In this document: positions 1-64,000 of the stretch, piece by piece
Position numbering within the stretch: position 1 is the stretch's first letter
Layout of the letters: every line of letters starts with the position of its first letter
Program-made: the position numbers and the translations under genes
Assembly: GCA_022828225.1 (NCBI GenBank)
Contig: JAJEJG010000006.1
Span: 62,001 to 126,000, forward strand
Source: Nitrospirales bacterium
GTDB taxonomy: Bacteria; Nitrospirota; Nitrospiria; Nitrospirales; UBA8639
Length of the DNA: 64,000 nucleotides
Direction of reading: 5' to 3'
The notes under the pieces: generated by a model
The model's input: the letters and a program-made list of their open reading frames with translations, nothing else
Database searches by the model: none
What the model was told of the DNA's origin: nothing

Positions 1-222
1 GACTTGGGGGATTTTTGCTAGTCGTTGCTCGGTCTTGGCTTTCACCGCGGAACCGGACACCCCGCTGTGTTCCAGGATCGGACCGGCGGACCCATCGGAT
101 TGCTCCAGCAACGCCGCCAGCACGTGCTCGACGTCGATACCCTGATGATTGCGGTGCATGGCAAGGGCAGACGCGGCTTGCAGCGCCTCCTGCACTTTGA
201 GCGTCATGCGATTCATATCCAT
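1..222 (-). CDS. clpB: ATP-dependent chaperone ClpB, N-terminal fragment
   Basis: Only the first 74 codons are inside the window; the gene runs off the left edge. The translation begins MDMNRMTLKVQEALQAASAL and continues with a GIDVEHVLAALLEQ stretch. This is the Clp N-terminal repeat typical of ClpB, the Hsp100 disaggregase that works with DnaK to rescue aggregated proteins in the cytoplasm. The start at 222 is favoured because a purine-rich ribosome-binding site (AGGGGAG) lies a few bases upstream. ClpA or ClpC share the same N-domain, so the exact paralogue rests on overall resemblance of the opening residues; no Walker motif is visible in this fragment. Confidence 0.82.
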   Translation of the reverse strand, partial: MDMNRMTLKVQEALQAASALAMHRNHQGIDVEHVLAALLEQSDGSAGPILEHSGVSGSAVKAKTEQRLAKIPQV

Positions 223-261
223 GATTTCGACTCCCCTTTTCTTACACGTTTACTGAATACT

Positions 262-289
262 CGAATATCTCAGATAATCACATTGTCAA
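262..289 (-). promoter_or_regulatory. candidate sigma-70-type promoter of clpB
   Basis: Reading the minus strand, TTGACA (284-289) is followed after 16 bases by TATTCG (262-267), about 40 bases before the clpB start codon. The -35 box is perfect and the -10 box is weak. No heat-shock (sigma-32) consensus is obvious. Confidence 0.35.
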
Positions 290-313
290 AAAGATCAAGT
301 AGGGAGTCGACGA

Positions 314-1906
314 TCAGATGGCTGATGAGATCAGCCGTTCGTAGATGGCTTGAACCCGGGCCCTGACGGATTCGTAGCGGGCAAGAAAGTTCGAGGTCGC
401 AGAAGATGCGGGTTGGTCCGCATAGCCCATGCGGACGGCACATTTGGTCAATTCGGCGGGTTGATTCGGCAAAGTATGGGTTTGCAGTTCATGGACCATT
501 TGTATCTTATTCTCAACGTCACGCAAGAACACGTAGGCTTCCTCAAGAAATCGACCGTCATCATCCTGGAGAAGGTTCAAGGCGCAGAGATGGCGCAGGC
601 TCACGATCGTGTTCGATTCAAACAATTGCGGATACGCGGTCACGTGCAGCAATTGAAGCGCCTGGATGAGGAATTCAACGTCGCGAATTCCTCCGGGACT
701 GAGTTTGACGTTGCGCTCATACTCCCCTTTTCGTTGGATTTTTCGATGAATTTCTGCCCGGAGTTGCCGCACCGTATTGACGACGTTTTGGGAACTCCGT
801 TCTTCCCGACCTGCGACAAACGGCTGGATTTTCCTGAGAAAAGCCTGGCCCAAGGAACGTTGGCCTGCTATGGGTCGAGCCCTCAACAATGCCAGCCGTT
901 CCCAAGTCCTCCCACGCGTATGGTAGTATTGCACGGCTTCACGGTTCGACCATGCCAATGGTCCGGCGACTCCCTCGGGTCTCAATCGCAAGTCCACGCG
1001 AAACAAACAACCTTCCGAAGTGGCAATCGACAGGACGCGCGTAAGCTCCCTCGCAACCAACTGAAAAAACACGTCATGGCCGATCTGGTTTTCTGCGACG
1101 TCGGTCTCCTTTTGGCTTGCTGCATACAAATAGATAAGATCAACGTCGGAGCTGTAATTCAGTTCGCGTCCGCCTAATTTTCCCATTCCCAACACCACGA
1201 AGCCCTTTTCACTCGTTGTCCATCCGGGACCTTGCTGACAGAACATGCCGTATTTGTTTCGCAGTTTTTCATTCACCAATTGATACGCGGTATGAATGAC
1301 CAGTTCCACAAGCCGGGACAGAGATTGCACGGTTTCCTTGACGGATGAAACACGAAAGAGGTCACGCGCGCCGATGCGGAGCATTTCGCGACGATGAAAG
1401 CGTCGAAGAGCGTCGAGCTTCTGTTCGTATGCTTGTGCGAGACCAAGGGTTTCGGATAACGCCGCCTGAAGGCGTTTGGGAGTCGGAGGGGATTTCAGGA
1501 TACGCTCTTCCTCGATCCAATAAGTCAGCATGGGGTCTCGAACCAGCGTCTCCGCCATCGCAGGGCTGTTTCCAAACAAGACACACAACAATTGCAGGAC
1601 GTGCGGCGCTTGCGCCAAAAACGTGAACGCCTGGTTTCTCGCGTTGCCGGCATCCAGGTATCGTTCCCATTCACGCAGGGCTTGGTCCGGGTCGGCCGTT
1701 CCTGAAACGGCGCGCAGAAGATCGGGGAGAATGACGGCAAGCCGTTTTCGGCTTCGAGGATCGCCGGCCATGAGTTGAAGATTGGCATCGGCTTGCTTCC
1801 AATCCTCGAACCCGTACGGAGCCAACAGCCGTTCGACCTCCGAAGGCGCCAAGTTTGAAGAAAGCAGCAAAGGGCGAGGATCGACGCCGGCGCTTATGCT
1901 CGACAT
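314..1906 (-). CDS. glnE: Glutamine synthetase deadenylylase-like half of GlnE (single nucleotidyltransferase domain)
   Basis: The 530-residue protein matches the N-terminal (adenylyl-removing) half of GlnE, which strips AMP from glutamine synthetase in response to nitrogen status. A helical N-terminal region is followed by the nucleotidyltransferase motif GMGKLGGRELNYSSDVDLIY around residue 240, a second acidic motif FRVDLRLRPEG, then a KLSPGGIRDVEFLIQ segment and a helical C-terminus. E. coli GlnE joins two such domains in about 950 residues; here the protein ends after one. The ATG at 1906 is preferred over a GTG at 1939 because GGAG sits nine bases before it. The other half is encoded divergently only 75 bases away, so the pair probably shares regulatory DNA. 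Assignment to the removing rather than the transferring half is by motif similarity (for example PLAWSNREAVQYY). Confidence 0.82.
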   Translation of the reverse strand: MSSISAGVDPRPLLLSSNLAPSEVERLLAPYGFEDWKQADANLQLMAGDPRSRKRLAVILPDLLRAVSGTADPDQALREWERYLDAGNARNQAFTFLAQAPHVLQLLCVLFGNSPAMAETLVRDPMLTYWIEEERILKSPPTPKRLQAALSETLGLAQAYEQKLDALRRFHRREMLRIGARDLFRVSSVKETVQSLSRLVELVIHTAYQLVNEKLRNKYGMFCQQGPGWTTSEKGFVVLGMGKLGGRELNYSSDVDLIYLYAASQKETDVAENQIGHDVFFQLVARELTRVLSIATSEGCLFRVDLRLRPEGVAGPLAWSNREAVQYYHTRGRTWERLALLRARPIAGQRSLGQAFLRKIQPFVAGREERSSQNVVNTVRQLRAEIHRKIQRKGEYERNVKLSPGGIRDVEFLIQALQLLHVTAYPQLFESNTIVSLRHLCALNLLQDDDGRFLEEAYVFLRDVENKIQMVHELQTHTLPNQPAELTKCAVRMGYADQPASSATSNFLARYESVRARVQAIYERLISSAI

Positions 1907-1981
1907 TGGGATGCACTCCGATTGACGTTGGACACTCACTGGTCCTCACACTAGTGACATGCTAAAGTATACGAACGTACC

Positions 1982-4270
1982 ATGAAAGACGTATTCGACT
2001 CTACGGAATTGGAGAAACTCACCCGCCAATTCGACCCGGCGATCATCAAGGATTTTCTGGATCGCATGGATCCGGATTATTTCCTGCAATTCCCGACGCG
2101 GACCGTGGCGGAACACGTGGCCTTGGCCAACGTCCTGACCCCGGACAATCCCTGTGCGCTCCTTGTTCAACCAGCCACCGATTTGGGCCGGTACCGGCTC
2201 ACGGTCGTCGCTTACGACTATTTTGCGGAATTTGCCACGATTTGCGGACTGCTGTCAGCCTATGGCTTCGACATACGCGAAGCCCTTGTTTTTACGTACC
2301 ATGAGGATCCGGTTCCTCCGGCGAAATCGTTACGTCACGTGCGGGCGCCTAAATGGCCGATCCGGCGTCCCCGCCAACGACCGGGACTCTCGAGAAGAAA
2401 AGTCGTGGACGTCTTTCAGGTTCAGCTTTTCCCCGGGACCGTATTCGAGGCGGCAAGTGAACAGGCATTGAGCCGGGACTTGACCGATATGATTCGGTTG
2501 CTCGAAACCCGGAACCTCCAGGAGGTCCGGCATCGCGTGAATCGAAAATTGGTGGAAACACTTGGCCGAAGGACAACGGCGGCTTCCGCTCTCGTGCATC
2601 CGGTGGAAATTCTCTTCAACAATACGCGTTCCGCATACGACACCGTCGTCGATATCAGAGGGACGGATTCTCCGGCGTTTTTATACGCCTTTACGAACGC
2701 GTTGGCCATGAGAGGCCTCTATTTGTCAAAAGCCATGATTGATGGAGACGGCGTCAGGGTCCACAACCGATTTTTTGTCAGGGATCGGCACGGCAAGAAA
2801 ATCGTCTCGACGCAAGAACAACAGGAACTGAGCGTCGCTGCGGCCCTCATCAAGGAATTTACCCATTTCCTCACCTGGGCTCCGGACCCCGGCATGGCGT
2901 TGAATCATTTCAGTCATTTTCTTGATCAGTTACTGGAACACCGTCTCAGCAAGAAACAGATCACCTGGCTCACCCAAAAAGATTCCTTGACCAACCTCGC
3001 CCGGTTATTCGGGACGAGCGATTTCTTGTGGGAAGACTTCCTTCGCCGCCAATACGTCAACCTCCTGCCCATTGTCGAAACGTTCCATCAACCCCAGGCC
3101 CGTTACTCAAAAACCGCTCTCGCCAAGGCCTTGGCGTCCCGGCTAGGAAAGAATCGAAGCCCGGAAAAAAGAAAAACGATCTTGAACCAGTTTAAAGATC
3201 AGGAATTGTTTCGTATCGACATGCATCATATTCTCAACGAAACGTCCCTTCCCTCGTTCTCCGAATCGCTCACCACCCTGGCCGAAGTAATATTGGCACA
3301 AGCTCTGGTCGAGGCTCAGGCAGTGGTCAACCGACAACATCCGCCGCCGTTCACGCTGAAACGGAGTCCTCTGCCGTTCAGCATTTGCGGATTGGGCAAG
3401 TTGGGGGGACGTGAATTGGGTTACGCTTCCGATATCGAGTTGCTCTTTGTCTATGGGACAATTGCCTCCGGTCGTCCCGATCCCGTTATCGGTGAATACT
3501 ACGAGCGACTCGTCCAGGAATTTCTCCATTGGATCGAGGCGAAACAGGAGGGAATTTTTCAAGTCGACATCCGGTTGCGGCCTCATGGAGAAAAGGGCAT
3601 GCTGGCCAATTCATTCGATGACGTCAAACGCTACTACCGCACGGGCGGCGGCGCCGCGCCGTTTGAACGGCAGGCCTTGATCAAACTGCGATACCTCGCG
3701 GGGGATGCCGAGCTGGGCCGTCGCATCGAACGCTACCGTGACGAATTCGTGTACAGCCGGACTCCCTGGCCATTGGATACGGCGCTGCATTTGCGACGCA
3801 GGCAGATCCGGGAATTGGTCCCCGGGGGTGCCATCCACGTGAAATACAGTCCGGGCGGGCTCATCGACGTTGAATATGCCGCTCAGTACCTCCAAATACA
3901 ACATGGCCACCGGGATGCCTCACTCCATACTCCCAATACGCTGGACGCGCTCGAAGCCCTTCAAGCGACAAAAGTTCTCTCGCGTCACGACGCAACGATC
4001 CTGACGGCGGACTATCTGTTTCTGAGAAAGGTGATTGACGGCTTGCGCATCGTTCGAGGCAATGCCAAGGACCTGGTCCTGCCGGACTCCGGTTCCGACG
4101 ACATGACGTATCTGGCAAGACGATTGGGGTATATCACCGACGTCTGGAAAGAGGGCGCAGAAACGTTTGAACGCGAACTGGAACAACGCATGAAACGAAC
4201 ACACGCAATATTCGTCAAACTGTTTCGTAAAAAGCCTTCCGGCAAAAGAAAACGGCGTCTTCCCGATTGA
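1982..4270 (+). CDS. glnE: Glutamine synthetase adenylyltransferase-like half of GlnE with two N-terminal ACT-like domains
   Basis: The 762-residue protein carries a GlnE-type nucleotidyltransferase core at about residues 465-740: GLGKLGGRELGYASDIELLF, then FQVDIRLRPHGEKGML, then KYSPGGLIDVEYAAQYL. It resembles the C-terminal, AMP-transferring half of GlnE. The catalytic acidic pair reads D-x-E, which the superfamily allows. The first 280 residues are not GlnE-like. Residues 70-150 (RYRLTVVAYDYF through a FQVQLFPG strand) and 218-275 (AYDTVVDIRGTDSPAFLYAF, then RVHNRFFVRDRHGKKI) look like ACT domains, the second strongly like the glutamine-sensing ACT of GlnD. A basic linker lies at 111-140. 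No clear Shine-Dalgarno precedes the ATG. The ACT assignment is pattern recognition and needs a profile search. Confidence 0.8.
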   Translation: MKDVFDSTELEKLTRQFDPAIIKDFLDRMDPDYFLQFPTRTVAEHVALANVLTPDNPCALLVQPATDLGRYRLTVVAYDYFAEFATICGLLSAYGFDIREALVFTYHEDPVPPAKSLRHVRAPKWPIRRPRQRPGLSRRKVVDVFQVQLFPGTVFEAASEQALSRDLTDMIRLLETRNLQEVRHRVNRKLVETLGRRTTAASALVHPVEILFNNTRSAYDTVVDIRGTDSPAFLYAFTNALAMRGLYLSKAMIDGDGVRVHNRFFVRDRHGKKIVSTQEQQELSVAAALIKEFTHFLTWAPDPGMALNHFSHFLDQLLEHRLSKKQITWLTQKDSLTNLARLFGTSDFLWEDFLRRQYVNLLPIVETFHQPQARYSKTALAKALASRLGKNRSPEKRKTILNQFKDQELFRIDMHHILNETSLPSFSESLTTLAEVILAQALVEAQAVVNRQHPPPFTLKRSPLPFSICGLGKLGGRELGYASDIELLFVYGTIASGRPDPVIGEYYERLVQEFLHWIEAKQEGIFQVDIRLRPHGEKGMLANSFDDVKRYYRTGGGAAPFERQALIKLRYLAGDAELGRRIERYRDEFVYSRTPWPLDTALHLRRRQIRELVPGGAIHVKYSPGGLIDVEYAAQYLQIQHGHRDASLHTPNTLDALEALQATKVLSRHDATILTADYLFLRKVIDGLRIVRGNAKDLVLPDSGSDDMTYLARRLGYITDVWKEGAETFERELEQRMKRTHAIFVKLFRKKPSGKRKRRLPD

Positions 4271-4286
4271 ACCGAAAAGACGCCGT
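4245..4286 (-). terminator. Rho-independent terminator of glnA, inside the 3' end of the GlnE half gene
   Basis: A perfect 10-base stem, ACGGCGTCTT at 4252-4261 and AAGACGCCGT at 4277-4286, encloses a 15-base loop. On the minus strand it is followed by a T-rich run (TTTCTTTT), 33 bases past the glnA stop. The left arm and T-run lie within the last codons of the convergent gene. Confidence 0.75.
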
Positions 4287-4318
4287 GATGTCGAAATAGG
4301 GCTTCAAGGCCCGTCGCA

Positions 4319-5728
4319 CTAAATATCGTAGTACAAGAAGAATTCATGGGGATGAGGACGAATGCGAACCTCATCGGCTTCGTTTTCCCGCTTATAGCTG
4401 ATCCAGGCTTCTACCAGGTCTTCGCTGAAGACCCCGCCCTTGAGCAGGAATTGATGGTCATTCTCCAGGTTATCGAGTGCTTCATCCAGACTTGAAGGCA
4501 CCGTCGGGATATTCGACGCTTCCTCCGGCGCCAAATCGTAGAGATTCTTGTCCATGGCTTCGCCCGGATCGATCTTGTTTTGAATCCCGTCGAGTCCCGC
4601 CATCAGCATGGCGCTGAACGCGAGATAAAAATTTGCCGAAGGATCGGGAAACCTGACTTCGATCCGTTTGGCTTTCGGATTCGTCGAATACATCGGGATG
4701 CGAATGCCCGCCGACCGGTTTCGGCTTGAATAGGCCAACAACACGGGAGCCTCGAATCCCGGGGTCAACCGCTTATAGGAATTGGTCGTCGGATTCGTAA
4801 ACGCCGCCAGGGCCGGAGCATGTTTCAGTACGCCGCCGATATAATGCAGACACGTTTTGGACACGCCCGCGTATTCCTTGCCGGCAAACGTCGGTTTCCC
4901 GTCTTTCCAGATACTTTGATGGGTGTGCATGCCCGTCCCGTTATCCTGGAACAACGGTTTCGGCATGAACGTCGCGGTCTTACCGTGCCTCCGCGCCACG
5001 TTTTTGACGATATATTTATACATCATCATCTTGTCGGCCATTTTCAGCAAGCTGTCGAAGCGAAGATCGATTTCGGCTTGCCCCCCCGTCGCCACTTCGT
5101 GGTGATGTTTTTCAACGTGAATGCCGGCCTTTTCCATTTCCCTGACCATTTCGGTACGGATGTCCTGTTGCGTATCCGTCGGGGGAACGGGGAAATAGCC
5201 TTCCTTATGCCGGGGCCGCGACCCCAGATTGTGACCGTCGTCGCCTGAATTCCAAATGCCTTCTTCGGAGTCGATGAAATAATAGCCCGAGTTGCTGGTT
5301 TGGTCATAACTCGCATGATCAAACACGAAAAATTCGGCTTCAGGTCCCCAATAGGAAGTGTCGCCGATTTTGCTGCTTTTCAGGTATTGTTCCGCCCGTT
5401 GAGCCACACCTCGCGGGTCCCGCTCGTAGACGGCGCGCGTGATCGGATCTTGCACGTTACACACCATACTGAGAGTGGGCAGTTCGGTGAACGGGTCCAT
5501 CCGGGCGGAATTTGGGTCCGGGAATACCAGCATGTCGCTGTTCTGAATAGCTTTCCACCCGCGGATGGACGACCCGTCAAAGCCCGCTCCATCCTTAAAC
5601 AAATCGAGGTTCAGTTCGGAGGTCGGGATGGAAAAATGCTGCCACGTCCCGACCAGGTCCACAAACTTGAGATCGACCATTTCCACTTTGTTCTTCTTGG
5701 CAAAATCCAATACTTCACGCGGAGTCAT
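4319..5728 (-). CDS. glnA: Glutamine synthetase type I (GSI-beta)
   Basis: This enzyme makes glutamine from glutamate, ammonium and ATP in the cytoplasm and is the main entry of ammonium into metabolism. The 469-residue length and motifs are those of bacterial [30 protein letters not shown], the NRSAGIRIP segment and [19 protein letters not shown]. The NLYDLAPEE motif places the adenylylation tyrosine at residue 397, as in E. coli, so this is a GlnE-regulated type. A strong AGGAGGT precedes the ATG. It is the last gene of the porin-amt-PII-amt-glnA cluster, 59 bases after amt, and is followed by a terminator. The split GlnE genes lie immediately downstream. Confidence 0.97.
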
Positions 5729-5787
5729 TCCGTACCTCCTTCTTCACACAATAGGTTTTGTTGTACAACGCCGATACGACTATTTTT

Positions 5788-7086
5788 TCAGGAATAGGCG
5801 CGCTCACTATGCTGGCTCAAATCGAGCCCGGTTTCTTCGTCTTCCGGCGATATCCGAAGGCCGACGAGGGCATCAACGACTTTCAAAATGATAAAGGTTC
5901 CGACCACGACAAACACGAGCGTGGAAACGGCCAACACGATTTGAATGACAAATTGACCCGGGTTTCCAAAAAATAACCCTTGGGCCCCGACGGAAGCAAA
6001 TAACCCGGTTGCCAGGATTCCGGTGAAGCCTCCCACTCCGTGAATGGCCACCACGTCGAGCGAATCATCGTACCCGAGTCTCACTTTCAAGACAACCGCG
6101 GCATAACAAAGGGCACCGGCTACGAGTCCGATCAGTAATGCCGACAAGGGCGAAAGGAATCCTGCGCCGGGCGTGATGGTCGCCAAGCCCGCGATGATAC
6201 CGCTGGCCACTCCGAGCATGGTGGGCTTGCCGGTCCTCACCCATTCCGCCACCATCCAACTGAGTCCACCGGCGCATGCCGCAATATGGGTGGCCACAAA
6301 AGCCGTAGCCGCACCCCCATTGGCACCCAAGGCGCTCCCCGCGTTGAATCCGAACCACCCGAACCACAGCAGGCCCGTTCCCAGGACCGTCATCGGCAAG
6401 TTATGCGGCAACATGGATTCAACCCCGTAGCCTTTCCGTTGTCCCAACACCAGGGCGCAGACGAGCGCGGCAAAACCCGAGCTGATGTGCACCACGGCTC
6501 CTCCCGCAAAGTCCAATGCGCCCATCTCTCCCAGCCATCCGCCTCCCCAGACCCAATGGGCAAGCGGCGAATAAATCAGGACCGACCAGAGTACGGCAAA
6601 GAGCAGCAACGCCGAGAATTTCATCCGTTCGGCAAAGCTGCCGGTAATCAGGGCCACGGTAATGGCCGCGAACATGAGTTGGAACACCATGAAAACCAGA
6701 TGGGGGATGCCCGTACCGGGAAACGCATCCTGGCCCACGCCCATCAAGCCGAGAAATTCCAGGCTGCCGATTATCCCGCCGACGTCGGTCCCGAATGCCA
6801 ATGAATAGCCGATCAACACCCACACGATGCTGATCAGACACAGGATGACGGCAGTATGCGCCAACGTCCCAAGTACGTTCTTACTCCGGACCAGGCCGCC
6901 GTAAAAAAGCGCCAACCCGGGCAAGGTCATGCATAACACGAATGCGGACGACACCAGAATCCACGCCGTATCGCCGGTGTCGATAGCCCCCGGAGTACCG
7001 TCCTGGGCCCATCCGGTCGCCACCCCGCACGATACGCTCAGAATCACAATCAATAGCCACATGAATGAGAAGGTCGAGTGCTTCAC
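5788..7086 (-). CDS. amtB: Ammonium transporter (Amt/MEP/Rh family), second copy
   Basis: A 432-residue inner-membrane ammonium channel with an N-terminal signal-like segment ending near GWAQDG and about eleven hydrophobic helices. Family landmarks include AFVLCMTLPGLALFYGGLVR, the first pore histidine in LAHWVWGGGWLGEMGALDFA, GLLWFGWFGFNAGS and the second pore histidine in VVAIHGVGG. The start is GTG at 7086, chosen for the AGGTGG ribosome-binding site before it. The protein is closely similar along its whole length to the other Amt at 7691-8995, including the tail (LDLSQHSERAYS), which suggests tandem duplication around the PII gene. PII proteins bind and block Amt trimers, which fits the neighbouring PII gene. 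Confidence 0.95.
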   Translation of the reverse strand: MKHSTFSFMWLLIVILSVSCGVATGWAQDGTPGAIDTGDTAWILVSSAFVLCMTLPGLALFYGGLVRSKNVLGTLAHTAVILCLISIVWVLIGYSLAFGTDVGGIIGSLEFLGLMGVGQDAFPGTGIPHLVFMVFQLMFAAITVALITGSFAERMKFSALLLFAVLWSVLIYSPLAHWVWGGGWLGEMGALDFAGGAVVHISSGFAALVCALVLGQRKGYGVESMLPHNLPMTVLGTGLLWFGWFGFNAGSALGANGGAATAFVATHIAACAGGLSWMVAEWVRTGKPTMLGVASGIIAGLATITPGAGFLSPLSALLIGLVAGALCYAAVVLKVRLGYDDSLDVVAIHGVGGFTGILATGLFASVGAQGLFFGNPGQFVIQIVLAVSTLVFVVVGTFIILKVVDALVGLRISPEDEETGLDLSQHSERAYS

Positions 7087-7159
7087 GGTTCCACCTCGGG
7101 TTAAGAGTTATATGAACCAGCGCGGCCGGACATGCAAACCGTCACAAGCAATCCATTGT

Positions 7160-7188
7160 CGGGGGATTCACTCCTGAAGTCACCCCCG
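7160..7188 (-). other. Intercistronic stem-loop between PII and amt
   Basis: The 165-base gap between the PII stop and the next amt start contains a hairpin, CGGGGG (7183-7188) with CCCCCG (7160-7165) on the transcribed strand, with additional pairing inside. There is no T-run. It could stabilise or process the polycistronic mRNA; no promoter is convincing here. Confidence 0.35.
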
Positions 7189-7251
7189 GGTACTCCGACA
7201 ACCGCCCCTACCCTGTGGCGGGGCCGTTGGAACGTTTCTTGAAAAAACCGG

Positions 7252-7671
<420 letters not shown>

Positions 7672-7690
7672 TCATGAATCGATCTGAAAC

Positions 7691-8995
7691 CTAAGTATAT
7701 GCGCGTTCGCTATGTTCACTCAGATCCAGTCCAATGATTTCTTCTTCCCTGCCTACGCGAAGGCCTATCACGGCATCCAACACTTTCAAAATAATAAAGG
7801 TCCCGACAAACGAAAATACCCAAGTGGCTCCGACACCTACGGCCTGAATGAAAACTTGCCCCGGGTTTCCGAAAAACAAACCTGTTGCCCCGCCCACGCT
7901 GGCAAAAAGTCCCGTGGCGACCGCCCCCCACGTTCCTCCGATGCCGTGAATGCCCAGGACGTCGAGGGCATCATCATAGCCGAATTTGGCTTTCCATACC
8001 ACGGCTAAATAACACACAATTCCGGCGCCGAGACCGATCCAAATCGAGGAAATCGGGCCGACAAAACCCGCGGCTGGCGTAATCGCCACCAAACCGGCAA
8101 TGGCGCCGCTCGCCCCGCCCAAAGCCGTGGGCTTGCCGGTATACATCCATTCCACCGCGAGCCATCCCAGGACACCGGCAGACGTGGCCACATGGGTGGC
8201 GACAAACGCTCCTGCGGCAATCCCATCGGCCGCCAGGGCGCTCCCCGCGTTGAACCCGAACCAGCCGACCCATAATAACGCCGCGCCGACCAAGGTAAAA
8301 GGCAGGTTATGGGGAGCCATCTTTTCGGCCCCATAGCCATGCCGTTTCCCCAGAACCAACGCCGCGGCCAAGGCCGCCACACCCGAACTGATGTGGACGA
8401 CGGTGCCTCCGGCAAAATCCAGGGCTCCCAGTTCGCCCAACCATCCGCCGCCCCAGACCCAATGGGCCAACGGCGCATAAATCAAGGTCACCCACAGGAC
8501 CGCAAAGAGGACAAACGCAACGAACTTCATGCGTTCCGCAATGGCCCCGCTGATCAACGCGACAGTAATCCCGGCGAACATGAGCTGAAACACCATGAAG
8601 GCCAGATGTGGGACAGCCGTGCCCGGAAAGGCTTCCGGCCCAACGCCGTTCGACCCCAGAAACTCGAAACTGCCGACGATGCCGCCCACGTCCGTGCCGA
8701 AAGCGATGGTATAGCCCCACAACACCCAAACCACGCTGACCACGCACACCGAGATGAAACTGTACATCATGGTGCTCAACACGTTCTTGTCGCGCACCAT
8801 CCCTCCGTAAAAAAGGGCCAGGCCCGGAATGGTCATGGCGAGCACCAGCGCTGAAGACGTCAAGAGCCATCCCGTATCTCCCGCACTGATTGCCGCACTT
8901 CCTTCGTCCGCCAAGGCCGATCCTGCAAGGGAATATAGTAATAATACTGAAAATAATATACTTATATATTTTAACGAAACTCTCTTGTCTTTCAT
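7691..8995 (-). CDS. amtB: Ammonium transporter (Amt/MEP/Rh family), first copy
   Basis: A 434-residue Amt channel with a cleavable-looking signal peptide (LLLYSLAGSALADEGSA) and about eleven membrane helices. It carries the family signatures ALFYGGMVRDKNVL, the pore histidine in LAHWVWGGGWLGELGALDFA, GWFGFNAGSALAADG and the second pore histidine in VLGIHGIGG. It is the second gene of the cluster, 33 bases after the porin stop and 100 bases before the PII start, so it is very probably co-transcribed. It differs from the second copy mainly in the N-terminal and loop segments. Two channels around a single PII gene could give different affinities; that is inference. Confidence 0.95.
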   Translation of the reverse strand: MKDKRVSLKYISILFSVLLLYSLAGSALADEGSAAISAGDTGWLLTSSALVLAMTIPGLALFYGGMVRDKNVLSTMMYSFISVCVVSVVWVLWGYTIAFGTDVGGIVGSFEFLGSNGVGPEAFPGTAVPHLAFMVFQLMFAGITVALISGAIAERMKFVAFVLFAVLWVTLIYAPLAHWVWGGGWLGELGALDFAGGTVVHISSGVAALAAALVLGKRHGYGAEKMAPHNLPFTLVGAALLWVGWFGFNAGSALAADGIAAGAFVATHVATSAGVLGWLAVEWMYTGKPTALGGASGAIAGLVAITPAAGFVGPISSIWIGLGAGIVCYLAVVWKAKFGYDDALDVLGIHGIGGTWGAVATGLFASVGGATGLFFGNPGQVFIQAVGVGATWVFSFVGTFIILKVLDAVIGLRVGREEEIIGLDLSEHSERAYT

Positions 8996-9028
8996 TTTCT
9001 CTCTCCTCCTCGGCGTTTTAGATTTTCT

Positions 9029-10222
9029 CTAAAAGAGGAAGATCATTTCACCTGCCAAAGTTGATTGGCTATCGCTCACGCCGTCGCCATCGGCAAAAGT
9101 ATTTCTGTTGGATTTGTCGTAACGGAATTCCGCCCGGGTGATAAGATTGGGGACCGGTTTGTATTGCAAGGTCCACGTGGTTTCCCACAATGTCTGATTG
9201 AAAGTTCCATCCCCTTGTGCGTCTGAAACCCAGGCTGGACAAACATGGGCATTGCCTATCGATTCATCACCGAAGCAAGAAAAGTAACCGGCCGCATCCT
9301 CAAATACTTCTGCACGGACGTGAAGTCCCCATTGATCGTTGAAGTCATAAATGGCGTATCCTGCCACGCCGTTCCAACGGGCATTGGTCGCTCCAGGGAC
9401 TTCCTGATTCCCGTAATAACCCTCAAGCACGAGTTCCAGTTGATCGGTGGCCTGCACGTCGATGATGCCTCCGACCTGCATGCGGTCCGCACTTTCCTCT
9501 CCAAAAGAGGTATCCTCTGGCCCCCAGAAGCCGAATATGGAAACCCCTAGGTTGTCCGCGGGTGCAAGCGAGAGAAGTGCTTCAATCGATTTACCGTTGT
9601 TCTCATCTCTTTGCAGCCCCTTAAAGGAATTGATGGCACTGACGGCCAACGAGGCGGAATCCGAGAAATCAACCGAGGCCCGGAACCCCGTCACCGTGAA
9701 CGGTTCACCGATACCAAACAGGAACGAACGAGAGAAATTGGGGTTGAGCGGGCTTTCGATCACTTCATACCCGATCAGCGTGTTCATACGTCCGGCTTGC
9801 AACGTGACATTATCCGCCGGCATGTATTGGACGTACGCTTCCTGAAAGTCAAAATCGTCGTTACCGGTCCCACCGGTAAATTTGGCGTCTTCCCCGAAGT
9901 TCAGCTTCAGACGGAACCCTGCCCGGTCGCTTAGAGCCCCTCCGGGACTCGCGGCCTTTTCCAGGACGAGTTGCGCCATGTTGGGCCTAAAAGAATTCGC
10001 GTCACCGTCAAAACTCCGGTTGTTGTTCACGCCGGTGGAAGGATTGTTGAAATTCTGCGTATACGACGTTTCCACGTAGCCGTACAGCGAAAGGTTGAGT
10101 TTATTCGACAAGGAATCATCGTCGGCCAGCGCGACGGAACTCAATAGTGGCAAAGGTAGCCACCCAACGACCGCCATACTAAAAACAAACAAAACCATCC
10201 GTGTTATCATGGGTTTGGTCAT
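9029..10222 (-). CDS. Outer-membrane beta-barrel porin (OmpL-like family)
   Basis: A 397-residue protein with a signal peptide (charged MTKPMITR start, hydrophobic core, cleavage near SSVALADDDS) followed by alternating amphipathic strands. It begins LSLYGYVETSYTQNFNNPST and ends with a terminal phenylalanine (GEMIFLF), the usual outer-membrane insertion signal. Segments such as YVQYMPADNVTLQAGRMNT and YYGNQEVPGATNARWNG resemble the putative beta-barrel porin-2 (OmpL-like) family. The ATG at 10222 is chosen because AAGGAGA lies seven bases upstream; a longer version would only add a non-signal leader. It heads the ammonium cluster, so it may admit ammonium or another small nitrogen compound to the periplasm. 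That substrate is inference. Confidence 0.78.
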   Translation of the reverse strand: MTKPMITRMVLFVFSMAVVGWLPLPLLSSVALADDDSLSNKLNLSLYGYVETSYTQNFNNPSTGVNNNRSFDGDANSFRPNMAQLVLEKAASPGGALSDRAGFRLKLNFGEDAKFTGGTGNDDFDFQEAYVQYMPADNVTLQAGRMNTLIGYEVIESPLNPNFSRSFLFGIGEPFTVTGFRASVDFSDSASLAVSAINSFKGLQRDENNGKSIEALLSLAPADNLGVSIFGFWGPEDTSFGEESADRMQVGGIIDVQATDQLELVLEGYYGNQEVPGATNARWNGVAGYAIYDFNDQWGLHVRAEVFEDAAGYFSCFGDESIGNAHVCPAWVSDAQGDGTFNQTLWETTWTLQYKPVPNLITRAEFRYDKSNRNTFADGDGVSDSQSTLAGEMIFLF

Positions 10223-10331
10223 TGTCGGTTCTCCTTTTGAAAATTCGTTATTGGTAACTGAAAAATGCGGTTCATGCCCCGTCCCCCCTTTTCCTGAATG
10301 AAAAAGGCTCGGTTTCTGCTTCTCTGGAACC

Positions 10332-10368
10332 AAAAAAAAGCCCCCAACCCCTTTTTACGTGGTTGAGG
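10332..10368 (-). terminator. Terminator-like hairpin in the porin leader
   Basis: On the minus strand CCTCAACC pairs with GGTTGGGG (one G-T pair), followed by GC and eight T residues ending at 10332. It is a classical intrinsic terminator but lies 110 bases upstream of the porin start and is oriented with it, with no minus-strand gene before it. It could be an attenuator or the end of a small RNA. Confidence 0.65.
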
Positions 10369-10396
10369 ACTTCATCGTCCTTTGAATACAAATAAT

Positions 10397-10427
10397 AAAA
10401 GCCGAGACACTCGACAATGAGGCTTTT
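10397..10427 (-). other. Second hairpin in the porin upstream region
   Basis: AAAAGCC (10397-10403) and GGCTTTT (10421-10427) form a stem, with an inner CGAG-ACA-CTCG hairpin. T-rich tracts follow in both directions, so it could terminate either strand. On the minus strand a TTGACT box, 17 bases before TAAAAA, lies just upstream (about 10425-10453). Confidence 0.4.
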
Positions 10428-10510
10428 TTACATCAGTTTCAGCTAACAGTCAAGACAAAATTGTTGAGAATTACATACGGAACCCAACCTGTGTTATAGA
10501 GATACCCGTT

Positions 10511-11347
10511 ATGTCTGAAAACTCCCCCTCACGTTCGGATTCGTCGGGAAATTTTCCCGTACTCAACGAACCGCCTCCAAATCCCGGGGGCGGCAACACC
10601 CTTATTGTGGATCACACGGATTCTACTTGCTACTCCCGACCGAGTGCGGCTCTTAAGGACGCCGGACCTGAGGATCAGATATTTGTTCGTCCGGGGATCT
10701 ATGAAGATCGTTTATTCGGCACACAGCAACCGATTCACTTGATTGGAGCCGGACGGGACCACGTCCAAATTTTCAGCCGCCGAAGCGGCCCCTTGTATTT
10801 GCAACAAGTTCCCAGCGGCCGTATTTCCGGCATAACGTTCCGGTACGTCGGCAGCGACCAGCATTCCGCGATCAACATCTTTGATTCCACCTGCACGATT
10901 ACGCAATGCCGGGCCACGGAAGGCCTCCTGTCCGGAATCGTGATTTATGGTCCGAATTGCCGGCCGTCTCTTATCGACAACGAGGTATGCCAAAATCGCG
11001 AATCGGGCATTTTCTGTTTTGCCGGGGCACAGCCCTATCTGGCCAAAAACGTCTGTTTTGCCAATCACCATTTTGGCTTGGCGGTCAGAGACGATGGAAC
11101 TCGACCGGATTTTCTCAAGAACGTCTGCCATCATAATATGCTCAGCGGCATGCTCCTGTTTCATGGAGCGCAGGCCATGATCCTGGAAAATGAATGTTAC
11201 GACAACTGTCATTGGGGACTCGTCATGACGCCGGACTCCAAATCGACGCCGGAGCTGGACCAACTCCTATCCTGTAACACCCTTGCTCAAAACCCGCGAG
11301 GAGCCTGTATCGTCACGGAACAGCCTCTCGGAGAGATTGGGCGTTAG
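10511..11347 (+). CDS. Right-handed parallel beta-helix protein, probably cytoplasmic
   Basis: A 278-residue protein built of repeated coils with the pattern of NosD/pectate-lyase-like beta-helices: for example VCQNRESGIFCFAGAQPYLA, then VCFANHHFGLAVRDDGTRPD, then CHHNMLSGMLLFHGAQAMIL, then CYDNCHWGLVM. No signal peptide or membrane segment is visible, which is uncommon, since most bacterial proteins of this fold are exported. It is rich in cysteine. The N-terminal 30 residues are proline- and serine-rich. It is transcribed divergently from the porin-amt cluster with a weak ribosome-binding site. Similar folds occur in carbohydrate-processing enzymes and in regulators of copper-cluster assembly, but no catalytic residues can be named here, so the function is unknown. 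Confidence 0.72.
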   Translation: MSENSPSRSDSSGNFPVLNEPPPNPGGGNTLIVDHTDSTCYSRPSAALKDAGPEDQIFVRPGIYEDRLFGTQQPIHLIGAGRDHVQIFSRRSGPLYLQQVPSGRISGITFRYVGSDQHSAINIFDSTCTITQCRATEGLLSGIVIYGPNCRPSLIDNEVCQNRESGIFCFAGAQPYLAKNVCFANHHFGLAVRDDGTRPDFLKNVCHHNMLSGMLLFHGAQAMILENECYDNCHWGLVMTPDSKSTPELDQLLSCNTLAQNPRGACIVTEQPLGEIGR

Positions 11348-11497
11348 CGCAAGACAAAATCTTCCGAAAGAACGGTCCCGTACCAGAAACGGTTGAGGCA
11401 GGGAATGAAAAATTCACAAGGCAGGAGGGACTTGGGGCACTAGAAGAAAAAATCCGGTCAGGTGCGTTCAACCCGTGACGTATCCGGCTGGCTTTTC

Positions 11498-11719
11498 TTA
11501 GGGCGAGAAGACCGTGGGCATGATCCGGCCCCACGTGATGCGTTGCCAGATTCGTTCGTGCCCCCAATACAGCAAGACTTTCGCCAACGCATCGAAACTG
11601 CCGACAATCGCCGCCGCCGCGAGTTCACCCGAATACAGATAAACGACGAATGTGGTCACCATCGTGGCCAAGACCCTCCAACTGATACCTTTCACCACGC
11701 TTCGAAGATGTGTTTCCAT
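11498..11719 (-). CDS. Small DUF2061 membrane protein
   Basis: A 73-residue protein of the DUF2061 family. It begins METHLRSVVKGISWRVLATM and has two hydrophobic stretches (VTTFVVYLYSGE and AAIVGSFDALAKVLLYW) separated by a short loop, then ends with an HERIWQRI motif typical of the family. It should sit in the inner membrane. A GGAG lies six bases before the ATG. The gene begins 10 bases after the end of the Rrf2 regulator on the same strand, so the two probably form an operon. The biochemical role of the family is unknown. Confidence 0.75.
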   Translation of the reverse strand: METHLRSVVKGISWRVLATMVTTFVVYLYSGELAAAAIVGSFDALAKVLLYWGHERIWQRITWGRIMPTVFSP

Positions 11720-11729
11720 ACCCCACTCC

Positions 11730-12221
11730 TTATTGAGTCCTGCTGCTCAGGGCGTTATGTCCTCGACGACTGGGAGATTTCCGGACTCGACGCTTTCGAC
11801 CTTGATCATAAAATGCTTTCAACGTATATCCATCCAAGACGCCGGTGATGGCGTTTCTCACGTCAAACATGACGCTTTGTATCGGACAATCACGGGCCTC
11901 CGAATACGGACAGTCCTGACACGTCTGATAAGCCGTCTGGCTCACGCAGGGGATGGGAGCCAAGGGACCGTCTAAAATACGAATCACCTGCCCGACCGAT
12001 ACCTCTTCCGGGGGTTTAATCAACCGGTAGCCACCCTGCACACCGGGACGACTCCCCAGTATTCCTGCCCGCTTCAATTCCAATAGAATGGTTTCCAGGA
12101 ACCCCACGGGAATGTGTTGGACCTCGGCAATGTCGGATCGTCGCACGGCAGCCTGATCATACGCCTTTGTCAATTCAAGCAAGGCCCGCAATCCGTATTC
12201 GCTTTTCTTTGAAAGTTTCAT
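11730..12221 (-). CDS. Rrf2-family transcriptional regulator
   Basis: A 163-residue Rrf2 regulator. The N-terminal winged helix starts MKLSKKSEYGLRALLELTKA and continues through QHIPVGFLETILLELKRAGI and GVQGGYRLIKPPEEVSVGQV. The C-terminal part carries CVSQTAYQTCQDCPYSEARD and a further Cys, a cluster resembling the Fe-S or thiol-sensing cysteines of IscR, NsrR or CymR relatives. The arginine-rich tail (RKRRVRKSPSRR) is unusual. The ATG at 12221 is preferred over a TTG further upstream because it gives the canonical family start. A perfect inverted repeat begins one base upstream of the ATG, as expected for autoregulation. A DUF2061 gene follows in the same transcript. Confidence 0.88.
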   Translation of the reverse strand: MKLSKKSEYGLRALLELTKAYDQAAVRRSDIAEVQHIPVGFLETILLELKRAGILGSRPGVQGGYRLIKPPEEVSVGQVIRILDGPLAPIPCVSQTAYQTCQDCPYSEARDCPIQSVMFDVRNAITGVLDGYTLKAFYDQGRKRRVRKSPSRRGHNALSSRTQ

Positions 12222-12255
12222 ATTCTTAATAATGTTGAGCAAAGTTATTAAGAAT
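12222..12255. promoter_or_regulatory. Perfect 11-base inverted repeat, candidate Rrf2 operator
   Basis: ATTCTTAATAA (12222-12232) and TTATTAAGAAT (12245-12255) are exact reverse complements separated by 12 bases. The site abuts the start codon of the Rrf2 gene, in its promoter or leader. The length and AT-rich arms resemble operators of dimeric Rrf2 proteins. Its use by this regulator is inference. Confidence 0.65.
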
Positions 12256-12331
12256 TATCGGAAAAAATTTTCCTTTCTTCAACCTCATCCGCCGCAGGGC
12301 CGGCGACACGACAGATTCCGCAAAACAAGAT

Positions 12332-12407
12332 TGGTGGAGGGCAGGGGACTTGAACCCCCGACCCCAACGTTGCGAACGTTGTGCTCTCCCAACTGAGCTA
12401 GCCCCCC
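12332..12407 (-). tRNA. tRNA-Ala (anticodon CGC)
   Basis: The 76-base cloverleaf has acceptor GGGGGGC paired with GCCCTCC, including the G3-U70 wobble that marks alanine tRNAs. It has D-stem GCTC/GAGC, anticodon stem CAACG/CGTTG with loop TTCGCAA, T-arm GGGGG-TTCAAGT-CCCCT and an encoded CCA end. Confidence 0.96.
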
Positions 12408-12446
12408 ACGTCTCGCACTCTACCAAAAGGGCCGGCGCCCTGCAAT

Positions 12447-13073
12447 CTAATCAGGACATATATGGACGGTCCGGCCCGTCACGCTCAATCGTCCCTCCGC
12501 AAACAACCGAATGGCCCTGGGTAACAGGCCGTGCTCGACCTTCAGAATTCGTTCCGACAAAGCATCTTCGGTATCGCCTTCTTCCACGGGCACGGCTTGT
12601 TGCAGAATGATAGGCCCCGTATCCATGCCTTCAGTCACGAAATGAACCGTGCAGCCGGCGACTTTCACCCCATGGTCCAGTGCCTGTCGTTGAGCGTGCA
12701 AGCCGGGGAAACTCGGCAGCAGTGCAGGATGAATGTTCATGATGCGCGATTCATACGGATCAATGAGCACCGATGTGACAATTTTCATGTATCCCGCCAA
12801 GATGACCAATTGGACCTGGTGATACTGCAACGTCTCCAGCAATTTTTGGTCATACGCTTGCCGGGGGTCCGACGCGCCCGCGACCGACTTCGGGTCAAGG
12901 AACACGGTTGTCAGCCCATGCCGTTCCGCACGTTCCAGTGCCGGAACTCCCCGCTTGTTGCTGATCACGACCGCAATCTCAGCCTTGAGAGTTCCTGCCT
13001 CAATCTCGTTAATGATAGCTTGAAGATTGGATCCCCTGCCTGAAACAAGCACGCCAAGCCGGAGAACACTCAT
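12447..13073 (-). CDS. purN: Phosphoribosylglycinamide formyltransferase
   Basis: This enzyme transfers a formyl group from 10-formyltetrahydrofolate to GAR in purine synthesis. The 208-residue protein has the expected motifs: LGVLVSGRGSNLQAII (phosphate binding), VISNKRGVPALERA, LAGYMKIV, the catalytic core IMNIHPALLPSFPGLHAQRQ and VHFVTEGMDTGPIILQ with the catalytic aspartate. The ATG at 13073 is chosen because GGAG lies eight bases upstream and the family usually starts just before this motif. It lies 46 bases downstream of the RNA methyltransferase on the same strand and 40 bases before the tRNA-Ala. Confidence 0.95.
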   Translation of the reverse strand: MSVLRLGVLVSGRGSNLQAIINEIEAGTLKAEIAVVISNKRGVPALERAERHGLTTVFLDPKSVAGASDPRQAYDQKLLETLQYHQVQLVILAGYMKIVTSVLIDPYESRIMNIHPALLPSFPGLHAQRQALDHGVKVAGCTVHFVTEGMDTGPIILQQAVPVEEGDTEDALSERILKVEHGLLPRAIRLFAEGRLSVTGRTVHICPD

Positions 13074-13118
13074 GGCAGCATCTCCATACATCTCGACTCA
13101 CCGATTCGAACATCTGCC

Positions 13119-14429
13119 TTACGCACGAACGAGTTCCACCAGGGTTTCGACCTGCGCGGTCTGCGGGAACATGTCAAACGCCTGCACTCGCCGGACGCGA
13201 TAGTGAGTCGCACACAGCCGGTTGAGATCTCGAGCCAAAGAGGACGCGTCACAGGAAAGATACAGCACGCGGGGCACCCGGATACGCTCCAGGGATTCGG
13301 TGCATAGTCGGCTCAACCCCGCACGCGGCGGATCCATCACGATCACGTCGTAGTCATCGGCGGTCACGGTCTCCAAAAAGTCCTCGACTTTGGCCGCACG
13401 GACACGATAACGACCGACGTGGTTCTGAGAGGCCGATCGTTTCGCATCAGCCACGGCATAAGGATTTTCCTCGATTTCCGTGACCAATGCTCCGTTCTTT
13501 GCCAAACCCAGACCCAGGCATCCGACCCCGGCATAGAGCTCAAGCACGCGCAATTGTCGACCCTCGCCGTTCACCCAATCGGCCACGGTTTTGAAAATCA
13601 ACGAATAGACCGACCAATTCGCCTGCATGAACGACCGGTCGCTGATCCGAATGACCATATCCTGAAATCGGTCAAACAGATGCGCTTCTCCCCTGACGAC
13701 CCGCCGCACGTACTTTCTTTGAGACGCGGTCACGGAGGAGGAGGTCAGGACGCACCCAACCACGGTAGGAATATCCTCGAACAATGCCAGAAGGCCGTTT
13801 GCCTGATGTGATGACGCACGAGGCACCGTGCAGAGGATCAGGTGTGTCCCGAACGCGCCCGAAGAACGAATTTCCACGTGTGAGAGAAACGCGGGTAGCT
13901 TACGCAGACCAGCCAACCGTCCTTCGACGTGCGCAATCACCTGTTCCATGGGTTTTGAAACCAACAGGCAACTCGCTCCTTTGACCGGGCTGTGCGACCG
14001 TTCCCTGACGAATCCGAGATGAAACGTCCCGTGGTGCTGAAAGACCCTGAAGCGGACTCTTTGCCGGTATTCGTAGGGCAAGGGAGAAGGGACGGGATTC
14101 TTGAAGTCCACCTGCTGGATCCGGCCGATACGCGAAAAGGCTTCTTCCAACATGTCCTGTTTATATTGCAATTGTGCTTCATAGCGAACATGCTGAAATT
14201 GGCAGCCTCCACAGGCGTCGTAGACGGCACATGGAGCTTGAACGCGATGGGGCGATGCTTCATGAACTTCGTGAAGAGTCGCAAACTGGTAATCGGAATG
14301 CCGGTCGCCGGGGATAGCCGTGACCACTTCGCCGGGTAATCCGCCACGGACGAACGTCACCATGGAATCTGACCGGGAGAGACCCCATCCGCCGGCAACC
14401 ACCCGTTCAATGGTGAAAGGCTGAGGCAT
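13119..14429 (-). CDS. rlmD: 23S rRNA (uracil-5-)-methyltransferase family protein (RlmD/RumA type)
   Basis: A 436-residue SAM-dependent m5U methyltransferase acting on RNA. It has an N-terminal TRAM-like domain, four Fe-S cluster cysteines (C-A-V-Y-D-A-CGGC and a later C in GASCLLVS), the SAM motif LELYAGVGCLGLGLA, the MDPPRAGLS motif and LSCDASSLARDL, whose cysteine is the catalytic nucleophile. It ends with the general-base region FDMFPQTAQVETLVEL. RlmD, RlmC and TrmA share this layout; the TRAM and Fe-S features favour RlmD/RlmC over TrmA, but the exact uridine is not decided by sequence. Its ATG overlaps the ntrX stop (TGATG), so it is translated with the NtrYX operon. Confidence 0.85.
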   Translation of the reverse strand: MPQPFTIERVVAGGWGLSRSDSMVTFVRGGLPGEVVTAIPGDRHSDYQFATLHEVHEASPHRVQAPCAVYDACGGCQFQHVRYEAQLQYKQDMLEEAFSRIGRIQQVDFKNPVPSPLPYEYRQRVRFRVFQHHGTFHLGFVRERSHSPVKGASCLLVSKPMEQVIAHVEGRLAGLRKLPAFLSHVEIRSSGAFGTHLILCTVPRASSHQANGLLALFEDIPTVVGCVLTSSSVTASQRKYVRRVVRGEAHLFDRFQDMVIRISDRSFMQANWSVYSLIFKTVADWVNGEGRQLRVLELYAGVGCLGLGLAKNGALVTEIEENPYAVADAKRSASQNHVGRYRVRAAKVEDFLETVTADDYDVIVMDPPRAGLSRLCTESLERIRVPRVLYLSCDASSLARDLNRLCATHYRVRRVQAFDMFPQTAQVETLVELVRA

Positions 14430-15790
14430 CAGTGTTCCGAACGAAAATCCACGCTCAACATTTTAATCTTTCGATGAAGGTGACTTCGTTCGATCTTCAG
14501 ATCGTCTGCGGTCTTCGAGACGTTCCAATTGTTTTCCCGTAAACGAAGGGTAATGTACTCGCGTTCAAACGCGTTCCGGGCCTCACGCAGGGAATCATAA
14601 GCATCCAGGGGATTGACCCGATTGAATCCTCGCGGCATAAACGGCAAGACGTCGTCGACCTCAATATTGTTTTTCGGGACCATAATCATCAGACGCTCGA
14701 CTTGATTGCGAAGTTCCCGGATGTTGCCCGGCCAATCATGACGCGCCAGCACATCCAATGCCGCTGAAGTGATGTCTTTCAATTTCACTCCCTGCTCTTC
14801 TGCGTGAATCTTCAAAAAATGGTGAGTGAGAGCCGGAATATCCTCACGCCGTGCACGAAGCGGCGGGATTTCTATCGGCAACACGTTCAACCGGTAAAAC
14901 AGGTCTTCGCGAAAGTTCCCTTTTTCGATTTCGTGCTGAAAGTCCTTATTGGAAGCCGCGAGGACGCGAACATTGACCTTAATCAATTTTCCGCCTCCGA
15001 CCCGGGTAAAATGCTGCTCCTCCAGGACGCGAAGCACTTTGGCTTGAGTCGCCAAGCTCATATCGCCGATTTCGTCGAGGAACAGGGTGCCGCCGTCGGC
15101 AAAGTCAAATTTCCCGCGTTTTTGGCCGACGGCTCCCGTAAATGCGCCGCGTTCATGTCCGAACAATTCCGTCTCAATCAACGTCTCGGGAATGGCCGCA
15201 CAATTGACTTCAACAAACGGACGATTATGGCGGGGGCTTTGCAGGTGGATGGCCCTGGCCACCAATTCCTTCCCTGTCCCGTTTTCCCCGGAAATCAGCA
15301 CACGACTGTGAGTCGGCGCCGCAGCCGCGATTTGCTGTCGCAACTTCTCCATCACGGCCGAAGCCCCAACGAGTTTTGATTGACGCTCAACCTTGACACG
15401 AAGGTTGATATTTTCTTCTTCCAGCTTGTGTTGATTTAAGGCATTCCGGACCAGAATCGTGACCTTTTCAAGGTCCAACGGCTTTTCCAGGTAGTCATAG
15501 GCCCCCAACTTCGTGGCTTTCACTGCGGTTTCGACGGAGCCGTGACCGGACATCATGATGACCATCATGCTGGGAAAGAGCTTGCGTACGCGCGTCAAGA
15601 CTTCCAACCCGTCCAGTTCCGGCATCCAAATATCCAGAATCACGACGTCCGGCGGCTCCATTTGAATGACTTTCAGAGCCTCTTCACCGTTTTTTGCGAG
15701 CGTAATCTGATACCCCTCGTCTTCCAAAATACTGCTCAGGGTATTCAAGATGGACGGCTCATCATCAACGACGCAGATGGTACCGGACAT
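14429..15790 (-). CDS. ntrX: Sigma-54-dependent response regulator NtrX
   Basis: A 453-residue transcription factor with three parts. The receiver domain (residues 1-120) has phospho-acceptor aspartate in VVILDIWMPELDG. The AAA+ domain has Walker A GENGTGKE, the sigma-54 contact loop GAFTGA and Walker B GTLFLDEIGD. A C-terminal Fis-type helix-turn-helix reads NNWNVSKTADDLKIERSHLH. It is the partner of the NtrY kinase encoded directly upstream. The ATG at 15790 is chosen over one at 15796, because GGAGGA touches the earlier codon and sits six bases from this one. The family controls nitrogen or envelope and redox genes through RpoN; targets here are unknown. Confidence 0.92.
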   Translation of the reverse strand: MSGTICVVDDEPSILNTLSSILEDEGYQITLAKNGEEALKVIQMEPPDVVILDIWMPELDGLEVLTRVRKLFPSMMVIMMSGHGSVETAVKATKLGAYDYLEKPLDLEKVTILVRNALNQHKLEEENINLRVKVERQSKLVGASAVMEKLRQQIAAAAPTHSRVLISGENGTGKELVARAIHLQSPRHNRPFVEVNCAAIPETLIETELFGHERGAFTGAVGQKRGKFDFADGGTLFLDEIGDMSLATQAKVLRVLEEQHFTRVGGGKLIKVNVRVLAASNKDFQHEIEKGNFREDLFYRLNVLPIEIPPLRARREDIPALTHHFLKIHAEEQGVKLKDITSAALDVLARHDWPGNIRELRNQVERLMIMVPKNNIEVDDVLPFMPRGFNRVNPLDAYDSLREARNAFEREYITLRLRENNWNVSKTADDLKIERSHLHRKIKMLSVDFRSEH

Positions 15791-15894
15791 GCTCATTCCT
15801 CCAAGTCATGCGAACTCACCAACTGAAACAACATCAATATGATGCGCGAATATACCGACTGTGGTCTTGTGTTGTCATGCATCATTTCCAACCG

Positions 15895-18192
15895 TCAGGC
15901 GACGGGGAGTTCGATCATAAACGAAGCCCCTTGAGGAAAACGATTGGAAGCTTGAATTATTCCGTTGTGATCCGTGACGATTCGATGCACAATCGCCAGA
16001 CCGAGTCCGGTTCCCGTTCGTTTTCGCGAAAAATATGGGACAAACAATTTCCCCTGATCTTCCTGGGGAATGCCGGGACCTTCGTCGGCCACCGTAATCC
16101 GGACCCGATGGCGCTTCCAATCCATTTTCGTGGCAACCCAAATCCGCCCTTTATGCTTCATGGCCTGGATGGCATTGTCAAACAAATTCACAAAGACGCG
16201 GCGCACCTGTTCCCGGTCGACGTTGATATCCGGAACCGAAAAGTCGAAGTCCTGAATAAATTCGACGTCATAATGGCCTCCACGATACAATGCAATGACT
16301 TTTTCGATGATGTCATGCAACGATTCTTTGGCCATCTGCGGAGCCGGCAACCTGGCAAATTTGGAAAATTCATCCACCATGCGTTTCAAACTGCCGACTT
16401 CGTTCACAATCACGTTCGTTGATTCATCGAAGATCGCTTTGAAATCGGCCGACCGTTCAAAATACTTTTTTCGCAACCGCTGCGCCGCCAATTGAATGGG
16501 CGTCAGGGGATTTTTGATCTCGTGCGCAACCCGTTGAGCCACTTCCTGCCACGCTGCGGTTTTTTGTGCTTTAATCAATTCGGTCCGATCTTCGAAGACG
16601 AACACAAACCCCAAATCCTGGCCCGCCTCATTCTTTGTGCGGGAAAGATTCAATCCCATGGTGAGGAGTTTGCCTTCCACGTCCATTTGCCCTTCGAGCG
16701 TGAGAGTATCCCGCGCATCGAGCAAGATTCTGTCATAGGCTTCCTGAAACAGCGTGAATTGATGGGATTTAAACACGTCGTAGACCGAGTGCCCGCGGAC
16801 CGCGTCACCATCCACCCCCAGAATCCGTTCAGCGGAATGGTTGAACGTGGTAATCATCTCGCGGGTATCAATGGACATCACGCCTGACGCAATCGTATCC
16901 ACCACGGCTTCCGTATAAGCCCGCCGTCGATCGACTTCGACGTTTGATTCCATGAGAGACTGATTCGCTTCTTCCAGCTTGACTTTGCTGGTCGATAAAT
17001 CTTCGGTCATCCGATTGAACGAATCGATCAACGTCCCGATTTCATCGGTGGCATTGACCTTAATTCGCACGTTGAGATCGCCACGGGCGACGGCCTCGGT
17101 CCCTTCGGCCAATTTTTGAATCGGCACGGTGATGCTTCGCGCCACGTAAAACCCAAACCATGTGGCGCTGAACAACAACAAGACCGTGACGACGGCGACG
17201 AACAGATAGGCCCCGGCCTTAATGGGATTTTCCAACGCCTTCATCTGCCGATAGTCCGTGTATTGTTTGGCAATCCCCTGCATCTTCGCCAGGATCGATT
17301 CCGAGACGTAGGTATTGACCACCACCACCCCATCAATTCCTCCCGGTTGGATATTGGAGGCAATAGGCACCGCCGCACGAATCAGTCGCCCGGCTTGAGC
17401 GACTTGCACCGACGTGACCTCGTCCTGGGAATCCAAGGCTCGACGAACAAGTTGCCCTACCGGCAACTGAAACGTCCTGTCGGTGGCTTCCGGGGCAGTC
17501 ATGCGAACGAGCATTTCCAGTTTCGACGAAAAGACTTCCACGCCCGTGACGTTGAATTCCTCACGCTTCCGAGCCACGGCCGCAGTCAATAATTCGCGAT
17601 AATCGGGACGCAGAAAGTCCTCCCTGTAGATTTCCCTGCTGATGGCCCTGGCGCTCTGCACGGCCAACGCCATGTGTCCCTCATGGTACATCCTGGATAA
17701 TTCTTCGGAATCCTTCAGGACGACTTCAATCTGGTTATTGAACCAGACTTTCATCACTTCATTGATCACCTCACTGGCCACCACCGCCAACAACAGGGTG
17801 GGGATCAAGGAAAATCCAATGAAGGCGGCAATCAATTTCGTACGAAACCCCGACCCCCACAGACGGTGCCGGCGCTCGAAATAGGCTTTGATCAAATTGC
17901 GGGACAAGAGAAGGGTCAGGACGACCAATCCGACGACGTCCAGGTAGATGAGGAACATCACCAAGGCGTAACTGGGGCTGGGCAGAAGCGAATCGGCCGA
18001 CCTTCCTCCGAATCCGCCGTACTGCGCGTAATACATCGTCAGGAGCAAACACGGAACGAGGAGAAACAGGACGATCCAGACCGGTTTCAAATGAAGCCGG
18101 CGGGCTTGGGGGGTCGGCTCATCAGCGAGGATCAGCCGTTTCTTCAATTTCGAGGAAGGGAGTAAACGTGGTGGCAATTTAGATGTCGCCAT
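15895..18192 (-). CDS. ntrY: NtrY-type sensor histidine kinase
   Basis: A 765-residue inner-membrane kinase. Hydrophobic segments near residues 37-55, 75-98 and 122-142 and again near 325-345 bracket a periplasmic sensor region. They are followed by a HAMP domain (SITVPIQKLAEGTEAVARGD), a coiled stretch, a PAS domain (about 430-540), and the kinase core with phospho-histidine in VAHEIKNPLTPIQLAAQRL and ATP-binding motifs VFVNLFDNAIQAM, ADEGPGIP and GTGLGLAIVHRIV. This layout is that of NtrY, partner of NtrX, whose gene follows after about 100 bases. No NtrBC pair is in the window. Confidence 0.92.
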   Translation of the reverse strand: MATSKLPPRLLPSSKLKKRLILADEPTPQARRLHLKPVWIVLFLLVPCLLLTMYYAQYGGFGGRSADSLLPSPSYALVMFLIYLDVVGLVVLTLLLSRNLIKAYFERRHRLWGSGFRTKLIAAFIGFSLIPTLLLAVVASEVINEVMKVWFNNQIEVVLKDSEELSRMYHEGHMALAVQSARAISREIYREDFLRPDYRELLTAAVARKREEFNVTGVEVFSSKLEMLVRMTAPEATDRTFQLPVGQLVRRALDSQDEVTSVQVAQAGRLIRAAVPIASNIQPGGIDGVVVVNTYVSESILAKMQGIAKQYTDYRQMKALENPIKAGAYLFVAVVTVLLLFSATWFGFYVARSITVPIQKLAEGTEAVARGDLNVRIKVNATDEIGTLIDSFNRMTEDLSTSKVKLEEANQSLMESNVEVDRRRAYTEAVVDTIASGVMSIDTREMITTFNHSAERILGVDGDAVRGHSVYDVFKSHQFTLFQEAYDRILLDARDTLTLEGQMDVEGKLLTMGLNLSRTKNEAGQDLGFVFVFEDRTELIKAQKTAAWQEVAQRVAHEIKNPLTPIQLAAQRLRKKYFERSADFKAIFDESTNVIVNEVGSLKRMVDEFSKFARLPAPQMAKESLHDIIEKVIALYRGGHYDVEFIQDFDFSVPDINVDREQVRRVFVNLFDNAIQAMKHKGRIWVATKMDWKRHRVRITVADEGPGIPQEDQGKLFVPYFSRKRTGTGLGLAIVHRIVTDHNGIIQASNRFPQGASFMIELPVA

Positions 18193-18364
18193 AACGTGAC
18201 CGAAACGTTACCGTCCAACAATGAAGGCACGGGTTGTGCATTCACGAAGGGAAGGAAACGGGGCCCTGGGTCTCATTGCCGGCAGAAATCCCACGGCTAA
18301 TATGGGCACGCACAGCAATGCCCAAGTGTACGGAAAAGGGAAGGCAGGAACAACGAAATTTCGA

Positions 18365-18751
18365 TCAAGAGGAGCCTGAAGCCAACTCAACGTACTTCAT
18401 CTGTAACGTGTACAACATGTCGTGAAGCACGCTCGTCTCTTCTTCAGTGAGATTACTTTTGGTTTTTTCTTCCAGTATGCGAAGAATATCGATGATTTCT
18501 TTGGCTTGCGGCAGGTTGACCGGAAGGGCGGGGTTCTCGGGCGACAACTGCTCCCCCATCAACATCAGCGCTGACGTACCCAACGAAAGAATAAACGTCG
18601 AAAAGGAGAGCGAGGGGGCTTCGTGGGAAGAGTGTGATGCGGGGGGCGCCGCGGTTGCGGAAGAAACCGGTTCTTTAAGGGGCTCCGGCTCTTCTTTCGA
18701 TTGACCGCGTTTATCGCGGATCACGAACCCTGATTCTTGATTGTCAGCCAT
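18365..18751 (-). CDS. DUF1844 family protein
   Basis: A 128-residue protein of the DUF1844 family. The first half is low-complexity and charged (KRGQSKEEPEPLKEPVSS, then AAPPASHSSHEAP). The conserved half begins SFSTFILSLGTSALMLMGEQ, then LPVNLPQAKEIIDILRILEE, and ends with a helix containing LHDMLYTLQMKYVEL. The hydrophobic SFSTFIL region could associate with the membrane. The ATG at 18751 has GAGGGGC just upstream. The gene lies upstream of ntrY on the same strand but with a 170-base gap that shows no clear signal. The family has no established function. Confidence 0.8.
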   Translation of the reverse strand: MADNQESGFVIRDKRGQSKEEPEPLKEPVSSATAAPPASHSSHEAPSLSFSTFILSLGTSALMLMGEQLSPENPALPVNLPQAKEIIDILRILEEKTKSNLTEEETSVLHDMLYTLQMKYVELASGSS

Positions 18752-18879
18752 GCCCCTCACTCATCAGTGTGCCGAAAGAAAATTAGCACAATCCAAACAG
18801 CCTCGCAAGGAAAGAAGCCGATTGAAGCCGTCGAGAAAACCGGTTATCTTATCCACTCCACGCACGCGAGGCGAACCGA

Positions 18880-19749
18880 ATGACTCAACCCTTTCACGAA
18901 CTTGTCGAAGTGGTAGCCCGGCTTCGTTCTCCCGAGGGATGTCCTTGGGATATCAAGCAGACCCACGAATCCCTCAAGCCGTTTCTCCTGGAGGAAGCTT
19001 ATGAAGTGCTTGAGGCTCTTGACACGCAAGACCCCCGGCACCTGCGCGAAGAACTTGGGGACCTTCTTCTTCAGACCTTGCTGCATGCCCAAATCGAGTC
19101 CGAAAAGCAGGCATTCAACATTGATGACGTCATCACGGGTTTGACGGACAAACTCATCCGCAGGCATCCCCACGTCTTTACGGCCAAATCCGACGGGACG
19201 CAGGCACTCGATGCCGAACAGGTCGTCACTCAATGGGAGGCGATCAAACGAGCCGAACGTACGACAGCGACCGACTCGATTTTGGCGGGGATTCCCGTTT
19301 CGCTTCCCTCCCTGTTGCGGGCCCATCAAATTCAAAAACGAGCGGCGCGCGTAGGCTTTGATTGGGAGACACCCGAACAGGTGCTCGAAAAGCTGGACGA
19401 AGAACTGGAGGAACTGCAAACGGCAGCCTCCGGCCTCCCCGGCTCCGACCCCGGCGACCGGGACACGGAAACGAACGCGGCCGTTGAACACGAATTGGGG
19501 GACGTGTTATTCACCATCGTCAACGTGGCGCGTTTCTTACAAATCAATCCTGAGGAAGCCCTGCGCAAGGCTAACAACCGTTTTGCCGCGCGTTTCCGGC
19601 ACATGGAACGTCAAGCGGCTCAGGAAAACAAAGACCTCGGAGAAATGACGGCTTTGGAATGGGAGACGTTATGGGAAGCCGCCAAACATGCAACCGAAGC
19701 GGCCCAAACTGCCGTGACGCCCGAAAGCCCGGAGCAGGCCCATGAATGA
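18880..19749 (+). CDS. mazG: Nucleoside triphosphate pyrophosphohydrolase MazG
   Basis: A 289-residue all-alpha NTP pyrophosphatase that hydrolyses (d)NTPs to NMPs and pyrophosphate, removing abnormal nucleotides and influencing (p)ppGpp pools. It has two MazG repeats. The first has CPWDIKQTHESLKPFLLEEA and EELGDLLLQTLLHAQI; the second has KLDEELEEL and EHELGDVLFTIVNVARFLQI with the metal-binding ExxE...ExxD pattern. The linker contains RRHPHVF and SLPSLLRAHQIQKRAARVGF. The ATG is preceded by GAGG at a normal distance. The stop overlaps the next gene by eight bases, indicating co-expression. Confidence 0.94.
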   Translation: MTQPFHELVEVVARLRSPEGCPWDIKQTHESLKPFLLEEAYEVLEALDTQDPRHLREELGDLLLQTLLHAQIESEKQAFNIDDVITGLTDKLIRRHPHVFTAKSDGTQALDAEQVVTQWEAIKRAERTTATDSILAGIPVSLPSLLRAHQIQKRAARVGFDWETPEQVLEKLDEELEELQTAASGLPGSDPGDRDTETNAAVEHELGDVLFTIVNVARFLQINPEEALRKANNRFAARFRHMERQAAQENKDLGEMTALEWETLWEAAKHATEAAQTAVTPESPEQAHE

Positions 19750-20374
19750 CCCGGAGCCCCAGAAAGAAGGCAAACGTGTCGGCCTGCATCCGGCGATCGT
19801 CCTGTTTGGGGTGATTATCGGGCTGTGGCTGTTTATCCAGGCGATTATCCCGAAATCCAAGAATATTCAGCCCCCTCAGGGAAATGAAGTGCGATCTGAA
19901 CAACTGGCCCTATTGTTGAAGGAAGCCGAATCGGCGCCGGTGCCTCCGATTAAAGTCACGGCTCACGTGGAGGGGATGAATGCCCTGAGCCTGCTGGTTC
20001 CGCAACAGACAACCGACAGTCAGGTCGTGGCGTTACTCAATCACCTGAGACGGTCACGCATGGACGGCTCCCTGGCTTCGCAAATTCCTGCAACCACACC
20101 GGGAAACGACCTGGGGAAATTTGCCATCGCCGACGTATATATTTTTTCCGATCCGAAATACGCCGTGCCCGAGGCCGTTGAAATTTTATCGGTGGGCGCC
20201 CACGCGCCGGGTGATTTTTACCAGAGTTCCATTCCATTCGAAATAGCCATGGAACAAGTGCGGGGGCATTACGCCGTGAATCTCAATCAGAAAAACCAGC
20301 CCGAACACGCGTCCCTCGGATTCGGCGAAAAAGCCACGGGCCTGTACTCGCGACGGTATCAACCTTTGTTTTGA
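19742..20374 (+). CDS. Membrane-anchored protein of unknown function
   Basis: A 210-residue protein I do not recognise. After a short charged N-terminus (MNDPEPQKEGKRVGLHP) comes one hydrophobic segment, AIVLFGVIIGLWLFIQAII, with no lipobox or clear cleavage site, so it is probably a single-pass inner-membrane protein facing the periplasm. The remainder is soluble and lacks cysteines; it includes SQVVALLNHLRRSRMDGSLA and an IADVYIFSDPKYAVPEAVEI region. It overlaps the mazG stop by eight bases and is thus likely translated with it. It may be a lineage-specific companion of mazG in this group; that is inference. Confidence 0.7.
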   Translation: MNDPEPQKEGKRVGLHPAIVLFGVIIGLWLFIQAIIPKSKNIQPPQGNEVRSEQLALLLKEAESAPVPPIKVTAHVEGMNALSLLVPQQTTDSQVVALLNHLRRSRMDGSLASQIPATTPGNDLGKFAIADVYIFSDPKYAVPEAVEILSVGAHAPGDFYQSSIPFEIAMEQVRGHYAVNLNQKNQPEHASLGFGEKATGLYSRRYQPLF

Positions 20375-20419
20375 TTATGCGGCCCGGAGAGGCCGTCCAT
20401 AGAAGAAACGCCCATATTC

Positions 20420-20530
20420 TCTTTCTGTCATTCCTGCGAAAGCGGGAATCCAGTGGCTTTTATCTTCAAGGACGAACAGAAAGAAAAGACACTGGATTCC
20501 CGATTAAAGATGTCGGGAATGACAGAAAGA
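20420..20530. repeat. Interspersed repeat, GTCATTCC...GGAATCCAGTG family
   Basis: Two facing copies of a short element (TCTTTCTGTCATTCC, GGAATCCAGTG, then CACTGGATTCC and GGAATGACAGAAAGA) make a large inverted repeat in the gap after the membrane-protein gene. Related copies occur near 25.7, 39.9 and 48.8 kb. Confidence 0.7.
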
Positions 20531-20547
20531 AAAGATGACAAGAGAGG

Positions 20548-20955
20548 TTACAGGCCGACTTTTTCCTGTATGTCCTGTCGGAGGCTGTCGCGTTTCTGGT
20601 GCATCCAGGCTTCGAGGCGGGGAAAGAGATGGGACCATGAGCCCGTAAAGGGTTCGAGCATGACGTCCCGGCGGTCGTTGAACAGCATTTCCTCATTGGC
20701 GATTTCAAGCTTACAATCCGCAATGGCGCGTCCCAGCAATTGATTGATGCGAAGCTGCTGACCCAACGTTCCTCCTGAAATCTGCAAGATCTTTGTCTTG
20801 AGCAAGTCCAATTCCTCTTCGAGAGCGATTTTGACCCGAACGCCCTGCGGGGTCGCCCAATTCGGGCGTTGAACGGAATAATCGAAGGACAAAGCGGATT
20901 CTCTGGGCTCACGATACGGCCCCATTACCTTCAGAATTGTATACGGTTCAGCCAT
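20548..20955 (-). CDS. Conserved-looking hypothetical protein
   Basis: A 135-residue soluble protein with no family I can name. It begins MAEPYTILKVMGPYREPRES and has a run with helix-like spacing, KIALEEELDLLKTKILQI, followed by QQLRINQLLGRAIADCKLEI and a tail rich in tryptophan and charged residues (GSWSHLFPRLEAWMHQKRDS). No signal peptide or membrane segment is present. The ATG overlaps the stop of the rhodanese gene by one base (TAATG), so the two are translationally coupled. The coupling is the main support for its being real. Confidence 0.65.
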   Translation of the reverse strand: MAEPYTILKVMGPYREPRESALSFDYSVQRPNWATPQGVRVKIALEEELDLLKTKILQISGGTLGQQLRINQLLGRAIADCKLEIANEEMLFNDRRDVMLEPFTGSWSHLFPRLEAWMHQKRDSLRQDIQEKVGL

Positions 20956-21599
20956 TACAACTGTGCCCTTTCCCGAACGCCGTCATTGTCCGAAGCCCTG
21001 CTGGGTTGGATTTGCACCAGATCCGGACTGCCCGTGCCGAGAACCGGGCCCGTCCATTTTTGAAACCCACCCTGCATATTGACGAGGGTCGTGTATCCAT
21101 CCCGGCTCAGAAAGTCGCACGCGAGTCGACTTCGTTCGCCTTGAGAACAGTACACTAAGATGTTCTTCGTCTCCTTGGGGACTTCGGTCCGAAAACGTGT
21201 TTCGAGGTATTCAAACGGAATATGTTTGGCCCCAGGGACGTGACTTTCAAGAAATTCCTTCTGACTCCGAACGTCCACGACAATCAGGTCCGAATCGGAG
21301 CCTGCGTCATGATGCTCCACCAATCGCCGAGCCGTATCGGCATCCGCCTGGCGATACAGGGTCCCCGTCCGGACCAAGGTGCCGTCGAGTTTCCGGCCCG
21401 ATGCCAACTGGGCAAGTTGCACCCGCAGGACGGCCAACGCCTCCGACTGTTGCCGGGCTGTCTCTCTGGACTCGCTCCGGCCGTCATACTGTTGCCGCGT
21501 GAGGTCTTTAACGGTTGCCGTCAAAGACCTGAGACGCCACCACATGAAGACGATCCCTCCGGCCAGGATTCCGAGCCCGATGATAATCAGGAAAGTCAT
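20955..21599 (-). CDS. Membrane-anchored rhodanese-like protein
   Basis: A 214-residue protein with an N-terminal membrane helix (TFLIIIGLGILAGGIVFMWW), a helical stalk (residues 25-70) and a C-terminal rhodanese domain. The domain contains LIVVDVRSQKEFLESHVPGA, the catalytic loop LVYCSQGERSRLACDFLSRD with the sulfur-accepting cysteine, and VNMQGGFQKWTG. Single-domain rhodaneses move sulfane sulfur between thiols. The anchor topology cannot be decided from sequence with confidence. It is coupled to the following small gene. No signal for regulation is visible. Confidence 0.88.
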   Translation of the reverse strand: MTFLIIIGLGILAGGIVFMWWRLRSLTATVKDLTRQQYDGRSESRETARQQSEALAVLRVQLAQLASGRKLDGTLVRTGTLYRQADADTARRLVEHHDAGSDSDLIVVDVRSQKEFLESHVPGAKHIPFEYLETRFRTEVPKETKNILVYCSQGERSRLACDFLSRDGYTTLVNMQGGFQKWTGPVLGTGSPDLVQIQPSRASDNDGVRERAQL

Positions 21600-21650
21600 T
21601 GGATCAGGTTTTCGATACCGTGATTGAGTTTGAAGCGAGTTGGCCTCTTT

Positions 21651-21690
21651 ATTCCCCTCCTTTGTAAGGAGGGGTAAGGGGAGGTAGAAT
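21651..21690. repeat. Interspersed repeat, CCCCTCCTTTGTAAGGAGGGG family
   Basis: A hairpin-forming element (CCCCTCC, TTTGTAA, GGAGGGG) followed by the family tail AAGGGGAGGTAGAAT. It lies between the rhodanese gene and tRNA-Pro. Confidence 0.75.
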
Positions 21691-21739
21691 CTGTGCCCCG
21701 GACGGCAAAACCTTGTGGGTGAAGACGGGAAACTATGGC

Positions 21740-21806
<67 letters not shown>

Positions 21807-21816
<10 letters not shown>

Positions 21817-22934
21817 ACAACCTTGCTTTCGTTTAGGACTAACGGCTCACAGGACAACCCATGCGCCTCGGCGACCGCCGAATACGTGACCTTTCCGTGA
21901 TGAACGTTCACGCCGCGGGCCATACCCGGATCACGCAGGGCCGCCTCGACTCCCCCGTTGGCCAACCGGACTATAAAAGGTAGCGTCGCCTGGGTCAAGG
22001 CACGGGTGGAGGTTTGTGGCACGATTCCGGGAATATTCGTCACGCCGTAATGCCGGACCCCGTCCACCTCGAAAACCGGGTCGGCGTGCGTGGTCGGCCT
22101 CGTGGTTTCAACGCACCCTCCCTGGTCAACCGCAACGTCCATGATCAACGCGCCCTTTTTCATCGTCGCGACCATGGACCGGGAGACCAGCACCGGACTC
22201 TTCGCCCCCCTGACCATGACGGCCCCGATCAGCAAATCCGCGCATTTCACGGTTTCCGCGATCACGAGTCGCTGCGAGGCCAACGTCGTCAGGTTGTTCC
22301 TGAAGCGCTCCTGTACCCGTTGCAGTTGACTCACGTCCTTGTCGATGACGGTGACGCGCGCACCGATCCCGAGCGCCACGTCCACCGCGGCCGAGCCGAC
22401 GACGCCGGCACCCAAAACCACCACGTGGCCTCGGGCCACTCCCGGCAGACCCCCCAGGAGAATCCCTCTCCCACCCTGGGGCCGCGTAAGAAAATGGGCG
22501 CCGATTTGCACCGCCAGTTTCCCGGCGATCTGACTCATGGGCTGCACCATCGGCAGGCGTCCCTGCTCGTCTTCCATGGTTTCGTACGCAATGGCCGTGC
22601 ATCCGGATTTCATCAGGGCCTCGGTCAGGGACTTCGAGGACGCCAGGTGGAGAAACGTGAACAGGGTATGGCGGGGCTGCACGTGCGTCATCTCAGACGC
22701 GAGCGGCTCCTTGACCTTCAGGATCAATTCGGCCCGGTCGAAGAGTTCTCCCGCGGACGACGCGACACGCGCGCCCACCGCGCGATACGACTCATCGGGA
22801 AAATCCGCGCCCTGGCCGGCAGTGGTTTCGACCCAAACCTCATGGCCGTTCCGAACGAGTTCGTCCACCCCTTCCGGCGTCAAGGCTACCCGGAATTCAT
22901 GATCCTTGATCTCTTTGGCGATGCCGATCTTCAT
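21807..22934 (-). CDS. ald: Alanine dehydrogenase
   Basis: A 375-residue NAD-dependent enzyme interconverting L-alanine and pyruvate plus ammonium, and so part of ammonium handling in this window. Motifs are those of the family: [40 protein letters not shown], the nucleotide-binding [40 protein letters not shown] and [20 protein letters not shown]. The second ATG (22934) is preferred because GGAG is only one base from the first. The final codons and stop (GGG GCG TAG) coincide with the 5' acceptor stem of tRNA-Pro, so mRNA and tRNA must be cut from the same sequence or separately initiated. Confidence 0.95.
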
Positions 22935-23025
22935 CATGCTCCATTATCGCATATGACTGGACACCGGAAAGAGTGCTCCTGTACTATTTTGTGCTTCGCG
23001 GCAAAATCTGTTAAGAGAGGCAAGC

Positions 23026-23391
23026 ATGGGTGGATTCAAGCATCATATCTTCATTTGCATTAATCAACGGCCCAAAGGCGACCCGAGAGGGTGCTGTGCC
23101 GATAACCGGTCCGCGGAACTGCACGCGTTCTTCAAACAGGAAGTCGACCGGCTCGGGCTCAAGGGCATCGTCCGAGCCAACAAGGCCGGGTGTCTGGACC
23201 ATTGCGAATATGGTCCCAGCATCGTCATTTATCCCGAAGGCGTCTGGTATTGGGTCGGGAGCGAAGCCGACGTCACGGAAATCATGGAACGACACGTGAT
23301 CAAGGGTGAACTGGTCGAACGCCTGCTCATGCCCGGGCACGACGTTCCACCGCTCCAACTGGAATCCCGCGCCACTTCCATTGCCTCCTAA
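23026..23391 (+). CDS. Thioredoxin-like [2Fe-2S] ferredoxin
   Basis: A 121-residue protein with the pattern of thioredoxin-fold [2Fe-2S] ferredoxins: HIFICINQRPKGDPRGCCAD with the first cysteines, then ANKAGCLDHCEYGPSIVIYP with the second pair, and YWVGSEADVTEIMERHVIKG as the C-terminal helix. Such proteins carry single electrons or act in cluster handling. The start has GAGAGG seven bases upstream. It is the first of three same-strand genes (ferredoxin, unknown protein, 4Fe-4S protein). The physiological partner is not evident. Confidence 0.87.
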   Translation: MGGFKHHIFICINQRPKGDPRGCCADNRSAELHAFFKQEVDRLGLKGIVRANKAGCLDHCEYGPSIVIYPEGVWYWVGSEADVTEIMERHVIKGELVERLLMPGHDVPPLQLESRATSIAS

Positions 23392-23445
23392 ACGTTCAGT
23401 CCCATGGCGCAACACAAGTCGTCTCAACCATAACGATCAACATAC

Positions 23446-23862
23446 ATGAGCGCGAACGAAGCCAAATGGAAAGCGAACCAGGAAAAAGTCGCGTTCCTCA
23501 AACAGTTTCCCGGACTGCTCCTCTCCTGGGATGAGGTAACCGGCCGCACCATCACGTCCGTGACCGCCATTGACCAAAGCGACGGCAAGGTACTCATGCT
23601 CGATAACGGGACGTTTGCCATTGTATCACCCTTGAAGCCGGAACCGAAGGAACTCCGGGACGGGATTACGGCCGTGGCAACCCGTCTCCGCGACCTCTAT
23701 CCCGAGGCCTATCGCGAATACGAAGCCCTCGCCCAACGGGACCGGGAAGCGACCCGCACGGCACGCCTGGAAAATATCCTGGGCGCCATTCACAACAACC
23801 TGGACGACATCCCCGAGCTGAAGGACCGGATTCGGTCGCTCGTCAAGCAATGGAATTCATAA
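23446..23862 (+). CDS. Hypothetical protein between two Fe-S protein genes
   Basis: A 138-residue soluble protein I cannot assign. An N-terminal charged helix (ANEAKWKANQEKVAFLKQF) is followed by a small beta-rich region (VTAIDQSDGKVLMLDNGTFA) and a long helical C-terminus (residues 70-138, rich in Arg, Glu and Ala). There are no cysteines, so it does not itself bind a cluster. It lies 54 bases after the [2Fe-2S] ferredoxin and two bases before the 4Fe-4S gene, which suggests a shared transcript and perhaps a structural or assembly role; that role is inference. Confidence 0.68.
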   Translation: MSANEAKWKANQEKVAFLKQFPGLLLSWDEVTGRTITSVTAIDQSDGKVLMLDNGTFAIVSPLKPEPKELRDGITAVATRLRDLYPEAYREYEALAQRDREATRTARLENILGAIHNNLDDIPELKDRIRSLVKQWNS

Positions 23863-23863
23863 T

Positions 23864-24154
23864 ATGCGACGTCCCGAAAACATGCTGGATATGTTCTCCG
23901 GGGGTCTGTTCGAAGGAGTGAAACCCATGATGGTATCTCGAGATCATTTGGTTCGGCATCCAGACCGCTGCAATCATAAGGCCGTCTGCATTCCCGTCTG
24001 CCCCACCGGGGCCTGGTTATCCACCCCCCCGTATAAATTCGACGAATCACGGTGCATGGAATCATGCCGGATGTGCCTCGATGCCTGCCCCTCACAAGCG
24101 ATTTACGGGGTATTTCGCAAAGGCGAGAAATTGCTCGTCCCGCAGGCCGAGTAA
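23864..24154 (+). CDS. Small 4Fe-4S ferredoxin-type protein
   Basis: A 96-residue protein with ferredoxin-like cysteine clusters. The first reads CNHKAVCIPVCPTGAW (spacing x5 then x3) and the second CMESCRMCLDACPSQAI (x3, x2, x3). The second matches a 4Fe-4S motif closely; the first lacks one expected cysteine, so a second cluster may be incomplete or of 3Fe type. The gene is two bases behind the unknown protein, with GGAA upstream of its ATG. It runs convergently into the squalene synthase gene with a six-base gap. Confidence 0.82.
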   Translation: MRRPENMLDMFSGGLFEGVKPMMVSRDHLVRHPDRCNHKAVCIPVCPTGAWLSTPPYKFDESRCMESCRMCLDACPSQAIYGVFRKGEKLLVPQAE

Positions 24155-24160
24155 ACGCTT

Positions 24161-25213
24161 TTACCCGACGGCCTTGCGCAAGTGACCCCAATACGCGGTA
24201 CCCGCGGACGTCGTTCCGGTCAATGTGGAAGTCGCAATGATCCGGTAAACCTCGTACCGTGAAATCTTCAATTTCCGTGCCGGGTCCAGAAGATTATCAC
24301 ACGTCGTCAGCAGATGCAGCGTTTTCAGGGCGATGAGGATCGGCCACATACACGCCAGGCGCAGACGAAGATCGCGTCGCGGAATCGACGTGGCGTACAG
24401 CCATCCCTGATCCAAATGGGCCAACGCCGTCTGCACCAACGAATGCAGGATCGGGCTGAAGCCGGCCATGGTACGCGTCTCCAATAAATCACGCGGCTCC
24501 AGACCCGCCGGGGTCAACAACTCCAGAGGGATGTAACACCGCCCGCGGCGCAAGTCCGTGGACAGATCCTTCAAAATATTCGTCAATTGCAGGCCTTTCC
24601 CGAACCGGATACCCGTGCGGATTTTGGCTTCCCTGTCCCAGATGCGGCGGATGCGTGGCAAATGGGCATACATGATATTGGTCCAAAACTCCCCGACGCA
24701 GCCCGCAATGCGATACGTGTATTCGTCGAGATCCTCCAGCGAAGAAAGCGCGGCGAGATCGGCTTCGGATTCACCGGGAAACCGCTCAAGGTCCATTTCC
24801 ATGCCGCTGATGAGAATCGGCAACACGTGACGGATCTCCGCACGGTCGCCGGGAGCCAGGTTCTCGTACACGAGGAAACAGCGGTCGAGGTGTTCGAGTA
24901 AGGTCCGTTCGCCGGGATGCTCTTGTTGTGAAGCCGTCATGGCTTGAATGGCTTTGATATCGTCGTGATTGCAGGCCTCCTGCACGAATTGGAGCTTGAG
25001 TTGCCTCAACAACTCGGCCCTGGCGCTCCGGCCCACCCGGCCGGCATCCGCAATGGTATCGGCCGCACGCGCGAACAGATAGGCCAGACCGACCTGTTTG
25101 GCCACACACCCCGGCAGCACGGCCAGGGTCAGGTAGAACGAACGCGACACCTGTTTCAAGACGTCATGCAGCAAATATCGCTCGACGGAATGCGCACCCA
25201 TCATCGACTTCAC
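24161..25213 (-). CDS. Squalene/phytoene synthase family protein
   Basis: A 350-residue head-to-head prenyl synthase that condenses two prenyl diphosphates, giving squalene (hopanoid precursor) or phytoene (carotenoid precursor). It contains SRSFYLTLAVLP, the first aspartate motif ARAADTIADAGRV, the YTYRIAGCVGEFWTNIM segment, and the second motif QLTNILKDLSTDLRRGRCYI. No partner gene settles squalene versus phytoene, although the overall pattern is closer to squalene synthases. The GTG at 25213 overlaps the cupredoxin stop (GTGA), which supports translational coupling; an ATG at 25204 is an alternative. It is convergent with the 4Fe-4S gene. Confidence 0.88.
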   Translation of the reverse strand: MKSMMGAHSVERYLLHDVLKQVSRSFYLTLAVLPGCVAKQVGLAYLFARAADTIADAGRVGRSARAELLRQLKLQFVQEACNHDDIKAIQAMTASQQEHPGERTLLEHLDRCFLVYENLAPGDRAEIRHVLPILISGMEMDLERFPGESEADLAALSSLEDLDEYTYRIAGCVGEFWTNIMYAHLPRIRRIWDREAKIRTGIRFGKGLQLTNILKDLSTDLRRGRCYIPLELLTPAGLEPRDLLETRTMAGFSPILHSLVQTALAHLDQGWLYATSIPRRDLRLRLACMWPILIALKTLHLLTTCDNLLDPARKLKISRYEVYRIIATSTLTGTTSAGTAYWGHLRKAVG

Positions 25214-25635
25214 GGCCGGACTTCGAGGCGGCCTTCCATGCCTTCTTCACGGTGGCTGGGAAAAAACAGCAACTGTTTGTCACAATAAAAGGTATAGGTT
25301 CCCGGCACCTGCGCCACGAACCGAATCGTGACATCGTCGCCGGCATCCACGTTGACGTCTTGCTGAAGACCCGCGTCCGGATGATCCATGATAAAATTAT
25401 GAGGGGTCAGGAAATTCTCGTTTTTCAGGTGAAATTCGACAGGCACGCCAGCCTGAACACTGATATGAGCGGGGGCATACGCATAACTTTCCAGCACGAT
25501 GGAAGCCCGCTGGATCCCCTCGGCATCCGGTTCGAGAACCAGCACCTCTTCGTTGTCGTCCGCAAAAGACACTCCGGAAGAAGTGAGCAGCACAACCCAA
25601 CAAAGCACCACGACCAGCCAGGATTTATTTGTCAT
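25210..25635 (-). CDS. Exported cupredoxin-domain protein
   Basis: A 141-residue protein with a signal peptide (SWLVVVLCWVVLLTSSGVSF, cleavage near FADDNEE) and a C-terminal blue-copper fold. Likely copper ligands are the histidine in NFLTPHNFIMDH, the cysteine in TYTFYCDKQLL, the histidine in FFPSHREEGMEG and the methionine that follows. It probably binds copper in the periplasm, as electron carrier or copper handler. The stop overlaps the start of the squalene synthase gene by four bases. This coupling of a copper protein to a prenyl synthase has no obvious biochemical reason. Confidence 0.85.
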   Translation of the reverse strand: MTNKSWLVVVLCWVVLLTSSGVSFADDNEEVLVLEPDAEGIQRASIVLESYAYAPAHISVQAGVPVEFHLKNENFLTPHNFIMDHPDAGLQQDVNVDAGDDVTIRFVAQVPGTYTFYCDKQLLFFPSHREEGMEGRLEVRP

Positions 25636-25680
25636 CCGTCAATCCTTGTATGTGTTTACCAGGTTGTTCTCTTTCCTTTT

Positions 25681-25795
25681 GTCATTCCCGACGCTTGTCC
25701 CTGACTTGATCAGGGATCCAGACAATCTATAAGAAATCCAGTGTCTTTTCCCCTCACCCCTACCCTCTCCCACGTCGGGGAGAGGGAGTAAGAGC
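25681..25795. repeat. Two interspersed repeats upstream of htpX
   Basis: First comes a degraded GTCATTCCCG...GGGATCCAG element (25681-25745). It is followed by CCCCTCACCCCTACCCTCTCCC...GGGGAGAGGG (25755-25795), of the type that also occurs at 34.3 kb and inside mod. Confidence 0.6.
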
Positions 25796-25803
25796 ATCCT
25801 ACC

Positions 25804-25831
25804 TTGACTCGCAAAAATATGGTATTACTAT
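25804..25831 (+). promoter_or_regulatory. Candidate sigma-70-type promoter of htpX
   Basis: TTGACT (25804-25809) is followed after 16 bases by TACTAT (25826-25831), in an AT-rich stretch about 135 bases before the htpX start. The remaining leader shows no recognised structure. Confidence 0.4.
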
Positions 25832-25966
25832 ATCATGATAAGCCGACTATAGGCGGGACACTTGAGCGTTTCAAGCAACCCGTCTTGACCGGCGCGTTGA
25901 CGGCGATTCATCAAACGAAGTTCATCACGGATCACACCGAGGATTGTTTTTCTTGAGGAGGAATGC

Positions 25967-26851
25967 ATGAAAAAGCTGAAAGGCATCGGCCTGCTGCTGT
26001 TGTCCAATATTCTGATCTTTGTCACCCTGTCGATCACCTTCACGATTCTCGTGGAAATGGTCCTGCCCGCGTTCGGGATCGACCTCCGCGGTTCGTTCAT
26101 GCAACAAGACCTCTTGTGGGCCTTTGTTATCGGATTCGGCGGAGCCTTTGCCAGTCTGGCGTTTTCCAAGCAAATGGCGGGCATGATGTTGGATTGCGTA
26201 CAAATTACCCAGCCCCGGAACGCCGCGGAATTGCTCGTGTATGAAACGGTACAAAAGATCTCCGGCCGGCTGAGCATCAAGATGCCGGAAGTCTGGATTT
26301 ACGACTCGCCGGACCCCAATGCCTTTGCCACGGGGCCATCAAAGAACAATTCGATGGTGGCCGTGTCGACCGGACTATTGGCCAACCTGAACGAAGGCGA
26401 AGTTCGGGCCGTCCTGGCCCATGAAATGGGGCACGTGTATAACGGCGATATGTTCACGACCACGATCCTGGCCGGCCTGATGAATACCTTCGTCTATTTC
26501 ATCAGCCGGATCGTGTATCGCCAGGTGGCCGAACGCAATCCCATGTTGGGCCTCGGAGTCTATTTCTTTCTCCAGATCGTCCTGTCGATCCTCGCGATGA
26601 TTCCCATCAGTTGGTGGTCCCGCCGCCGGGAATTTTCCGCGGACAAGTTCGCGGCCAATACCGTCGGCAAGGAGCACATGATTTCGGCGCTGCAAGCGAT
26701 CGATCGGTGGGTGAATCGGGTCGAATATCAATACCAGACGGAAGACGCCCTGGCGACCATGAAAATCTCGGGGCAGACCCGCAGTTTCATGCAGATCTTC
26801 TCAACGCATCCGCCCATCGAAGACCGCGTCGCCGCGTTGCGGAAGCTGTAA
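25967..26851 (+). CDS. htpX: Membrane zinc metalloprotease HtpX
   Basis: A 294-residue M48-family inner-membrane protease that degrades damaged membrane proteins. Two N-terminal helices (LLLLSNILIFVTLSITFTIL and AFVIGFGGAFASLAF) precede the cytoplasmic catalytic region, with SPDPNAFATGPSKNNSMVAV, the zinc motif LAHEMGHVYNGD and the third ligand in the RRREFSADKFAA segment. Further hydrophobic helices lie around residues 165-220, and the STHPPIEDRVAAL motif closes the protein. The start is clear from GAGGAGG seven bases upstream. The length matches E. coli HtpX (293 residues). Confidence 0.96.
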   Translation: MKKLKGIGLLLLSNILIFVTLSITFTILVEMVLPAFGIDLRGSFMQQDLLWAFVIGFGGAFASLAFSKQMAGMMLDCVQITQPRNAAELLVYETVQKISGRLSIKMPEVWIYDSPDPNAFATGPSKNNSMVAVSTGLLANLNEGEVRAVLAHEMGHVYNGDMFTTTILAGLMNTFVYFISRIVYRQVAERNPMLGLGVYFFLQIVLSILAMIPISWWSRRREFSADKFAANTVGKEHMISALQAIDRWVNRVEYQYQTEDALATMKISGQTRSFMQIFSTHPPIEDRVAALRKL

Positions 26852-26890
26852 CGATCACAAGAGTTGAGCCGATTTTGCGGGCCATGACCC

Positions 26891-26920
26891 TGTAGGGACC
26901 AACGATCGTTGGTCCCTACA
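26891..26920. repeat. Perfect 30-base palindrome (REP-like), copy 1
   Basis: TGTAGGGACCAACGA is followed immediately by its exact reverse complement TCGTTGGTCCCTACA. It lies in the gap between htpX and the convergent PAP2 gene. A diverged copy lies at 51136-51165, also preceded by ATGACCC. It could fold as a hairpin terminator for both convergent genes. Confidence 0.85.
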
Positions 26921-26937
26921 CGTGCCTCTACCTCAGG

Positions 26938-27468
26938 TCAAGTCCGCGACCAAGGCCGTTGCACAATCAGATACCCGACCGTTGCGCCCAGGAGGCCGCC
27001 CAGGCACCAGCCGGCGAGGACGTCGGTGGGGTAATGGGCGCCGAGGTAGACGCGGGAGAGACCGCCAACCACCACAAGAATCGCCATGGGCCAGCGGGTC
27101 CCGGGGAACAGCACCCCGAGCAAGGCCGCGGCCGTAGCCGCATTCACCGCGTGATTGGAAGGCAGGCTGAACATTTTTCCGCATCCGGCCAGTTCCTGAA
27201 CGTTCAGCAAAACGTGGCACGGCCGCGGACGGGCAATCCAGGACTTGATCAGCGTCCCGAGAAAATCACCTGCCCCGATCGATAAACCCAGGGCCGTCGT
27301 AACCAGAAGGCCGTGACGCCAATCGAACCACGCCCTCCAGGCCAGAAACGCCACGATGAGCAGGATGAGATTCCCTGCCGATGAGCATTGCAGCATCAAC
27401 CAATCCAGGGCGGCCGACTGCCCGGCCCACCCGTTGACGGCGTAAAACACTGCCGTATCCCAATCCAT
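26938..27468 (-). CDS. PAP2-family membrane phosphatase
   Basis: A 176-residue inner-membrane lipid phosphatase. It has four to five hydrophobic helices and the three PAP2 active-site motifs: KSWIARPRP, FSLPSNHAVNAATAAALL and SRVYLGAHYPTDVLAGWCLG. Relatives dephosphorylate undecaprenyl pyrophosphate, phosphatidylglycerol phosphate or similar lipids; which one applies here cannot be told. The second motif reads PSNH where many members have PSGH. The ATG choice is the longest one consistent with the family's short N-terminus. The gene is convergent with htpX across the palindrome. Confidence 0.88.
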   Translation of the reverse strand: MDWDTAVFYAVNGWAGQSAALDWLMLQCSSAGNLILLIVAFLAWRAWFDWRHGLLVTTALGLSIGAGDFLGTLIKSWIARPRPCHVLLNVQELAGCGKMFSLPSNHAVNAATAAALLGVLFPGTRWPMAILVVVGGLSRVYLGAHYPTDVLAGWCLGGLLGATVGYLIVQRPWSRT

Positions 27469-27540
27469 TGATTCTCCCGGCTTCTTTGGCGACGAATGAT
27501 ATGCTAGGATGCCCCGCTACGACGAACACGGAGAAAAGTC

Positions 27541-28311
27541 ATGCTGATCGACAGCCACGTGCATTTGGATGATCTGCGATACGATACCGATAGGGACGAC
27601 GTCCTTCAACGTGCCGAAGCTGCGGGGGTCGAAGCCATGGTCACAATCGGCTGTGATCTGGCGACCAGCCGGGCTGCCGTGGCCCTGGCACAATCCCATC
27701 CCCGGATTTTCGCCACCATCGGCGTACACCCGCACGAGGCCAAGGAAATCCGGGAGGGATGGTACGAGGCGTTGCGGTCCCTGGCCCGGCAACCCAAAGT
27801 CGTGGCGTACGGCGAAATCGGGTTGGACTACCATTATGATCATTCTCCACGCGAGGTCCAACGCGAACGATTTCGTGAACAGATCCAACTGGCGCGCGAA
27901 CTGGCCCTTCCCCTGATCATTCACACGCGGGAAGCCCAGGAAGATACCGTCACGATCCTCCGGGAGGAAGGCGCGGCTGACGTGGGCGGCGTCTTCCATT
28001 GTTTTTCGGGAGACGCATGGCTCGCCAGGGACGCGCTGGACCTGGGCTTTTATCTTTCCTTTTCCGGCGTGCTGACGTTCAAAAACGCGACCATGCTGCG
28101 GGACATCGCCAAGACCGTGCCCATGGACCGTCTCATGGTCGAAACGGATTGTCCCTATCTGACGCCCGTGCCCTATCGCGGGAAACGGAATGAACCCGCC
28201 TACGTGCAATACGTGGCGGAAACCTTGACGGAGGTCCGCGGGAACGGGTCCCTTGAATCCATTGCGCGGGCCACCGTGGGCAATACCAAACGGCTCTTCA
28301 GAATCCCCTGA
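27541..28311 (+). CDS. tatD: TatD-family metal-dependent hydrolase
   Basis: A 256-residue TIM-barrel hydrolase with 3'-5' exonuclease-type activity in better-studied relatives. The metal-binding residues are visible in IDSHVHLDD, ATIGVHPHEAKEI, AYGEIGLDYHYD, LPLIIHTREAQED, GVFHCFSGD and VETDCPYLTP. GGAGAAAA precedes the ATG. The 3' end overlaps the NYN gene, which is encoded on the other strand, by 14 bases. The name TatD is historical; no twin-arginine genes are nearby. Confidence 0.94.
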   Translation: MLIDSHVHLDDLRYDTDRDDVLQRAEAAGVEAMVTIGCDLATSRAAVALAQSHPRIFATIGVHPHEAKEIREGWYEALRSLARQPKVVAYGEIGLDYHYDHSPREVQRERFREQIQLARELALPLIIHTREAQEDTVTILREEGAADVGGVFHCFSGDAWLARDALDLGFYLSFSGVLTFKNATMLRDIAKTVPMDRLMVETDCPYLTPVPYRGKRNEPAYVQYVAETLTEVRGNGSLESIARATVGNTKRLFRIP

Positions 28312-28846
28312 GTTGACGATTTCTGTTACGGACGGTTTTGGGCAACTTGCGGGGATTCCCTTTTTTATCGAGGCGCGCCGGCGGGCTCTCTTCTTCGAGC
28401 TTGACCCCGGGCGGTGACGTGGCAACGAACTTCCCTGCGTGCTTCTCGGCATTTCCCGGAGATTCAAGTTTTACTTTAAATTCATGAGATTTCATCACAA
28501 AGGCCCCATGGGATTTAGCCGTCTGGATAATCTCCAGATCCGACGACACCACGGCGCAGGCGCGACCATATTCCCTGGCCAACCGTTGAATGACCTGGTC
28601 AGCCCGTTCTCCCCGTTTGGTAAACACCACCCGCACCCCTGTCCGGTTCTCCTGATGCTCAAGCCCAGTCGGCTCCCGCCAGGCATCGAACACCACGGTC
28701 ACGGGATGTCCTTTGCGTTGGCTGTACAATGAAAGCCGGGCGATAAGGGCTTCCCGCGCCTCGTCGGCAGCGCTTGCCTGTTCAGATCCTTGCTTCCCGC
28801 AAGCCCACAATAAGTTATATCCGTCGATCAGGAGAATGAGTGGCAT
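28298..28846 (-). CDS. NYN-domain RNA endonuclease (YacP/Rae1-like)
   Basis: A 182-residue protein with a PIN-like NYN domain. It starts MPLILLIDGYNLLWACGKQG with the first catalytic aspartate, continues with RKGHPVTVVFDAWREPTGL, VVFTKRGERADQVIQRLARE and CAVVSSDLEIIQTAKSHGAF, which supply the other acidic residues. Relatives (Rae1 of Bacillus) cut mRNA at the ribosome. The last 50 residues are basic and low in order (LDKKGNPRKLPKTVRNRNRQ), perhaps for RNA binding. The 3' end overlaps tatD on the opposite strand. Confidence 0.85.
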   Translation of the reverse strand: MPLILLIDGYNLLWACGKQGSEQASAADEAREALIARLSLYSQRKGHPVTVVFDAWREPTGLEHQENRTGVRVVFTKRGERADQVIQRLAREYGRACAVVSSDLEIIQTAKSHGAFVMKSHEFKVKLESPGNAEKHAGKFVATSPPGVKLEEESPPARLDKKGNPRKLPKTVRNRNRQLRGF

Positions 28847-28941
28847 ACGGCGACGCTATCCCAGCGTTTCGATGCTGTCAATGACAGAACGAGAAGAATT
28901 TGGTATTCTAGGGTGACGGCAACTTTCTGTCGTCAACTCTC

Positions 28942-30285
28942 ATGAAAAACATCCTTGCTCTTGCCCTGATCCCTTGTGCGGTGATCTGGGGGACTGTAAC
29001 CGGACCGATCGCAGCGTCCGCAGCGTCCCCCCGCCCTATCCCGTCCGAGACGGCGCGGCCGGCGCAGGTTCTCTTGGCCAAAAAGGGAACCTCATCCGGT
29101 CGGACCGCGGCTCCGATGACCGTCACCAAAGTCCGGCATCACCCTCACAGGCAATATACCCGCGTCGTCCTGGACCTGACCGGCCGGGTGACCGTTAAGG
29201 AAACCAAGAACCCACGCAAGGCGACGATTTCCCTGACCCACGTCCGCCTGAGCAAACGCGCGCGGCAAAACATCAAGGGAAAACATTTCCCGCGAGCCAT
29301 CTCCATAACCCCGGGCGCCGCCGGAACCATTCATGTCGTTCTGGATTTGCAAGCCCTTCGGACGTACCGGGTCCTTACCCTCGACAAGCCGGACCGCGTG
29401 GTGGTGGATCTCTTCTATACAATAAAGACCCCTCCGGCAAAATCCGCGGCCAGGACGACCAAGCCCGCTGAACCTGAATCCAACGTTCTTAAACCGGGAA
29501 CGGCTGCACCGAAGAAACCTCGCGTGGCGCAAGCGCCGGCTCCTCCATCAAAGACGCAGGCCGGCGTGCTGGTCGTCATCGACCCCGGTCACGGCGGAAG
29601 AGACCCCGGAACCATCGGCGGAAAAGGCACCAAGGAGAAAGCCATTGTCTTGCAGATCTCGAAACATTTGCGCGACCTGATTCACAAACGTCACAAGGCC
29701 CAAGTCCTGTTGACCCGAACAAAAGACGTATTTCTCGATCTGGAAAAACGCGTGAAGTTTGCCAATACCAAAAAGCGGGAATGGTGCGGGAAGGATATGG
29801 GCTCAAACGTGGATGCCAAGAAAAAGTCGCGGACCTGTTTATTCATCTCCATTCACGTCAACTCTCATCCGCGGAAATCCATCCGGGGGCTTGAGATTTA
29901 CCATTTCGGAAAGGCGAGTGATCCCCGCGCCCTGGCAGTAGCCGCGCGGGAAAACGGCATGAGGCTGGAAAGCGACACCCCACCATGGCAATTCATCATT
30001 ACCGATAGCTTGAACGACCATAAGATCCAGGAATCCCAGACCTTTGCCAAGGCCACCAATGACGCGCTTGTCGCGACCTTGCGCAAGCGTTACAAGATCA
30101 AGAATCACAGCGTCAAAACCGCGCCGTTTTACGTCCTGCGCTTCACGACCATGCCGAGCATCCTGGCTGAAGTGGCATTTGTCTCGAACCCAACGGAAGA
30201 AAAACAGCTAAGGACAAAAACATTTCAGCAAAAATTGGCCGAAGGCATTTATCGGGGCATCCGGGAATATCTGAAGGAACAGTAA
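28942..30285 (+). CDS. amiC: N-acetylmuramoyl-L-alanine amidase with AMIN domain
   Basis: A 447-residue exported amidase that cleaves peptide stems from peptidoglycan, usually at division. It has a signal peptide (MKNILALALIPCAVIWGTVT, cleavage near SAASP), an AMIN localisation domain at about residues 58-155 (VTKVRHHPHRQYTRVVLDLT to KPDRVVVDLF), a proline-rich linker and an amidase_3 domain from about residue 210. Zinc ligands and catalytic residues appear in VVIDPGHGGRDPGTIGG, KEKAIVLQ, FISIHVNSHPRKSIRGLEIY and ILAEVAFVSNPTEE. It resembles AmiA, AmiB and AmiC; the AMIN domain favours AmiB/AmiC. Confidence 0.92.
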   Translation: MKNILALALIPCAVIWGTVTGPIAASAASPRPIPSETARPAQVLLAKKGTSSGRTAAPMTVTKVRHHPHRQYTRVVLDLTGRVTVKETKNPRKATISLTHVRLSKRARQNIKGKHFPRAISITPGAAGTIHVVLDLQALRTYRVLTLDKPDRVVVDLFYTIKTPPAKSAARTTKPAEPESNVLKPGTAAPKKPRVAQAPAPPSKTQAGVLVVIDPGHGGRDPGTIGGKGTKEKAIVLQISKHLRDLIHKRHKAQVLLTRTKDVFLDLEKRVKFANTKKREWCGKDMGSNVDAKKKSRTCLFISIHVNSHPRKSIRGLEIYHFGKASDPRALAVAARENGMRLESDTPPWQFIITDSLNDHKIQESQTFAKATNDALVATLRKRYKIKNHSVKTAPFYVLRFTTMPSILAEVAFVSNPTEEKQLRTKTFQQKLAEGIYRGIREYLKEQ

Positions 30286-30298
30286 ATGTTCAGTCATT

Positions 30299-30465
30299 CC
30301 CTTCGACTGCGCTCAGGGCAGGCGTTGACAATTTCTGACGCTTCGTTCCCCTCCTTTGTAAGGAGGGGCGAGGGGAGGTAGAACTTGCAGCCATCATGAG
30401 GAACCTTGCGCCATGCACGGGTAACTCTACCCCACCTATCCTCCCCTTACAAAGGGGAGGAACAG
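30299..30465. repeat. Composite of interspersed repeats before truA
   Basis: CCTTCGACTGCGCTCAGGGCAG (30299-30323) is followed by a TTCCCCTCCTTTGTAAGGAGGGG element with GAGGGGAGGTAGAA (30345-30383). A facing element CTACCCCACCTATCCTCCCC...GGGGAGGAAC lies at 30427-30465. No gene is supported here. Confidence 0.75.
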
Positions 30466-30570
30466 GACATTCCTGCTTCACTGCGCGTAGCATGCTGTCA
30501 GCGAATGAGTGAACACATACGGGAATGACAAGAGAAGGTTCCATGGACCCACCCAATCCGGCGCCGGGTT

Positions 30571-31326
30571 ATGACCACCTACAAACTGCTGCTTGAATAT
30601 GACGGGACCACGTATGCCGGATGGCAACGGCAACCCGACCGGCCCACGATCCAAGCCGCGCTGGAAGACGCGTTGCGGCAGATCGCCCGGCAGTCGATCT
30701 CGACCATTTCGGCCAGTCGAACGGACGCGGGCGTGCATGCGCTCGGGCAAGTCGTCGGGTTTCAATCGGACCGCCCGTTCCTGCCGCATGAATGGACTCG
30801 CGCCTTGAACGGGGTGCTGCCGAAGACCATCAGCGTGCGCAAAACAGAGGTCACGGCCGACGACTTCCATGCCCGCTTCGACGCACACGGCAAAACGTAT
30901 GAATATCGCATCCTGAACCAGCAGGCGCGGCCGGCGTTGGACCGTCACCGCGTGTGGCAGATTGCGAGACCGCTCGACGTGAACCTCATGCGCGAGGCTT
31001 CACAACACGTCTTGGGGCGACACGACTGTACATCGTTCCAGGGCCCGAATGCCGGCACGAAAAATCCCGTCTGCACCATCCGCCAAATTGACTGGTCCCA
31101 GGACGGTCCCGTGATCCGGTTCACGATTCGGGCCGACCGGTTCTTGAAACAGATGGTCCGGGCATTGGTGGGAACCCTCGTCGAAATCGGCCATGGAAAG
31201 AGAAGCCCGGATGCCCTGCCGGCAATCCTTGAGGCCAGAGACCGTCGTGAAGCAGGGTTCACCGCCCCCCCTCAAGGCCTGTATCTGCTTCACGTCGATT
31301 ACAAAACGGAAGGCGCGGAAGGCTGA
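30571..31326 (+). CDS. truA: tRNA pseudouridine(38-40) synthase
   Basis: A 251-residue enzyme that converts uridines 38-40 of the tRNA anticodon arm to pseudouridine. Motifs: YKLLLEYDGTTYAGWQRQPD, the catalytic aspartate in SASRTDAGVHALGQVVGF, DDFHARFDAHGKTYEYRI, CTSFQGPN and FLKQMVRALVGTLVEIGHGK. The length is typical. No strong ribosome-binding site precedes the ATG, but the family N-terminus starts here, and upstream sequence is repeat. The end abuts the convergent cupredoxin gene with no gap. Confidence 0.95.
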   Translation: MTTYKLLLEYDGTTYAGWQRQPDRPTIQAALEDALRQIARQSISTISASRTDAGVHALGQVVGFQSDRPFLPHEWTRALNGVLPKTISVRKTEVTADDFHARFDAHGKTYEYRILNQQARPALDRHRVWQIARPLDVNLMREASQHVLGRHDCTSFQGPNAGTKNPVCTIRQIDWSQDGPVIRFTIRADRFLKQMVRALVGTLVEIGHGKRSPDALPAILEARDRREAGFTAPPQGLYLLHVDYKTEGAEG

Positions 31327-31704
31327 CTACAATTCCGTAATACCGGGGAGCGGCACGGTCCGTTTCACCTGAATGCGACCGCGCATGAACGGATGGATCT
31401 CGCAATGATAAGAATAGGTTCCCGGAGGCAAGCCCCGCACGCTGAACCGCTCGCCGGGATGAAGATGTTCGGAGGCGAAGGCGCAATTCCCGCCGCGCCC
31501 GCATCCGTCGTGCGTCACGGTATGCGGCTGCATCGACCGGTTATCCCATTGAACCGGCTGCCCCGGAAGGATTGTCACGGTCGAAGGCGCATAAAACGGC
31601 ATCCGATCCAACAGGACGATTTGCGTATTCCCCGCCTGGCTCAAGCCCGCCGGCAGAACAACGGCAAGCAACGTCCAGCCGAGAAAGGGATATAAAAGTT
31701 TCAA
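31327..31704 (-). CDS. Small exported plastocyanin-like cupredoxin
   Basis: A 125-residue blue-copper protein. The start is best placed at the TTG at 31704, which follows AAAGGAG by seven bases and opens a clean signal peptide (KLLYPFLGWTLLAVVLPAGL, cleavage near SQAGNT). The copper ligands are the histidine in MQPHTVTHDGCG, then cysteine, histidine and methionine in TYSYHCEIHPFMRGRIQVKR. This is the plastocyanin/azurin spacing, so it probably carries single electrons in the periplasm. A longer version starting upstream would destroy the signal peptide. It is convergent with truA. Confidence 0.87.
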   Translation of the reverse strand: MKLLYPFLGWTLLAVVLPAGLSQAGNTQIVLLDRMPFYAPSTVTILPGQPVQWDNRSMQPHTVTHDGCGRGGNCAFASEHLHPGERFSVRGLPPGTYSYHCEIHPFMRGRIQVKRTVPLPGITEL

Positions 31705-31879
31705 CGCTGGGACTCCTTTTTTCAAGGGACGACACCCCTCGGCTTCGCACCTTCCAACGCCGGCTCTTCCTTTGTCAACGATTGAGCTGCCTCGAGGTTT
31801 CCCAAGTGACATTGCCATGCTCAAAGAGTAAGATTTTATCAGGAAGCCCGCGCGCCGACCATCACGGGACACCGAGACC

Positions 31880-33136
31880 ATGATCGCCGAATTCGATCAC
31901 CCGACTTTTCGTTTAGCCGTTGCTCAATTCGATCAGGTGGCGGAAGCCATGAACCTGGACACGAATTTGCGCGAACGCCTGAAAACGCCGCAGCGATCAT
32001 TGGTGGTGGCGCTCCCGATCCGCATGGACGACGGCACCGTTCGCGTCTTCCACGGATACCGGGTCCAACATGATTCCGCGCGCGGGCCGTCCAAGGGCGG
32101 GCTCCGGTACCACCAGGACGTGACGCTGGGAGAAGTGGCGGCCCTGGCCATGTGGATGACCTGGAAAACCGCCTTGGCGGGGCTGCCGTATGGAGGCGCG
32201 AAGGGCGGCATCACCGTGGACCCCCATGCCTTATCGCTCGCCGAACTGGAGCGGCTCACCCGGCGATACGCGGCGGAGGTCTTCCCGCTGATCGGCCCGG
32301 ACAAGGATATTCCGGCCACGGACATCGGCACGACCCCGCAAGTCATGGCCTGGCTTATGGACACCTACAGCCAGCAGGTGGGATTCTCCGTCCCCGGCGC
32401 GGTCACGGGCAAACCGCTTGCAATCGGGGGCAGTCTGGGTCGCGAAGAAGCCACCGGACGCGGCGTCGTCGACTTCACGATCGAAGCTCTCCGCCATAAA
32501 GGGATCAGCCTGGAGGACACGAGCGTTGTCATCCAGGGGTTTGGAAACGTCGGGTCCCATACCGCCAGGATTTTCAGCGAAGCCGGGGCTCGCGTGGTCG
32601 GCGTGAGCGACGTGGCGGGCGGGCTCTTCAACCCCAAGGGGTTGCCGATCGACGAAATCTTTCAGCAGCACCGGCTCGGCCGGCCCCTGCAGGACATGAA
32701 GGCCGGTGATCACGTGACCAATGATGAATTGCTCACCCTGGATTGCACGGTCCTGATTCCCGCGGCGCTCTCGGAACAAATCACCGAAAAGAACGCCGGC
32801 CGCCTGCGCTGTCGCATCCTGACGGAAGCGGCCAACGGCCCCACGACGCTGGAGGCGGACGCGATTCTGGACGATCGGGACGTCTTCATTATCCCCGACA
32901 TCCTGGCCAATTCCGGTGGGGTGATCGTCTCGTATTTCGAATGGGTCCAGGACGTCCAGCGTTTTTTCTGGCAAGAGCGCGACATCCGGCAACGCCTTCA
33001 GGAACTCATCACCACGGCGTTTCAGCGAACCCTCTGCTTTGCGGAAGAGAAAAAAACCACGATGCGGATCGCCGCCCTCATGAACGGCATCGACCGGGTG
33101 GCCCAAGCCCATACCGCCAGGGGGCTGTACCCTTGA
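31880..33136 (+). CDS. gdhA: Glutamate dehydrogenase (Glu/Leu/Phe/Val family)
   Basis: A 418-residue NAD(P)-dependent dehydrogenase, most like GdhA, interconverting glutamate with 2-oxoglutarate and ammonium. Motifs: FHGYRVQHDSARGPSKGGLR, MTWKTALAGLPYGGAKGGIT with the catalytic lysine region, the PDKDIPATDIGTTPQVMAWL segment, GSLGREEATGRGV, and the nucleotide fold VVIQGFGNVGSHTARIFSEA. The length and NPxG-type loops match hexameric GDH; leucine dehydrogenase is shorter. Cofactor preference is not decided. With ald, glnA and amt it forms a rich ammonium-assimilation set in one window. Confidence 0.93.
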   Translation: MIAEFDHPTFRLAVAQFDQVAEAMNLDTNLRERLKTPQRSLVVALPIRMDDGTVRVFHGYRVQHDSARGPSKGGLRYHQDVTLGEVAALAMWMTWKTALAGLPYGGAKGGITVDPHALSLAELERLTRRYAAEVFPLIGPDKDIPATDIGTTPQVMAWLMDTYSQQVGFSVPGAVTGKPLAIGGSLGREEATGRGVVDFTIEALRHKGISLEDTSVVIQGFGNVGSHTARIFSEAGARVVGVSDVAGGLFNPKGLPIDEIFQQHRLGRPLQDMKAGDHVTNDELLTLDCTVLIPAALSEQITEKNAGRLRCRILTEAANGPTTLEADAILDDRDVFIIPDILANSGGVIVSYFEWVQDVQRFFWQERDIRQRLQELITTAFQRTLCFAEEKKTTMRIAALMNGIDRVAQAHTARGLYP

Positions 33137-33151
33137 TAAAAGCCGTTCGGA

Positions 33152-33352
33152 CTCTACCTCCCCTTGCCCCTCCTTACAAAGGAGGGGAATGAAGAACAAG
33201 AGGCGGCATGTTCCTCCCCTTTGTAAGGGGAGGTCAGGTGGGGTAGATCAGGTGTGCATGGAGCAGGGGTTGTCATGATAGCCGCAAGCTCTACCTCTCG
33301 ACTTTTCCCTCTTCGGAAAAAGTCCTCGTCCTTACAAAGGAGGGGAAAGAAA
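33152..33352. repeat. Composite interspersed repeats, one with an inserted palindromic module
   Basis: A complete pair faces inward at 33152-33247 (CTACCTCCCC...CCTTACAAAGGAGGGG, then CCTCCCCTTTGTAAGGGGAGG and GGTGGGGTAGA). A third copy (33290-33352) is split by GACTTTTCCCTCTTCGG and AAAAAGTC, a palindromic insert whose core also occurs at 51.4 and 54.9 kb. Confidence 0.75.
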
Positions 33353-33355
33353 ACC

Positions 33356-34297
33356 CTACGCATCCTCCCCCGCGTAAATCTTCATGCAGGTGTCCAGGAA
33401 CGTGACGGCCTCGGGTTTCGGGCGCTGGAACGAATTCCTGCCGATGATCGAACCGAACCCTCCCCCATCGCGGATCGCCCGCACTTCGTCGAAAATGGCC
33501 TTGTCCGTACCCTTGGCGCCGCCGGAGAAGATGACGATGCGCCTCCCGTTGAACGCACTTTGCACCACGTGACGAATGCGCTCGACCGGCGTGCCGATAG
33601 GAATCTTCTCGGCTTCATAGACTTTTTTGGCTTCCGCCTGTTCGATATGATCGGTCGGCACCTTGACCTTGATAATGTGCGCGCCCAGTTGGGCCGCGAT
33701 TTGGGCCGCATAGCACACCACGTCGACCGCCGTTTCTCCGGCCTTGGGTAATTTCCCGCCACGGGGATACGACCAGACCACCACGGCGAGTCCGACCGAC
33801 TTGGCTTCGGCGGCAATCTCCTGCAAATTCTCATACATCTCCTGGCTGTACGACGACCCCGGGTAGATGGTGTACCCGACCGCACAACATCCCAATCGCA
33901 GTGCGTCCTGGACGCTGCCGGTGACCGCCTGACTATAATCGTCGCCGCCGAAAAGGGAGTCGCTGTTGTTGAGCTTGAGGATCAAGGGAATATGTCCGGC
34001 ATATTCCGCGGCGCCGGCTTCCAGGAACCCCAACGGAGCCGCGTAGGCGTTGCAGCCGGCGTCAATCGCCAATTCAAAGTGGTAGAGGGGGTCATACCCG
34101 GGAGGGTTCGCGGCAAAGCTGCGGGCCGGACCATGTTCAAAACCCTGATCCACCGGCAGGATCAGAAGTTTGCCTGTTCCCGCCAATCGCCCGCTCATCA
34201 ACAACCTGGCCAGGTTCGCCCGGATGCTCGGCGCGTCGCTTTGATAATATCCGAGGATTTCTTGTACCCGTTTGGTGATTCTGGGACTTTCACTCAC
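33356..34297 (-). CDS. fbaB: Class I fructose-bisphosphate aldolase (archaeal/DhnA type)
   Basis: A 313-residue aldolase that forms a Schiff base with fructose-1,6-bisphosphate for glycolysis or gluconeogenesis. Landmarks are LLILPVDQGFEHGPARSFAA, the LKLNNSDSLF region, GCCAVGYTIYPGSSYSQEMY, VVVWSYPRGGKLPKAGETAV and the Schiff-base lysine in GAHIIKVKVPTDH, then IVIFSGGAKGTDKAIFDEVR. These are features of the FbaB family, not of class II zinc aldolases. With a class I FBPase 4 kb away it fits a gluconeogenic or CO2-fixing metabolism. Confidence 0.93.
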   Translation of the reverse strand: MSESPRITKRVQEILGYYQSDAPSIRANLARLLMSGRLAGTGKLLILPVDQGFEHGPARSFAANPPGYDPLYHFELAIDAGCNAYAAPLGFLEAGAAEYAGHIPLILKLNNSDSLFGGDDYSQAVTGSVQDALRLGCCAVGYTIYPGSSYSQEMYENLQEIAAEAKSVGLAVVVWSYPRGGKLPKAGETAVDVVCYAAQIAAQLGAHIIKVKVPTDHIEQAEAKKVYEAEKIPIGTPVERIRHVVQSAFNGRRIVIFSGGAKGTDKAIFDEVRAIRDGGGFGSIIGRNSFQRPKPEAVTFLDTCMKIYAGEDA

Positions 34298-34336
34298 AAG
34301 CCATTCCTCCTATGCTGTGCCAGACCTGACTCACTC

Positions 34337-34379
34337 TTAACTCCTTCTCCCCTGGTGGGAGAGGGCTGGGGTGAGGGGG
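34337..34379. repeat. Interspersed repeat, CTCCTTCTCCCC...GGGAGAGGGCTGGGG type
   Basis: The short gap between cysE and fbaB contains CTCCTTCTCCCC, TGGTGGGAGAGGG and CTGGGGTGAGGGGG. The same type is inserted in the coding sequence of mod (41535-41571). Confidence 0.6.
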
Positions 34380-34380
34380 A

Positions 34381-35013
34381 TCAGTCGTTTTCCAACTTTT
34401 TCCGCAGGTCGATCAGTTCCCGCTCCATCAGGTCAAACCGTTCGGCGATCGGGTCGGGAATATTCGCATGGTCCATGGCTTCTTCCGGGACCCGCGCCCC
34501 AATCGTCTTGACGATGCGTCCGGGAATGCCCGTGACCGTGGAATTGGAAGGAACGGAGCGCAGGACCACCGAATTGGCTCCGATTTTCACCGAATCCCCG
34601 ATGCGGATGTTGCCCAACACCTTGGCGCCCGATCCCACCACCACGTGATTGCCCAACGTGGGGTGCCGTTTTCCTTTTTCTTTCCCCGTGCCGCCCAACG
34701 TCACCCCCTGAAACAACGTGACGTAATCGCCGATCTCCGTGGTCTCGCCAACCACCACGCCCATGCCGTGATCGATGAAAAACCCGTTTCCGATTGCCGC
34801 ACCGGGATGGATTTCCACACCCGTCACCCAACGGGCGAATTGCGATACCAGCCGCCCCAAGAGTCGAAGCCGCATCTTCCACAACCGGTGCGCCACGCGA
34901 TACGCCAGCAGCGCCTGAAATCCGGCATAGGTCAGAAACACTTCCAGCGTGGTCCTGGCCGCGGGGTCACGGTCAAATACAGCCTGAAGATCCTGTCGAA
35001 TCACACTGAACAT
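34381..35013 (-). CDS. cysE: Serine O-acetyltransferase
   Basis: A 210-residue enzyme that acetylates serine with acetyl-CoA, the first step of cysteine synthesis. The N-terminal helical part ([20 protein letters not shown]) is followed by the left-handed beta-helix: [20 protein letters not shown] with the catalytic histidine, [40 protein letters not shown] and [20 protein letters not shown]. This is the short CysE type common outside enterobacteria. The ATG lies three bases after the ispF stop, so they are one transcript. Confidence 0.93.
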
Positions 35014-35016
35014 GGT

Positions 35017-35511
35017 TCAACCCATTTTCTCATCGGACGAGGCATCGGCCAGAAGGCAGACGGCCTGGGCGGCGATCCCTTCCTGCCTGCCGAGCGCGCC
35101 AAGAGAATCATGACTCTTGACCTTGACGTTGACGAGCGACGGGTCCACCCGCAAAACCCCGGCCAATTGCTTGCCCATCTCAGCCAAATAATTTCCCAAC
35201 CGTGGAGCCTGGGCCACGATAACCGTATCCAGATTCACGAGATGCAGCCCCCGTTCCTCGAGTTTGGCGCAAACGCCTGCCAGCATTTCCAGACTGTTCA
35301 TATTCGCCCATTGCGGATCACTGCTGGGATAATACCGGCCCAAATCCCCTTCTCCCATGGCCCCCAACAGCGCGTCACACACGGCATGCGTCAGCGCATC
35401 CGCATCGGAATGGCCGTCCAGGCCATGCGTATGCGGAACCTGCACGCCGCCCAAAATAAGCGGCTTGCCTTCCTTCAACTGATGAACGTCGTATCCGATC
35501 CCAACCCGCAT
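35017..35511 (-). CDS. ispF: 2-C-methyl-D-erythritol 2,4-cyclodiphosphate synthase
   Basis: A 164-residue trimeric enzyme of the non-mevalonate isoprenoid pathway. Signature regions are MRVGIGYDVHQLKEGKPLIL with zinc-binding aspartate and histidine, VPHTHGLDGHSDADALTHAV with the third zinc ligand, and DPSLVNVKVKSHDSLGALGR. ispD lies two genes upstream on the same strand, with rlpA between. Together they supply precursors for the prenyl synthase at 24 kb and for undecaprenol. Confidence 0.96.
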   Translation of the reverse strand: MRVGIGYDVHQLKEGKPLILGGVQVPHTHGLDGHSDADALTHAVCDALLGAMGEGDLGRYYPSSDPQWANMNSLEMLAGVCAKLEERGLHLVNLDTVIVAQAPRLGNYLAEMGKQLAGVLRVDPSLVNVKVKSHDSLGALGRQEGIAAQAVCLLADASSDEKMG

Positions 35512-35649
35512 ACGCTGGCCCGTCCTTCTTCATCCGACTCTCAAACTAGTAAGAATACAGGAAAAAAGCAACAGGAGAAAAGGGAGGATTTCCCCGTTGG
35601 CTGAAACCTGCAAAGCCGGGTCTACTGCTGTTCCGCCTCGCGTCTGTTT

Positions 35650-36196
35650 TTAGTTGCAGGATTTGACGGGGATGACTTTGACATGGACCCGAGCCAGTCC
35701 CTTTTTGTGAAAGCCCAGTTTTTGGGCTGCTCCATAACTCACGTCGATAATGCGTTTCTTGGAGTTCGGGCTATCGGCACTGGGAAAAGGGCCACGATCA
35801 TTGACCCGGACGATAATCGATCGACCGTTTTCCAGGTTCGTGACTCGAACGTTGATCGGCAACGGCAGACGTTTGTGAGCAGCCGTCAAGCCCATCGGAT
35901 TAAACGCTTCGCCGTTCGCGGTCACGCGCCCCCCCCCTTTTTTTCAGGACTTCCTGCCCATACCATGAGGCGATACCTATCTGTTCATAGCGTTGGGCTT
36001 GCCGGACACTCAACGGCACGTAACGTTTGCCCCTCACCACGTAGGGAGACGCTTTGACCTGCCCTCGGCACACGGCTTGTTTGACTGGGCGCTTCTCAAC
36101 CGTTTCAACGGTCGTACAGGCAGTGAGCAAGGCCACGGCCAAGAAAACAGGGAGCAACCATGTTTTGGAAGGAAGCGCCGGTTTCATTTGTGACAT
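35650..36196 (-). pseudogene. rlpA: Septal ring lytic transglycosylase RlpA, split by a frameshift in a homopolymer run
   Basis: Two overlapping reading frames together encode one RlpA lipoprotein. The first (36196-35900) has a lipoprotein signal (LPVFLAVALLTACTTVETVE) and ends just after QIGIASWYGQEVLKK. The second (35925-35650) continues TANGEAFNPMGLTAAHKRLP, then VTNLENGRSIIVRVNDRGPF with the double-psi barrel residues. The break lies in seven A followed by nine G on the coding strand (35929-35944). Removing one base restores LKKGGGRVTANGEAF, a normal RlpA sequence. It may be a sequencing artefact, phase variation, programmed slippage or true inactivation. The start overlaps the ispD stop. 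RlpA cleaves denuded glycan strands in the outer wall. Confidence 0.85.
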
Positions 36197-36885
36197 AGGT
36201 ATCGGAGAATCGCCTCTCCCCTTACCAGGTCTTCCGGACGAGTCACCTTGATGTTGTCCGGACTGCCGTTGACGATGGAAACCCGATGCCCGATCCGTTC
36301 GACCAGGAACGCGTCGTCAGTCGCCTCCACGCCGGCCTTCTGGCTGGACCGGTGGGCTTCCCGCAGCAGTTCGACGTTGAAGGCTTGAGGGGTTTGGGCG
36401 GACCAGAGCCGCTGCCGGTCGAGGGTGGTTTCGATCATCCCGTCCGGAGCCGCCCGCTTGATCGTATCGTGGAGGGGGATCGCCACGATCGCCGCGCCGT
36501 GGGTCCTGGCGCCGTCAACCACTTCTTCGATCATCGTACCCGTGACAAATGGCCGCACGGCGTCATGGACGACGACGATCTTCGTCCGCTCATCCGCGGC
36601 CTGTACTCCGTTCCAGACCGAATCCTGTCTCCGGGCTCCGCCGGCGGTGACCGTGCTGATTTTGGAAAAGGCGAATTGGGGTAAAAGTTCTTGTTGACAA
36701 TACGTGACCGCGTCTTCGGGAACGACCACGACGATTTCGGAAATCGTCTTGCTCGACTCGAACACCCGGAGAGCGTGGACAAGAAGCGGCACGCCACCCA
36801 ACTGAAGAAACTGTTTGGGGACTTCGTTCCCCATTCGCGTACCGGCCCCACCGGCCGGCACCACCGCGGCCACCCACTCATCCAC
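36184..36885 (-). CDS. ispD: 2-C-methyl-D-erythritol 4-phosphate cytidylyltransferase
   Basis: A 233-residue enzyme that joins CTP to methylerythritol phosphate in isoprenoid synthesis. It has the nucleotide loop VVPAGGAGTRMGNEVPKQFL, TVTAGGARRQDSVWNGVQAA, the VVVHDAVRPFV motif, TIKRAAPDGMIETTLDRQRL and QTPQAFNVELL. The GTG start at 36885 overlaps the end of the PIN-TRAM gene by eight bases and its stop overlaps rlpA, so three or more genes are coupled here. Confidence 0.96.
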   Translation of the reverse strand: MDEWVAAVVPAGGAGTRMGNEVPKQFLQLGGVPLLVHALRVFESSKTISEIVVVVPEDAVTYCQQELLPQFAFSKISTVTAGGARRQDSVWNGVQAADERTKIVVVHDAVRPFVTGTMIEEVVDGARTHGAAIVAIPLHDTIKRAAPDGMIETTLDRQRLWSAQTPQAFNVELLREAHRSSQKAGVEATDDAFLVERIGHRVSIVNGSPDNIKVTRPEDLVRGEAILRYLCHK

Positions 36886-37903
36886 GTGCGAAACTCACCA
36901 CGTCCCGGTCGGTTTCTTCCCGCAGGCGGGTAAAGATCATCCGGCCCGCGCTCGTTTGCAAAATACTCGTGACGACCACGTCGATGTTTTTGCCGATGCA
37001 ACGCTTGGCGTTATCGACGACCACCATGGTCCCGTCATCCAGGTACGCCACGCCCTGCCCGGCTTCCTTTCCTTCCTTCAACACGAAGACCCGCATCGTT
37101 TCACCGGGGAGCACGACCGGCTTGAGCGCGTTGGACAACTCGTTGATGTTCAGCACCTGCACGCCCTGCAATTCGGCGACCTTGTTCAGGTTCAGGTCAT
37201 TGGTCAGAATTTTGGCATCCAGCTTCTTGCCCAATTCCACCAACTTGGCGTCAACCTCCTTGATGTTGGGGAAATCGTCCTCGACAATCTCCACCTCAAC
37301 GTCGTCATTCTTCTGAATATGATTGAGAATATCGAGTCCCCTGCGGCCCCGTGCGCGTTTCAATGAATCCGCCGAATCGGAAATATGCTGGAGTTCCTGC
37401 AAAATAAATTGAGGAATGACGAATTCTCCCTCCATGAAACCGGTTTCACACAGGTCGGCGATACGGCCGTCAATGATCACACTGGTATCCAGCAATTTTG
37501 GGGTGCGGAATCGTCCCGCAGGCTTCACATCGGCCACGGGCTTGTCGTCGCTATCGTATTCCCTGCCGTAGCGAACGCCCGACGCGAGTCCGAGATACGG
37601 AAAGATCAACAACGTCGCAAACGAGATCAACCGGATGAGTGGATGCGGCGCCAGGAACGGAGTCAAGAAAATGCACATCCCCGCCAAGAGCATGCCGATA
37701 CTGAAGCCGGCTCCGCCATGCACGAGAGTCCGGGCGGAAATCGACTCCATGAAAGCAATCTCGGCGAAGATCAATGCGCCGCTGACCAATGCGCCGAATC
37801 CGGCGCCGACTGCCGCATGGAGCATCGTCCCGCCGCCCGCCACGTATCCCGTCGTAAGCCCGAGCAGAATGCTGATGACCAGAAAACCGGCTCGCAGAGC
37901 CAT
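36878..37903 (-). CDS. Membrane PIN-TRAM domain protein (YacL type)
   Basis: A 341-residue protein. Four hydrophobic helices occupy about residues 5-120 (for example FLVISILLGLTTGYVAGGGT and MLLAGMCIFLTPFLAPHPLI). They are followed by a PIN nuclease-like domain (residues 140-270: LDTSVIIDGRIADLCETGFM, then RRGLDILNHI, then KILTNDLNLNKVAELQGVQV with the conserved acids) and a C-terminal TRAM domain (about 275-335). The order is that of Bacillus YacL. PIN domains are usually RNases; the target is unknown. The ATG at 37903 has AGAGGAG five bases before it. Confidence 0.88.
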   Translation of the reverse strand: MALRAGFLVISILLGLTTGYVAGGGTMLHAAVGAGFGALVSGALIFAEIAFMESISARTLVHGGAGFSIGMLLAGMCIFLTPFLAPHPLIRLISFATLLIFPYLGLASGVRYGREYDSDDKPVADVKPAGRFRTPKLLDTSVIIDGRIADLCETGFMEGEFVIPQFILQELQHISDSADSLKRARGRRGLDILNHIQKNDDVEVEIVEDDFPNIKEVDAKLVELGKKLDAKILTNDLNLNKVAELQGVQVLNINELSNALKPVVLPGETMRVFVLKEGKEAGQGVAYLDDGTMVVVDNAKRCIGKNIDVVVTSILQTSAGRMIFTRLREETDRDVVSFARG

Positions 37904-37997
37904 ACGGTCTCCTCTTGCGCGGTGCATGCCTGGACATCCGTAACAGGTTCATTCCAGACAATGCCTGCCTGTACAATCCAAACCAACCAAACCGTTG

Positions 37998-38993
37998 CTA
38001 CTCTCGAATCAAAAGCTGTTCTGCCGCTTCGACGTCTTCACGACTGCCAATGATCAGCGGAACACATTGGTGGGGAGTTTTGGGGTGAATGGTGGAAATG
38101 CGCTCCACGCCCGTGCTTCCAATTCCCCCGGCCTGCTCCGCCACGAAACTCAACGGAGCGGCTTCATACATCAAACGCAGTTTTCCCTCAGGTTTCTGCA
38201 CGTCACCGGGATACAGGTACAGCCCGCCCTTCAGCAAAATCCGATGGACGTCCGCCACCAGACATCCCGTGTACCGTGAAGAATACGGTCGTCCCGTGGC
38301 CTCGTCATGAGCCTGAAAATGATCGACTACTTTTACCATATTTTTTGACCACTTATATCTGTTACCTTCATTGACACTATAGATTTTACCACTGGCCGGA
38401 ATTTGAATATTCGAGGCCGAGAGGAAAAATTCACCGCTCTCCGGCTCGAGCGTAAATTGATGCACGCCTTCTCCGCACGTATACACGAGAATCGTGGCGG
38501 TTCCATACAACAGATACCCTGCGGCCACTTGCTCACACCCCGTCTTCAGAAAATTTCCGGCGGGGTCCAACCGATGGATGGAAAATATCGACCCGAGAGA
38601 TCCGTTGACGTCGATATTCGAGGACCCGTCCAGCGGATCGAAAAATACGGCGAATTTCCCAGATCCTTCGACAGGCTCAGGACAGGCTCCTTCGGCATGA
38701 GCGACGACAAACGGTTCGTCCATTTCTTCGGAAACCACGATTTGCACGATCGTGCTATCCTGAAAGGCCTCCACAAACAGCGCGTTGGCCCGTGCATCCA
38801 TTCGCTGCACCTGCTCGCCATGGACGTTTCGCTCGTCGGTCGTGCCGAGGCGATCCGTGAGACCCGCCGCGCTCAGATCCCGGACAATTTTCTTCCCTGC
38901 CGAGACAATACCATTCATGATCGCGGATAAATCCGCCGCGCCATCGGCCTTTAATTGTTGCTGGTCTAAAATATGGCGGGTAAGGGAGATCAT
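37998..38993 (-). CDS. fbp: Class I fructose-1,6-bisphosphatase with an in-frame repeat insertion
   Basis: A 331-residue enzyme that removes the 1-phosphate of fructose-1,6-bisphosphate in gluconeogenesis or the Calvin-type cycle. Conserved parts are IVVSEEMDEP, the metal site FFDPLDGSSNIDVNGSLGSI, the KIYSVNEGNRYKWSKNM segment, RYTGCLVADVHRILLKGGLY and PLSFVAEQAGGIGSTGVERI. Just before the metal site, eight residues (ACPEPVEG) are encoded by a 24-base interspersed repeat. The reading frame is intact, so the enzyme may still work with a lengthened loop. The ATG at 38993 follows GGAAAC and fits the family N-terminus. Confidence 0.93.
   Translation of the reverse strand: MISLTRHILDQQQLKADGAADLSAIMNGIVSAGKKIVRDLSAAGLTDRLGTTDERNVHGEQVQRMDARANALFVEAFQDSTIVQIVVSEEMDEPFVVAHAEGACPEPVEGSGKFAVFFDPLDGSSNIDVNGSLGSIFSIHRLDPAGNFLKTGCEQVAAGYLLYGTATILVYTCGEGVHQFTLEPESGEFFLSASNIQIPASGKIYSVNEGNRYKWSKNMVKVVDHFQAHDEATGRPYSSRYTGCLVADVHRILLKGGLYLYPGDVQKPEGKLRLMYEAAPLSFVAEQAGGIGSTGVERISTIHPKTPHQCVPLIIGSREDVEAAEQLLIRE
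38664..38687. repeat. Interspersed repeat inserted in the fbp reading frame
   Basis: TCCTTCGACAGGCTCAGGAC followed by AGGC lies in coding sequence. On the coding strand GAAGGA flanks both sides of the unit, like a target-site or slippage duplication. The same unit sits in intergenic positions at 40063-40083 and, varied, at 52575-52599. Confidence 0.85.
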
Positions 38994-39045
38994 AAGCAGT
39001 TTCCGGTATGAATCATTATAGGATTTTTGCGCAAAAAGTCGAGGC

Positions 39046-39816
39046 TCATTTCCGTGACGGACTCCATTTCTCAATCACCGCCGTGGCCGACCCGACAATG
39101 ACTCGGGCTTCCATCATGACGGGAACCCGCTCCGGCGTATTCGTGAGCCAGATTCTGATGTTGCCCTCATTCAGGAAAATCCCCCGAAACGGCATAACGG
39201 CCAGCAGGCGAATCGCTTCGACCTCGCCCCAGGACCCGCTGACGGATTCGATGGCTTCGACCTTGACCTCGACGTTGTAGTTCTTCCGGTCATGGTGAAT
39301 ATCCAGATACACCGAAGAGCCCGGTTCGAGATTCGGCATCGTCCGCAAAAAATACAAACACGATAAGGGACCATGCGAACCGGGCGGAATGTCATGAACC
39401 GAGGATTCGCCGTCTTTCACCACCGTGACCCGGTTGATCAGACGATCGAACGTGACGTCAAATTCTTCATGGCGACTGCCCTCTCGACGTTCAAACAACA
39501 AACGCCGGGGGAGCAGGGTCTCGGCATCGACAAGTGAATCCACGTGGTTCTTGACTGGAAAAAAGACGGAAATAAAATCATTCGACCGAATCGTGGTCAC
39601 CAGGCGCCGGGCCGGATTCCCGTCGGCATCCGTCACTTCTTCCGTTTTCATGTACGCGTGCCCGGCCGGAACGCCCCACAAGGAGATGCCATAGCGATAA
39701 TCTTCTTTTTCCTGAACAGCAAAAGCCGCAGGTAACAGAGCCGCCGCCAGCAATCCCAGCAGCAGGCCGCTCACCCCGATCACGAACAGTCTATGTCGAA
39801 TCAATCCGGCACGCAT
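39046..39816 (-). CDS. Exported DUF3108 protein
   Basis: A 256-residue protein with an N-terminal signal-like helix (LFVIGVSGLLLGLLAAALLP, cleavage near AFAVQEKED) and a DUF3108 domain: DYRYGISLWGVPAGHAYMKT, FFPVKNHVDSLVDAETLLPR, VTFDRLINRVTVVKDGESSV, DIPPGSHGPLSCLYFLRTMP and a final RIWLTNTPERVPVMMEARVI. Members are periplasmic or outer-membrane-associated and thought to bind lipid-like ligands; there is no proven role. The gene precedes fbp on the same strand with a short gap. Confidence 0.85.
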   Translation of the reverse strand: MRAGLIRHRLFVIGVSGLLLGLLAAALLPAAFAVQEKEDYRYGISLWGVPAGHAYMKTEEVTDADGNPARRLVTTIRSNDFISVFFPVKNHVDSLVDAETLLPRRLLFERREGSRHEEFDVTFDRLINRVTVVKDGESSVHDIPPGSHGPLSCLYFLRTMPNLEPGSSVYLDIHHDRKNYNVEVKVEAIESVSGSWGEVEAIRLLAVMPFRGIFLNEGNIRIWLTNTPERVPVMMEARVIVGSATAVIEKWSPSRK

Positions 39817-39889
39817 AAGTCTCTATCGAGATTGTACACGACTTAAAGAAAGCAGGCACCGGCTCGCCGCCATTCCGAGCAAGTCCCCG

Positions 39890-40106
39890 ACCTGTCATCC
39901 TGAGCGAAGCGAAGGATCTCGTAGTTTCTCATGTGCCCTTTTCCGTCATCCCCGACCTGATTGGGGATCCAGTATCGTTGTATTCGTTTCTTCTCTTGTC
40001 CTTGTCTGTCATTCCCGACCCCGATCGGGAATCCAGCGTTGTTCAGTTCCCCTCCTCTGTAAGCCTGTCCTGAGCCTGTCGAAGGAGAGGGGCAAGGGGA
40101 GGTAGA
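39890..40106. repeat. Cluster of interspersed repeats, one nested in another
   Basis: The 400-base gap before mod holds no gene. It contains CCTGAGCGAAGCGAAGGATC (39898-39917), two GTCATCCCCGACC...GGGATCCAG and GTCATTCCCGACC...GGGAATCCAG elements (39950-40036), and a CCCCTCCTCTGTAA...GGAGAGGGG element (40047-40106) interrupted by a 21-base insert at 40063-40083. Confidence 0.8.
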
Positions 40107-40213
40107 GCGTCTTTGCCTTTAGTGTTTCACCTTCACCCCCTGTTATCGATCAAAAAGCCCACCATGAATTTCCCATTTGACCGGATAATCCAGCAAGCCT
40201 ATATTCACGATCT

Positions 40214-43153
40214 ATGAGTAATTCGAAAACGTCCCAAGCGGCCATAAAAAAACCGCGCTCCGCTTCGCAATCCAACGACAAATTCGACCGGCTGAAGGAC
40301 ATTCTGCGCGAGATGTTCCAACTCGACCGGGGCGACCTCGATTTCGGCCTCTACCGGATCATGAACCTGAAGGCGAAGGAAATCGAAGCGTTTCTCGAAA
40401 ACGACCTGTTGCCGCAAGTACGGACGGCGCTGGTGGGGAACACCTCCGACACGCTGGCGGCACTGGAAGAAAAACTGGCCGAAGTCCGAAGACAGGCCGT
40501 GGACCTCGGTGTCGATCCGGAAGCCGCGCCGAAAGTCGAAGAGTTGAAGCAACAGCTTGCCGAAGCCAAGGCGGACGTTGTAGCGGAAACCGACGTTTAC
40601 AACCATCTCGCCAACTTCTTCGCCCGATATTACGACGAAGGTGACTTCATGTCCCTGCGCCGCTATTCAGGCGGCGGCCAGCCGACTTACCTCATCCCCT
40701 ACGACGGTGAAGAAGTCAAGCTGCACTGGGCCAACGCCGATCAATACTACATCAAGACAACCGAAAATTACGCCTCCTACGTCTTCACCGTAAACGCGGG
40801 CGCAAAAATGGGACGGGTCAAGTTCGAGATTGCCACCGCAGACAACGAAAAGGACAACGTCAAGGAGGCAACCGGTAAACAACGCCGGTTCCTGCTTGCT
40901 GGCGACAAGACGGAGGCCATGACCTTCGACGGCACAGACTTGATAGTGCACTTCGCGCACCGGCCACTGACCGAACACGAAAAGAAAGAGTTTCCCGGCA
41001 ACGGGGCGAAACAGCAGGAGCGACTCAACGAGGCCATTGCAAAACGTATCCTGCAAGCATTGCAACCGGATTGGCAGGCCCTGCTTACCGCACCCTCCCC
41101 CACGGAAAACAACCCCGAGCGCACGGTGCTGGACAAGCATCTGGCCGCGTACACCGCCAAGAACAGCTTCGACTACTTCATTCACAAGGACTTGGGTGGG
41201 TTCCTTCGTCGTGAACTGGATTTCTACCTGAAAAACGACGTATTGAACCTGGATGATTTGGCACTTGGAGACGCAGCCCGGCTGGGCCGGGCGCTGGCGC
41301 GGATGCGCGCCGTCCGCCACGTGGCTGACAAGATCATTGACTTCCTGGCGCAATTGGAAAATTTTCAGAAACAACTCTGGCTGAAAAAGAAATTCATACT
41401 GGAAACGCAGTATTGCGTAACCCTGGATCGCATACCGGAAACTTTATACGCGGAAATCGCCGCCAACGAATCACAGCATGACGAATGGGTAAAGCTGTTC
41501 GCCATCGACGAAATCAAACTGAGCACGCCCCATACTTCCCCTCTCCCACTGGGAGAAGGCCATGGTGAGGGAAGACCGCGTGAGGGCACGCCTTATACCA
41601 ACCCGTTAACCGTGGATTTCCTCAAAGCCAACCCCTATCTAGTGCTAGACACCCGGCACTTCGACGCAGATTTCACCGGCCGCCTGCTGGCCGGACTTTC
41701 CGAATCCGGACCACTGGACGAGCAAATGGACGGTCTGCTCCTACATGGCGAGAACTTCCAAGCGTTGAATTTGTTAAAAGCGCGGTATGGGGGGCAGGTA
41801 CGGTGCATGTATATCGATCCACCGTACAATACGGATGCTTCGGCGATCTTGTATAAGAATGATTATAAAGACTCCTCGTGGCTTTCCTTAATGGAAAATC
41901 GTCTTCTGTTCGGAAAGTCTTTGTTGTCTGAAGGCGGAATTCAGTGCTGTGCCATTGACGACGAAGAAGTCTGGCGATTGCGTGCACTTATGCAAAATCT
42001 GTTCGCCTATGAATTAGGTGTTGCTGCTGTGCGTTCTAATCCCGTGAGTCGAAAATCGACAGGAAAACTGTCACCCTCCCATGAGTACGTTTTCTTTTTC
42101 GGGAAGTCTATGGAGTCGATTCCCGGTTACATCGAGAAAACTGAGAAACAGCTAAAGCGTTATCCTTTCAAAGACGTTAAAGGATCTTATGCTTGGCTGA
42201 ATTTCATCAGATCAGGCACAGGTGACAGGAGAGAGGATCGTCCTCACGAGTTTTATCCGCTTTATATTAGGGATGACGATTCAATCCGTATACCAAAAAT
42301 GAGGTGGAATGAAGGAAGTCGGAAGCATGATATTTTGGAGAAACCACAGCCAGATGAAGTAGCTGTCTGGCCCGTACGCGAAGAGGACGGAAAGCTCATT
42401 GAGAAGCGCTGGCAGCGCAGTTGGGAGAGAGTCGAAAGGGATTTGACTGAATATCGCGTGCGTCGTGACCGAGAAGGTAGCATCAATATAGATTTCAAGG
42501 TGCGTTTGGACGAGGCTGCTCCGCCTTCAACGTGGTGGATGCACAAGGAATACACCTCTTCAAATTACGGACCCAAAGAACTGAAAAAGCTATTTGGAGA
42601 CAATGGTTTCGATTTCGCCAAGGCACCTAGGTTGGTTGAGGACTGCTTGCGGACTGCAGGTGGTGGACAAGCTGATGCTTGCATTATGGATTACTTCGCT
42701 GGTTCCGGTACAACCGGCCATGCAGTCATCAATCTCAACCGCGAAGATGAAGGCGAACGCAAGTATATCCTGGTAGAAGTCGGTGACTATTTTGACACGG
42801 TATTGCTGCCACGTATGAAAAAGGTGGCCTATTCACCGGACTGGAAGGACGGCAAGCCGGTTTCGCGCGAAGGGGTCTCGCAGTTCTTCAAATACGTCCG
42901 TCTCGAATCTTACGAAGACACACTAGATAGCCTTGAGGTGACGCCACCGGATTCTGCACAGCAGGATTTGCTGGAACAAAATTCCGAACTAGCAGAGGAC
43001 TATCGCCTGCGCTACGCGCTGGGCGTGGAGACATCTGGTAGCACGTGCCTGCTCGGCAAGGACTTTACCGATCCCTTTACCTACACCTTGTCCGTGGTAC
43101 GCGACGGCATGCGACGGGAAGTCTCGGTCGATCTACCTGAAACCTTCAACTAG
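40214..43153 (+). CDS. mod: Type III-like DNA adenine methyltransferase (Mod), ending at an internal amber codon
   Basis: A large site-specific N6-adenine methyltransferase. Motif IV (MYIDPPYNTD, about residue 535) precedes motif I (DYFAGSGTTGHAVINLN, about residue 827), the beta-class order of type III Mod proteins. The first 500 residues (opening with KFDRLKDILREMFQLDRGDL and DFGLYRIMN) are an extension seen in the large Mod forms paired with a helicase subunit. The frame stops at TAG (43151-43153) after DLPETFN but continues in frame for 98 more codons. A repeat encodes SPLPLGEGHGEG near residue 445. The central part (about 41800-42700), which should include the target-recognition region, is visibly more AT-rich than both ends. 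The enzyme may be active, truncated or dead. Confidence 0.87.
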   Translation: MSNSKTSQAAIKKPRSASQSNDKFDRLKDILREMFQLDRGDLDFGLYRIMNLKAKEIEAFLENDLLPQVRTALVGNTSDTLAALEEKLAEVRRQAVDLGVDPEAAPKVEELKQQLAEAKADVVAETDVYNHLANFFARYYDEGDFMSLRRYSGGGQPTYLIPYDGEEVKLHWANADQYYIKTTENYASYVFTVNAGAKMGRVKFEIATADNEKDNVKEATGKQRRFLLAGDKTEAMTFDGTDLIVHFAHRPLTEHEKKEFPGNGAKQQERLNEAIAKRILQALQPDWQALLTAPSPTENNPERTVLDKHLAAYTAKNSFDYFIHKDLGGFLRRELDFYLKNDVLNLDDLALGDAARLGRALARMRAVRHVADKIIDFLAQLENFQKQLWLKKKFILETQYCVTLDRIPETLYAEIAANESQHDEWVKLFAIDEIKLSTPHTSPLPLGEGHGEGRPREGTPYTNPLTVDFLKANPYLVLDTRHFDADFTGRLLAGLSESGPLDEQMDGLLLHGENFQALNLLKARYGGQVRCMYIDPPYNTDASAILYKNDYKDSSWLSLMENRLLFGKSLLSEGGIQCCAIDDEEVWRLRALMQNLFAYELGVAAVRSNPVSRKSTGKLSPSHEYVFFFGKSMESIPGYIEKTEKQLKRYPFKDVKGSYAWLNFIRSGTGDRREDRPHEFYPLYIRDDDSIRIPKMRWNEGSRKHDILEKPQPDEVAVWPVREEDGKLIEKRWQRSWERVERDLTEYRVRRDREGSINIDFKVRLDEAAPPSTWWMHKEYTSSNYGPKELKKLFGDNGFDFAKAPRLVEDCLRTAGGGQADACIMDYFAGSGTTGHAVINLNREDEGERKYILVEVGDYFDTVLLPRMKKVAYSPDWKDGKPVSREGVSQFFKYVRLESYEDTLDSLEVTPPDSAQQDLLEQNSELAEDYRLRYALGVETSGSTCLLGKDFTDPFTYTLSVVRDGMRREVSVDLPETFN
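41535..41571 (+). repeat. Interspersed repeat inside the mod reading frame
   Basis: CTTCCCCTCTCCCACTGGGA followed by GAAGGCCATGGTGAGGG matches the intergenic type at 34337-34379. It is in frame and encodes SPLPLGEGHGEG between the N-terminal region and the methyltransferase core. Confidence 0.7.
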
Positions 43154-43447
43154 CTACTCGGCCTGCGCCTCGAATCGCGCCGACTGGTGGACAGCATGCT
43201 CGCCATCACCGGCACGGACCTCGAAGGAAAGCACTGCCTGATCCTCTGGCGCAACCTGAACGAAACCGACAACACCGCACTGGAGAAATGGTTCACTCGC
43301 CACCGTGCCGAATTCACCGAATCACTCGACGCTATCTATGTCAATAGCGACCACACCCTGAACGCCCTGAAACAGCCAACCGAGACTTGGACCGCAAAGA
43401 CCATTGAGCCGGTTTTTCGGGAATTGATGTTCGAGGAGATGAACTGA
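43154..43447 (+). pseudogene. Detached C-terminal tail of Mod
   Basis: The reading frame after the mod amber codon stays open for 97 codons (LLGLRLESRRLVDSM, then ITGTDLEGKHCLILWRNLNE, ending VFRELMFEEMN). It is the natural Mod C-terminus. The context FN-stop-LLGL suggests a tyrosine codon changed to TAG. A start at the GTG at 43187 is conceivable, but no ribosome-binding site supports separate translation. Confidence 0.8.
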
Positions 43448-43475
43448 ATTTGGTGTCGAGAGAGAACAACTATAA

Positions 43476-44333
43476 ATGTCAATTCAAGACATCGTACTAA
43501 GTGTCGTCCCATCAGCCGTTATAAGCAGCGCGCTGTTGGTAATAATCGGATGGTTATTTCGCGAATCTATAAGCGCATGGCTTAAAGCTAGTATCCAGCA
43601 TGAATACGATCAAAAACTTGAAACTCATAAGGCAAGCCTTAAATCTCAGAACGAGGCCTCCTTTCTTGAACTCAAGAACGCGCTCGATCAAAGATTTACC
43701 TTATATCAAGCAGCTCAGACATCTTTTGCCGAGGGGCAGAAAGCGGCAATAGAGCGAAAGTTGGATTCGATAGAAAAATTATGGAACGAAATATTAAGGT
43801 TGAAGAACGAATGTCCGCCCATGTTGGCTTTCATCGATTTATTATCTGTAAAAGAATATAAAGATGCGCGCAATCACGAGGGCTTTGGAGAATTGGCCAC
43901 AGGTTGTTCTCCAGAAAAGATTGCCGAGTATGTAGGAAACAGAGACTATCCCGTTGAAAAGGTACGTCCGTATGTTGAGGAATATTTGTGGTCCATGTTT
44001 TTTGCCTACCGGCAAATTATGGGACGAATCTGTTCGCTCCTATATTGGAGCCTGAAAGACGCTGACAAGGCTGAATGGCATAATGACAACTTCCTACAAC
44101 AAATCTTGGAAGCAGTTCTAAGTAAAAATGAACTCACCGAGTTTGAAAACATCAATCTTCGTAAAATATCTTGGCTCCAGCAACGACTGGAATCGAAGAT
44201 ACTAGCCGCATCACAAAAGATAATTTCTGGTGAAAAATTAAGCGAAGAATCGTTTGCGCAAGCACGATCGATTCTAGAGCGTGCAGCTATGCTGGACTCA
44301 ATTAACCGCCACGAATCTTCAAGAAAGTCTTAA
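43476..44333 (+). CDS. Membrane-anchored coiled-coil protein of unknown function within the restriction island
   Basis: A 285-residue protein. One N-terminal membrane helix (VVPSAVISSALLVIIGWLF) is followed by HEYDQKLETHKASLKSQNEA and a long charged coiled-coil region to about residue 110, then a helical domain (EYVGNRDYPVEKVRPYVEEY, FFAYRQIMGRICSLLYWSLK). I do not recognise a catalytic motif. Similar N-termini (SAVISS, membrane helix, HEYDQKLETHKA) are, from memory, common among unnamed genes in bacterial defence islands. The base composition is clearly AT-richer than the flanks, indicating separate acquisition. It lies between the true mod tail and a degenerate second mod tail. Confidence 0.75.
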   Translation: MSIQDIVLSVVPSAVISSALLVIIGWLFRESISAWLKASIQHEYDQKLETHKASLKSQNEASFLELKNALDQRFTLYQAAQTSFAEGQKAAIERKLDSIEKLWNEILRLKNECPPMLAFIDLLSVKEYKDARNHEGFGELATGCSPEKIAEYVGNRDYPVEKVRPYVEEYLWSMFFAYRQIMGRICSLLYWSLKDADKAEWHNDNFLQQILEAVLSKNELTEFENINLRKISWLQQRLESKILAASQKIISGEKLSEESFAQARSILERAAMLDSINRHESSRKS

Positions 44334-44378
44334 TTGTCCTAGTGCGTGCCGAGGAGTTGCTCGAAAACGACGCCAACG

Positions 44379-44479
44379 GCGACCATACCCTGAACGCCCT
44401 GAAACAACCAAACGAAACCTAGACCGCAAAGACCGTTGAACCCATATCCCGAGAATTGATGTTTGAGGAGACTGAGTGA
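44379..44479 (+). pseudogene. Degenerate duplicate of the mod 3' end
   Basis: This 101-base stretch aligns without gaps to the last 101 bases of mod (43347-43447): both contain ACCCTGAACGCCCTGAAACA, GACCGCAAAGACC and GAATTGATGTT-GAGGAG. The copy has an in-frame TAG where mod has TGG. Its GAGGAG serves as the ribosome-binding site of the next gene. Confidence 0.88.
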
Positions 44480-45450
44480 TGGCTGAGAAACGCGATACGT
44501 CCGCCGAGCATCTCACGTTTTCACAACGTCACCGCTACGAGCCTTTGCCGAAAACAATGCGGTTGGAAGAGCTATCTGGTGATTTGAGGCGTGAAATATG
44601 GAACCGTATGCGCGGATTTCTGAGCGTGTTTCGAGAGGATAAATTCATCGGTGAAGACACGTTTAGAGACGAGAAAATTACGGGATTTATAGAATATGTT
44701 CTTGGGAAGTTGTTCAAATTGCCCCAGGATGAGATTCAAAGCGATTACGAAAACGCAATGTCTCAATTCAAGGAGATAATAGAGAAAGCGAAATTCAACA
44801 AAGTGCTTGACCTCATCGAAATCGTGGCAAACTCTGACAGCCCAAATGGAGTGACTGTAACAGGCAACACGATTGCCCAAAATGAGTATCCCTTGGAGTT
44901 TATCGTCCAGAGAAACGAATTTATCCTGGCTATTAGTGACCAGTTCAACCGACATGCTGCACCTTATTGGTTGGACATTTCACAACGTCCCTGCCAATTT
45001 TTCCCGCGTAGCTGCAGAGAGCAAGGCGAAGCGACACAGCAAGCTATCAAGACGATTCGCGAAAGTGGCATGGAAGGCGCGTCAGTGCACCTGCGTCAAG
45101 CGGCCCAACACATCAATGCACAGCAATTTGCAGATTCGGTTGAGTCTAGTATCGAAGCGGTTGAATCTGTCGCTCGCAGAATCGCTCCAAGATCAAGAAC
45201 ACTTGGCGAAGCACTGAAAAACCTTGAAAAGAAAGGGCTACTCACAAATAGCCAGCTCAAGACGGGGTTTGAAAAAATTTATGCCTATACCAATACCGAA
45301 GAAGGTGTCCGTCATTCGCTGGTATTCAAAGACTCCTCCGATGTCGGCATAGATGAGGCTATGTTCATGTTCGGTGCCTGCGCATCGTTCGCCGCTTATC
45401 TCGTGAATAAACACCGTCAGATGAACCAACAACAAGATGGCGCTCAATGA
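44479..45450 (+). CDS. AbiJ-like abortive-infection protein
   Basis: A 323-residue protein matching AbiJ-type phage-defence proteins. The N-terminal domain begins LTFSQRHRYEPLPKTMRLEE and LRREIWNRMRGFL (AbiJ N-terminal type). The C-terminal part has SIEAVESVARRIAPRSRTLG, ALKNLEKKGLLT, GFEKIYAYTNTEEGVRHSLV and a final helix (MFGACASFAAYLVNKHRQ). This resembles the HEPN-like abortive-infection region, with the RH pair as a possible RNase residue set. The ATG at 44479 overlaps the stop of the mod-tail copy (TGATG), and its own stop overlaps the res start (ATGA), so it is wired into translation of the restriction operon. Expected outcome is growth arrest on infection; that is inference. Confidence 0.78.
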   Translation: MAEKRDTSAEHLTFSQRHRYEPLPKTMRLEELSGDLRREIWNRMRGFLSVFREDKFIGEDTFRDEKITGFIEYVLGKLFKLPQDEIQSDYENAMSQFKEIIEKAKFNKVLDLIEIVANSDSPNGVTVTGNTIAQNEYPLEFIVQRNEFILAISDQFNRHAAPYWLDISQRPCQFFPRSCREQGEATQQAIKTIRESGMEGASVHLRQAAQHINAQQFADSVESSIEAVESVARRIAPRSRTLGEALKNLEKKGLLTNSQLKTGFEKIYAYTNTEEGVRHSLVFKDSSDVGIDEAMFMFGACASFAAYLVNKHRQMNQQQDGAQ

Positions 45451-48400
45451 AGGCCCTCCAAAATCGTCTAGTCCTGCACCGCTTTATTTGCCGGGAATTC
45501 GGTCACGATGACATGCGTACGATGCTGGACCGGATGCGCGACGTTCCGGCCGGCTTCGATGCCGGCGGTGAGAGCGAATACGCTCGCGCACTGTATTTGT
45601 CTTCGACTGCCCCGGTCCAGGCCGATGAACTGGCCCAATACGACGCCAACGTCGTCGCGCATAGTCACAAGCTACGCATGACCGCCGAGCAGGGACGCGT
45701 CTGGAAGCCGTATCAATACCTCGCGCTGTTGTTCACGGAACGTTACCTGCACCGGTATTTCCACGATCCCGAAGCCCTCTGCGACGACTTGAACAAAGCA
45801 CGGACCACACACCGGTTGACGCGGGACATGCCGAAATACACGCTCGGCGACCTGCGGACCATCGCGTTTCAGAGCGCGACCGGCTCCGGCAAGACGCTCC
45901 TCATGCACGCCCATATCCTGCAATACCGGCATTACTTGGCCGCCTCCGGCGGGCGACTCAACAACGTTGTCCTGCTGACACCCAACGAACAGATGTCAAT
46001 GCAGCACGAGAAAGAATTGCGGGCAAGCGGCTTGCCTGCGCGGCTGTTTTCCGCCGAGGCCGGGACCGACTTGTTCCCGCACGTGGAAATCATCGACCTC
46101 AACAAACTGGGGGAAAAGAAGGGTGTCAAGCGTATCGCCGTGGCGGATTTCGGCGACAACAACTTGGTGTTGGTCGACGAAGGACACTTGGGTGCGAAGG
46201 GCAAGGTGTGGCGTGAGCGCCGCAAGGAACTCTCTCGTGGCGGTTTCACCTTCGAGTATTCCGCCACCTTCAACCAGATCGTGGGTAAGGACCCCGAACT
46301 ACCCGACGCCTACGGGAAATGCTTGCTGTTCGATTACGCCTATCGCTGGTTCCACGAGGACGGCTACGGCAAGGATTATGACATCTCCAACCTGCCTCAA
46401 GGCATGGCCGACGGGAACCGCGACGTGTACCTGCTGGGCTGTCTGCTGACTTTCTATCAGCAATGCCGCATCTGGCGGGACAAGGCTGCGGGCTGGACGG
46501 ACTTCAACGTGACCAGGCCGCTCTGGGTCTTCCTGGGTAAGACGGTGACCGGTTCCAGCAATGCGGATAAGGAAACGCGGTCCGATGTTGTGAGCATCCT
46601 GAATTTTCTGGCCCGGGTGTTGGCGGACGGCGACAAGGTGCGTGTCATGATCGGGCAACTGCTGGACAAGCAGTCCGGCCTCACCGACGAAAGCGGACGA
46701 GATTATTTCAGGGATCGATTCACGTATCTTTCCGAACACATGTCCGCACCCAAAGCCGGCGATCTCTATACTGACCTGTGCACCACCCTGTTTCACGGTC
46801 TGGGACAACTGCACGTGGTCTACCTGACCGCGGGCGAGGGCGAATTGCACCTGCATGCCGGCGATGGACCAGCCTTTGGTGTGGTCAACGTCGGTGATTC
46901 CGCTGCCCTGTACAAATTGTTGACGGAGCAGACCAACTCGCACTTGTCAGTTTCCCGGGAAGCCGGTTTTGCCGAGCGACTTTTTGCCGACGTGGACAGA
47001 CGCGATTCGCCGGTGAATATCGTCATCGGCGCGCGACGTTTCATTGCCGGCTGGAACTCGTGGCGCGTAGCGACCATGGGATTGATGCACGTCGGCGTCG
47101 GCGAAGGACCGGAGATTATCCAGATGTTCGGACGGGGTGTGCGCTTGAAAGGCTGGAATATGAGTCTGAAACGCCATCAGAAAAGCGGGGCGGAATTGCC
47201 AGCGGGCAGCGCGGACTTGGCGCATCTGGAAACGCTGAATATTTTCGGCCTGCGGGCCAACTACATGCAGACCTTTCGGGAACTTCTGGAAAAGGAAGGC
47301 GTGCGGATCGAACGGGAGACGGTTCGTTTACCCGTTACCTGGAATTTCGCCAGGAAGACGGACCTGAAGTTGATTCGGCTCAAGGAGGACGTGCAATACG
47401 CGCGTTCTGCGGAGCGCCCTATCCTGCCCGGTCCCGGTGACGTTGAGCAGCCCGTCGTCACCCTGGACCTGTATTCACGGTTGCAATCCGTCGCGTCCTC
47501 GGACGTTACGGCCGAACAGTCGGCACCCAAAAAATCGATCAAACTTCCGTCAAGTCAAGTCGCGTTTTTCAATCGAACGCGCCTGTACGACAAGCTGTTG
47601 AACCGGAAGCAACAACGGGGCTGGCACAACCTGACGATTGAGCGTGACATGGTGGACTGCCTTCTGGGCAGTTACGATTGGTATGACCTGTATATGCCGA
47701 CGGAACGCTTGTCACTAACCGGCTTTCCGCAGATAGCGGAACTCGAAGACGTGGCGCTTGATCTCATCACTGAATATGCCGATCAATTCTGGCGCAAACA
47801 GCGGCGGCAATGGGAGCACGATAAGATCGAAGTGGTCACGCTGGACAAGGACGATCCAAACAATATTAAAGCCTATGAGATATCCGTGGATGCGACCGAG
47901 AGCCAGTTGGTTAAAGACGTTCATGAATTGGCATCGAGCGTTCGAGCTGGCGATTTCCATGATCTGAGCATCAGCGTCCTCATGATAGAGGCTCATGCCT
48001 ATAAACCGTTGCTGTATGCCGGGCCGGACAGCAAAGTGAAGATTCAGCCGGTTTCCCTGAATAAGGATGAAAGGAGCGTCGTCGAAAAACTGGCCACGCT
48101 GGCGGAACACCACGACCCTTGCCTACACGGCAAGGAGTTGTTTCTTATCCGCAACCTCACGCGCAGCAGGGGCGTGTCGTTCTTCGACGATTACGCCTAT
48201 TACCCCGACTTTATTCTCTGGTTGAAGGATGAAACCTGCCAACACGTCATTTTTCTCGACCCCAAGGGGCTGAGCCGCTACGGAACGCGCGAACAACATA
48301 AGATCAACCTGCACCACGAGATCAAAAAGACCGAAACGCAAATCCGCCGTACCGACCCCGACGTGTACCTGCACGCCTACATCCTATCCGTCACGTCACC

Positions 48401-48518
48401 GGCCCTGATAGGCGAAGCCATGCGTTCCCGAGACGACTGGAAGCGAGAAGGCGTCTATTTTCTGAATGAACCTGATTGTCTGAAGCAAATGATCGCCCAT
48501 GTATTGGAACGGGCGTGA
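45447..48518 (+). CDS. res: Type III-like restriction subunit (Res): DEAD-type helicase with PD-(D/E)xK nuclease
   Basis: A 1023-residue protein with a Walker A motif in TIAFQSATGSGKTLLMHAHI (residues 143-150), a helicase motif II NLVLVDEGHLGAKG (DEGH, about residue 238), the TFEYSATFNQIVG motif III region, a C-terminal helicase half with FIAGWNSWRVATMGLMHVGV and QMFGRGVRLKGW, and a C-terminal nuclease site YYPDFILWLKDETC...VIFLDPKGL (about residues 910-940). Type III Res cleaves after translocating from unmethylated sites in complex with Mod. The start codon overlaps the AbiJ-like stop. If the amber codon inactivates Mod, Res would lack its partner, and cleavage would be expected to be off. 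Confidence 0.9.
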   Translation: MKALQNRLVLHRFICREFGHDDMRTMLDRMRDVPAGFDAGGESEYARALYLSSTAPVQADELAQYDANVVAHSHKLRMTAEQGRVWKPYQYLALLFTERYLHRYFHDPEALCDDLNKARTTHRLTRDMPKYTLGDLRTIAFQSATGSGKTLLMHAHILQYRHYLAASGGRLNNVVLLTPNEQMSMQHEKELRASGLPARLFSAEAGTDLFPHVEIIDLNKLGEKKGVKRIAVADFGDNNLVLVDEGHLGAKGKVWRERRKELSRGGFTFEYSATFNQIVGKDPELPDAYGKCLLFDYAYRWFHEDGYGKDYDISNLPQGMADGNRDVYLLGCLLTFYQQCRIWRDKAAGWTDFNVTRPLWVFLGKTVTGSSNADKETRSDVVSILNFLARVLADGDKVRVMIGQLLDKQSGLTDESGRDYFRDRFTYLSEHMSAPKAGDLYTDLCTTLFHGLGQLHVVYLTAGEGELHLHAGDGPAFGVVNVGDSAALYKLLTEQTNSHLSVSREAGFAERLFADVDRRDSPVNIVIGARRFIAGWNSWRVATMGLMHVGVGEGPEIIQMFGRGVRLKGWNMSLKRHQKSGAELPAGSADLAHLETLNIFGLRANYMQTFRELLEKEGVRIERETVRLPVTWNFARKTDLKLIRLKEDVQYARSAERPILPGPGDVEQPVVTLDLYSRLQSVASSDVTAEQSAPKKSIKLPSSQVAFFNRTRLYDKLLNRKQQRGWHNLTIERDMVDCLLGSYDWYDLYMPTERLSLTGFPQIAELEDVALDLITEYADQFWRKQRRQWEHDKIEVVTLDKDDPNNIKAYEISVDATESQLVKDVHELASSVRAGDFHDLSISVLMIEAHAYKPLLYAGPDSKVKIQPVSLNKDERSVVEKLATLAEHHDPCLHGKELFLIRNLTRSRGVSFFDDYAYYPDFILWLKDETCQHVIFLDPKGLSRYGTREQHKINLHHEIKKTETQIRRTDPDVYLHAYILSVTSPALIGEAMRSRDDWKREGVYFLNEPDCLKQMIAHVLERA

Positions 48519-48789
48519 ATCATCGAAGACATGTTTTATCTCAGGCCTTGCCGGCTCACATATGACACAAAATGAACAAGAAATGACATAAAGTAGTTTT
48601 CTGTCAATTTATTGACACTAATGTGACACTATTTGACTGCTTTTTGCCTTCTCGACCATTTCCAGCGCGGATCGCGCACGGATGAGCGATTTTTTTATCG
48701 CAACGGCAAGGCTTCCCCCTACCCTATCTGCTCCGAGTAGCAGAGGGTGAAGCGTCATGAGATGACGCCGCTACAAATGCAAGAGACAG

Positions 48790-48985
48790 AGCAAAGACAC
48801 TGGATCCCGCTATATCGCCTGGATCCCCGATCGGGGTCGGGGACAAGCTTCGGGGATGACAGAGGAGGAAAAGACAGAACTAAGACCCTGAATTCCTATA
48901 GATCATCTGGATCCCCGATCTGAGTCGGGAACAAACGTTGAGGATGACAGGAAACGGCAAAGATCCTGGATTCCCGATTAAAGAT
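48790..48985. repeat. Cluster of GGATCCC...GATGACAG interspersed repeats
   Basis: The 500-base gap between res and the phosphohexomutase has no supported gene. The first 270 bases are AT-rich with several TGACA words. The rest has at least three degraded units (CACTGGATCCCGC, CTGGATCCCCGATC...GGGGATGACAG, CTGGATTCCCGATTAAAGAT) related to those at 20.4 and 39.9 kb. Confidence 0.7.
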
Positions 48986-49018
48986 TTCGCCCATGACAGA
49001 TGGAGAATAAGCGGTATT

Positions 49019-50425
49019 TCATCGCGTGACAAACCGGGGGCAGGCTTCCAACTCCCCTTCCAGGTAGGTGCGGATGGCTTGCAACCGTTCGGTCGTGGTG
49101 GCTTCGAAGCGGAGGACCAACGCGGGTTGCGTGTTGGAGGCGCGGATGAGGCCCCAGCCGTCATCGAAAGAGACGCGGACTCCGTCGAGCGTGACGACTT
49201 CACTGATTGCAGGACCGGCGGGATGAGCATTGTGCGCTTGCGACTGCCCTGCCGCTGCGACCAGCCGATTTCGTATCTCCTCGACGACTTGGAACTTCAC
49301 GTCGTCCGGACACTCTACACGAATCTCAGGGGTCACCTGCGTGGACGGCAGATCCGCCAGAAGAGAGGAGAAGGGCGCCTGCGTTTTCGACAGGATTTCA
49401 ATCAGCCGACACGAGGCATAAATGGCGTCGTCGTATCCGAAATAGCGATCAGCAAAAAACATATGTCCCGATATTTCCCCGGCCAGGGCGGCCTTTTCTT
49501 CCTTCATTTTGGCCTTCATTACGGAATGTCCCGTCTTCCACATAACGCCCTTCCCGCCGCGTTGCCGAATATCTTCGTATAGACATAAGGAGGCTTTGAC
49601 ATCGGAAATAACCGTGCTCCCGGGCCTGTCCTTCAAGAGTTCCCGTGCAAAAATCAGGAGCAGGCGATCTCCCCACACAATGTTCCCCTGTTCGTCGACG
49701 GTTCCAATGCGGTCCGCGTCACCGTCGTAGGCGATACCGGCGTCCGCCCGATGATGCCTGACGGCCTGGATGAGATCCCGAAGGTTCTCGACGACAGTGG
49801 GATCGGGATGATGGTTGGGGAACCGGCCGTCGAGTTCGTTATACAACCCCGTGACGCGGCAACCCAATTGCTCCAACGCCGCTTTCGCCACCAAACTCGC
49901 GGCGCCGTTTCCACAGTCGATCACAACGTGCATTCCTGTTCCGTCGACCCCGGCAAAGTGCTCCTTGAGATACCGCAAATAGGCAGGAATGACCGTTGCC
50001 GTTGATACGGTCCCCGATCCGGACGCATACGTCCCGGCTTCAATCAGGCGCCTGAGTTCCTGAATGTCTTCGCCGTGCAAGGCCGTTTTCTCCAGGCACA
50101 TTTTGAAGCCGTTGTATTCGGCCGCATTGTGGCTGCCGGTGACCATCACGCCGCCGTCCACGGGCAATTCATACAGGGCAAAATAGAGTAACGGCGTCGG
50201 GCAAATCCCGATATCCACGACGTGCACGCCCGCGGCCGTGATGCCCGCGAGCACCCGGTCCCGGAGTTCCGGCGAAGTCAGGCGCCCGTCCCGTCCCAGG
50301 GCCACCGTCCGACAGCCGCGTTGCCGGGCCATGGTGCCATAGGCGCGACCAATGGATTCCGCTACGTCGGGGGTGAGATCTGTCCCGACGATCCCGCGAA
50401 CGTCATATTCTCGAAAGATACTCAC
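49019..50425 (-). CDS. manB: Phosphomannomutase/phosphoglucomutase
   Basis: A 468-residue alpha-D-phosphohexomutase interconverting hexose 6- and 1-phosphates for surface polysaccharide synthesis. It has the phosphoserine loop GGVMVTGSHNAAEYNGFKMC, the metal loop AGIAYDGDADRIGTVDEQGN, the sugar loop GEISGHMFFADRYFGYDDAI and the phosphate-binding loop LIRASNTQPALVLRFEATTT. AlgC/ManB of Pseudomonas is the nearest model. It lies next to kdsC on the same strand (52-base gap), consistent with an LPS role. Confidence 0.94.
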   Translation of the reverse strand: MSIFREYDVRGIVGTDLTPDVAESIGRAYGTMARQRGCRTVALGRDGRLTSPELRDRVLAGITAAGVHVVDIGICPTPLLYFALYELPVDGGVMVTGSHNAAEYNGFKMCLEKTALHGEDIQELRRLIEAGTYASGSGTVSTATVIPAYLRYLKEHFAGVDGTGMHVVIDCGNGAASLVAKAALEQLGCRVTGLYNELDGRFPNHHPDPTVVENLRDLIQAVRHHRADAGIAYDGDADRIGTVDEQGNIVWGDRLLLIFARELLKDRPGSTVISDVKASLCLYEDIRQRGGKGVMWKTGHSVMKAKMKEEKAALAGEISGHMFFADRYFGYDDAIYASCRLIEILSKTQAPFSSLLADLPSTQVTPEIRVECPDDVKFQVVEEIRNRLVAAAGQSQAHNAHPAGPAISEVVTLDGVRVSFDDGWGLIRASNTQPALVLRFEATTTERLQAIRTYLEGELEACPRFVTR

Positions 50426-50477
50426 GAATGGGTGCCGCTACAGCGGGCAAAAATGATCGCGTACAGTTGGAAGAAGC

Positions 50478-51062
50478 TCAAGAGCGAGAGCCCCGGCCGG
50501 CTTTTGCCTGCTCGATTAAGAACGCCGGAGACAACCCCTGCGCGGCCAAAATCAGGTCGGCCACCTCCCTGACTGCCCCTTCGCCGCCCTTGGCCTTACA
50601 CACGTACCGGACCTTTTTCCGGACGGGCTCTCGCGCGTTCGCGGGCGCGGCGGAAAACCCGACTGCCCGGAGCGCGGGTAAATCCGGCACGTCATCGCCC
50701 ACGTATGCGATTTCCTCGAGTTGGATGCCATATTTTGACGCGAGTTCGTGCAGGACCGCCAGTTTGTCTTTAACGCCTTGGTGAAGTTCGGTAATGCCGA
50801 GCTTGGCGGACCGGATTTTCACCAACGGCGTGTCATCCATGGTAATGATGACCGTCACCAATCCGGCATGCTTTAACAGGACCAGACCCAGGCCGTCCCA
50901 GACGTTGAATCTCTTGGTCTGCTCGCCCGAATCCGAATAATAGAGGCCGCTATCGGTCAGGACTCCGTCGACGTCGGTCGCGAAGAGCCGAATTTTTTTC
51001 AGCATCCCGGTCAACCGGCGGGTGCGCGCGGGCGTTTGTCCGGATCGAGTTTTGTTTGCCAT
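50478..51062 (-). CDS. kdsC: 3-deoxy-D-manno-octulosonate 8-phosphate phosphatase (HAD family)
   Basis: A 194-residue HAD phosphatase making KDO, the LPS core sugar. Motif I is LFATDVDGVLTDSGLYYSDS, motif II lies in VTVIITMDDTPLVKIRSAKL, and motif III/IV in IAYVGDDVPDLPALRAVGFS. The N-terminal 20 residues are basic and may be an extension; an ATG near MLKKIRLFATD is an alternative start, but GAGAAGA precedes the chosen ATG. In the family motif II reads SGR or TGR; here TMD occupies that position, a deviation that could affect sugar choice. Confidence 0.88.
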   Translation of the reverse strand: MANKTRSGQTPARTRRLTGMLKKIRLFATDVDGVLTDSGLYYSDSGEQTKRFNVWDGLGLVLLKHAGLVTVIITMDDTPLVKIRSAKLGITELHQGVKDKLAVLHELASKYGIQLEEIAYVGDDVPDLPALRAVGFSAAPANAREPVRKKVRYVCKAKGGEGAVREVADLILAAQGLSPAFLIEQAKAGRGSRS

Positions 51063-51135
51063 TTCTTCTCAACCTGTTGGAAAGCCATTAAAACATAATC
51101 GATTTTGCAAGCAAAGCGATTTTCACGATGACCCT

Positions 51136-51165
51136 TGTAGAGACCAACGATCGTCGATCTCTACA
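51136..51165. repeat. Imperfect 30-base palindrome (REP-like), copy 2
   Basis: TGTAGAGACCAACGA with TCGTCGATCTCTACA is a diverged copy of the perfect palindrome at 26891-26920; two arm positions no longer pair. It lies upstream of kdsC. Confidence 0.8.
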
Positions 51166-51237
51166 TTAATTCGTTGACAAAAGCCGGGGCTGCCCACATC
51201 ATGATTGATTAACCTTGCGTGATCTTTCTTCTCTGAG

Positions 51238-51436
51238 TACCTCCCCTTTGTAAGGGGAGGTCAGGTGGGGTAGAGCCACTCGTCCGCAAGCCATTTGATC
51301 TCACTCTCCTGGCAAAGACTCTACCTCCCCTCGCCCCTCCTTACAAAGGAGGGGAACAGAGGGGGACGCAACCATCTTTTTCCTCCCCTTTGTAAGTGGG
51401 CGCATTTCCGAAGAGGGAATGCGGGTGGGGTAGAGT
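51238..51436. repeat. Composite interspersed repeats upstream of lptF
   Basis: ACCTCCCCTTTGTAAGGGGAGG with GGTGGGGTAGAG (51238-51276) is followed by the facing pair CTCTACCTCCCCTCGCCCC (51319-51356) and CCTCCCCTTTGTAAG (51383-51436). The last copy contains the insert TGGGCGCATTTCCGAAGAGG then GAATGCGG, also present at 54.9 kb. The gap from 51063 to 51491 holds no gene. Confidence 0.8.
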
Positions 51437-51491
51437 CACAGGAGGGGAAAGAAAAGATAGAAATCGTCAAACGAATGAGTGACCGCAGATC

Positions 51492-52574
51492 ATGACCATT
51501 CTCGATCGCTACGTATTCAAAGAGCTCCTCGGTCCATTCTCGGTCAGTCTCGGCATCCTTTGCTTTATCGTCCTGACCAAGGAGATGTTACGGCTGGTTG
51601 AATTGTTGGTCACCAACGGGGTGAGCCTGCCGGCTATCCTGGAGATTATCGCCACTCTCATGCCTTCCTTCCTGGTGCTGACGCTTCCCATGGCCTGCCT
51701 GATCTCGTCGATTACAACCTTCAGTCGATTTTCTTTCGACAAGGAACTCGTCGCCATGAGAGCGGCCGGACTCAGTTTGTTGAGGATCGCGGTCCCCGTG
51801 TTTGTCTTTTCGTTTTGCGTGTTCCTGGGCACCTTGCTCCTTTCACAATGGGGACAGCCCTGGTCCTCGATTTCCCTGAAGAAACTGGCCATCAGCCTGA
51901 TCCAGGACCAGTTGACCCTGGCCTTGGAGCGAGGGGTCTTCAACGAACCGGCGAAAGACATGATGATCTTCGTTCCCACGCCGGAACCCGGTGAGCAAGC
52001 CACGGGCATTTTCATCCTGGATCAGCGAGACCCTGAGCAGGAGATCATCATCACGGCCCAAACTTTTCAAATGATCAGAAATCCGCAACGCAAACAGTTC
52101 GGCATGCGCTTGCATGAAGGCGAGATTCACCACGTTCCCAGGGAAGGCGCCCAACATCATCAGTTGGCGTTTTCCACTTATGATCTCAAGATGAATCTGG
52201 CCCCGGCCCTCGCCGTCGAAACACCCAGGCGTCCAGACTACGAACAGATAGTGACCGCATTGGATCAATCCGACTGGCGGGACATCAAGATGCTTCGCCG
52301 CCTGATGGAGTACTACAAGGACCTGGGGTTCCCCGTGGCCGCGCTCATCCTGGGTATCCTCGGCATGCCGGTCGGCATCGTCTCAAAACGAAGCGGGCGC
52401 ATGAGAGGGTTTGTTTTGGGGATCTTCATCATGGTCGGCTACTATCTGCTCAACGTGTTGGGCGAGTTTTCCGTGACGGCTTTGCTCCTTCATCCGTTTG
52501 TGGGAGCATGGCTCCCCAACGTCCTCCTGCTCCTGATCACGTGGAGGCTCTTCTATCAGGCGAGCCGACGCTGA
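51492..52574 (+). CDS. lptF: LPS export permease LptF
   Basis: A 360-residue inner-membrane subunit of the LptBFGC transporter that extracts LPS from the inner membrane. Six hydrophobic helices are visible, three before a periplasmic jellyroll (about residues 125-265) and three after it. Typical opening ILDRYVFKELLGPFSVSLGI and the conserved SFDKELVAMRAAGLSLLRIA coupling helix that contacts the ATPase LptB are present. lptG follows after 25 bases. LptB is not in the window. The ribosome-binding site is weak. Confidence 0.92.
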   Translation: MTILDRYVFKELLGPFSVSLGILCFIVLTKEMLRLVELLVTNGVSLPAILEIIATLMPSFLVLTLPMACLISSITTFSRFSFDKELVAMRAAGLSLLRIAVPVFVFSFCVFLGTLLLSQWGQPWSSISLKKLAISLIQDQLTLALERGVFNEPAKDMMIFVPTPEPGEQATGIFILDQRDPEQEIIITAQTFQMIRNPQRKQFGMRLHEGEIHHVPREGAQHHQLAFSTYDLKMNLAPALAVETPRRPDYEQIVTALDQSDWRDIKMLRRLMEYYKDLGFPVAALILGILGMPVGIVSKRSGRMRGFVLGIFIMVGYYLLNVLGEFSVTALLLHPFVGAWLPNVLLLLITWRLFYQASRR

Positions 52575-52599
52575 TCCTTCGACTTCGCTCAGGACAAGC
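52575..52599 (+). repeat. Interspersed repeat filling the whole lptF-lptG gap
   Basis: TCCTTCGACTTCGCTCAGGA followed by CAAGC exactly spans the bases between the lptF stop and the lptG ATG. Its AGGA (52591-52594) lies five bases before the ATG and is the only ribosome-binding site candidate. Confidence 0.8.
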
Positions 52600-53691
52600 A
52601 TGGGCATTCTATTCTGGTATATCGTTCGTCACTATCTGAGCATCCTGCTCCTGTGTCTCACCGGTCTGGTCACCATTTACCTGGTGATCGACTTTTTTGA
52701 AAAACTTCGCCGATTTCTGAAGCATGACGCCGAATTGACCTCTATCTTGATGTATTTCATTTATAAAACCCCTGACATAGCCTTCCAACTGGCGCCGTTT
52801 GCCGTACTGATGGCTTCGCTGCTCGCCATCGGACTCCTGAACAAGAACCATGAAATCACGGCAATGAGAAGTTGTGGGGTCAGCCTTTTTCACGTTACCA
52901 TACCGTTTCTGGCCGTCGCGGGCCTCATCACGGTTATCCTGTTGGGCCTGACGGCAGTCGTGATTCCATTGGCCAATGCCAAGGCGGAGCACATTCGGAC
53001 CGTCGAGATCCGGAAAAAGCCGCAAGCGCTTTCATTTACCAGCGAGAACCTGTGGCTGTACATTCAGGACAACGCGCTCATGCACGTTCAACGAGTCGAT
53101 CCGACGGGCACGCACCTCCACAACGTCACGCTCTACCGGCTGAACGACCAATTCACGTTGGATGCCTTGCTCGCGGCTGACAGTGCCGCGTTCACGGATG
53201 GCCGATGGACTTTACACAACGTGGCGGAACGGGGAATCGAACCTGATGGCGGCATCGAAATGGTCCACTGGAAGTCCCTCCCCTTGAAATTATCCTTAAC
53301 ACCCGATGATTTGATGACCTGGAACGCGCTTGAGCCCGAACATATGACGTTGAACCAACTCAGCGCTCACATCGAACACTTGCGGCAGGAAAGAACCAGC
53401 GTGACAAAATTTCTCCTGGACTATTGGCGGCGAGTGGCGTTTGCTTTCGTCCCGTTGATCATGACGGTTCTCGGCGTATCGATTGCACTCCTTGAAATCG
53501 GCACCCGGACGGTCAGTGTGGGCAAAGGCATTGGGCAGGCGTTGAGCATCAGCTTCCTGTTCTGGGCGACGAATTCCGTCGGCCTGACGCTGGGGAAAAG
53601 CGGGGCCTTGTTTCCCCAGGTCGCGGCGTGGATCGCGTGCGTCATGTTTCTCATCGTCAGCCTCAACATTTTTCTGAAAGTGCGCTATTGA
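52600..53691 (+). CDS. lptG: LPS export permease LptG
   Basis: A 363-residue partner of LptF. It starts MGILFWYIVRHYLSILLLCL, has six membrane helices split by a periplasmic beta-rich domain (about residues 125-255), and the coupling segment NKNHEITAMRSCGVSLFHVT. The second helical bundle includes AFVPLIMTVLGVSIALLEIG and KGIGQALSISFLFWATNSVG. The start is fixed by the lptF stop and a repeat-derived AGGA. lpxD follows immediately. Confidence 0.92.
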   Translation: MGILFWYIVRHYLSILLLCLTGLVTIYLVIDFFEKLRRFLKHDAELTSILMYFIYKTPDIAFQLAPFAVLMASLLAIGLLNKNHEITAMRSCGVSLFHVTIPFLAVAGLITVILLGLTAVVIPLANAKAEHIRTVEIRKKPQALSFTSENLWLYIQDNALMHVQRVDPTGTHLHNVTLYRLNDQFTLDALLAADSAAFTDGRWTLHNVAERGIEPDGGIEMVHWKSLPLKLSLTPDDLMTWNALEPEHMTLNQLSAHIEHLRQERTSVTKFLLDYWRRVAFAFVPLIMTVLGVSIALLEIGTRTVSVGKGIGQALSISFLFWATNSVGLTLGKSGALFPQVAAWIACVMFLIVSLNIFLKVRY

Positions 53692-53723
53692 ACAACGTCT
53701 CACAAGCTTTAGAGAAAACAGAA

Positions 53724-54788
53724 ATGCCTGACGGGTATCCGGTAAACGAATTAGTCCGCGCCATCGACGCGGAACTGCATGGCCCGGCGGAACTTCGTAT
53801 TACCGGCGTCAACAGTCTCGAACAGGCCGTGCCGGGCGACCTGGCTTTGCTGAGCGGTCATCGGTTGCTGGACCAGGCCCTTCAATCGAAAGCCTCGGCG
53901 TTCATCGTGCCCCAATATTTTCCCGATTTGCACGGCGCCCAATTGGTTTCGGCCCACCCGCAGTACGATTTCGTCCGGTTGATTCAACAATTTTTCACAA
54001 AAACACCCTCGTTCCCCGGGATCGCCGAACACGTCGTGAAAGGCTCGAACGTGAGCCTGGGACAAGATGTGTCCATCGGGCCATTCGTCACGATCGGCGA
54101 TCATGCGACTCTCGGAAACCGGGTCACCGTCTATCCCGGTGTCTTTTTGGGAGACGGCGTCACCATCGGCGATGATACCGTCCTGCATCCGAACGTAAGC
54201 ATTCAGGACGGATGCCGGATAGGCGCCCGGGTCATTATCAACGCGGGAACCGTGATAGGAAGTGAAGGATTCGGGTACGTTCAACACGAAGGCCGTCATC
54301 ATAAAATTCCGCAACGGGGCATCGTCGTCATTGAAGATGACGTTGAAATCGGAGCTAACGTGACGATCGACCGGGCCACGTTCGGAGCCACCCACGTCAG
54401 GCAAGGCACCAAGATCGACAACCTCGTTCAAATCGCCCATAACGTGACCGTGGGAGAACACGGCATCATCGTGGCGCAAGTCGGCATCGCGGGCAGCACG
54501 ACGCTCGGCAAGGGGGTCATGATCGGGGGGCAAGCCGGCCTGATCGATCATCTCACGATCGGGGACCAGGCCATGATCGCGGCAGGGGCGGGAATCGAAA
54601 AAGACGTGGAGCCCGGCGCCAGAATGTCCGGGCGGCCTGCAAAACAGAGTACGGTCTTTTTCCGCTCCCACGTCCTGGTGCAGCAACTCCCGGAACTCAA
54701 AAAACAGGTTTCGAAACTGGAAAAACGTCTTGCCGCCATCGAAAACAAGCAATCCGAAACCCGCGAAACCAAGAAGGCGACTTCGTAA
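53724..54788 (+). CDS. lpxD: UDP-3-O-(3-hydroxyacyl)glucosamine N-acyltransferase
   Basis: A 354-residue lipid A enzyme that adds the second acyl chain to UDP-glucosamine. An N-terminal uridine-binding domain (LRITGVNSLEQAVPGDLALL) is followed by hexapeptide coils (VSIGPFVTIGDHATLGNRVT, DDTVLHPNVSIQDGCRIGAR), the motif GFGYVQHEGRHHKIPQRGIV, the catalytic histidine in QIAHNVTVGEHGIIVAQVGI and a C-terminal coiled coil (LPELKKQVSKLEKRLAAIEN). The ATG at 53724 is chosen because it gives the usual N-terminus; a TTG overlapping the lptG stop is possible. The neighbourhood is consistent with LPS assembly. Confidence 0.94.
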   Translation: MPDGYPVNELVRAIDAELHGPAELRITGVNSLEQAVPGDLALLSGHRLLDQALQSKASAFIVPQYFPDLHGAQLVSAHPQYDFVRLIQQFFTKTPSFPGIAEHVVKGSNVSLGQDVSIGPFVTIGDHATLGNRVTVYPGVFLGDGVTIGDDTVLHPNVSIQDGCRIGARVIINAGTVIGSEGFGYVQHEGRHHKIPQRGIVVIEDDVEIGANVTIDRATFGATHVRQGTKIDNLVQIAHNVTVGEHGIIVAQVGIAGSTTLGKGVMIGGQAGLIDHLTIGDQAMIAAGAGIEKDVEPGARMSGRPAKQSTVFFRSHVLVQQLPELKKQVSKLEKRLAAIENKQSETRETKKATS

Positions 54789-54795
54789 ATGTTCA

Positions 54796-54922
54796 CTCTC
54801 TACCTCCCCTCGCCCCTCCTTACAAAGGAGGGGAATCGGAGGGCTCAAACAATCCTCGCTGTCTGGCTTCCTCCCCTTTGTAAGTGGGCGCATTTCCGAA
54901 GAGGGAATGCGGGTGGGGTAGA
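54796..54922. repeat. Composite interspersed repeat with inserted module
   Basis: The facing pair CTCTACCTCCCCTCGCCCC and CCTCCCCTTTGTAAG is present, the second copy carrying TGGGCGCATTTCCGAAGAGG and GAATGCGG. The 3' copy is nearly identical to that at 51383-51436, indicating recent spread. Confidence 0.8.
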
Positions 54923-54930
54923 ATTTCTGG

Positions 54931-55476
54931 TTACTTTTTCGCAGTCAAAGGAGGGATGACCGACCGCCAGGTAAACAACTTGCCCCAAAAAAACCCTGCC
55001 CACGGCAGGCCATACGCTGCCATATAGTCCAGGGACCCGGAACTGAAGCTCCACGTGGAAAGCCCGAGCAACCCCCCGATCCCCAGCACGTAGGCGACCG
55101 GCACCAAACTCCGGCCGGCATGCGTCAATTCCACGTCAGTCGATGCTTTCGCCGCTTTCTTGAGTCGTTGTGCTCCCCTGCTATTGGAGGACCTCATGCG
55201 ACTCGCCCAAAATTCGGGAAACGCTCGAAACAGATAACGGTGGTAGCGCGTTTGTCCCCACCCAAGCAAAATGCCGGCCAACATCAGCCCCGAACTCTTG
55301 ATAAATGTCCACTCGTCATAGGTCTCGACAAACAACTGGTAGACCAACGCGAGAATCCCGATAATCATGGCCAACAAGCCCAGCAACCCTGACGGAAACA
55401 AAATATAGGTGCGGATATAGTTTTCGGCGAGTTGCGCCTCATTTTCCTTGCGTTGGGCCGTGATAATTTTTCTCAT
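54931..55476 (-). CDS. Membrane protein of unknown function
   Basis: A 181-residue protein with two adjacent hydrophobic helices near residues 24-48 (FPSGLLGLLAMIIGILALVY) and 62-75 (SGLMLAGILLGWGQ), and two shorter ones near residues 125-160 (VAYVLGIGGLLGLSTWSF). The loop between is basic (RSSNSRGAQRLKKAAKAS), suggesting a cytoplasmic face. No family is recognised. The ribosome-binding site is weak. It may be co-transcribed with yacG, which starts after 26 bases of same-strand gap. Confidence 0.65.
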   Translation of the reverse strand: MRKIITAQRKENEAQLAENYIRTYILFPSGLLGLLAMIIGILALVYQLFVETYDEWTFIKSSGLMLAGILLGWGQTRYHRYLFRAFPEFWASRMRSSNSRGAQRLKKAAKASTDVELTHAGRSLVPVAYVLGIGGLLGLSTWSFSSGSLDYMAAYGLPWAGFFWGKLFTWRSVIPPLTAKK

Positions 55477-55502
55477 GGAATGTGCCGTTCGGGATAAGAA
55501 AT

Positions 55503-55688
55503 TCAGGGGTCGCTCGTCGGAGCGCCTTCAACTGAAATGGGAACGGATTGTTGGGAATCTTCGGGAACCCGATAGCCGGCGTTGAGCCAGGCGCCGAGAT
55601 CAACGAGTCGGCACCGTTCCGAGCAAAACGGGAAAAATGCGGAATCTTCAGGCGTGAGAAACCGGCAACACGGGCACAGCGGCGTCAT
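55503..55688 (-). CDS. yacG: Zinc-ribbon protein YacG (DNA gyrase inhibitor family)
   Basis: A 61-residue protein with the YacG zinc motif: MTPLCPCCRFLTPEDSAFFP with CxxC, then FCSERCRLVDLGAWLNAGYR with CxxxC and the DLGxW signature. E. coli YacG binds GyrB and inhibits gyrase. The ATG at 55688 gives the usual length. It has no Shine-Dalgarno, but TATACT lies only seven bases upstream, so the mRNA may be leaderless. The upstream GTG-type start would place the zinc motif too far from the N-terminus. Confidence 0.85.
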   Translation of the reverse strand: MTPLCPCCRFLTPEDSAFFPFCSERCRLVDLGAWLNAGYRVPEDSQQSVPISVEGAPTSDP

Positions 55689-55874
55689 GAAAAAAGTATA
55701 GCAAGACGCCACAAACAAGGAAATAGACGGGCACGGAATTTCTCAATAAAAACATATGTGCCGGACAGCAGGTACCATTGCAAACTCTCTATGGAGCAGT
55801 GTACAAATTCACAGACACTCCGTCATACCGAGAGAATCGTTCATGCACGCAATGAGGAAGGAATTCGTACATCC

Positions 55875-56060
55875 ATGAAAAACGTCCAAATTGTTTTCAA
55901 TATTCAAGTCCCCGATCACATCTCTGAAGAAGAAGTCAACAGCCGGCTGCATCAAGTCATCAGTTCCCTTATGGCACAAGAATTTGGCGGCCATTCATTG
56001 GCCGACCAGCCGGCGGGACTTCCCCCGGACGATCACGACGGCCAAGTCGGCCATGCGTGA
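55875..56060 (+). CDS. Small protein of unknown function upstream of an AbrB-like antitoxin
   Basis: A 61-residue protein beginning MKNVQIVFNIQVPDHISEEE, then VNSRLHQVISSLMAQEFG, with an acidic tail. No family is recognised. The purine-rich GGAAGGA is about 13 bases from the ATG, a long spacing, so the start is uncertain; earlier starts read into repeat-like sequence. Its stop overlaps the next gene's GTG start (GTGA), the best support for expression. Confidence 0.5.
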   Translation: MKNVQIVFNIQVPDHISEEEVNSRLHQVISSLMAQEFGGHSLADQPAGLPPDDHDGQVGHA

Positions 56061-56308
56061 CTCCCAACCCACCCGACTCCCTAAAATTTGTTATTGGAAA
56101 TTCCCAAGGCATACGTATCTCAAAGCTGCTGTTACAGAAGTATGGGTTCATAGATCGCCTTGTCTTGGAGGAAACCGATCGGGGAATTTTGATTCGCAAG
56201 CCCGCTGAAGATAATCGGTTTTCCTGGGAAGATACTTTCAAGGCAATGGCTCAGGAAGAAGAAGATTGGCGTGATCTGGAAGTGACGCTTATGGATTGGA
56301 GCGGGTGA
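56057..56308 (+). CDS. AbrB/MazE-like DNA-binding antitoxin, orphan
   Basis: An 83-residue protein with a SpoVT-AbrB swapped-hairpin domain: VIGNSQGIRISKLLLQKYGF and LVLEETDRGILIRKPAED. An acidic C-terminal tail (RFSWEDTFKAMAQEEEDWRD) is typical of MazE antitoxins that wrap a MazF toxin. No toxin gene follows: the last 12 bases run into the 3' end of the opposite-strand tRNA-Gly. The start GTG overlaps the previous stop. It may be a decayed toxin-antitoxin remnant or a stand-alone regulator. Confidence 0.75.
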   Translation: MTPNPPDSLKFVIGNSQGIRISKLLLQKYGFIDRLVLEETDRGILIRKPAEDNRFSWEDTFKAMAQEEEDWRDLEVTLMDWSG

Positions 56309-56371
56309 GGAGATTCGAACTCCCGACCAACGGCTTGGGAAGCCGATGCGCTACCACTGCGCTACACCCGC
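56297..56371 (-). tRNA. tRNA-Gly (anticodon CCC)
   Basis: The 75-base cloverleaf has acceptor GCGGGTG/CACCCGC, D-stem GCGC/GCGC, anticodon loop TTCCCAA on a GGC/GCC-rich stem, T-arm GGGAG-TTCGAAT-CTCCT and an encoded CCA. The outer pair of the anticodon stem is a mismatch. Its 3' end overlaps the antitoxin gene by 12 bases. Confidence 0.93.
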
Positions 56372-56431
56372 CCGCAATTTTAGAAGGGAATTCATTCTAG
56401 GCAGGGCGCGGAATACAAGTCAAGGAGAGGG

Positions 56432-57655
56432 CTAGATCCGCACCTGCACCAGCGCGTATTTCCGTTTGCCGATTTTTACCTGGTATGACTCGTTCGCCTG
56501 CAACGGCAAAACCGCATTGCCGTCCTGACGGCGTTCCTGGTTGATGGAGACGGCGCCTTGCGCGATCAAGCGGCGCGCTTCCGCTTTACTGGGCAACAAG
56601 CTCGTTCGCATGAGGAGATCCACCAGCCCGATCGAGGGGTTTCCCGGATCCGGAAAATCCGCTCCCGTCAACGTGACCGTCACGTCGGGCTGTTCGGGAA
56701 ATTCCCGCTTTCGAAACTTCTGCTCAAAGTCTTCCTTGGCTTGTCGTGCGGCCTCCTCACCGTGATACCGGGTCACCATGCCTTCCGCCAGGTCCAGCTT
56801 CGCCTCCTTGGGATGGCGTTGCTTGACCGCATCGAGATCATCGGACGTCAGCAACTCATAGTACCGGAACATCAGGTCATCGCTGATCGACATGATCTTG
56901 CCGAACATATCCGAGGGCTCATCTTCCAGGGCAATGGAGTTGCCGAAACTTTTACTCATCTTTCGCACGCCGTCCGTCCCTTCCAATAACGGGACCGTGA
57001 TGACGATTTGAGGGACCTGGCCCCAATTGCGCTGGAGATCCCGCCCTACGAGCAAATTAAACGTCTGATCCGTACCGCCCAGTTCGACGTCGGCTTTGAG
57101 CGCCACGGAATCGTACCCCTGGACCAGCGGATATAAAAATTCATGGACGCCGATGGGTTTCTGCTCCCGGTAACGTTTGGAAAAGTCGTCGCGTTCCAAC
57201 ATGCGCGCCAGGTTATAGTGCGAACACAATTCGATGACTTCCTCGGCACGCATGTCCTGCATCCAACGGCTGTTGAACTCCACGCGCGTGGTCTCGGAAT
57301 CCAGCGTTTTGAAGATTTGTCGCTCATACGTTTTGGCGTTGGCCAGGACCTGCTCCTTGCTCAGCACCTTTCTCGTTTCGGAGACACCGGTCGGGTCACC
57401 GATCATGCCGGTAAAATCCCCGATCAGGAAGATGACCTCGTGCCCAAGCTCCTGAAAGTGCCGGAGCTTCTGGATCAGCACGATATGGCCGAGATGGAGA
57501 TCCGGCGCGGTGGGGTCGAACCCGGCTTTCACCCGCAAGGGTCTCCCCTCCTTGAGTGACGTTCTGAGCCGGTCCTCGAGCTCACGCTGTTGGATCACCT
57601 CAACGGTGCCGCGCGTAATCAGGTCAAGCTGTCGTTTCAATTCCCGATCTGACAT
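56432..57655 (-). CDS. tyrS: Tyrosyl-tRNA synthetase
   Basis: A 407-residue class I synthetase charging tRNA-Tyr. It has the HIGH-type motif in [32 protein letters not shown], the [20 protein letters not shown] region and [12 protein letters not shown] (KMSKS), and ends with an S4 RNA-binding domain (residues 340-400, [20 protein letters not shown]). The layout is that of the TyrRS subgroup common outside enterobacteria (TyrZ-like). CGGAATC precedes the ATG. Confidence 0.95.
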
Positions 57656-57682
57656 CAGATTCCGGTGTCCTGCAACAAGAGA

Positions 57683-58111
57683 TTATTCGTCGGACGAACG
57701 GGCGTCGCCGTCAATATGAACGTACGGCTCGAGTTGCGCAAACCGTTTCGCGCCAATGCCTTTCACGTGTTGAATATCACGAACAGAGCCGAATGTTCCA
57801 TGCGCTTGGCGGTGTCGAATGATTCGCTCAGCCAGCACCGGCCCGATTCCCGGCAGACGCCGCAACTCCTCCGCCGACCCGCGATTAACGTCGACGCGGC
57901 CAACGCCCGCAACGATCACGGTGACCGATTGAGGCGAGTGTTCCGCCGACGCATCAGCCTGCCGCACGGACAAGGCATCGGATGGAGCAGATTGGGACGG
58001 ACGTTCCAAGAGACCCGCAAACGACAGAACCCCCATGGTCCCGGCAAGGAACAGGAGTTTGACTCCGAACGAGCAGATCGTTGGATACTTCTTGATCGAC
58101 CACGCTTCCAT
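57683..58111 (-). CDS. comEA: ComEA-family helix-hairpin-helix DNA-binding protein
   Basis: A 142-residue protein with an N-terminal membrane anchor (FGVKLLFLAGTMGVLSFAGL), a spacer of low order, and a C-terminal pair of helix-hairpin-helix motifs: VDVNRGSAEELRRLPGIGPV and RDIQHVKGIGAKRFAQLEPY. ComEA binds DNA in the periplasm for natural uptake; other com genes are absent here, so this could be a relative with another task. The start overlaps the lpdA stop (TGATG). Confidence 0.85.
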   Translation of the reverse strand: MEAWSIKKYPTICSFGVKLLFLAGTMGVLSFAGLLERPSQSAPSDALSVRQADASAEHSPQSVTVIVAGVGRVDVNRGSAEELRRLPGIGPVLAERIIRHRQAHGTFGSVRDIQHVKGIGAKRFAQLEPYVHIDGDARSSDE

Positions 58112-59514
58112 CAGGGTCGTTTCCCGGCATGGTGAATCGCCATGCCTTCGACGTCCTCGAAAGCCTCCATCAAGGCTTCAGCGCGAGTCGGATGCGCGTG
58201 GATCATATCGGCCACGTCCCGGGCCTTGGCATTCAACTGCATGGCCAGTGCCGCTTCATGAACCAAGTCCGCCGCATGGGCTCCAACCAAATGCGTCCCC
58301 AACACGCGATCCGTTTGCGGGTCGGCCAGGATTTTCACCAACCCGACCGTATCGCCGACGGCATGGGCCTTGCCCAAGGCATTATATCGAAAACGTCCGA
58401 TTTTGGGGGCAATGCCTCGTTCACGAATTTGTCCCTCGGTCAAGCCGACCCGCCCGATTTCCGGCAGCGTAAAGATGCCGGCCGGCACCACGTCATAGTT
58501 CATGGGTTTCACGTTCCCCATGATGTTGTCCACGGCAATTTTACCCTGGGCCGACGCGACGTGCGCCAACATCGCCTTCCCCGTCACGTCACCAATGGCA
58601 TACACGCCCGGCACGTTCGTTTCCAGGTGGTCGTCGATTGCGATCTCGCCTTGGTCGCCAAGCTTGACGCCGGCGTCTTCCAACCCGATTCCCGTCGTAT
58701 TATAGCGCCGGCCCGCCGAGACCAGGACCGCGTCACAAGACAACCGCTCGCCGTCGGCCAATTCCGAGGAGATACCCGCGTCCGTTTTTTCGGCGGACTT
58801 CACCGAGTTCCCGGTGAGGATTCGCACCTGACGTTTCTTCAACTCGCGTTCGATAAACGCCGAGATCTCCTCATCTTCCAACGGCAACAAGCGGGACAGC
58901 ATTTCCACGACCGTCACGTGCGACCCCAACCCGGCGTACAGGGAGGCGAACTCACACCCTTCGACTCCCCCGCCGACGATGAGCAAGCGTCCGGGTATTC
59001 GAGGGATCTCCAGGGCTTCCTGGCTCGTCATGATGTCGTACCCGTCCACGGGAAACATCGGAAGGTCCGGCCGCGATGAACCCGTCGCGATGACGATGTC
59101 ATCCGCCTGGACCAGGGTTTCAGCACCATCGGCAAGAGACACCCGCACCGTCCGGTCATTCACCAGTCGCCCCGTCCCCTGGACGTGCGACACCCCCCAG
59201 TGTTTCAACAACGTGGCAATGCCCTTGACCAGCCCGCCGACCACCCGGTTCTTTCTCGCCACCATTTGCGCCGGGTCATAGGCCGGCGGTTCGGAGAGTT
59301 GCAGGCCAAGTTCGTGCGCCTTTTTCAGCTTTTCACCCAGTTCGACGACCGACAGCAACGCCTTGCTGGGGATGCAGCCCCAATTCAGGCACACGCCGCC
59401 CAGTGCCCGGTTCTCGATGACCGTCACCCTGGCCCCGAGTTGGGCCGCGCGAATAGCCGCCACGTACCCGCCGGGACCCGCGCCGAGAATGGCAATATGT
59501 TTGGGGCGAGACAT
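58111..59514 (-). CDS. lpdA: Dihydrolipoyl dehydrogenase
   Basis: A 467-residue FAD-dependent E3 enzyme of the glycine cleavage system and 2-oxoacid dehydrogenases. It has the FAD loop IAILGAGPGGYVAAIRAAQL, the redox disulfide GGVCLNWGCIPSKALLSVVE, the NAD fold LLIVGGGVEGCEFASLYAGL, VYAIGDVTGKAMLAHVASAQ and the C-terminal catalytic base region HAHPTRAEALMEAF (the usual HP pair). The ATG at 59514 follows three bases after a mobile-element end that supplies AGAGG. gcvH is directly upstream, so E3 and H protein are probably expressed together. Confidence 0.95.
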   Translation of the reverse strand: MSRPKHIAILGAGPGGYVAAIRAAQLGARVTVIENRALGGVCLNWGCIPSKALLSVVELGEKLKKAHELGLQLSEPPAYDPAQMVARKNRVVGGLVKGIATLLKHWGVSHVQGTGRLVNDRTVRVSLADGAETLVQADDIVIATGSSRPDLPMFPVDGYDIMTSQEALEIPRIPGRLLIVGGGVEGCEFASLYAGLGSHVTVVEMLSRLLPLEDEEISAFIERELKKRQVRILTGNSVKSAEKTDAGISSELADGERLSCDAVLVSAGRRYNTTGIGLEDAGVKLGDQGEIAIDDHLETNVPGVYAIGDVTGKAMLAHVASAQGKIAVDNIMGNVKPMNYDVVPAGIFTLPEIGRVGLTEGQIRERGIAPKIGRFRYNALGKAHAVGDTVGLVKILADPQTDRVLGTHLVGAHAADLVHEAALAMQLNAKARDVADMIHAHPTRAEALMEAFEDVEGMAIHHAGKRP

Positions 59515-59517
59515 CAA

Positions 59518-59659
59518 GGAACCTCTGATTTATGGTGATAGCGGGATGCAGGGCAAGGCGTCCCGGAGCGAAACCCGAGGCTTATCATGGAGATAGGTAA
59601 GGGTTGAGCAAGGACACAACGCAGCCATGCGCCCGATAGTGCAAGAAATCAGAGGTTCC
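59518..59659. mobile_element. 142-base MITE-like element with 14-base inverted ends
   Basis: The ends GGAACCTCTGATTT (59518-59531) and AAATCAGAGGTTCC (59646-59659) are perfect inverted repeats. The element fills the gap between the gcvH stop and the lpdA start. There is no coding frame inside, and no target duplication is clear. It resembles non-autonomous insertion-sequence derivatives; the parent element is not in the window. Confidence 0.82.
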
Positions 59660-60052
59660 CTAACTCTGCGAGGAAAGAAACTCCTCATACTGCGAAGCCG
59701 TCATCAAGGCGTCAACGTCCACGGGATTCGCCAATTCGATCACGGCGATCCATCCTTTTCCATAAGGATCCCGGTTCAGGTATTCCGGATGGTCCTGCAA
59801 TTCATCGTTCACTTCTATGATTTTCCCGCTGACCGGGGAGTACAGGCTGGACGTCGCTTTGGTCGATTCCACCTCGCCGATTTCCTGATTCGCGGTCATT
59901 TCGGTATCGACTTTCGGTAAATCCACGAACACCACGTCACCCAGGGCATCTTGCGCAAAGTCGCTTATCCCCAACGTGACCTTTTGCCCGTCGAGCCGCA
60001 CCCATTCATGTTCTTTATGATAGCGTAAATCTTCAGGAATCAATCCCGACAT
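59660..60052 (-). CDS. gcvH: Glycine cleavage system H protein
   Basis: A 130-residue lipoylated carrier shuttling the aminomethyl group. It has YHKEHEWVRLDGQKVTLGIS, GDVVFVDLPKV, the lipoyl-lysine in IGEVESTKATSSLYSPVSGK and a family C-terminus (ASQYEEFLSS). The ATG at 60052 has GGAG seven bases upstream and gives the expected length. P and T protein genes are absent from the window, so H protein may serve here in lipoylation or be fed by distant genes. Confidence 0.95.
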   Translation of the reverse strand: MSGLIPEDLRYHKEHEWVRLDGQKVTLGISDFAQDALGDVVFVDLPKVDTEMTANQEIGEVESTKATSSLYSPVSGKIIEVNDELQDHPEYLNRDPYGKGWIAVIELANPVDVDALMTASQYEEFLSSQS

Positions 60053-60110
60053 TCTCTGCTCCCCCATTCTTGCTTGGCAAAACTTTTCTTAAATGAGGGG
60101 CCGCTGTTTG

Positions 60111-61544
60111 TCAAGGAACGGCAGGGCGTTCATAGAGACGGCCGACTCCTTCGGGTAACATGGGCGATTGTCTATAATTGGACCCGGACCGGAGGGCCAT
60201 GATGGTCCAGATTCTTTCGGGCTTGCCGAGATGTTCAACCATCTCCGCGACGGCGGTCGCGCCATCGTTCTTTTCCGACCATTCCGGGGACGACCCTTGG
60301 GAAATTGAATGGACGACCGTCGGGTCCGGTCCTTCAACCTTGATCAAAAATATGTCGAACGGCTCACGTGCCACGTCGCCCCAGTCTTCGGCAAAATGAA
60401 TCAATCCTCGTACGGGGGCAGTCACGCTTTGAGGGTGCAGCGTCACGCCAAACTCAAGATGAGGGAGACGAACGCGCAACGTCTGAACCAAGCTTCGGAT
60501 GATTCGCAGCCGTTCCCTCGCTTTCCATCCGGCCCATTTCCAGAACACGGCCGGAAGGCGCACAACGGACTCGAAGTCAGCGGGAAACACTGTTCGGGCG
60601 TCGCTGAACATGCGAACCGGATCAAAGGCCACGTCGAATTCCCGGGAAAAGAGCCGCACGGCCAAAGGATTGAACCCTTCAGACAGCCCCACGGGAACCT
60701 CGTTCCGAATTACCACACCCGTTAGCGGTAGATCACGGAGCCGGGAAAACCACTTCACGAGAAAAGCCTGGTAGCCTCCCAAATGCAACGAATAATAGGA
60801 CGAACGGCGCAACGTTCCCGATGACGGGTCATAAACCCAATCTTTCCATTTATTCGAATCAGATTCCCGGGCGAACTGTCCCAGACACCTGAGCGTCACG
60901 CCGAGATAGACGGCTTTCTCCCGAAAATGCAAATGCTCAACAGCGGAGCGCATCGCATCAAACGAGAACGATTGTCGGCTGTCCGACGGGACTCCGTCGA
61001 CGCGGCATGGAACATCCAAAAGAATCGTGTCACCTGCGATGTCCCGGCTTTCCGAGAGCGCGAGATCCACGTCAGCGGGCGTTTGGATGGAGCCAAGAGG
61101 GAGTAGAACTCCTTTTCCGGCTCCATCCGCCATCGATTTGCCCAGGCGTTCCTCAAGTTGCGCCGCGCGGTATCGGGCATCTGTCTGATACACGTTCCAG
61201 GTGGGCGCGTCGGCCAAATAACGCAGGTGCTCGACGGCGGAAGGCAGTCTTCCCGTCTTCTGATACGCCCGAGCCAACCACCAGCGGACTTCCAGCGATC
61301 GAGGCGATTCCGGATGCATACGCAAGAACCGGTTCAACAACTGCACCGCCGTCGAATAATCGGCTCGCAGAAAAGCCTGTTGCGCCTGTTGCAATGAAAG
61401 TTTTTCGGTTTCATCACGTAATGCCTGCCCGCCCAAGTCCGGACCTGCGAACCGGACACACCCGCTTACCAACAAGAGAGCGGACAGCATGATGATGAAA
61501 CGCAAATGTGGAAACGACATCGACATGTGGAGATGCATTGCCAA
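60111..61544 (-). CDS. Lipoprotein with TPR-like repeats and a TIM-barrel-like domain
   Basis: A 477-residue lipoprotein. The signal (LRFIIMLSALLLVSGCVRFA) has a lipobox LVSGC, so it should be anchored in the inner or outer membrane. Residues 50-135 look like two to three tetratricopeptide helices (AQQAFLRADYSTAVQLLNRF, ARAYQKTGRLPSAVEHLRYL). The rest (about 200-450) has strand-helix alternation with VYLGVTLRCLGQFARES, LTGVVIRNEVPVGLSEGFNP and FGVTLHPQSVTAPVRGLIHF, weakly like the glycoside-hydrolase half of PgaB. No catalytic residues can be named with confidence. It lies between ndk and gcvH on the minus strand. Confidence 0.7.
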   Translation of the reverse strand: MAMHLHMSMSFPHLRFIIMLSALLLVSGCVRFAGPDLGGQALRDETEKLSLQQAQQAFLRADYSTAVQLLNRFLRMHPESPRSLEVRWWLARAYQKTGRLPSAVEHLRYLADAPTWNVYQTDARYRAAQLEERLGKSMADGAGKGVLLPLGSIQTPADVDLALSESRDIAGDTILLDVPCRVDGVPSDSRQSFSFDAMRSAVEHLHFREKAVYLGVTLRCLGQFARESDSNKWKDWVYDPSSGTLRRSSYYSLHLGGYQAFLVKWFSRLRDLPLTGVVIRNEVPVGLSEGFNPLAVRLFSREFDVAFDPVRMFSDARTVFPADFESVVRLPAVFWKWAGWKARERLRIIRSLVQTLRVRLPHLEFGVTLHPQSVTAPVRGLIHFAEDWGDVAREPFDIFLIKVEGPDPTVVHSISQGSSPEWSEKNDGATAVAEMVEHLGKPERIWTIMALRSGSNYRQSPMLPEGVGRLYERPAVP

Positions 61545-61547
61545 CGT

Positions 61548-61973
61548 TCAGCAACCGGATTGCAAATCCATGCCGGGGAAAAAATATCCTATTTCGAACC
61601 GGGCTGTTTCAGGAGAATCCGATCCGTGAACCGCATTGGCCTCGATTGAGGCTCCATGAACCGCTCGAATCGTTCCGGGTTCCGCTTTTTGAGGATCGGT
61701 GGCTCCCATCAGGTCCCGGTTTGCCTGGATTGCGTTTTCCCCTTCGAGGACAATGACGACCGAAGGCCCCGAGGACATGAACGCGGTCAGTTCGTGAAAA
61801 AACGGACGTTCACTATGGACGGCGTAGAATCCTTCAGCAATCGGTTTGGATAAACTCATCATTTTCATGGCAATCGGGTGAAGCCCCGCGGTTTCATATC
61901 TCTGAATGACGTCGCCGACAACCTGTTTTTTTACGGCGTCAGGTTTAATAATCGCTAACGTTCGTTCGACCAT
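61548..61973 (-). CDS. ndk: Nucleoside diphosphate kinase
   Basis: A 141-residue enzyme that passes phosphate between nucleoside di- and triphosphates. The opening [20 protein letters not shown], the [20 protein letters not shown] region, [20 protein letters not shown] and the active-site histidine in [20 protein letters not shown] are all present. The gene is followed closely by the lipoprotein gene on the same strand. Upstream, 61974-62262, nothing convincing is seen. Confidence 0.96.
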
Positions 61974-62262
61974 CCTTGTTCATCCTTTCTTCATTGACCC
62001 ATTCGGAATCTGTTGGTAATCGCGCTCGCTCATGCTCATCCTGAACTCCGCGTAGACTAACACTTTCGAGCGGAAGAACACCAAGTGCATCCAACTTAAC
62101 TGATCCCGATCGATGACCCTGACCGCTTTCCGGTTGAGGGTATTCGGCATTCTCCAAACCGTTCACATCGAAAAGGGGCTTGCGATTGACACCTGATCCA
62201 TGCAAGGATGAAGATCCGAATCGGCCTTGGGGCTCAAGCCTCCTTGAGCAACGAGCAGTGCT

Positions 62263-63039
62263 ATGATGACGTTTTCATCGAAACTCCGTCCCGCAAAGTC
62301 AGGTGTTTTGCAGGCGGCAGCTGTTATTGGTAATAGTATAGTTGCGTCTGCAGTCCTCTTAAGCATCATGGCAGGGGCATCGTTGATCGTTCCCGGCACC
62401 GAGCCCGGGTCTCCCGCCGATCCCGAACCCACAACCGTCAAACACGCGCCCGCTCCGGTCGCCTCCAATCTCCCCTTGTGGGAAAAAGTGCGTTTCCAGC
62501 GACATATTGAAACTCGCTTGCCGCAGTATCGACGGCAATTTGAAGGCGTCGCAAAGGCCTACAATATTTCCTGGACGTTACTCGCGGCCCAAGCGTATCA
62601 GGAATCACGTTGGGATCCACATGCCGTCAGCCCGACCGGCGTTCGAGGCATCATGATGCTGACCCGCGATACCGCGTCGTCCCTGGGCATCCAAAATCGG
62701 GAAGACCCGACCAAAAGCATTGTCGGCGGAGCCCGGTATTTTCGGAATCTGGAAAAACGACTTCCCCGTCACATCGGAAAAACGGATCGCATTGCGATTG
62801 CCCTGGCGGCCTATAACGTGGGCATGGGACACATCAAGGACGCGCAATTCCTGGCGCGCCGGATGGGCAAGAACCCCTATGCATGGAATGATCTCAAAAC
62901 CACGCTCCCCCTCTTGACCCAAAAATCCTACTACCAAACCTTGCCATACGGGTATGCTCGCGGTTGGGAGCCCGTTCGATACGTGAAACGCATCCGCGCC
63001 TACCACGCCCTGCTGGAGCAATACCTCCGCCAAATCTGA
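62263..63039 (+). CDS. Lytic transglycosylase (SLT/MltF-like catalytic domain)
   Basis: A 258-residue cell-wall enzyme that cleaves glycan strands with anhydro ring formation. The N-terminus has a hydrophobic anchor (NSIVASAVLLSIMAGASLIV). The catalytic domain (about residues 95-250) has the glutamate in LLAAQAYQESRWDPHAVSPT, GVRGIMMLTRDTASSLGI, GGARYFRNLEKRL and ALAAYNVGMGHIKDAQFLAR. This matches the C-terminal domain of MltF; the periplasmic solute-binding half of MltF is missing. The ATG choice is one of two adjacent codons. Confidence 0.9.
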   Translation: MMTFSSKLRPAKSGVLQAAAVIGNSIVASAVLLSIMAGASLIVPGTEPGSPADPEPTTVKHAPAPVASNLPLWEKVRFQRHIETRLPQYRRQFEGVAKAYNISWTLLAAQAYQESRWDPHAVSPTGVRGIMMLTRDTASSLGIQNREDPTKSIVGGARYFRNLEKRLPRHIGKTDRIAIALAAYNVGMGHIKDAQFLARRMGKNPYAWNDLKTTLPLLTQKSYYQTLPYGYARGWEPVRYVKRIRAYHALLEQYLRQI

Positions 63040-63063
63040 CGATTCTCCGAAATTGGAGAACCT

Positions 63064-63343
63064 ATGAATACGGAAGACATGGAAGGAATCAAACGCTATT
63101 TTGGCGTTGTTGCCGAAGGACTTCGACACGATCTCCAGCAAGTAGCCGAAGGCCACCAGGTCATCCTTACTCAGGCTCAACAGTTTCGGGAAGAGGTTCA
63201 GGAGGAATTTAAAGAAGTTAAGGCATTAATAAAGTTTTCTTTTGTCTTTTGCAGAGTTGGATAATCGAATCCAATCGCTTGTTGAAACGGACGTGGGTAT
63301 TCTCAAGGCAAGACTCGATCGCCTTGAAGCTCAACAAAGATAG
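63064..63343 (+). pseudogene. Small coiled-coil protein gene frameshifted by a 7-base tandem duplication
   Basis: The frame opens MNTEDMEGIKRYFGVVAEGL, then HDLQQVAEGHQVILTQ and EEFKEVKALIKFSF, and stops at 63264. The natural end, ELDNRIQSLVETDVGILKAR then LDRLEAQQR, lies in another frame to 63343. TCTTTTG is tandemly duplicated at 63238-63251; removing one copy joins both parts as KFSFAELDNRI. Such small heptad-patterned proteins are, from memory, common in Nitrospira genomes. An active protein of about 90 residues probably existed until recently. Confidence 0.8.
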
Positions 63344-63373
63344 TCTCCCCCGATCAACGTTTTTGATCGTCCA

Positions 63374-64000
63374 TGAACGCTTCCTCTCCGATTCAGGAAC
63401 TGAAGGCGAGGCTTGCACGCGCCACCGCCGTGACGGTCCTAACCGGAGCCGGCATTTCCGCGGACAGCGGAGTGCCGACCTTTCGAGGTGCAGATGGGAT
63501 GTGGAAGGACCACCGGCCCGAAGAGCTGGCCTCACCCGACGCTTTTGCCCGCAATCCCAAACTCGTCTGGGAATGGTACAACTGGCGCCGCGAACTCATT
63601 GCAACCAAACATCCGAACCCGGCCCATGCCGCCCTGGTGGAACTGGAGCACAGGATGCAAAACTTCTGGCTCATCACGCAAAACGTCGATGGGCTCCACC
63701 TGTCAGCCGGATCTCAACGCCTGTCGGAAATTCACGGCAATATTTGGAAAGTGCGTTGCACGCAATGCGGACGGGTGACGGTCAATCGCGACGTCCCCAT
63801 CGCCATCCTGCCCGAATGTACAACCTGCCGAGGACTGCTCCGTCCTCACATCGTCTGGTTTGGAGAATCCCTGGCTGCTGAAGATTTACAAAAAAGTTTC
63901 GACGCGTTGCGCAATTGCGAAGTGCTCCTGATTATCGGCACGTCCGGGGTGGTCTATCCGGCCGCGTCTTTCGGGCCCATAGCCAAAGACAATGGCGCCT
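63374..64000 (+). CDS. cobB: NAD-dependent protein deacylase (sirtuin), cut by the window end
   Basis: The first 209 codons of a sirtuin that removes acyl groups from lysines using NAD. It shows VTVLTGAGISADSGVPTFRG, the LITQNVDGLH motif, the catalytic histidine in LSEIHGNIWKVRC, the zinc cysteines CTQCG and CTTCRG, then LRPHIVWFGESL and LLIIGTSGVVYPAASF. The last visible residues are near AKDNGA, so about 30-40 codons are probably missing on the right. No strong ribosome-binding site is seen. The bacterial CobB class is the best match. Confidence 0.93.

Follow-up and report, generated by a model that had tools for sequence, protein, structure and literature searches.

The gap between mod and res in a type III restriction-modification (RM) operon of a Nitrospirota bacterium appears to be a slot through which independent defence genes are exchanged as cargo, and we put the probability of this reading at about 0.7. 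In the analyzed genome the slot holds an abiJ-like gene and a second gene, here called X. The gene content, the scars in the DNA and the pattern of recurrence and loss were observed in the genomes compared, and the HEPN fold of AbiJ was predicted by modelling.

The window is a stretch of 64,000 nucleotides (G000:C7:62001-126000) from a genome of 2.36 Mb, designated G000. It was compared with a genus set of 14 genomes and a phylum set (Nitrospirota) of 296 genomes. Because the relatives are mostly draft assemblies, an absent gene could reflect an assembly gap; absences were scored by searches with E-value limits.

Organization of the mod-res locus

Reading of the sequence placed mod, X, abiJ and res at 40214-48518, all on the + strand. 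The features are as follows.

40214-43153, + strand: mod, type III N6-adenine-type methyltransferase; 979 codons to an in-frame TAG (43151-43153)
43154-43447, + strand: mod tail 1, the last 97 mod residues, in frame past the TAG and otherwise intact
43476-44333, + strand: gene X, 285 aa; predicted to have a transmembrane helix at its N-terminus, a long coiled coil and a C-terminal helical part
44374-44479, + strand: mod tail 2, a dead second copy of part of the mod 3' end, with an in-frame TAG (44420-44422)
44479-45450, + strand: abiJ-like gene, 323 aa; alternative start GTG at 44476
44515-44835, + strand: AbiJ_NTD4 match, the N-terminal, hypervariable part of AbiJ
45061-45423, + strand: predicted HEPN domain, AbiJ residues 195-315; invariant R278-H279 pair at 45310-45315
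45447-48518, + strand: res, type III restriction subunit, 1023 aa; SF2 helicase and putative PD-(D/E)XK end

The mod product belongs to the type III methyltransferase family (N6_N4_Mtase, 5.9e-20; PADLOC MTase_III, 645 bits, 5.3e-194). The motif DPPYNT (DPPY) is present in its sequence, and Mbo45V and EcoP15I Mod were matched in the PDB. Res, encoded in the same operon, was matched by Pfam ResIII (4.8e-6) and PADLOC REase_III (533 bits, 3.3e-160). With AbiJ, Pfam AbiJ_NTD4 scored 44 bits (4.2e-11) against a curated cut-off of 34, and PADLOC PDC-S32 matched along nearly the whole protein (1e-49). The first-pass annotation of this DNA had described mod and res as parted by a membrane-anchored coiled-coil gene and an AbiJ-like gene, and had proposed a profile search for the AbiJ N-terminal domain; families and coordinates agree with that description, and the search identified the domain.

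Overlaps of abiJ with its neighbours: The abiJ TGA (45448-45450) and the res ATG (45447-45449) overlap as ATGA at 45447-45450, as had been noticed at first. Since further genes (HigB-like toxin, MazF-like toxin and small proteins) lie between abiJ and res in relatives, this overlap is a feature of G000 only. The abiJ ATG at 44479 shares one base with the TGA (44477-44479) of the upstream mod-tail frame. The start overlap reported earlier is thus real at the level of that base, but the tail is a dead second copy and not the mod gene. Coupling of abiJ to mod translation in G000 was rejected for this reason. An overlap between the mod stop and the abiJ start was found in the relatives G227, G185 and G296.

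The mod stop codon and the duplicated mod tail

The TAG at 43151-43153 interrupts mod; at this position seven relatives read TAC (Tyr), and six of the seven belong to the same genus. The frame continues past the TAG to 43447, and the final 97 residues are cut off as assembled. By tblastn, tail 1 showed 80-85% amino acid identity to the uninterrupted genus relatives and 66% in G177; it was also matched by the C-terminal part of PADLOC MTase_III. Because the TAG is the sole stop in mod and the tail is otherwise conserved, the change is recent or, as could be the case, an assembly error.

As assembled, G000 has no intact full-length Mod with a C-terminal Res-binding domain. In EcoP15I, ModA contacts Res via the C-terminal domain, aa 539-644 (PMC4490356). 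The missing part of Mod corresponds, by its C-terminal position, to most of this Res-contact domain. By this analogy, restriction in G000 may be impaired, provided that the TAG is real. The locus resembles EcoP15I in its mod and res families, the DPPY motif of Mod and the helicase core of Res (PMC4490356). Unlike the EcoP15I protein of 644 aa, Mod here has about 1076 aa, cargo lies between the genes, and a nonsense codon removes most of the C-terminal domain.

Alternatively, the locus could be decaying, with mod a pseudogene, X and abiJ passengers, and little working in this strain. The in-frame TAG and the dead second tail are consistent with this, as is decay elsewhere, namely an abiJ remnant in G299 and an integrase-like element that cuts the G296 mod. 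We consider decay quite unlikely, because X, abiJ and res have intact frames, mod contains no stop other than the TAG and the tail is otherwise conserved.

Over 44374-44471, mod tail 2 is identical to tail 1 (over 43342-43439) at 81 of 98 bases, whereas the best other 98-mer in 30 kb reached 45 of 98. Tail 2 is closest to the tail of G296 (88.7%), and tail 1 is closest to that of G185 (87.6%). These affinities are the trace expected if foreign mod-X DNA replaced part of, or was inserted into, a G296-like locus. Judged from the sequences, tail 2 appears to be the scar of the mod-X acquisition. Alternatively, the two tails may have arisen by tandem duplication and then drifted. Sliding identity along mod singled out no single donor for mod-X.

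Gene content of the mod-res gap in relatives

This res family was found in seven of the 14 genus genomes; two further weak matches (26-27% identity) were left out of the count. In five of the seven type III loci (G000, G296, G227, G185 and G177), abiJ lies behind mod, directly so in the last four; in G000 it follows the mod tail copy, with X between the interrupted mod and abiJ. That abiJ comes directly after mod in most genus loci, more than random cargo would, counts against the cargo reading. In the other two loci, mod and res occur without an intact abiJ, which is absent in G197 and reduced to a 24-residue remnant in G299. Other genes occupy the G197 gap in place of abiJ. The gap also holds a MazF-like gene in G185 and HigB in G177.

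The occupants differ further in more distant Nitrospirota: AIPR (PADLOC AbiU) in G192, DUF1016/YhcG (PDC-S02) in G023 and an MNT/HepT pair in G057, while the gap is empty in two loci. In plasmids from other phyla, mod and res mostly lie side by side, and an Aeromonas plasmid has a HEC-01 pair between them. Thus abiJ lies between core genes that also occur without it or with other cargo, which is what defines embedded cargo. A fixed four-gene system is not supported: the order mod-X-abiJ-res recurred in none of the 13 other genus genomes. A contig scan gave a single further locus, apparently that of G296.

Some additional genes were observed around these loci. The G197 gap contains a retroviral-type aspartyl protease gene (L044:8706-9284). 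In several relatives, a gene for an HTH and M78 (IrrE-like) peptidase protein lies upstream of mod (L020:1259-2386, L022:3368-4498); it is not in the window. G177 has, downstream of res, an AbiLi-like ATPase gene and then a small gene, and such a pair also lies downstream of the lone G171 abiJ (L024:392-2194, L021:10781-12559). The G296 mod (L158, ~5370-6501) no longer matches beyond about residue 515, where it gives way to integrase-like sequence, as judged by eye; its remainder is on another contig.

abiJ without this res family and movement of the operon

Intact abiJ was detected in three genomes that have no res of this family (G200, G171 and G243). In G200, 38 bases of mod tail (92% identity) lie before the gene and a weak match to the end of res (35 bases, 80%, E 0.01) comes after it; its site is the chromosomal site of the whole operon in G185 and G227. 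These flanks suggest that the mod/res operon was probably lost around abiJ in G200.

In G000 and G296, the operon is located between DUF3108-like and phosphomannomutase-like genes, and in G227, G200 and G298 this junction measures no more than about 280-390 bp. Other genomes have the operon at a succinate-dehydrogenase-like site, where G000 is without mod, abiJ and res (these gene names are our reading of the sequences). The type III operon itself thus moves between chromosomal sites.

Viral contigs frequently carry AbiJ relatives (47 loci), and this mod/res was next to none of the 47 within the flanking DNA fetched. The AbiJ search gave no plasmid matches and only three phage records, two of which are the same phage.

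These distributions bear on the idea of an integrated, layered system, in which AbiJ would monitor RM (inhibited Mod/Res or uncleaved phage DNA) and commit the cell to suicide when restriction fails. PrrC plays such a suicide role for EcoprrI. The repeated mod-abiJ junction with its stop/start overlap in relatives and the abiJ/res overlap in G000 argue for integration, and a suicide pairing of HEPN with RM is a published proposal (PMC3710099). However, three genomes have an intact abiJ but no res of this family, two have mod/res but no intact abiJ, the relatives of AbiJ on phage contigs lie away from RM, and abiJ is far more diverged than mod/res. We regard the idea as unlikely. Of the initial view that AbiJ is integrated in the operon, the family assignment and the position behind mod in the genus hold, but its persistence without res does not fit.

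Predicted fold and divergence of AbiJ

The AbiJ model was built from 31 sequences (pLDDT 82.7). The best two fold matches of the C-terminal bundle, over 107-113 residues, were 1ufb (TT1696, which we take to be a HEPN protein; Z 10.6) and 1o3u (Z 9.7), with the AbiA C-terminus (Z 7.3) and a HEPN toxin (Z 6.1) lower; the HEPN values are below the Z of 13 advised for helical bundles, though HEPN structures rank top. Foldseek alone gave no significant match for the AbiJ model. The C-terminal domain is therefore only predicted, from the model, to have a HEPN fold. The R278-H279 pair did not vary in either of two alignments, of 31 and of 12 proteins, and no H was present four to six residues past R. 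Unlike canonical HEPN domains, this AbiJ subfamily does not have the Rx4-6H motif as such; thus, RNase catalysis is not certain.

Among eight genus members, the mean identity was 30% in the middle of the AbiJ N-terminal domain (NTD) and 65% in the HEPN part. Res of G000 has 84-86% identity to five other genus members and 70% to G177. The divergence of AbiJ matches the pattern of a fast-changing sensor tied to a conserved effector, and a fast NTD beside a conserved HEPN part in such close relatives fits the sensor/toxin model of AbiJ.

We infer the following for the exchange-slot reading. The fast-changing NTD is the probable sensor of a phage component or state, and it would restrain the C-terminal HEPN RNase domain; once released, this domain would stop or kill the cell. 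AbiJ would gain from the operon promoter and from mobility, and Mod or Res would not be needed. X, with a possible role in defence, would be a second and later cargo that arrived together with the mod 3' end of a foreign copy, the old mod tail being left as a scar. In this genus AbiJ could instead have become a tuned type III partner: the hypervariable NTD would read a Mod/Res-dependent or anti-restriction signal and fire HEPN on the defeat of restriction, and recombination at the mod tail would exchange mod and cargo as one piece. We find this improbable.

Gene X

The model of X is rich in helices, with an N-terminal hydrophobic helix and then a long helix. No usable match was obtained in Pfam, PHROGs, NCBIfam or PDB sequences, and the fold search gave generic helical bundles only. 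A known defence protein was considered from a weak PADLOC HEC-05 match (6e-4, ~60 residues) and rejected, as the match was not reproduced in X relatives.

In the phylum set of 296, just three genomes besides G000 had an X match; none was beside abiJ, and none was in a mod-res gap among the loci examined. The X relatives occur directly after phage integrases, and one adjoins an AbiGi gene. Another is on a Photobacterium plasmid, after gmtY/gmtX recombinase genes. From these contexts, X appears to be mobile cargo. X and AbiJ are adjacent and co-oriented in G000 and might be taken for a two-gene unit of membrane anchor and toxin. We give this hardly any credence, because the three matches in the phylum are never beside abiJ, a dead mod tail separates the two genes, and their relatives and contexts differ.

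Relation to known systems

HEPN domains, AbiJ included, have been reported in RM operons and read as a suicide layer (Anantharaman et al. 2013, PMC3710099). The union of a suicide arm with RM, which the first-pass annotation offered as an unnamed idea, had thus been interpreted in this way in 2013. Among RM-linked AbiJ proteins, those without an NTD are more frequent (PMC3710099); unlike these, AbiJ here has one. It resembles the AbiJ-NTD4 group (PMC3710099) and PDC-S32 in the order AbiJ_NTD4, then C-terminal HEPN, with a link to RM operons in some published cases.

DarTG2 between hsdS and hsdR of a type I RM system is an embedded toxin-antitoxin defence island active against phages (PMC12255303). 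As there, toxin or Abi-type genes here lie between modification/specificity and restriction genes, at a proposed recombination hotspot. The present case differs in that the cargo sits in a type III operon (mod/res) and that a cargo event is recorded in the duplicated mod tail. The term guilt-by-embedding is already published (PMC12988326), and a guilt-by-embedding preprint has been cited for defence genes in RM operons (doi 10.1101/2024.01.29.577857). Neither the presence of HEPN/AbiJ genes in RM operons nor the embedding of defence genes in RM systems is thus new. In the open-access papers searched, no report of AbiJ cargo in type III mod-res gaps was found. The value of the present locus and its relatives is in the visible traces of cargo exchange, the duplicated mod tail and, in G200, an abiJ probably left after RM loss. 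The genomes with and without RM form a natural series in which to test if an AbiJ suicide arm needs restriction.

Repeats near and inside mod

A low-conservation stretch in mod at 41519-41590 (TSPLPLGEGHGEG...) resembles a palindromic repeat that is translated in frame. At this position, similar LPL/PLP..GEG peptides were observed in G197, G177 and G296, and other short inserts in G185 and G227. The repeat CTGAGCCTGTCGAAGG occurs in frame at 38665-38680, inside a fructose-bisphosphatase-like gene (37998-39074, - strand), and gives the peptide ACPEPVEGS. The same 16-mer appears again at 40070-40085, upstream of mod.
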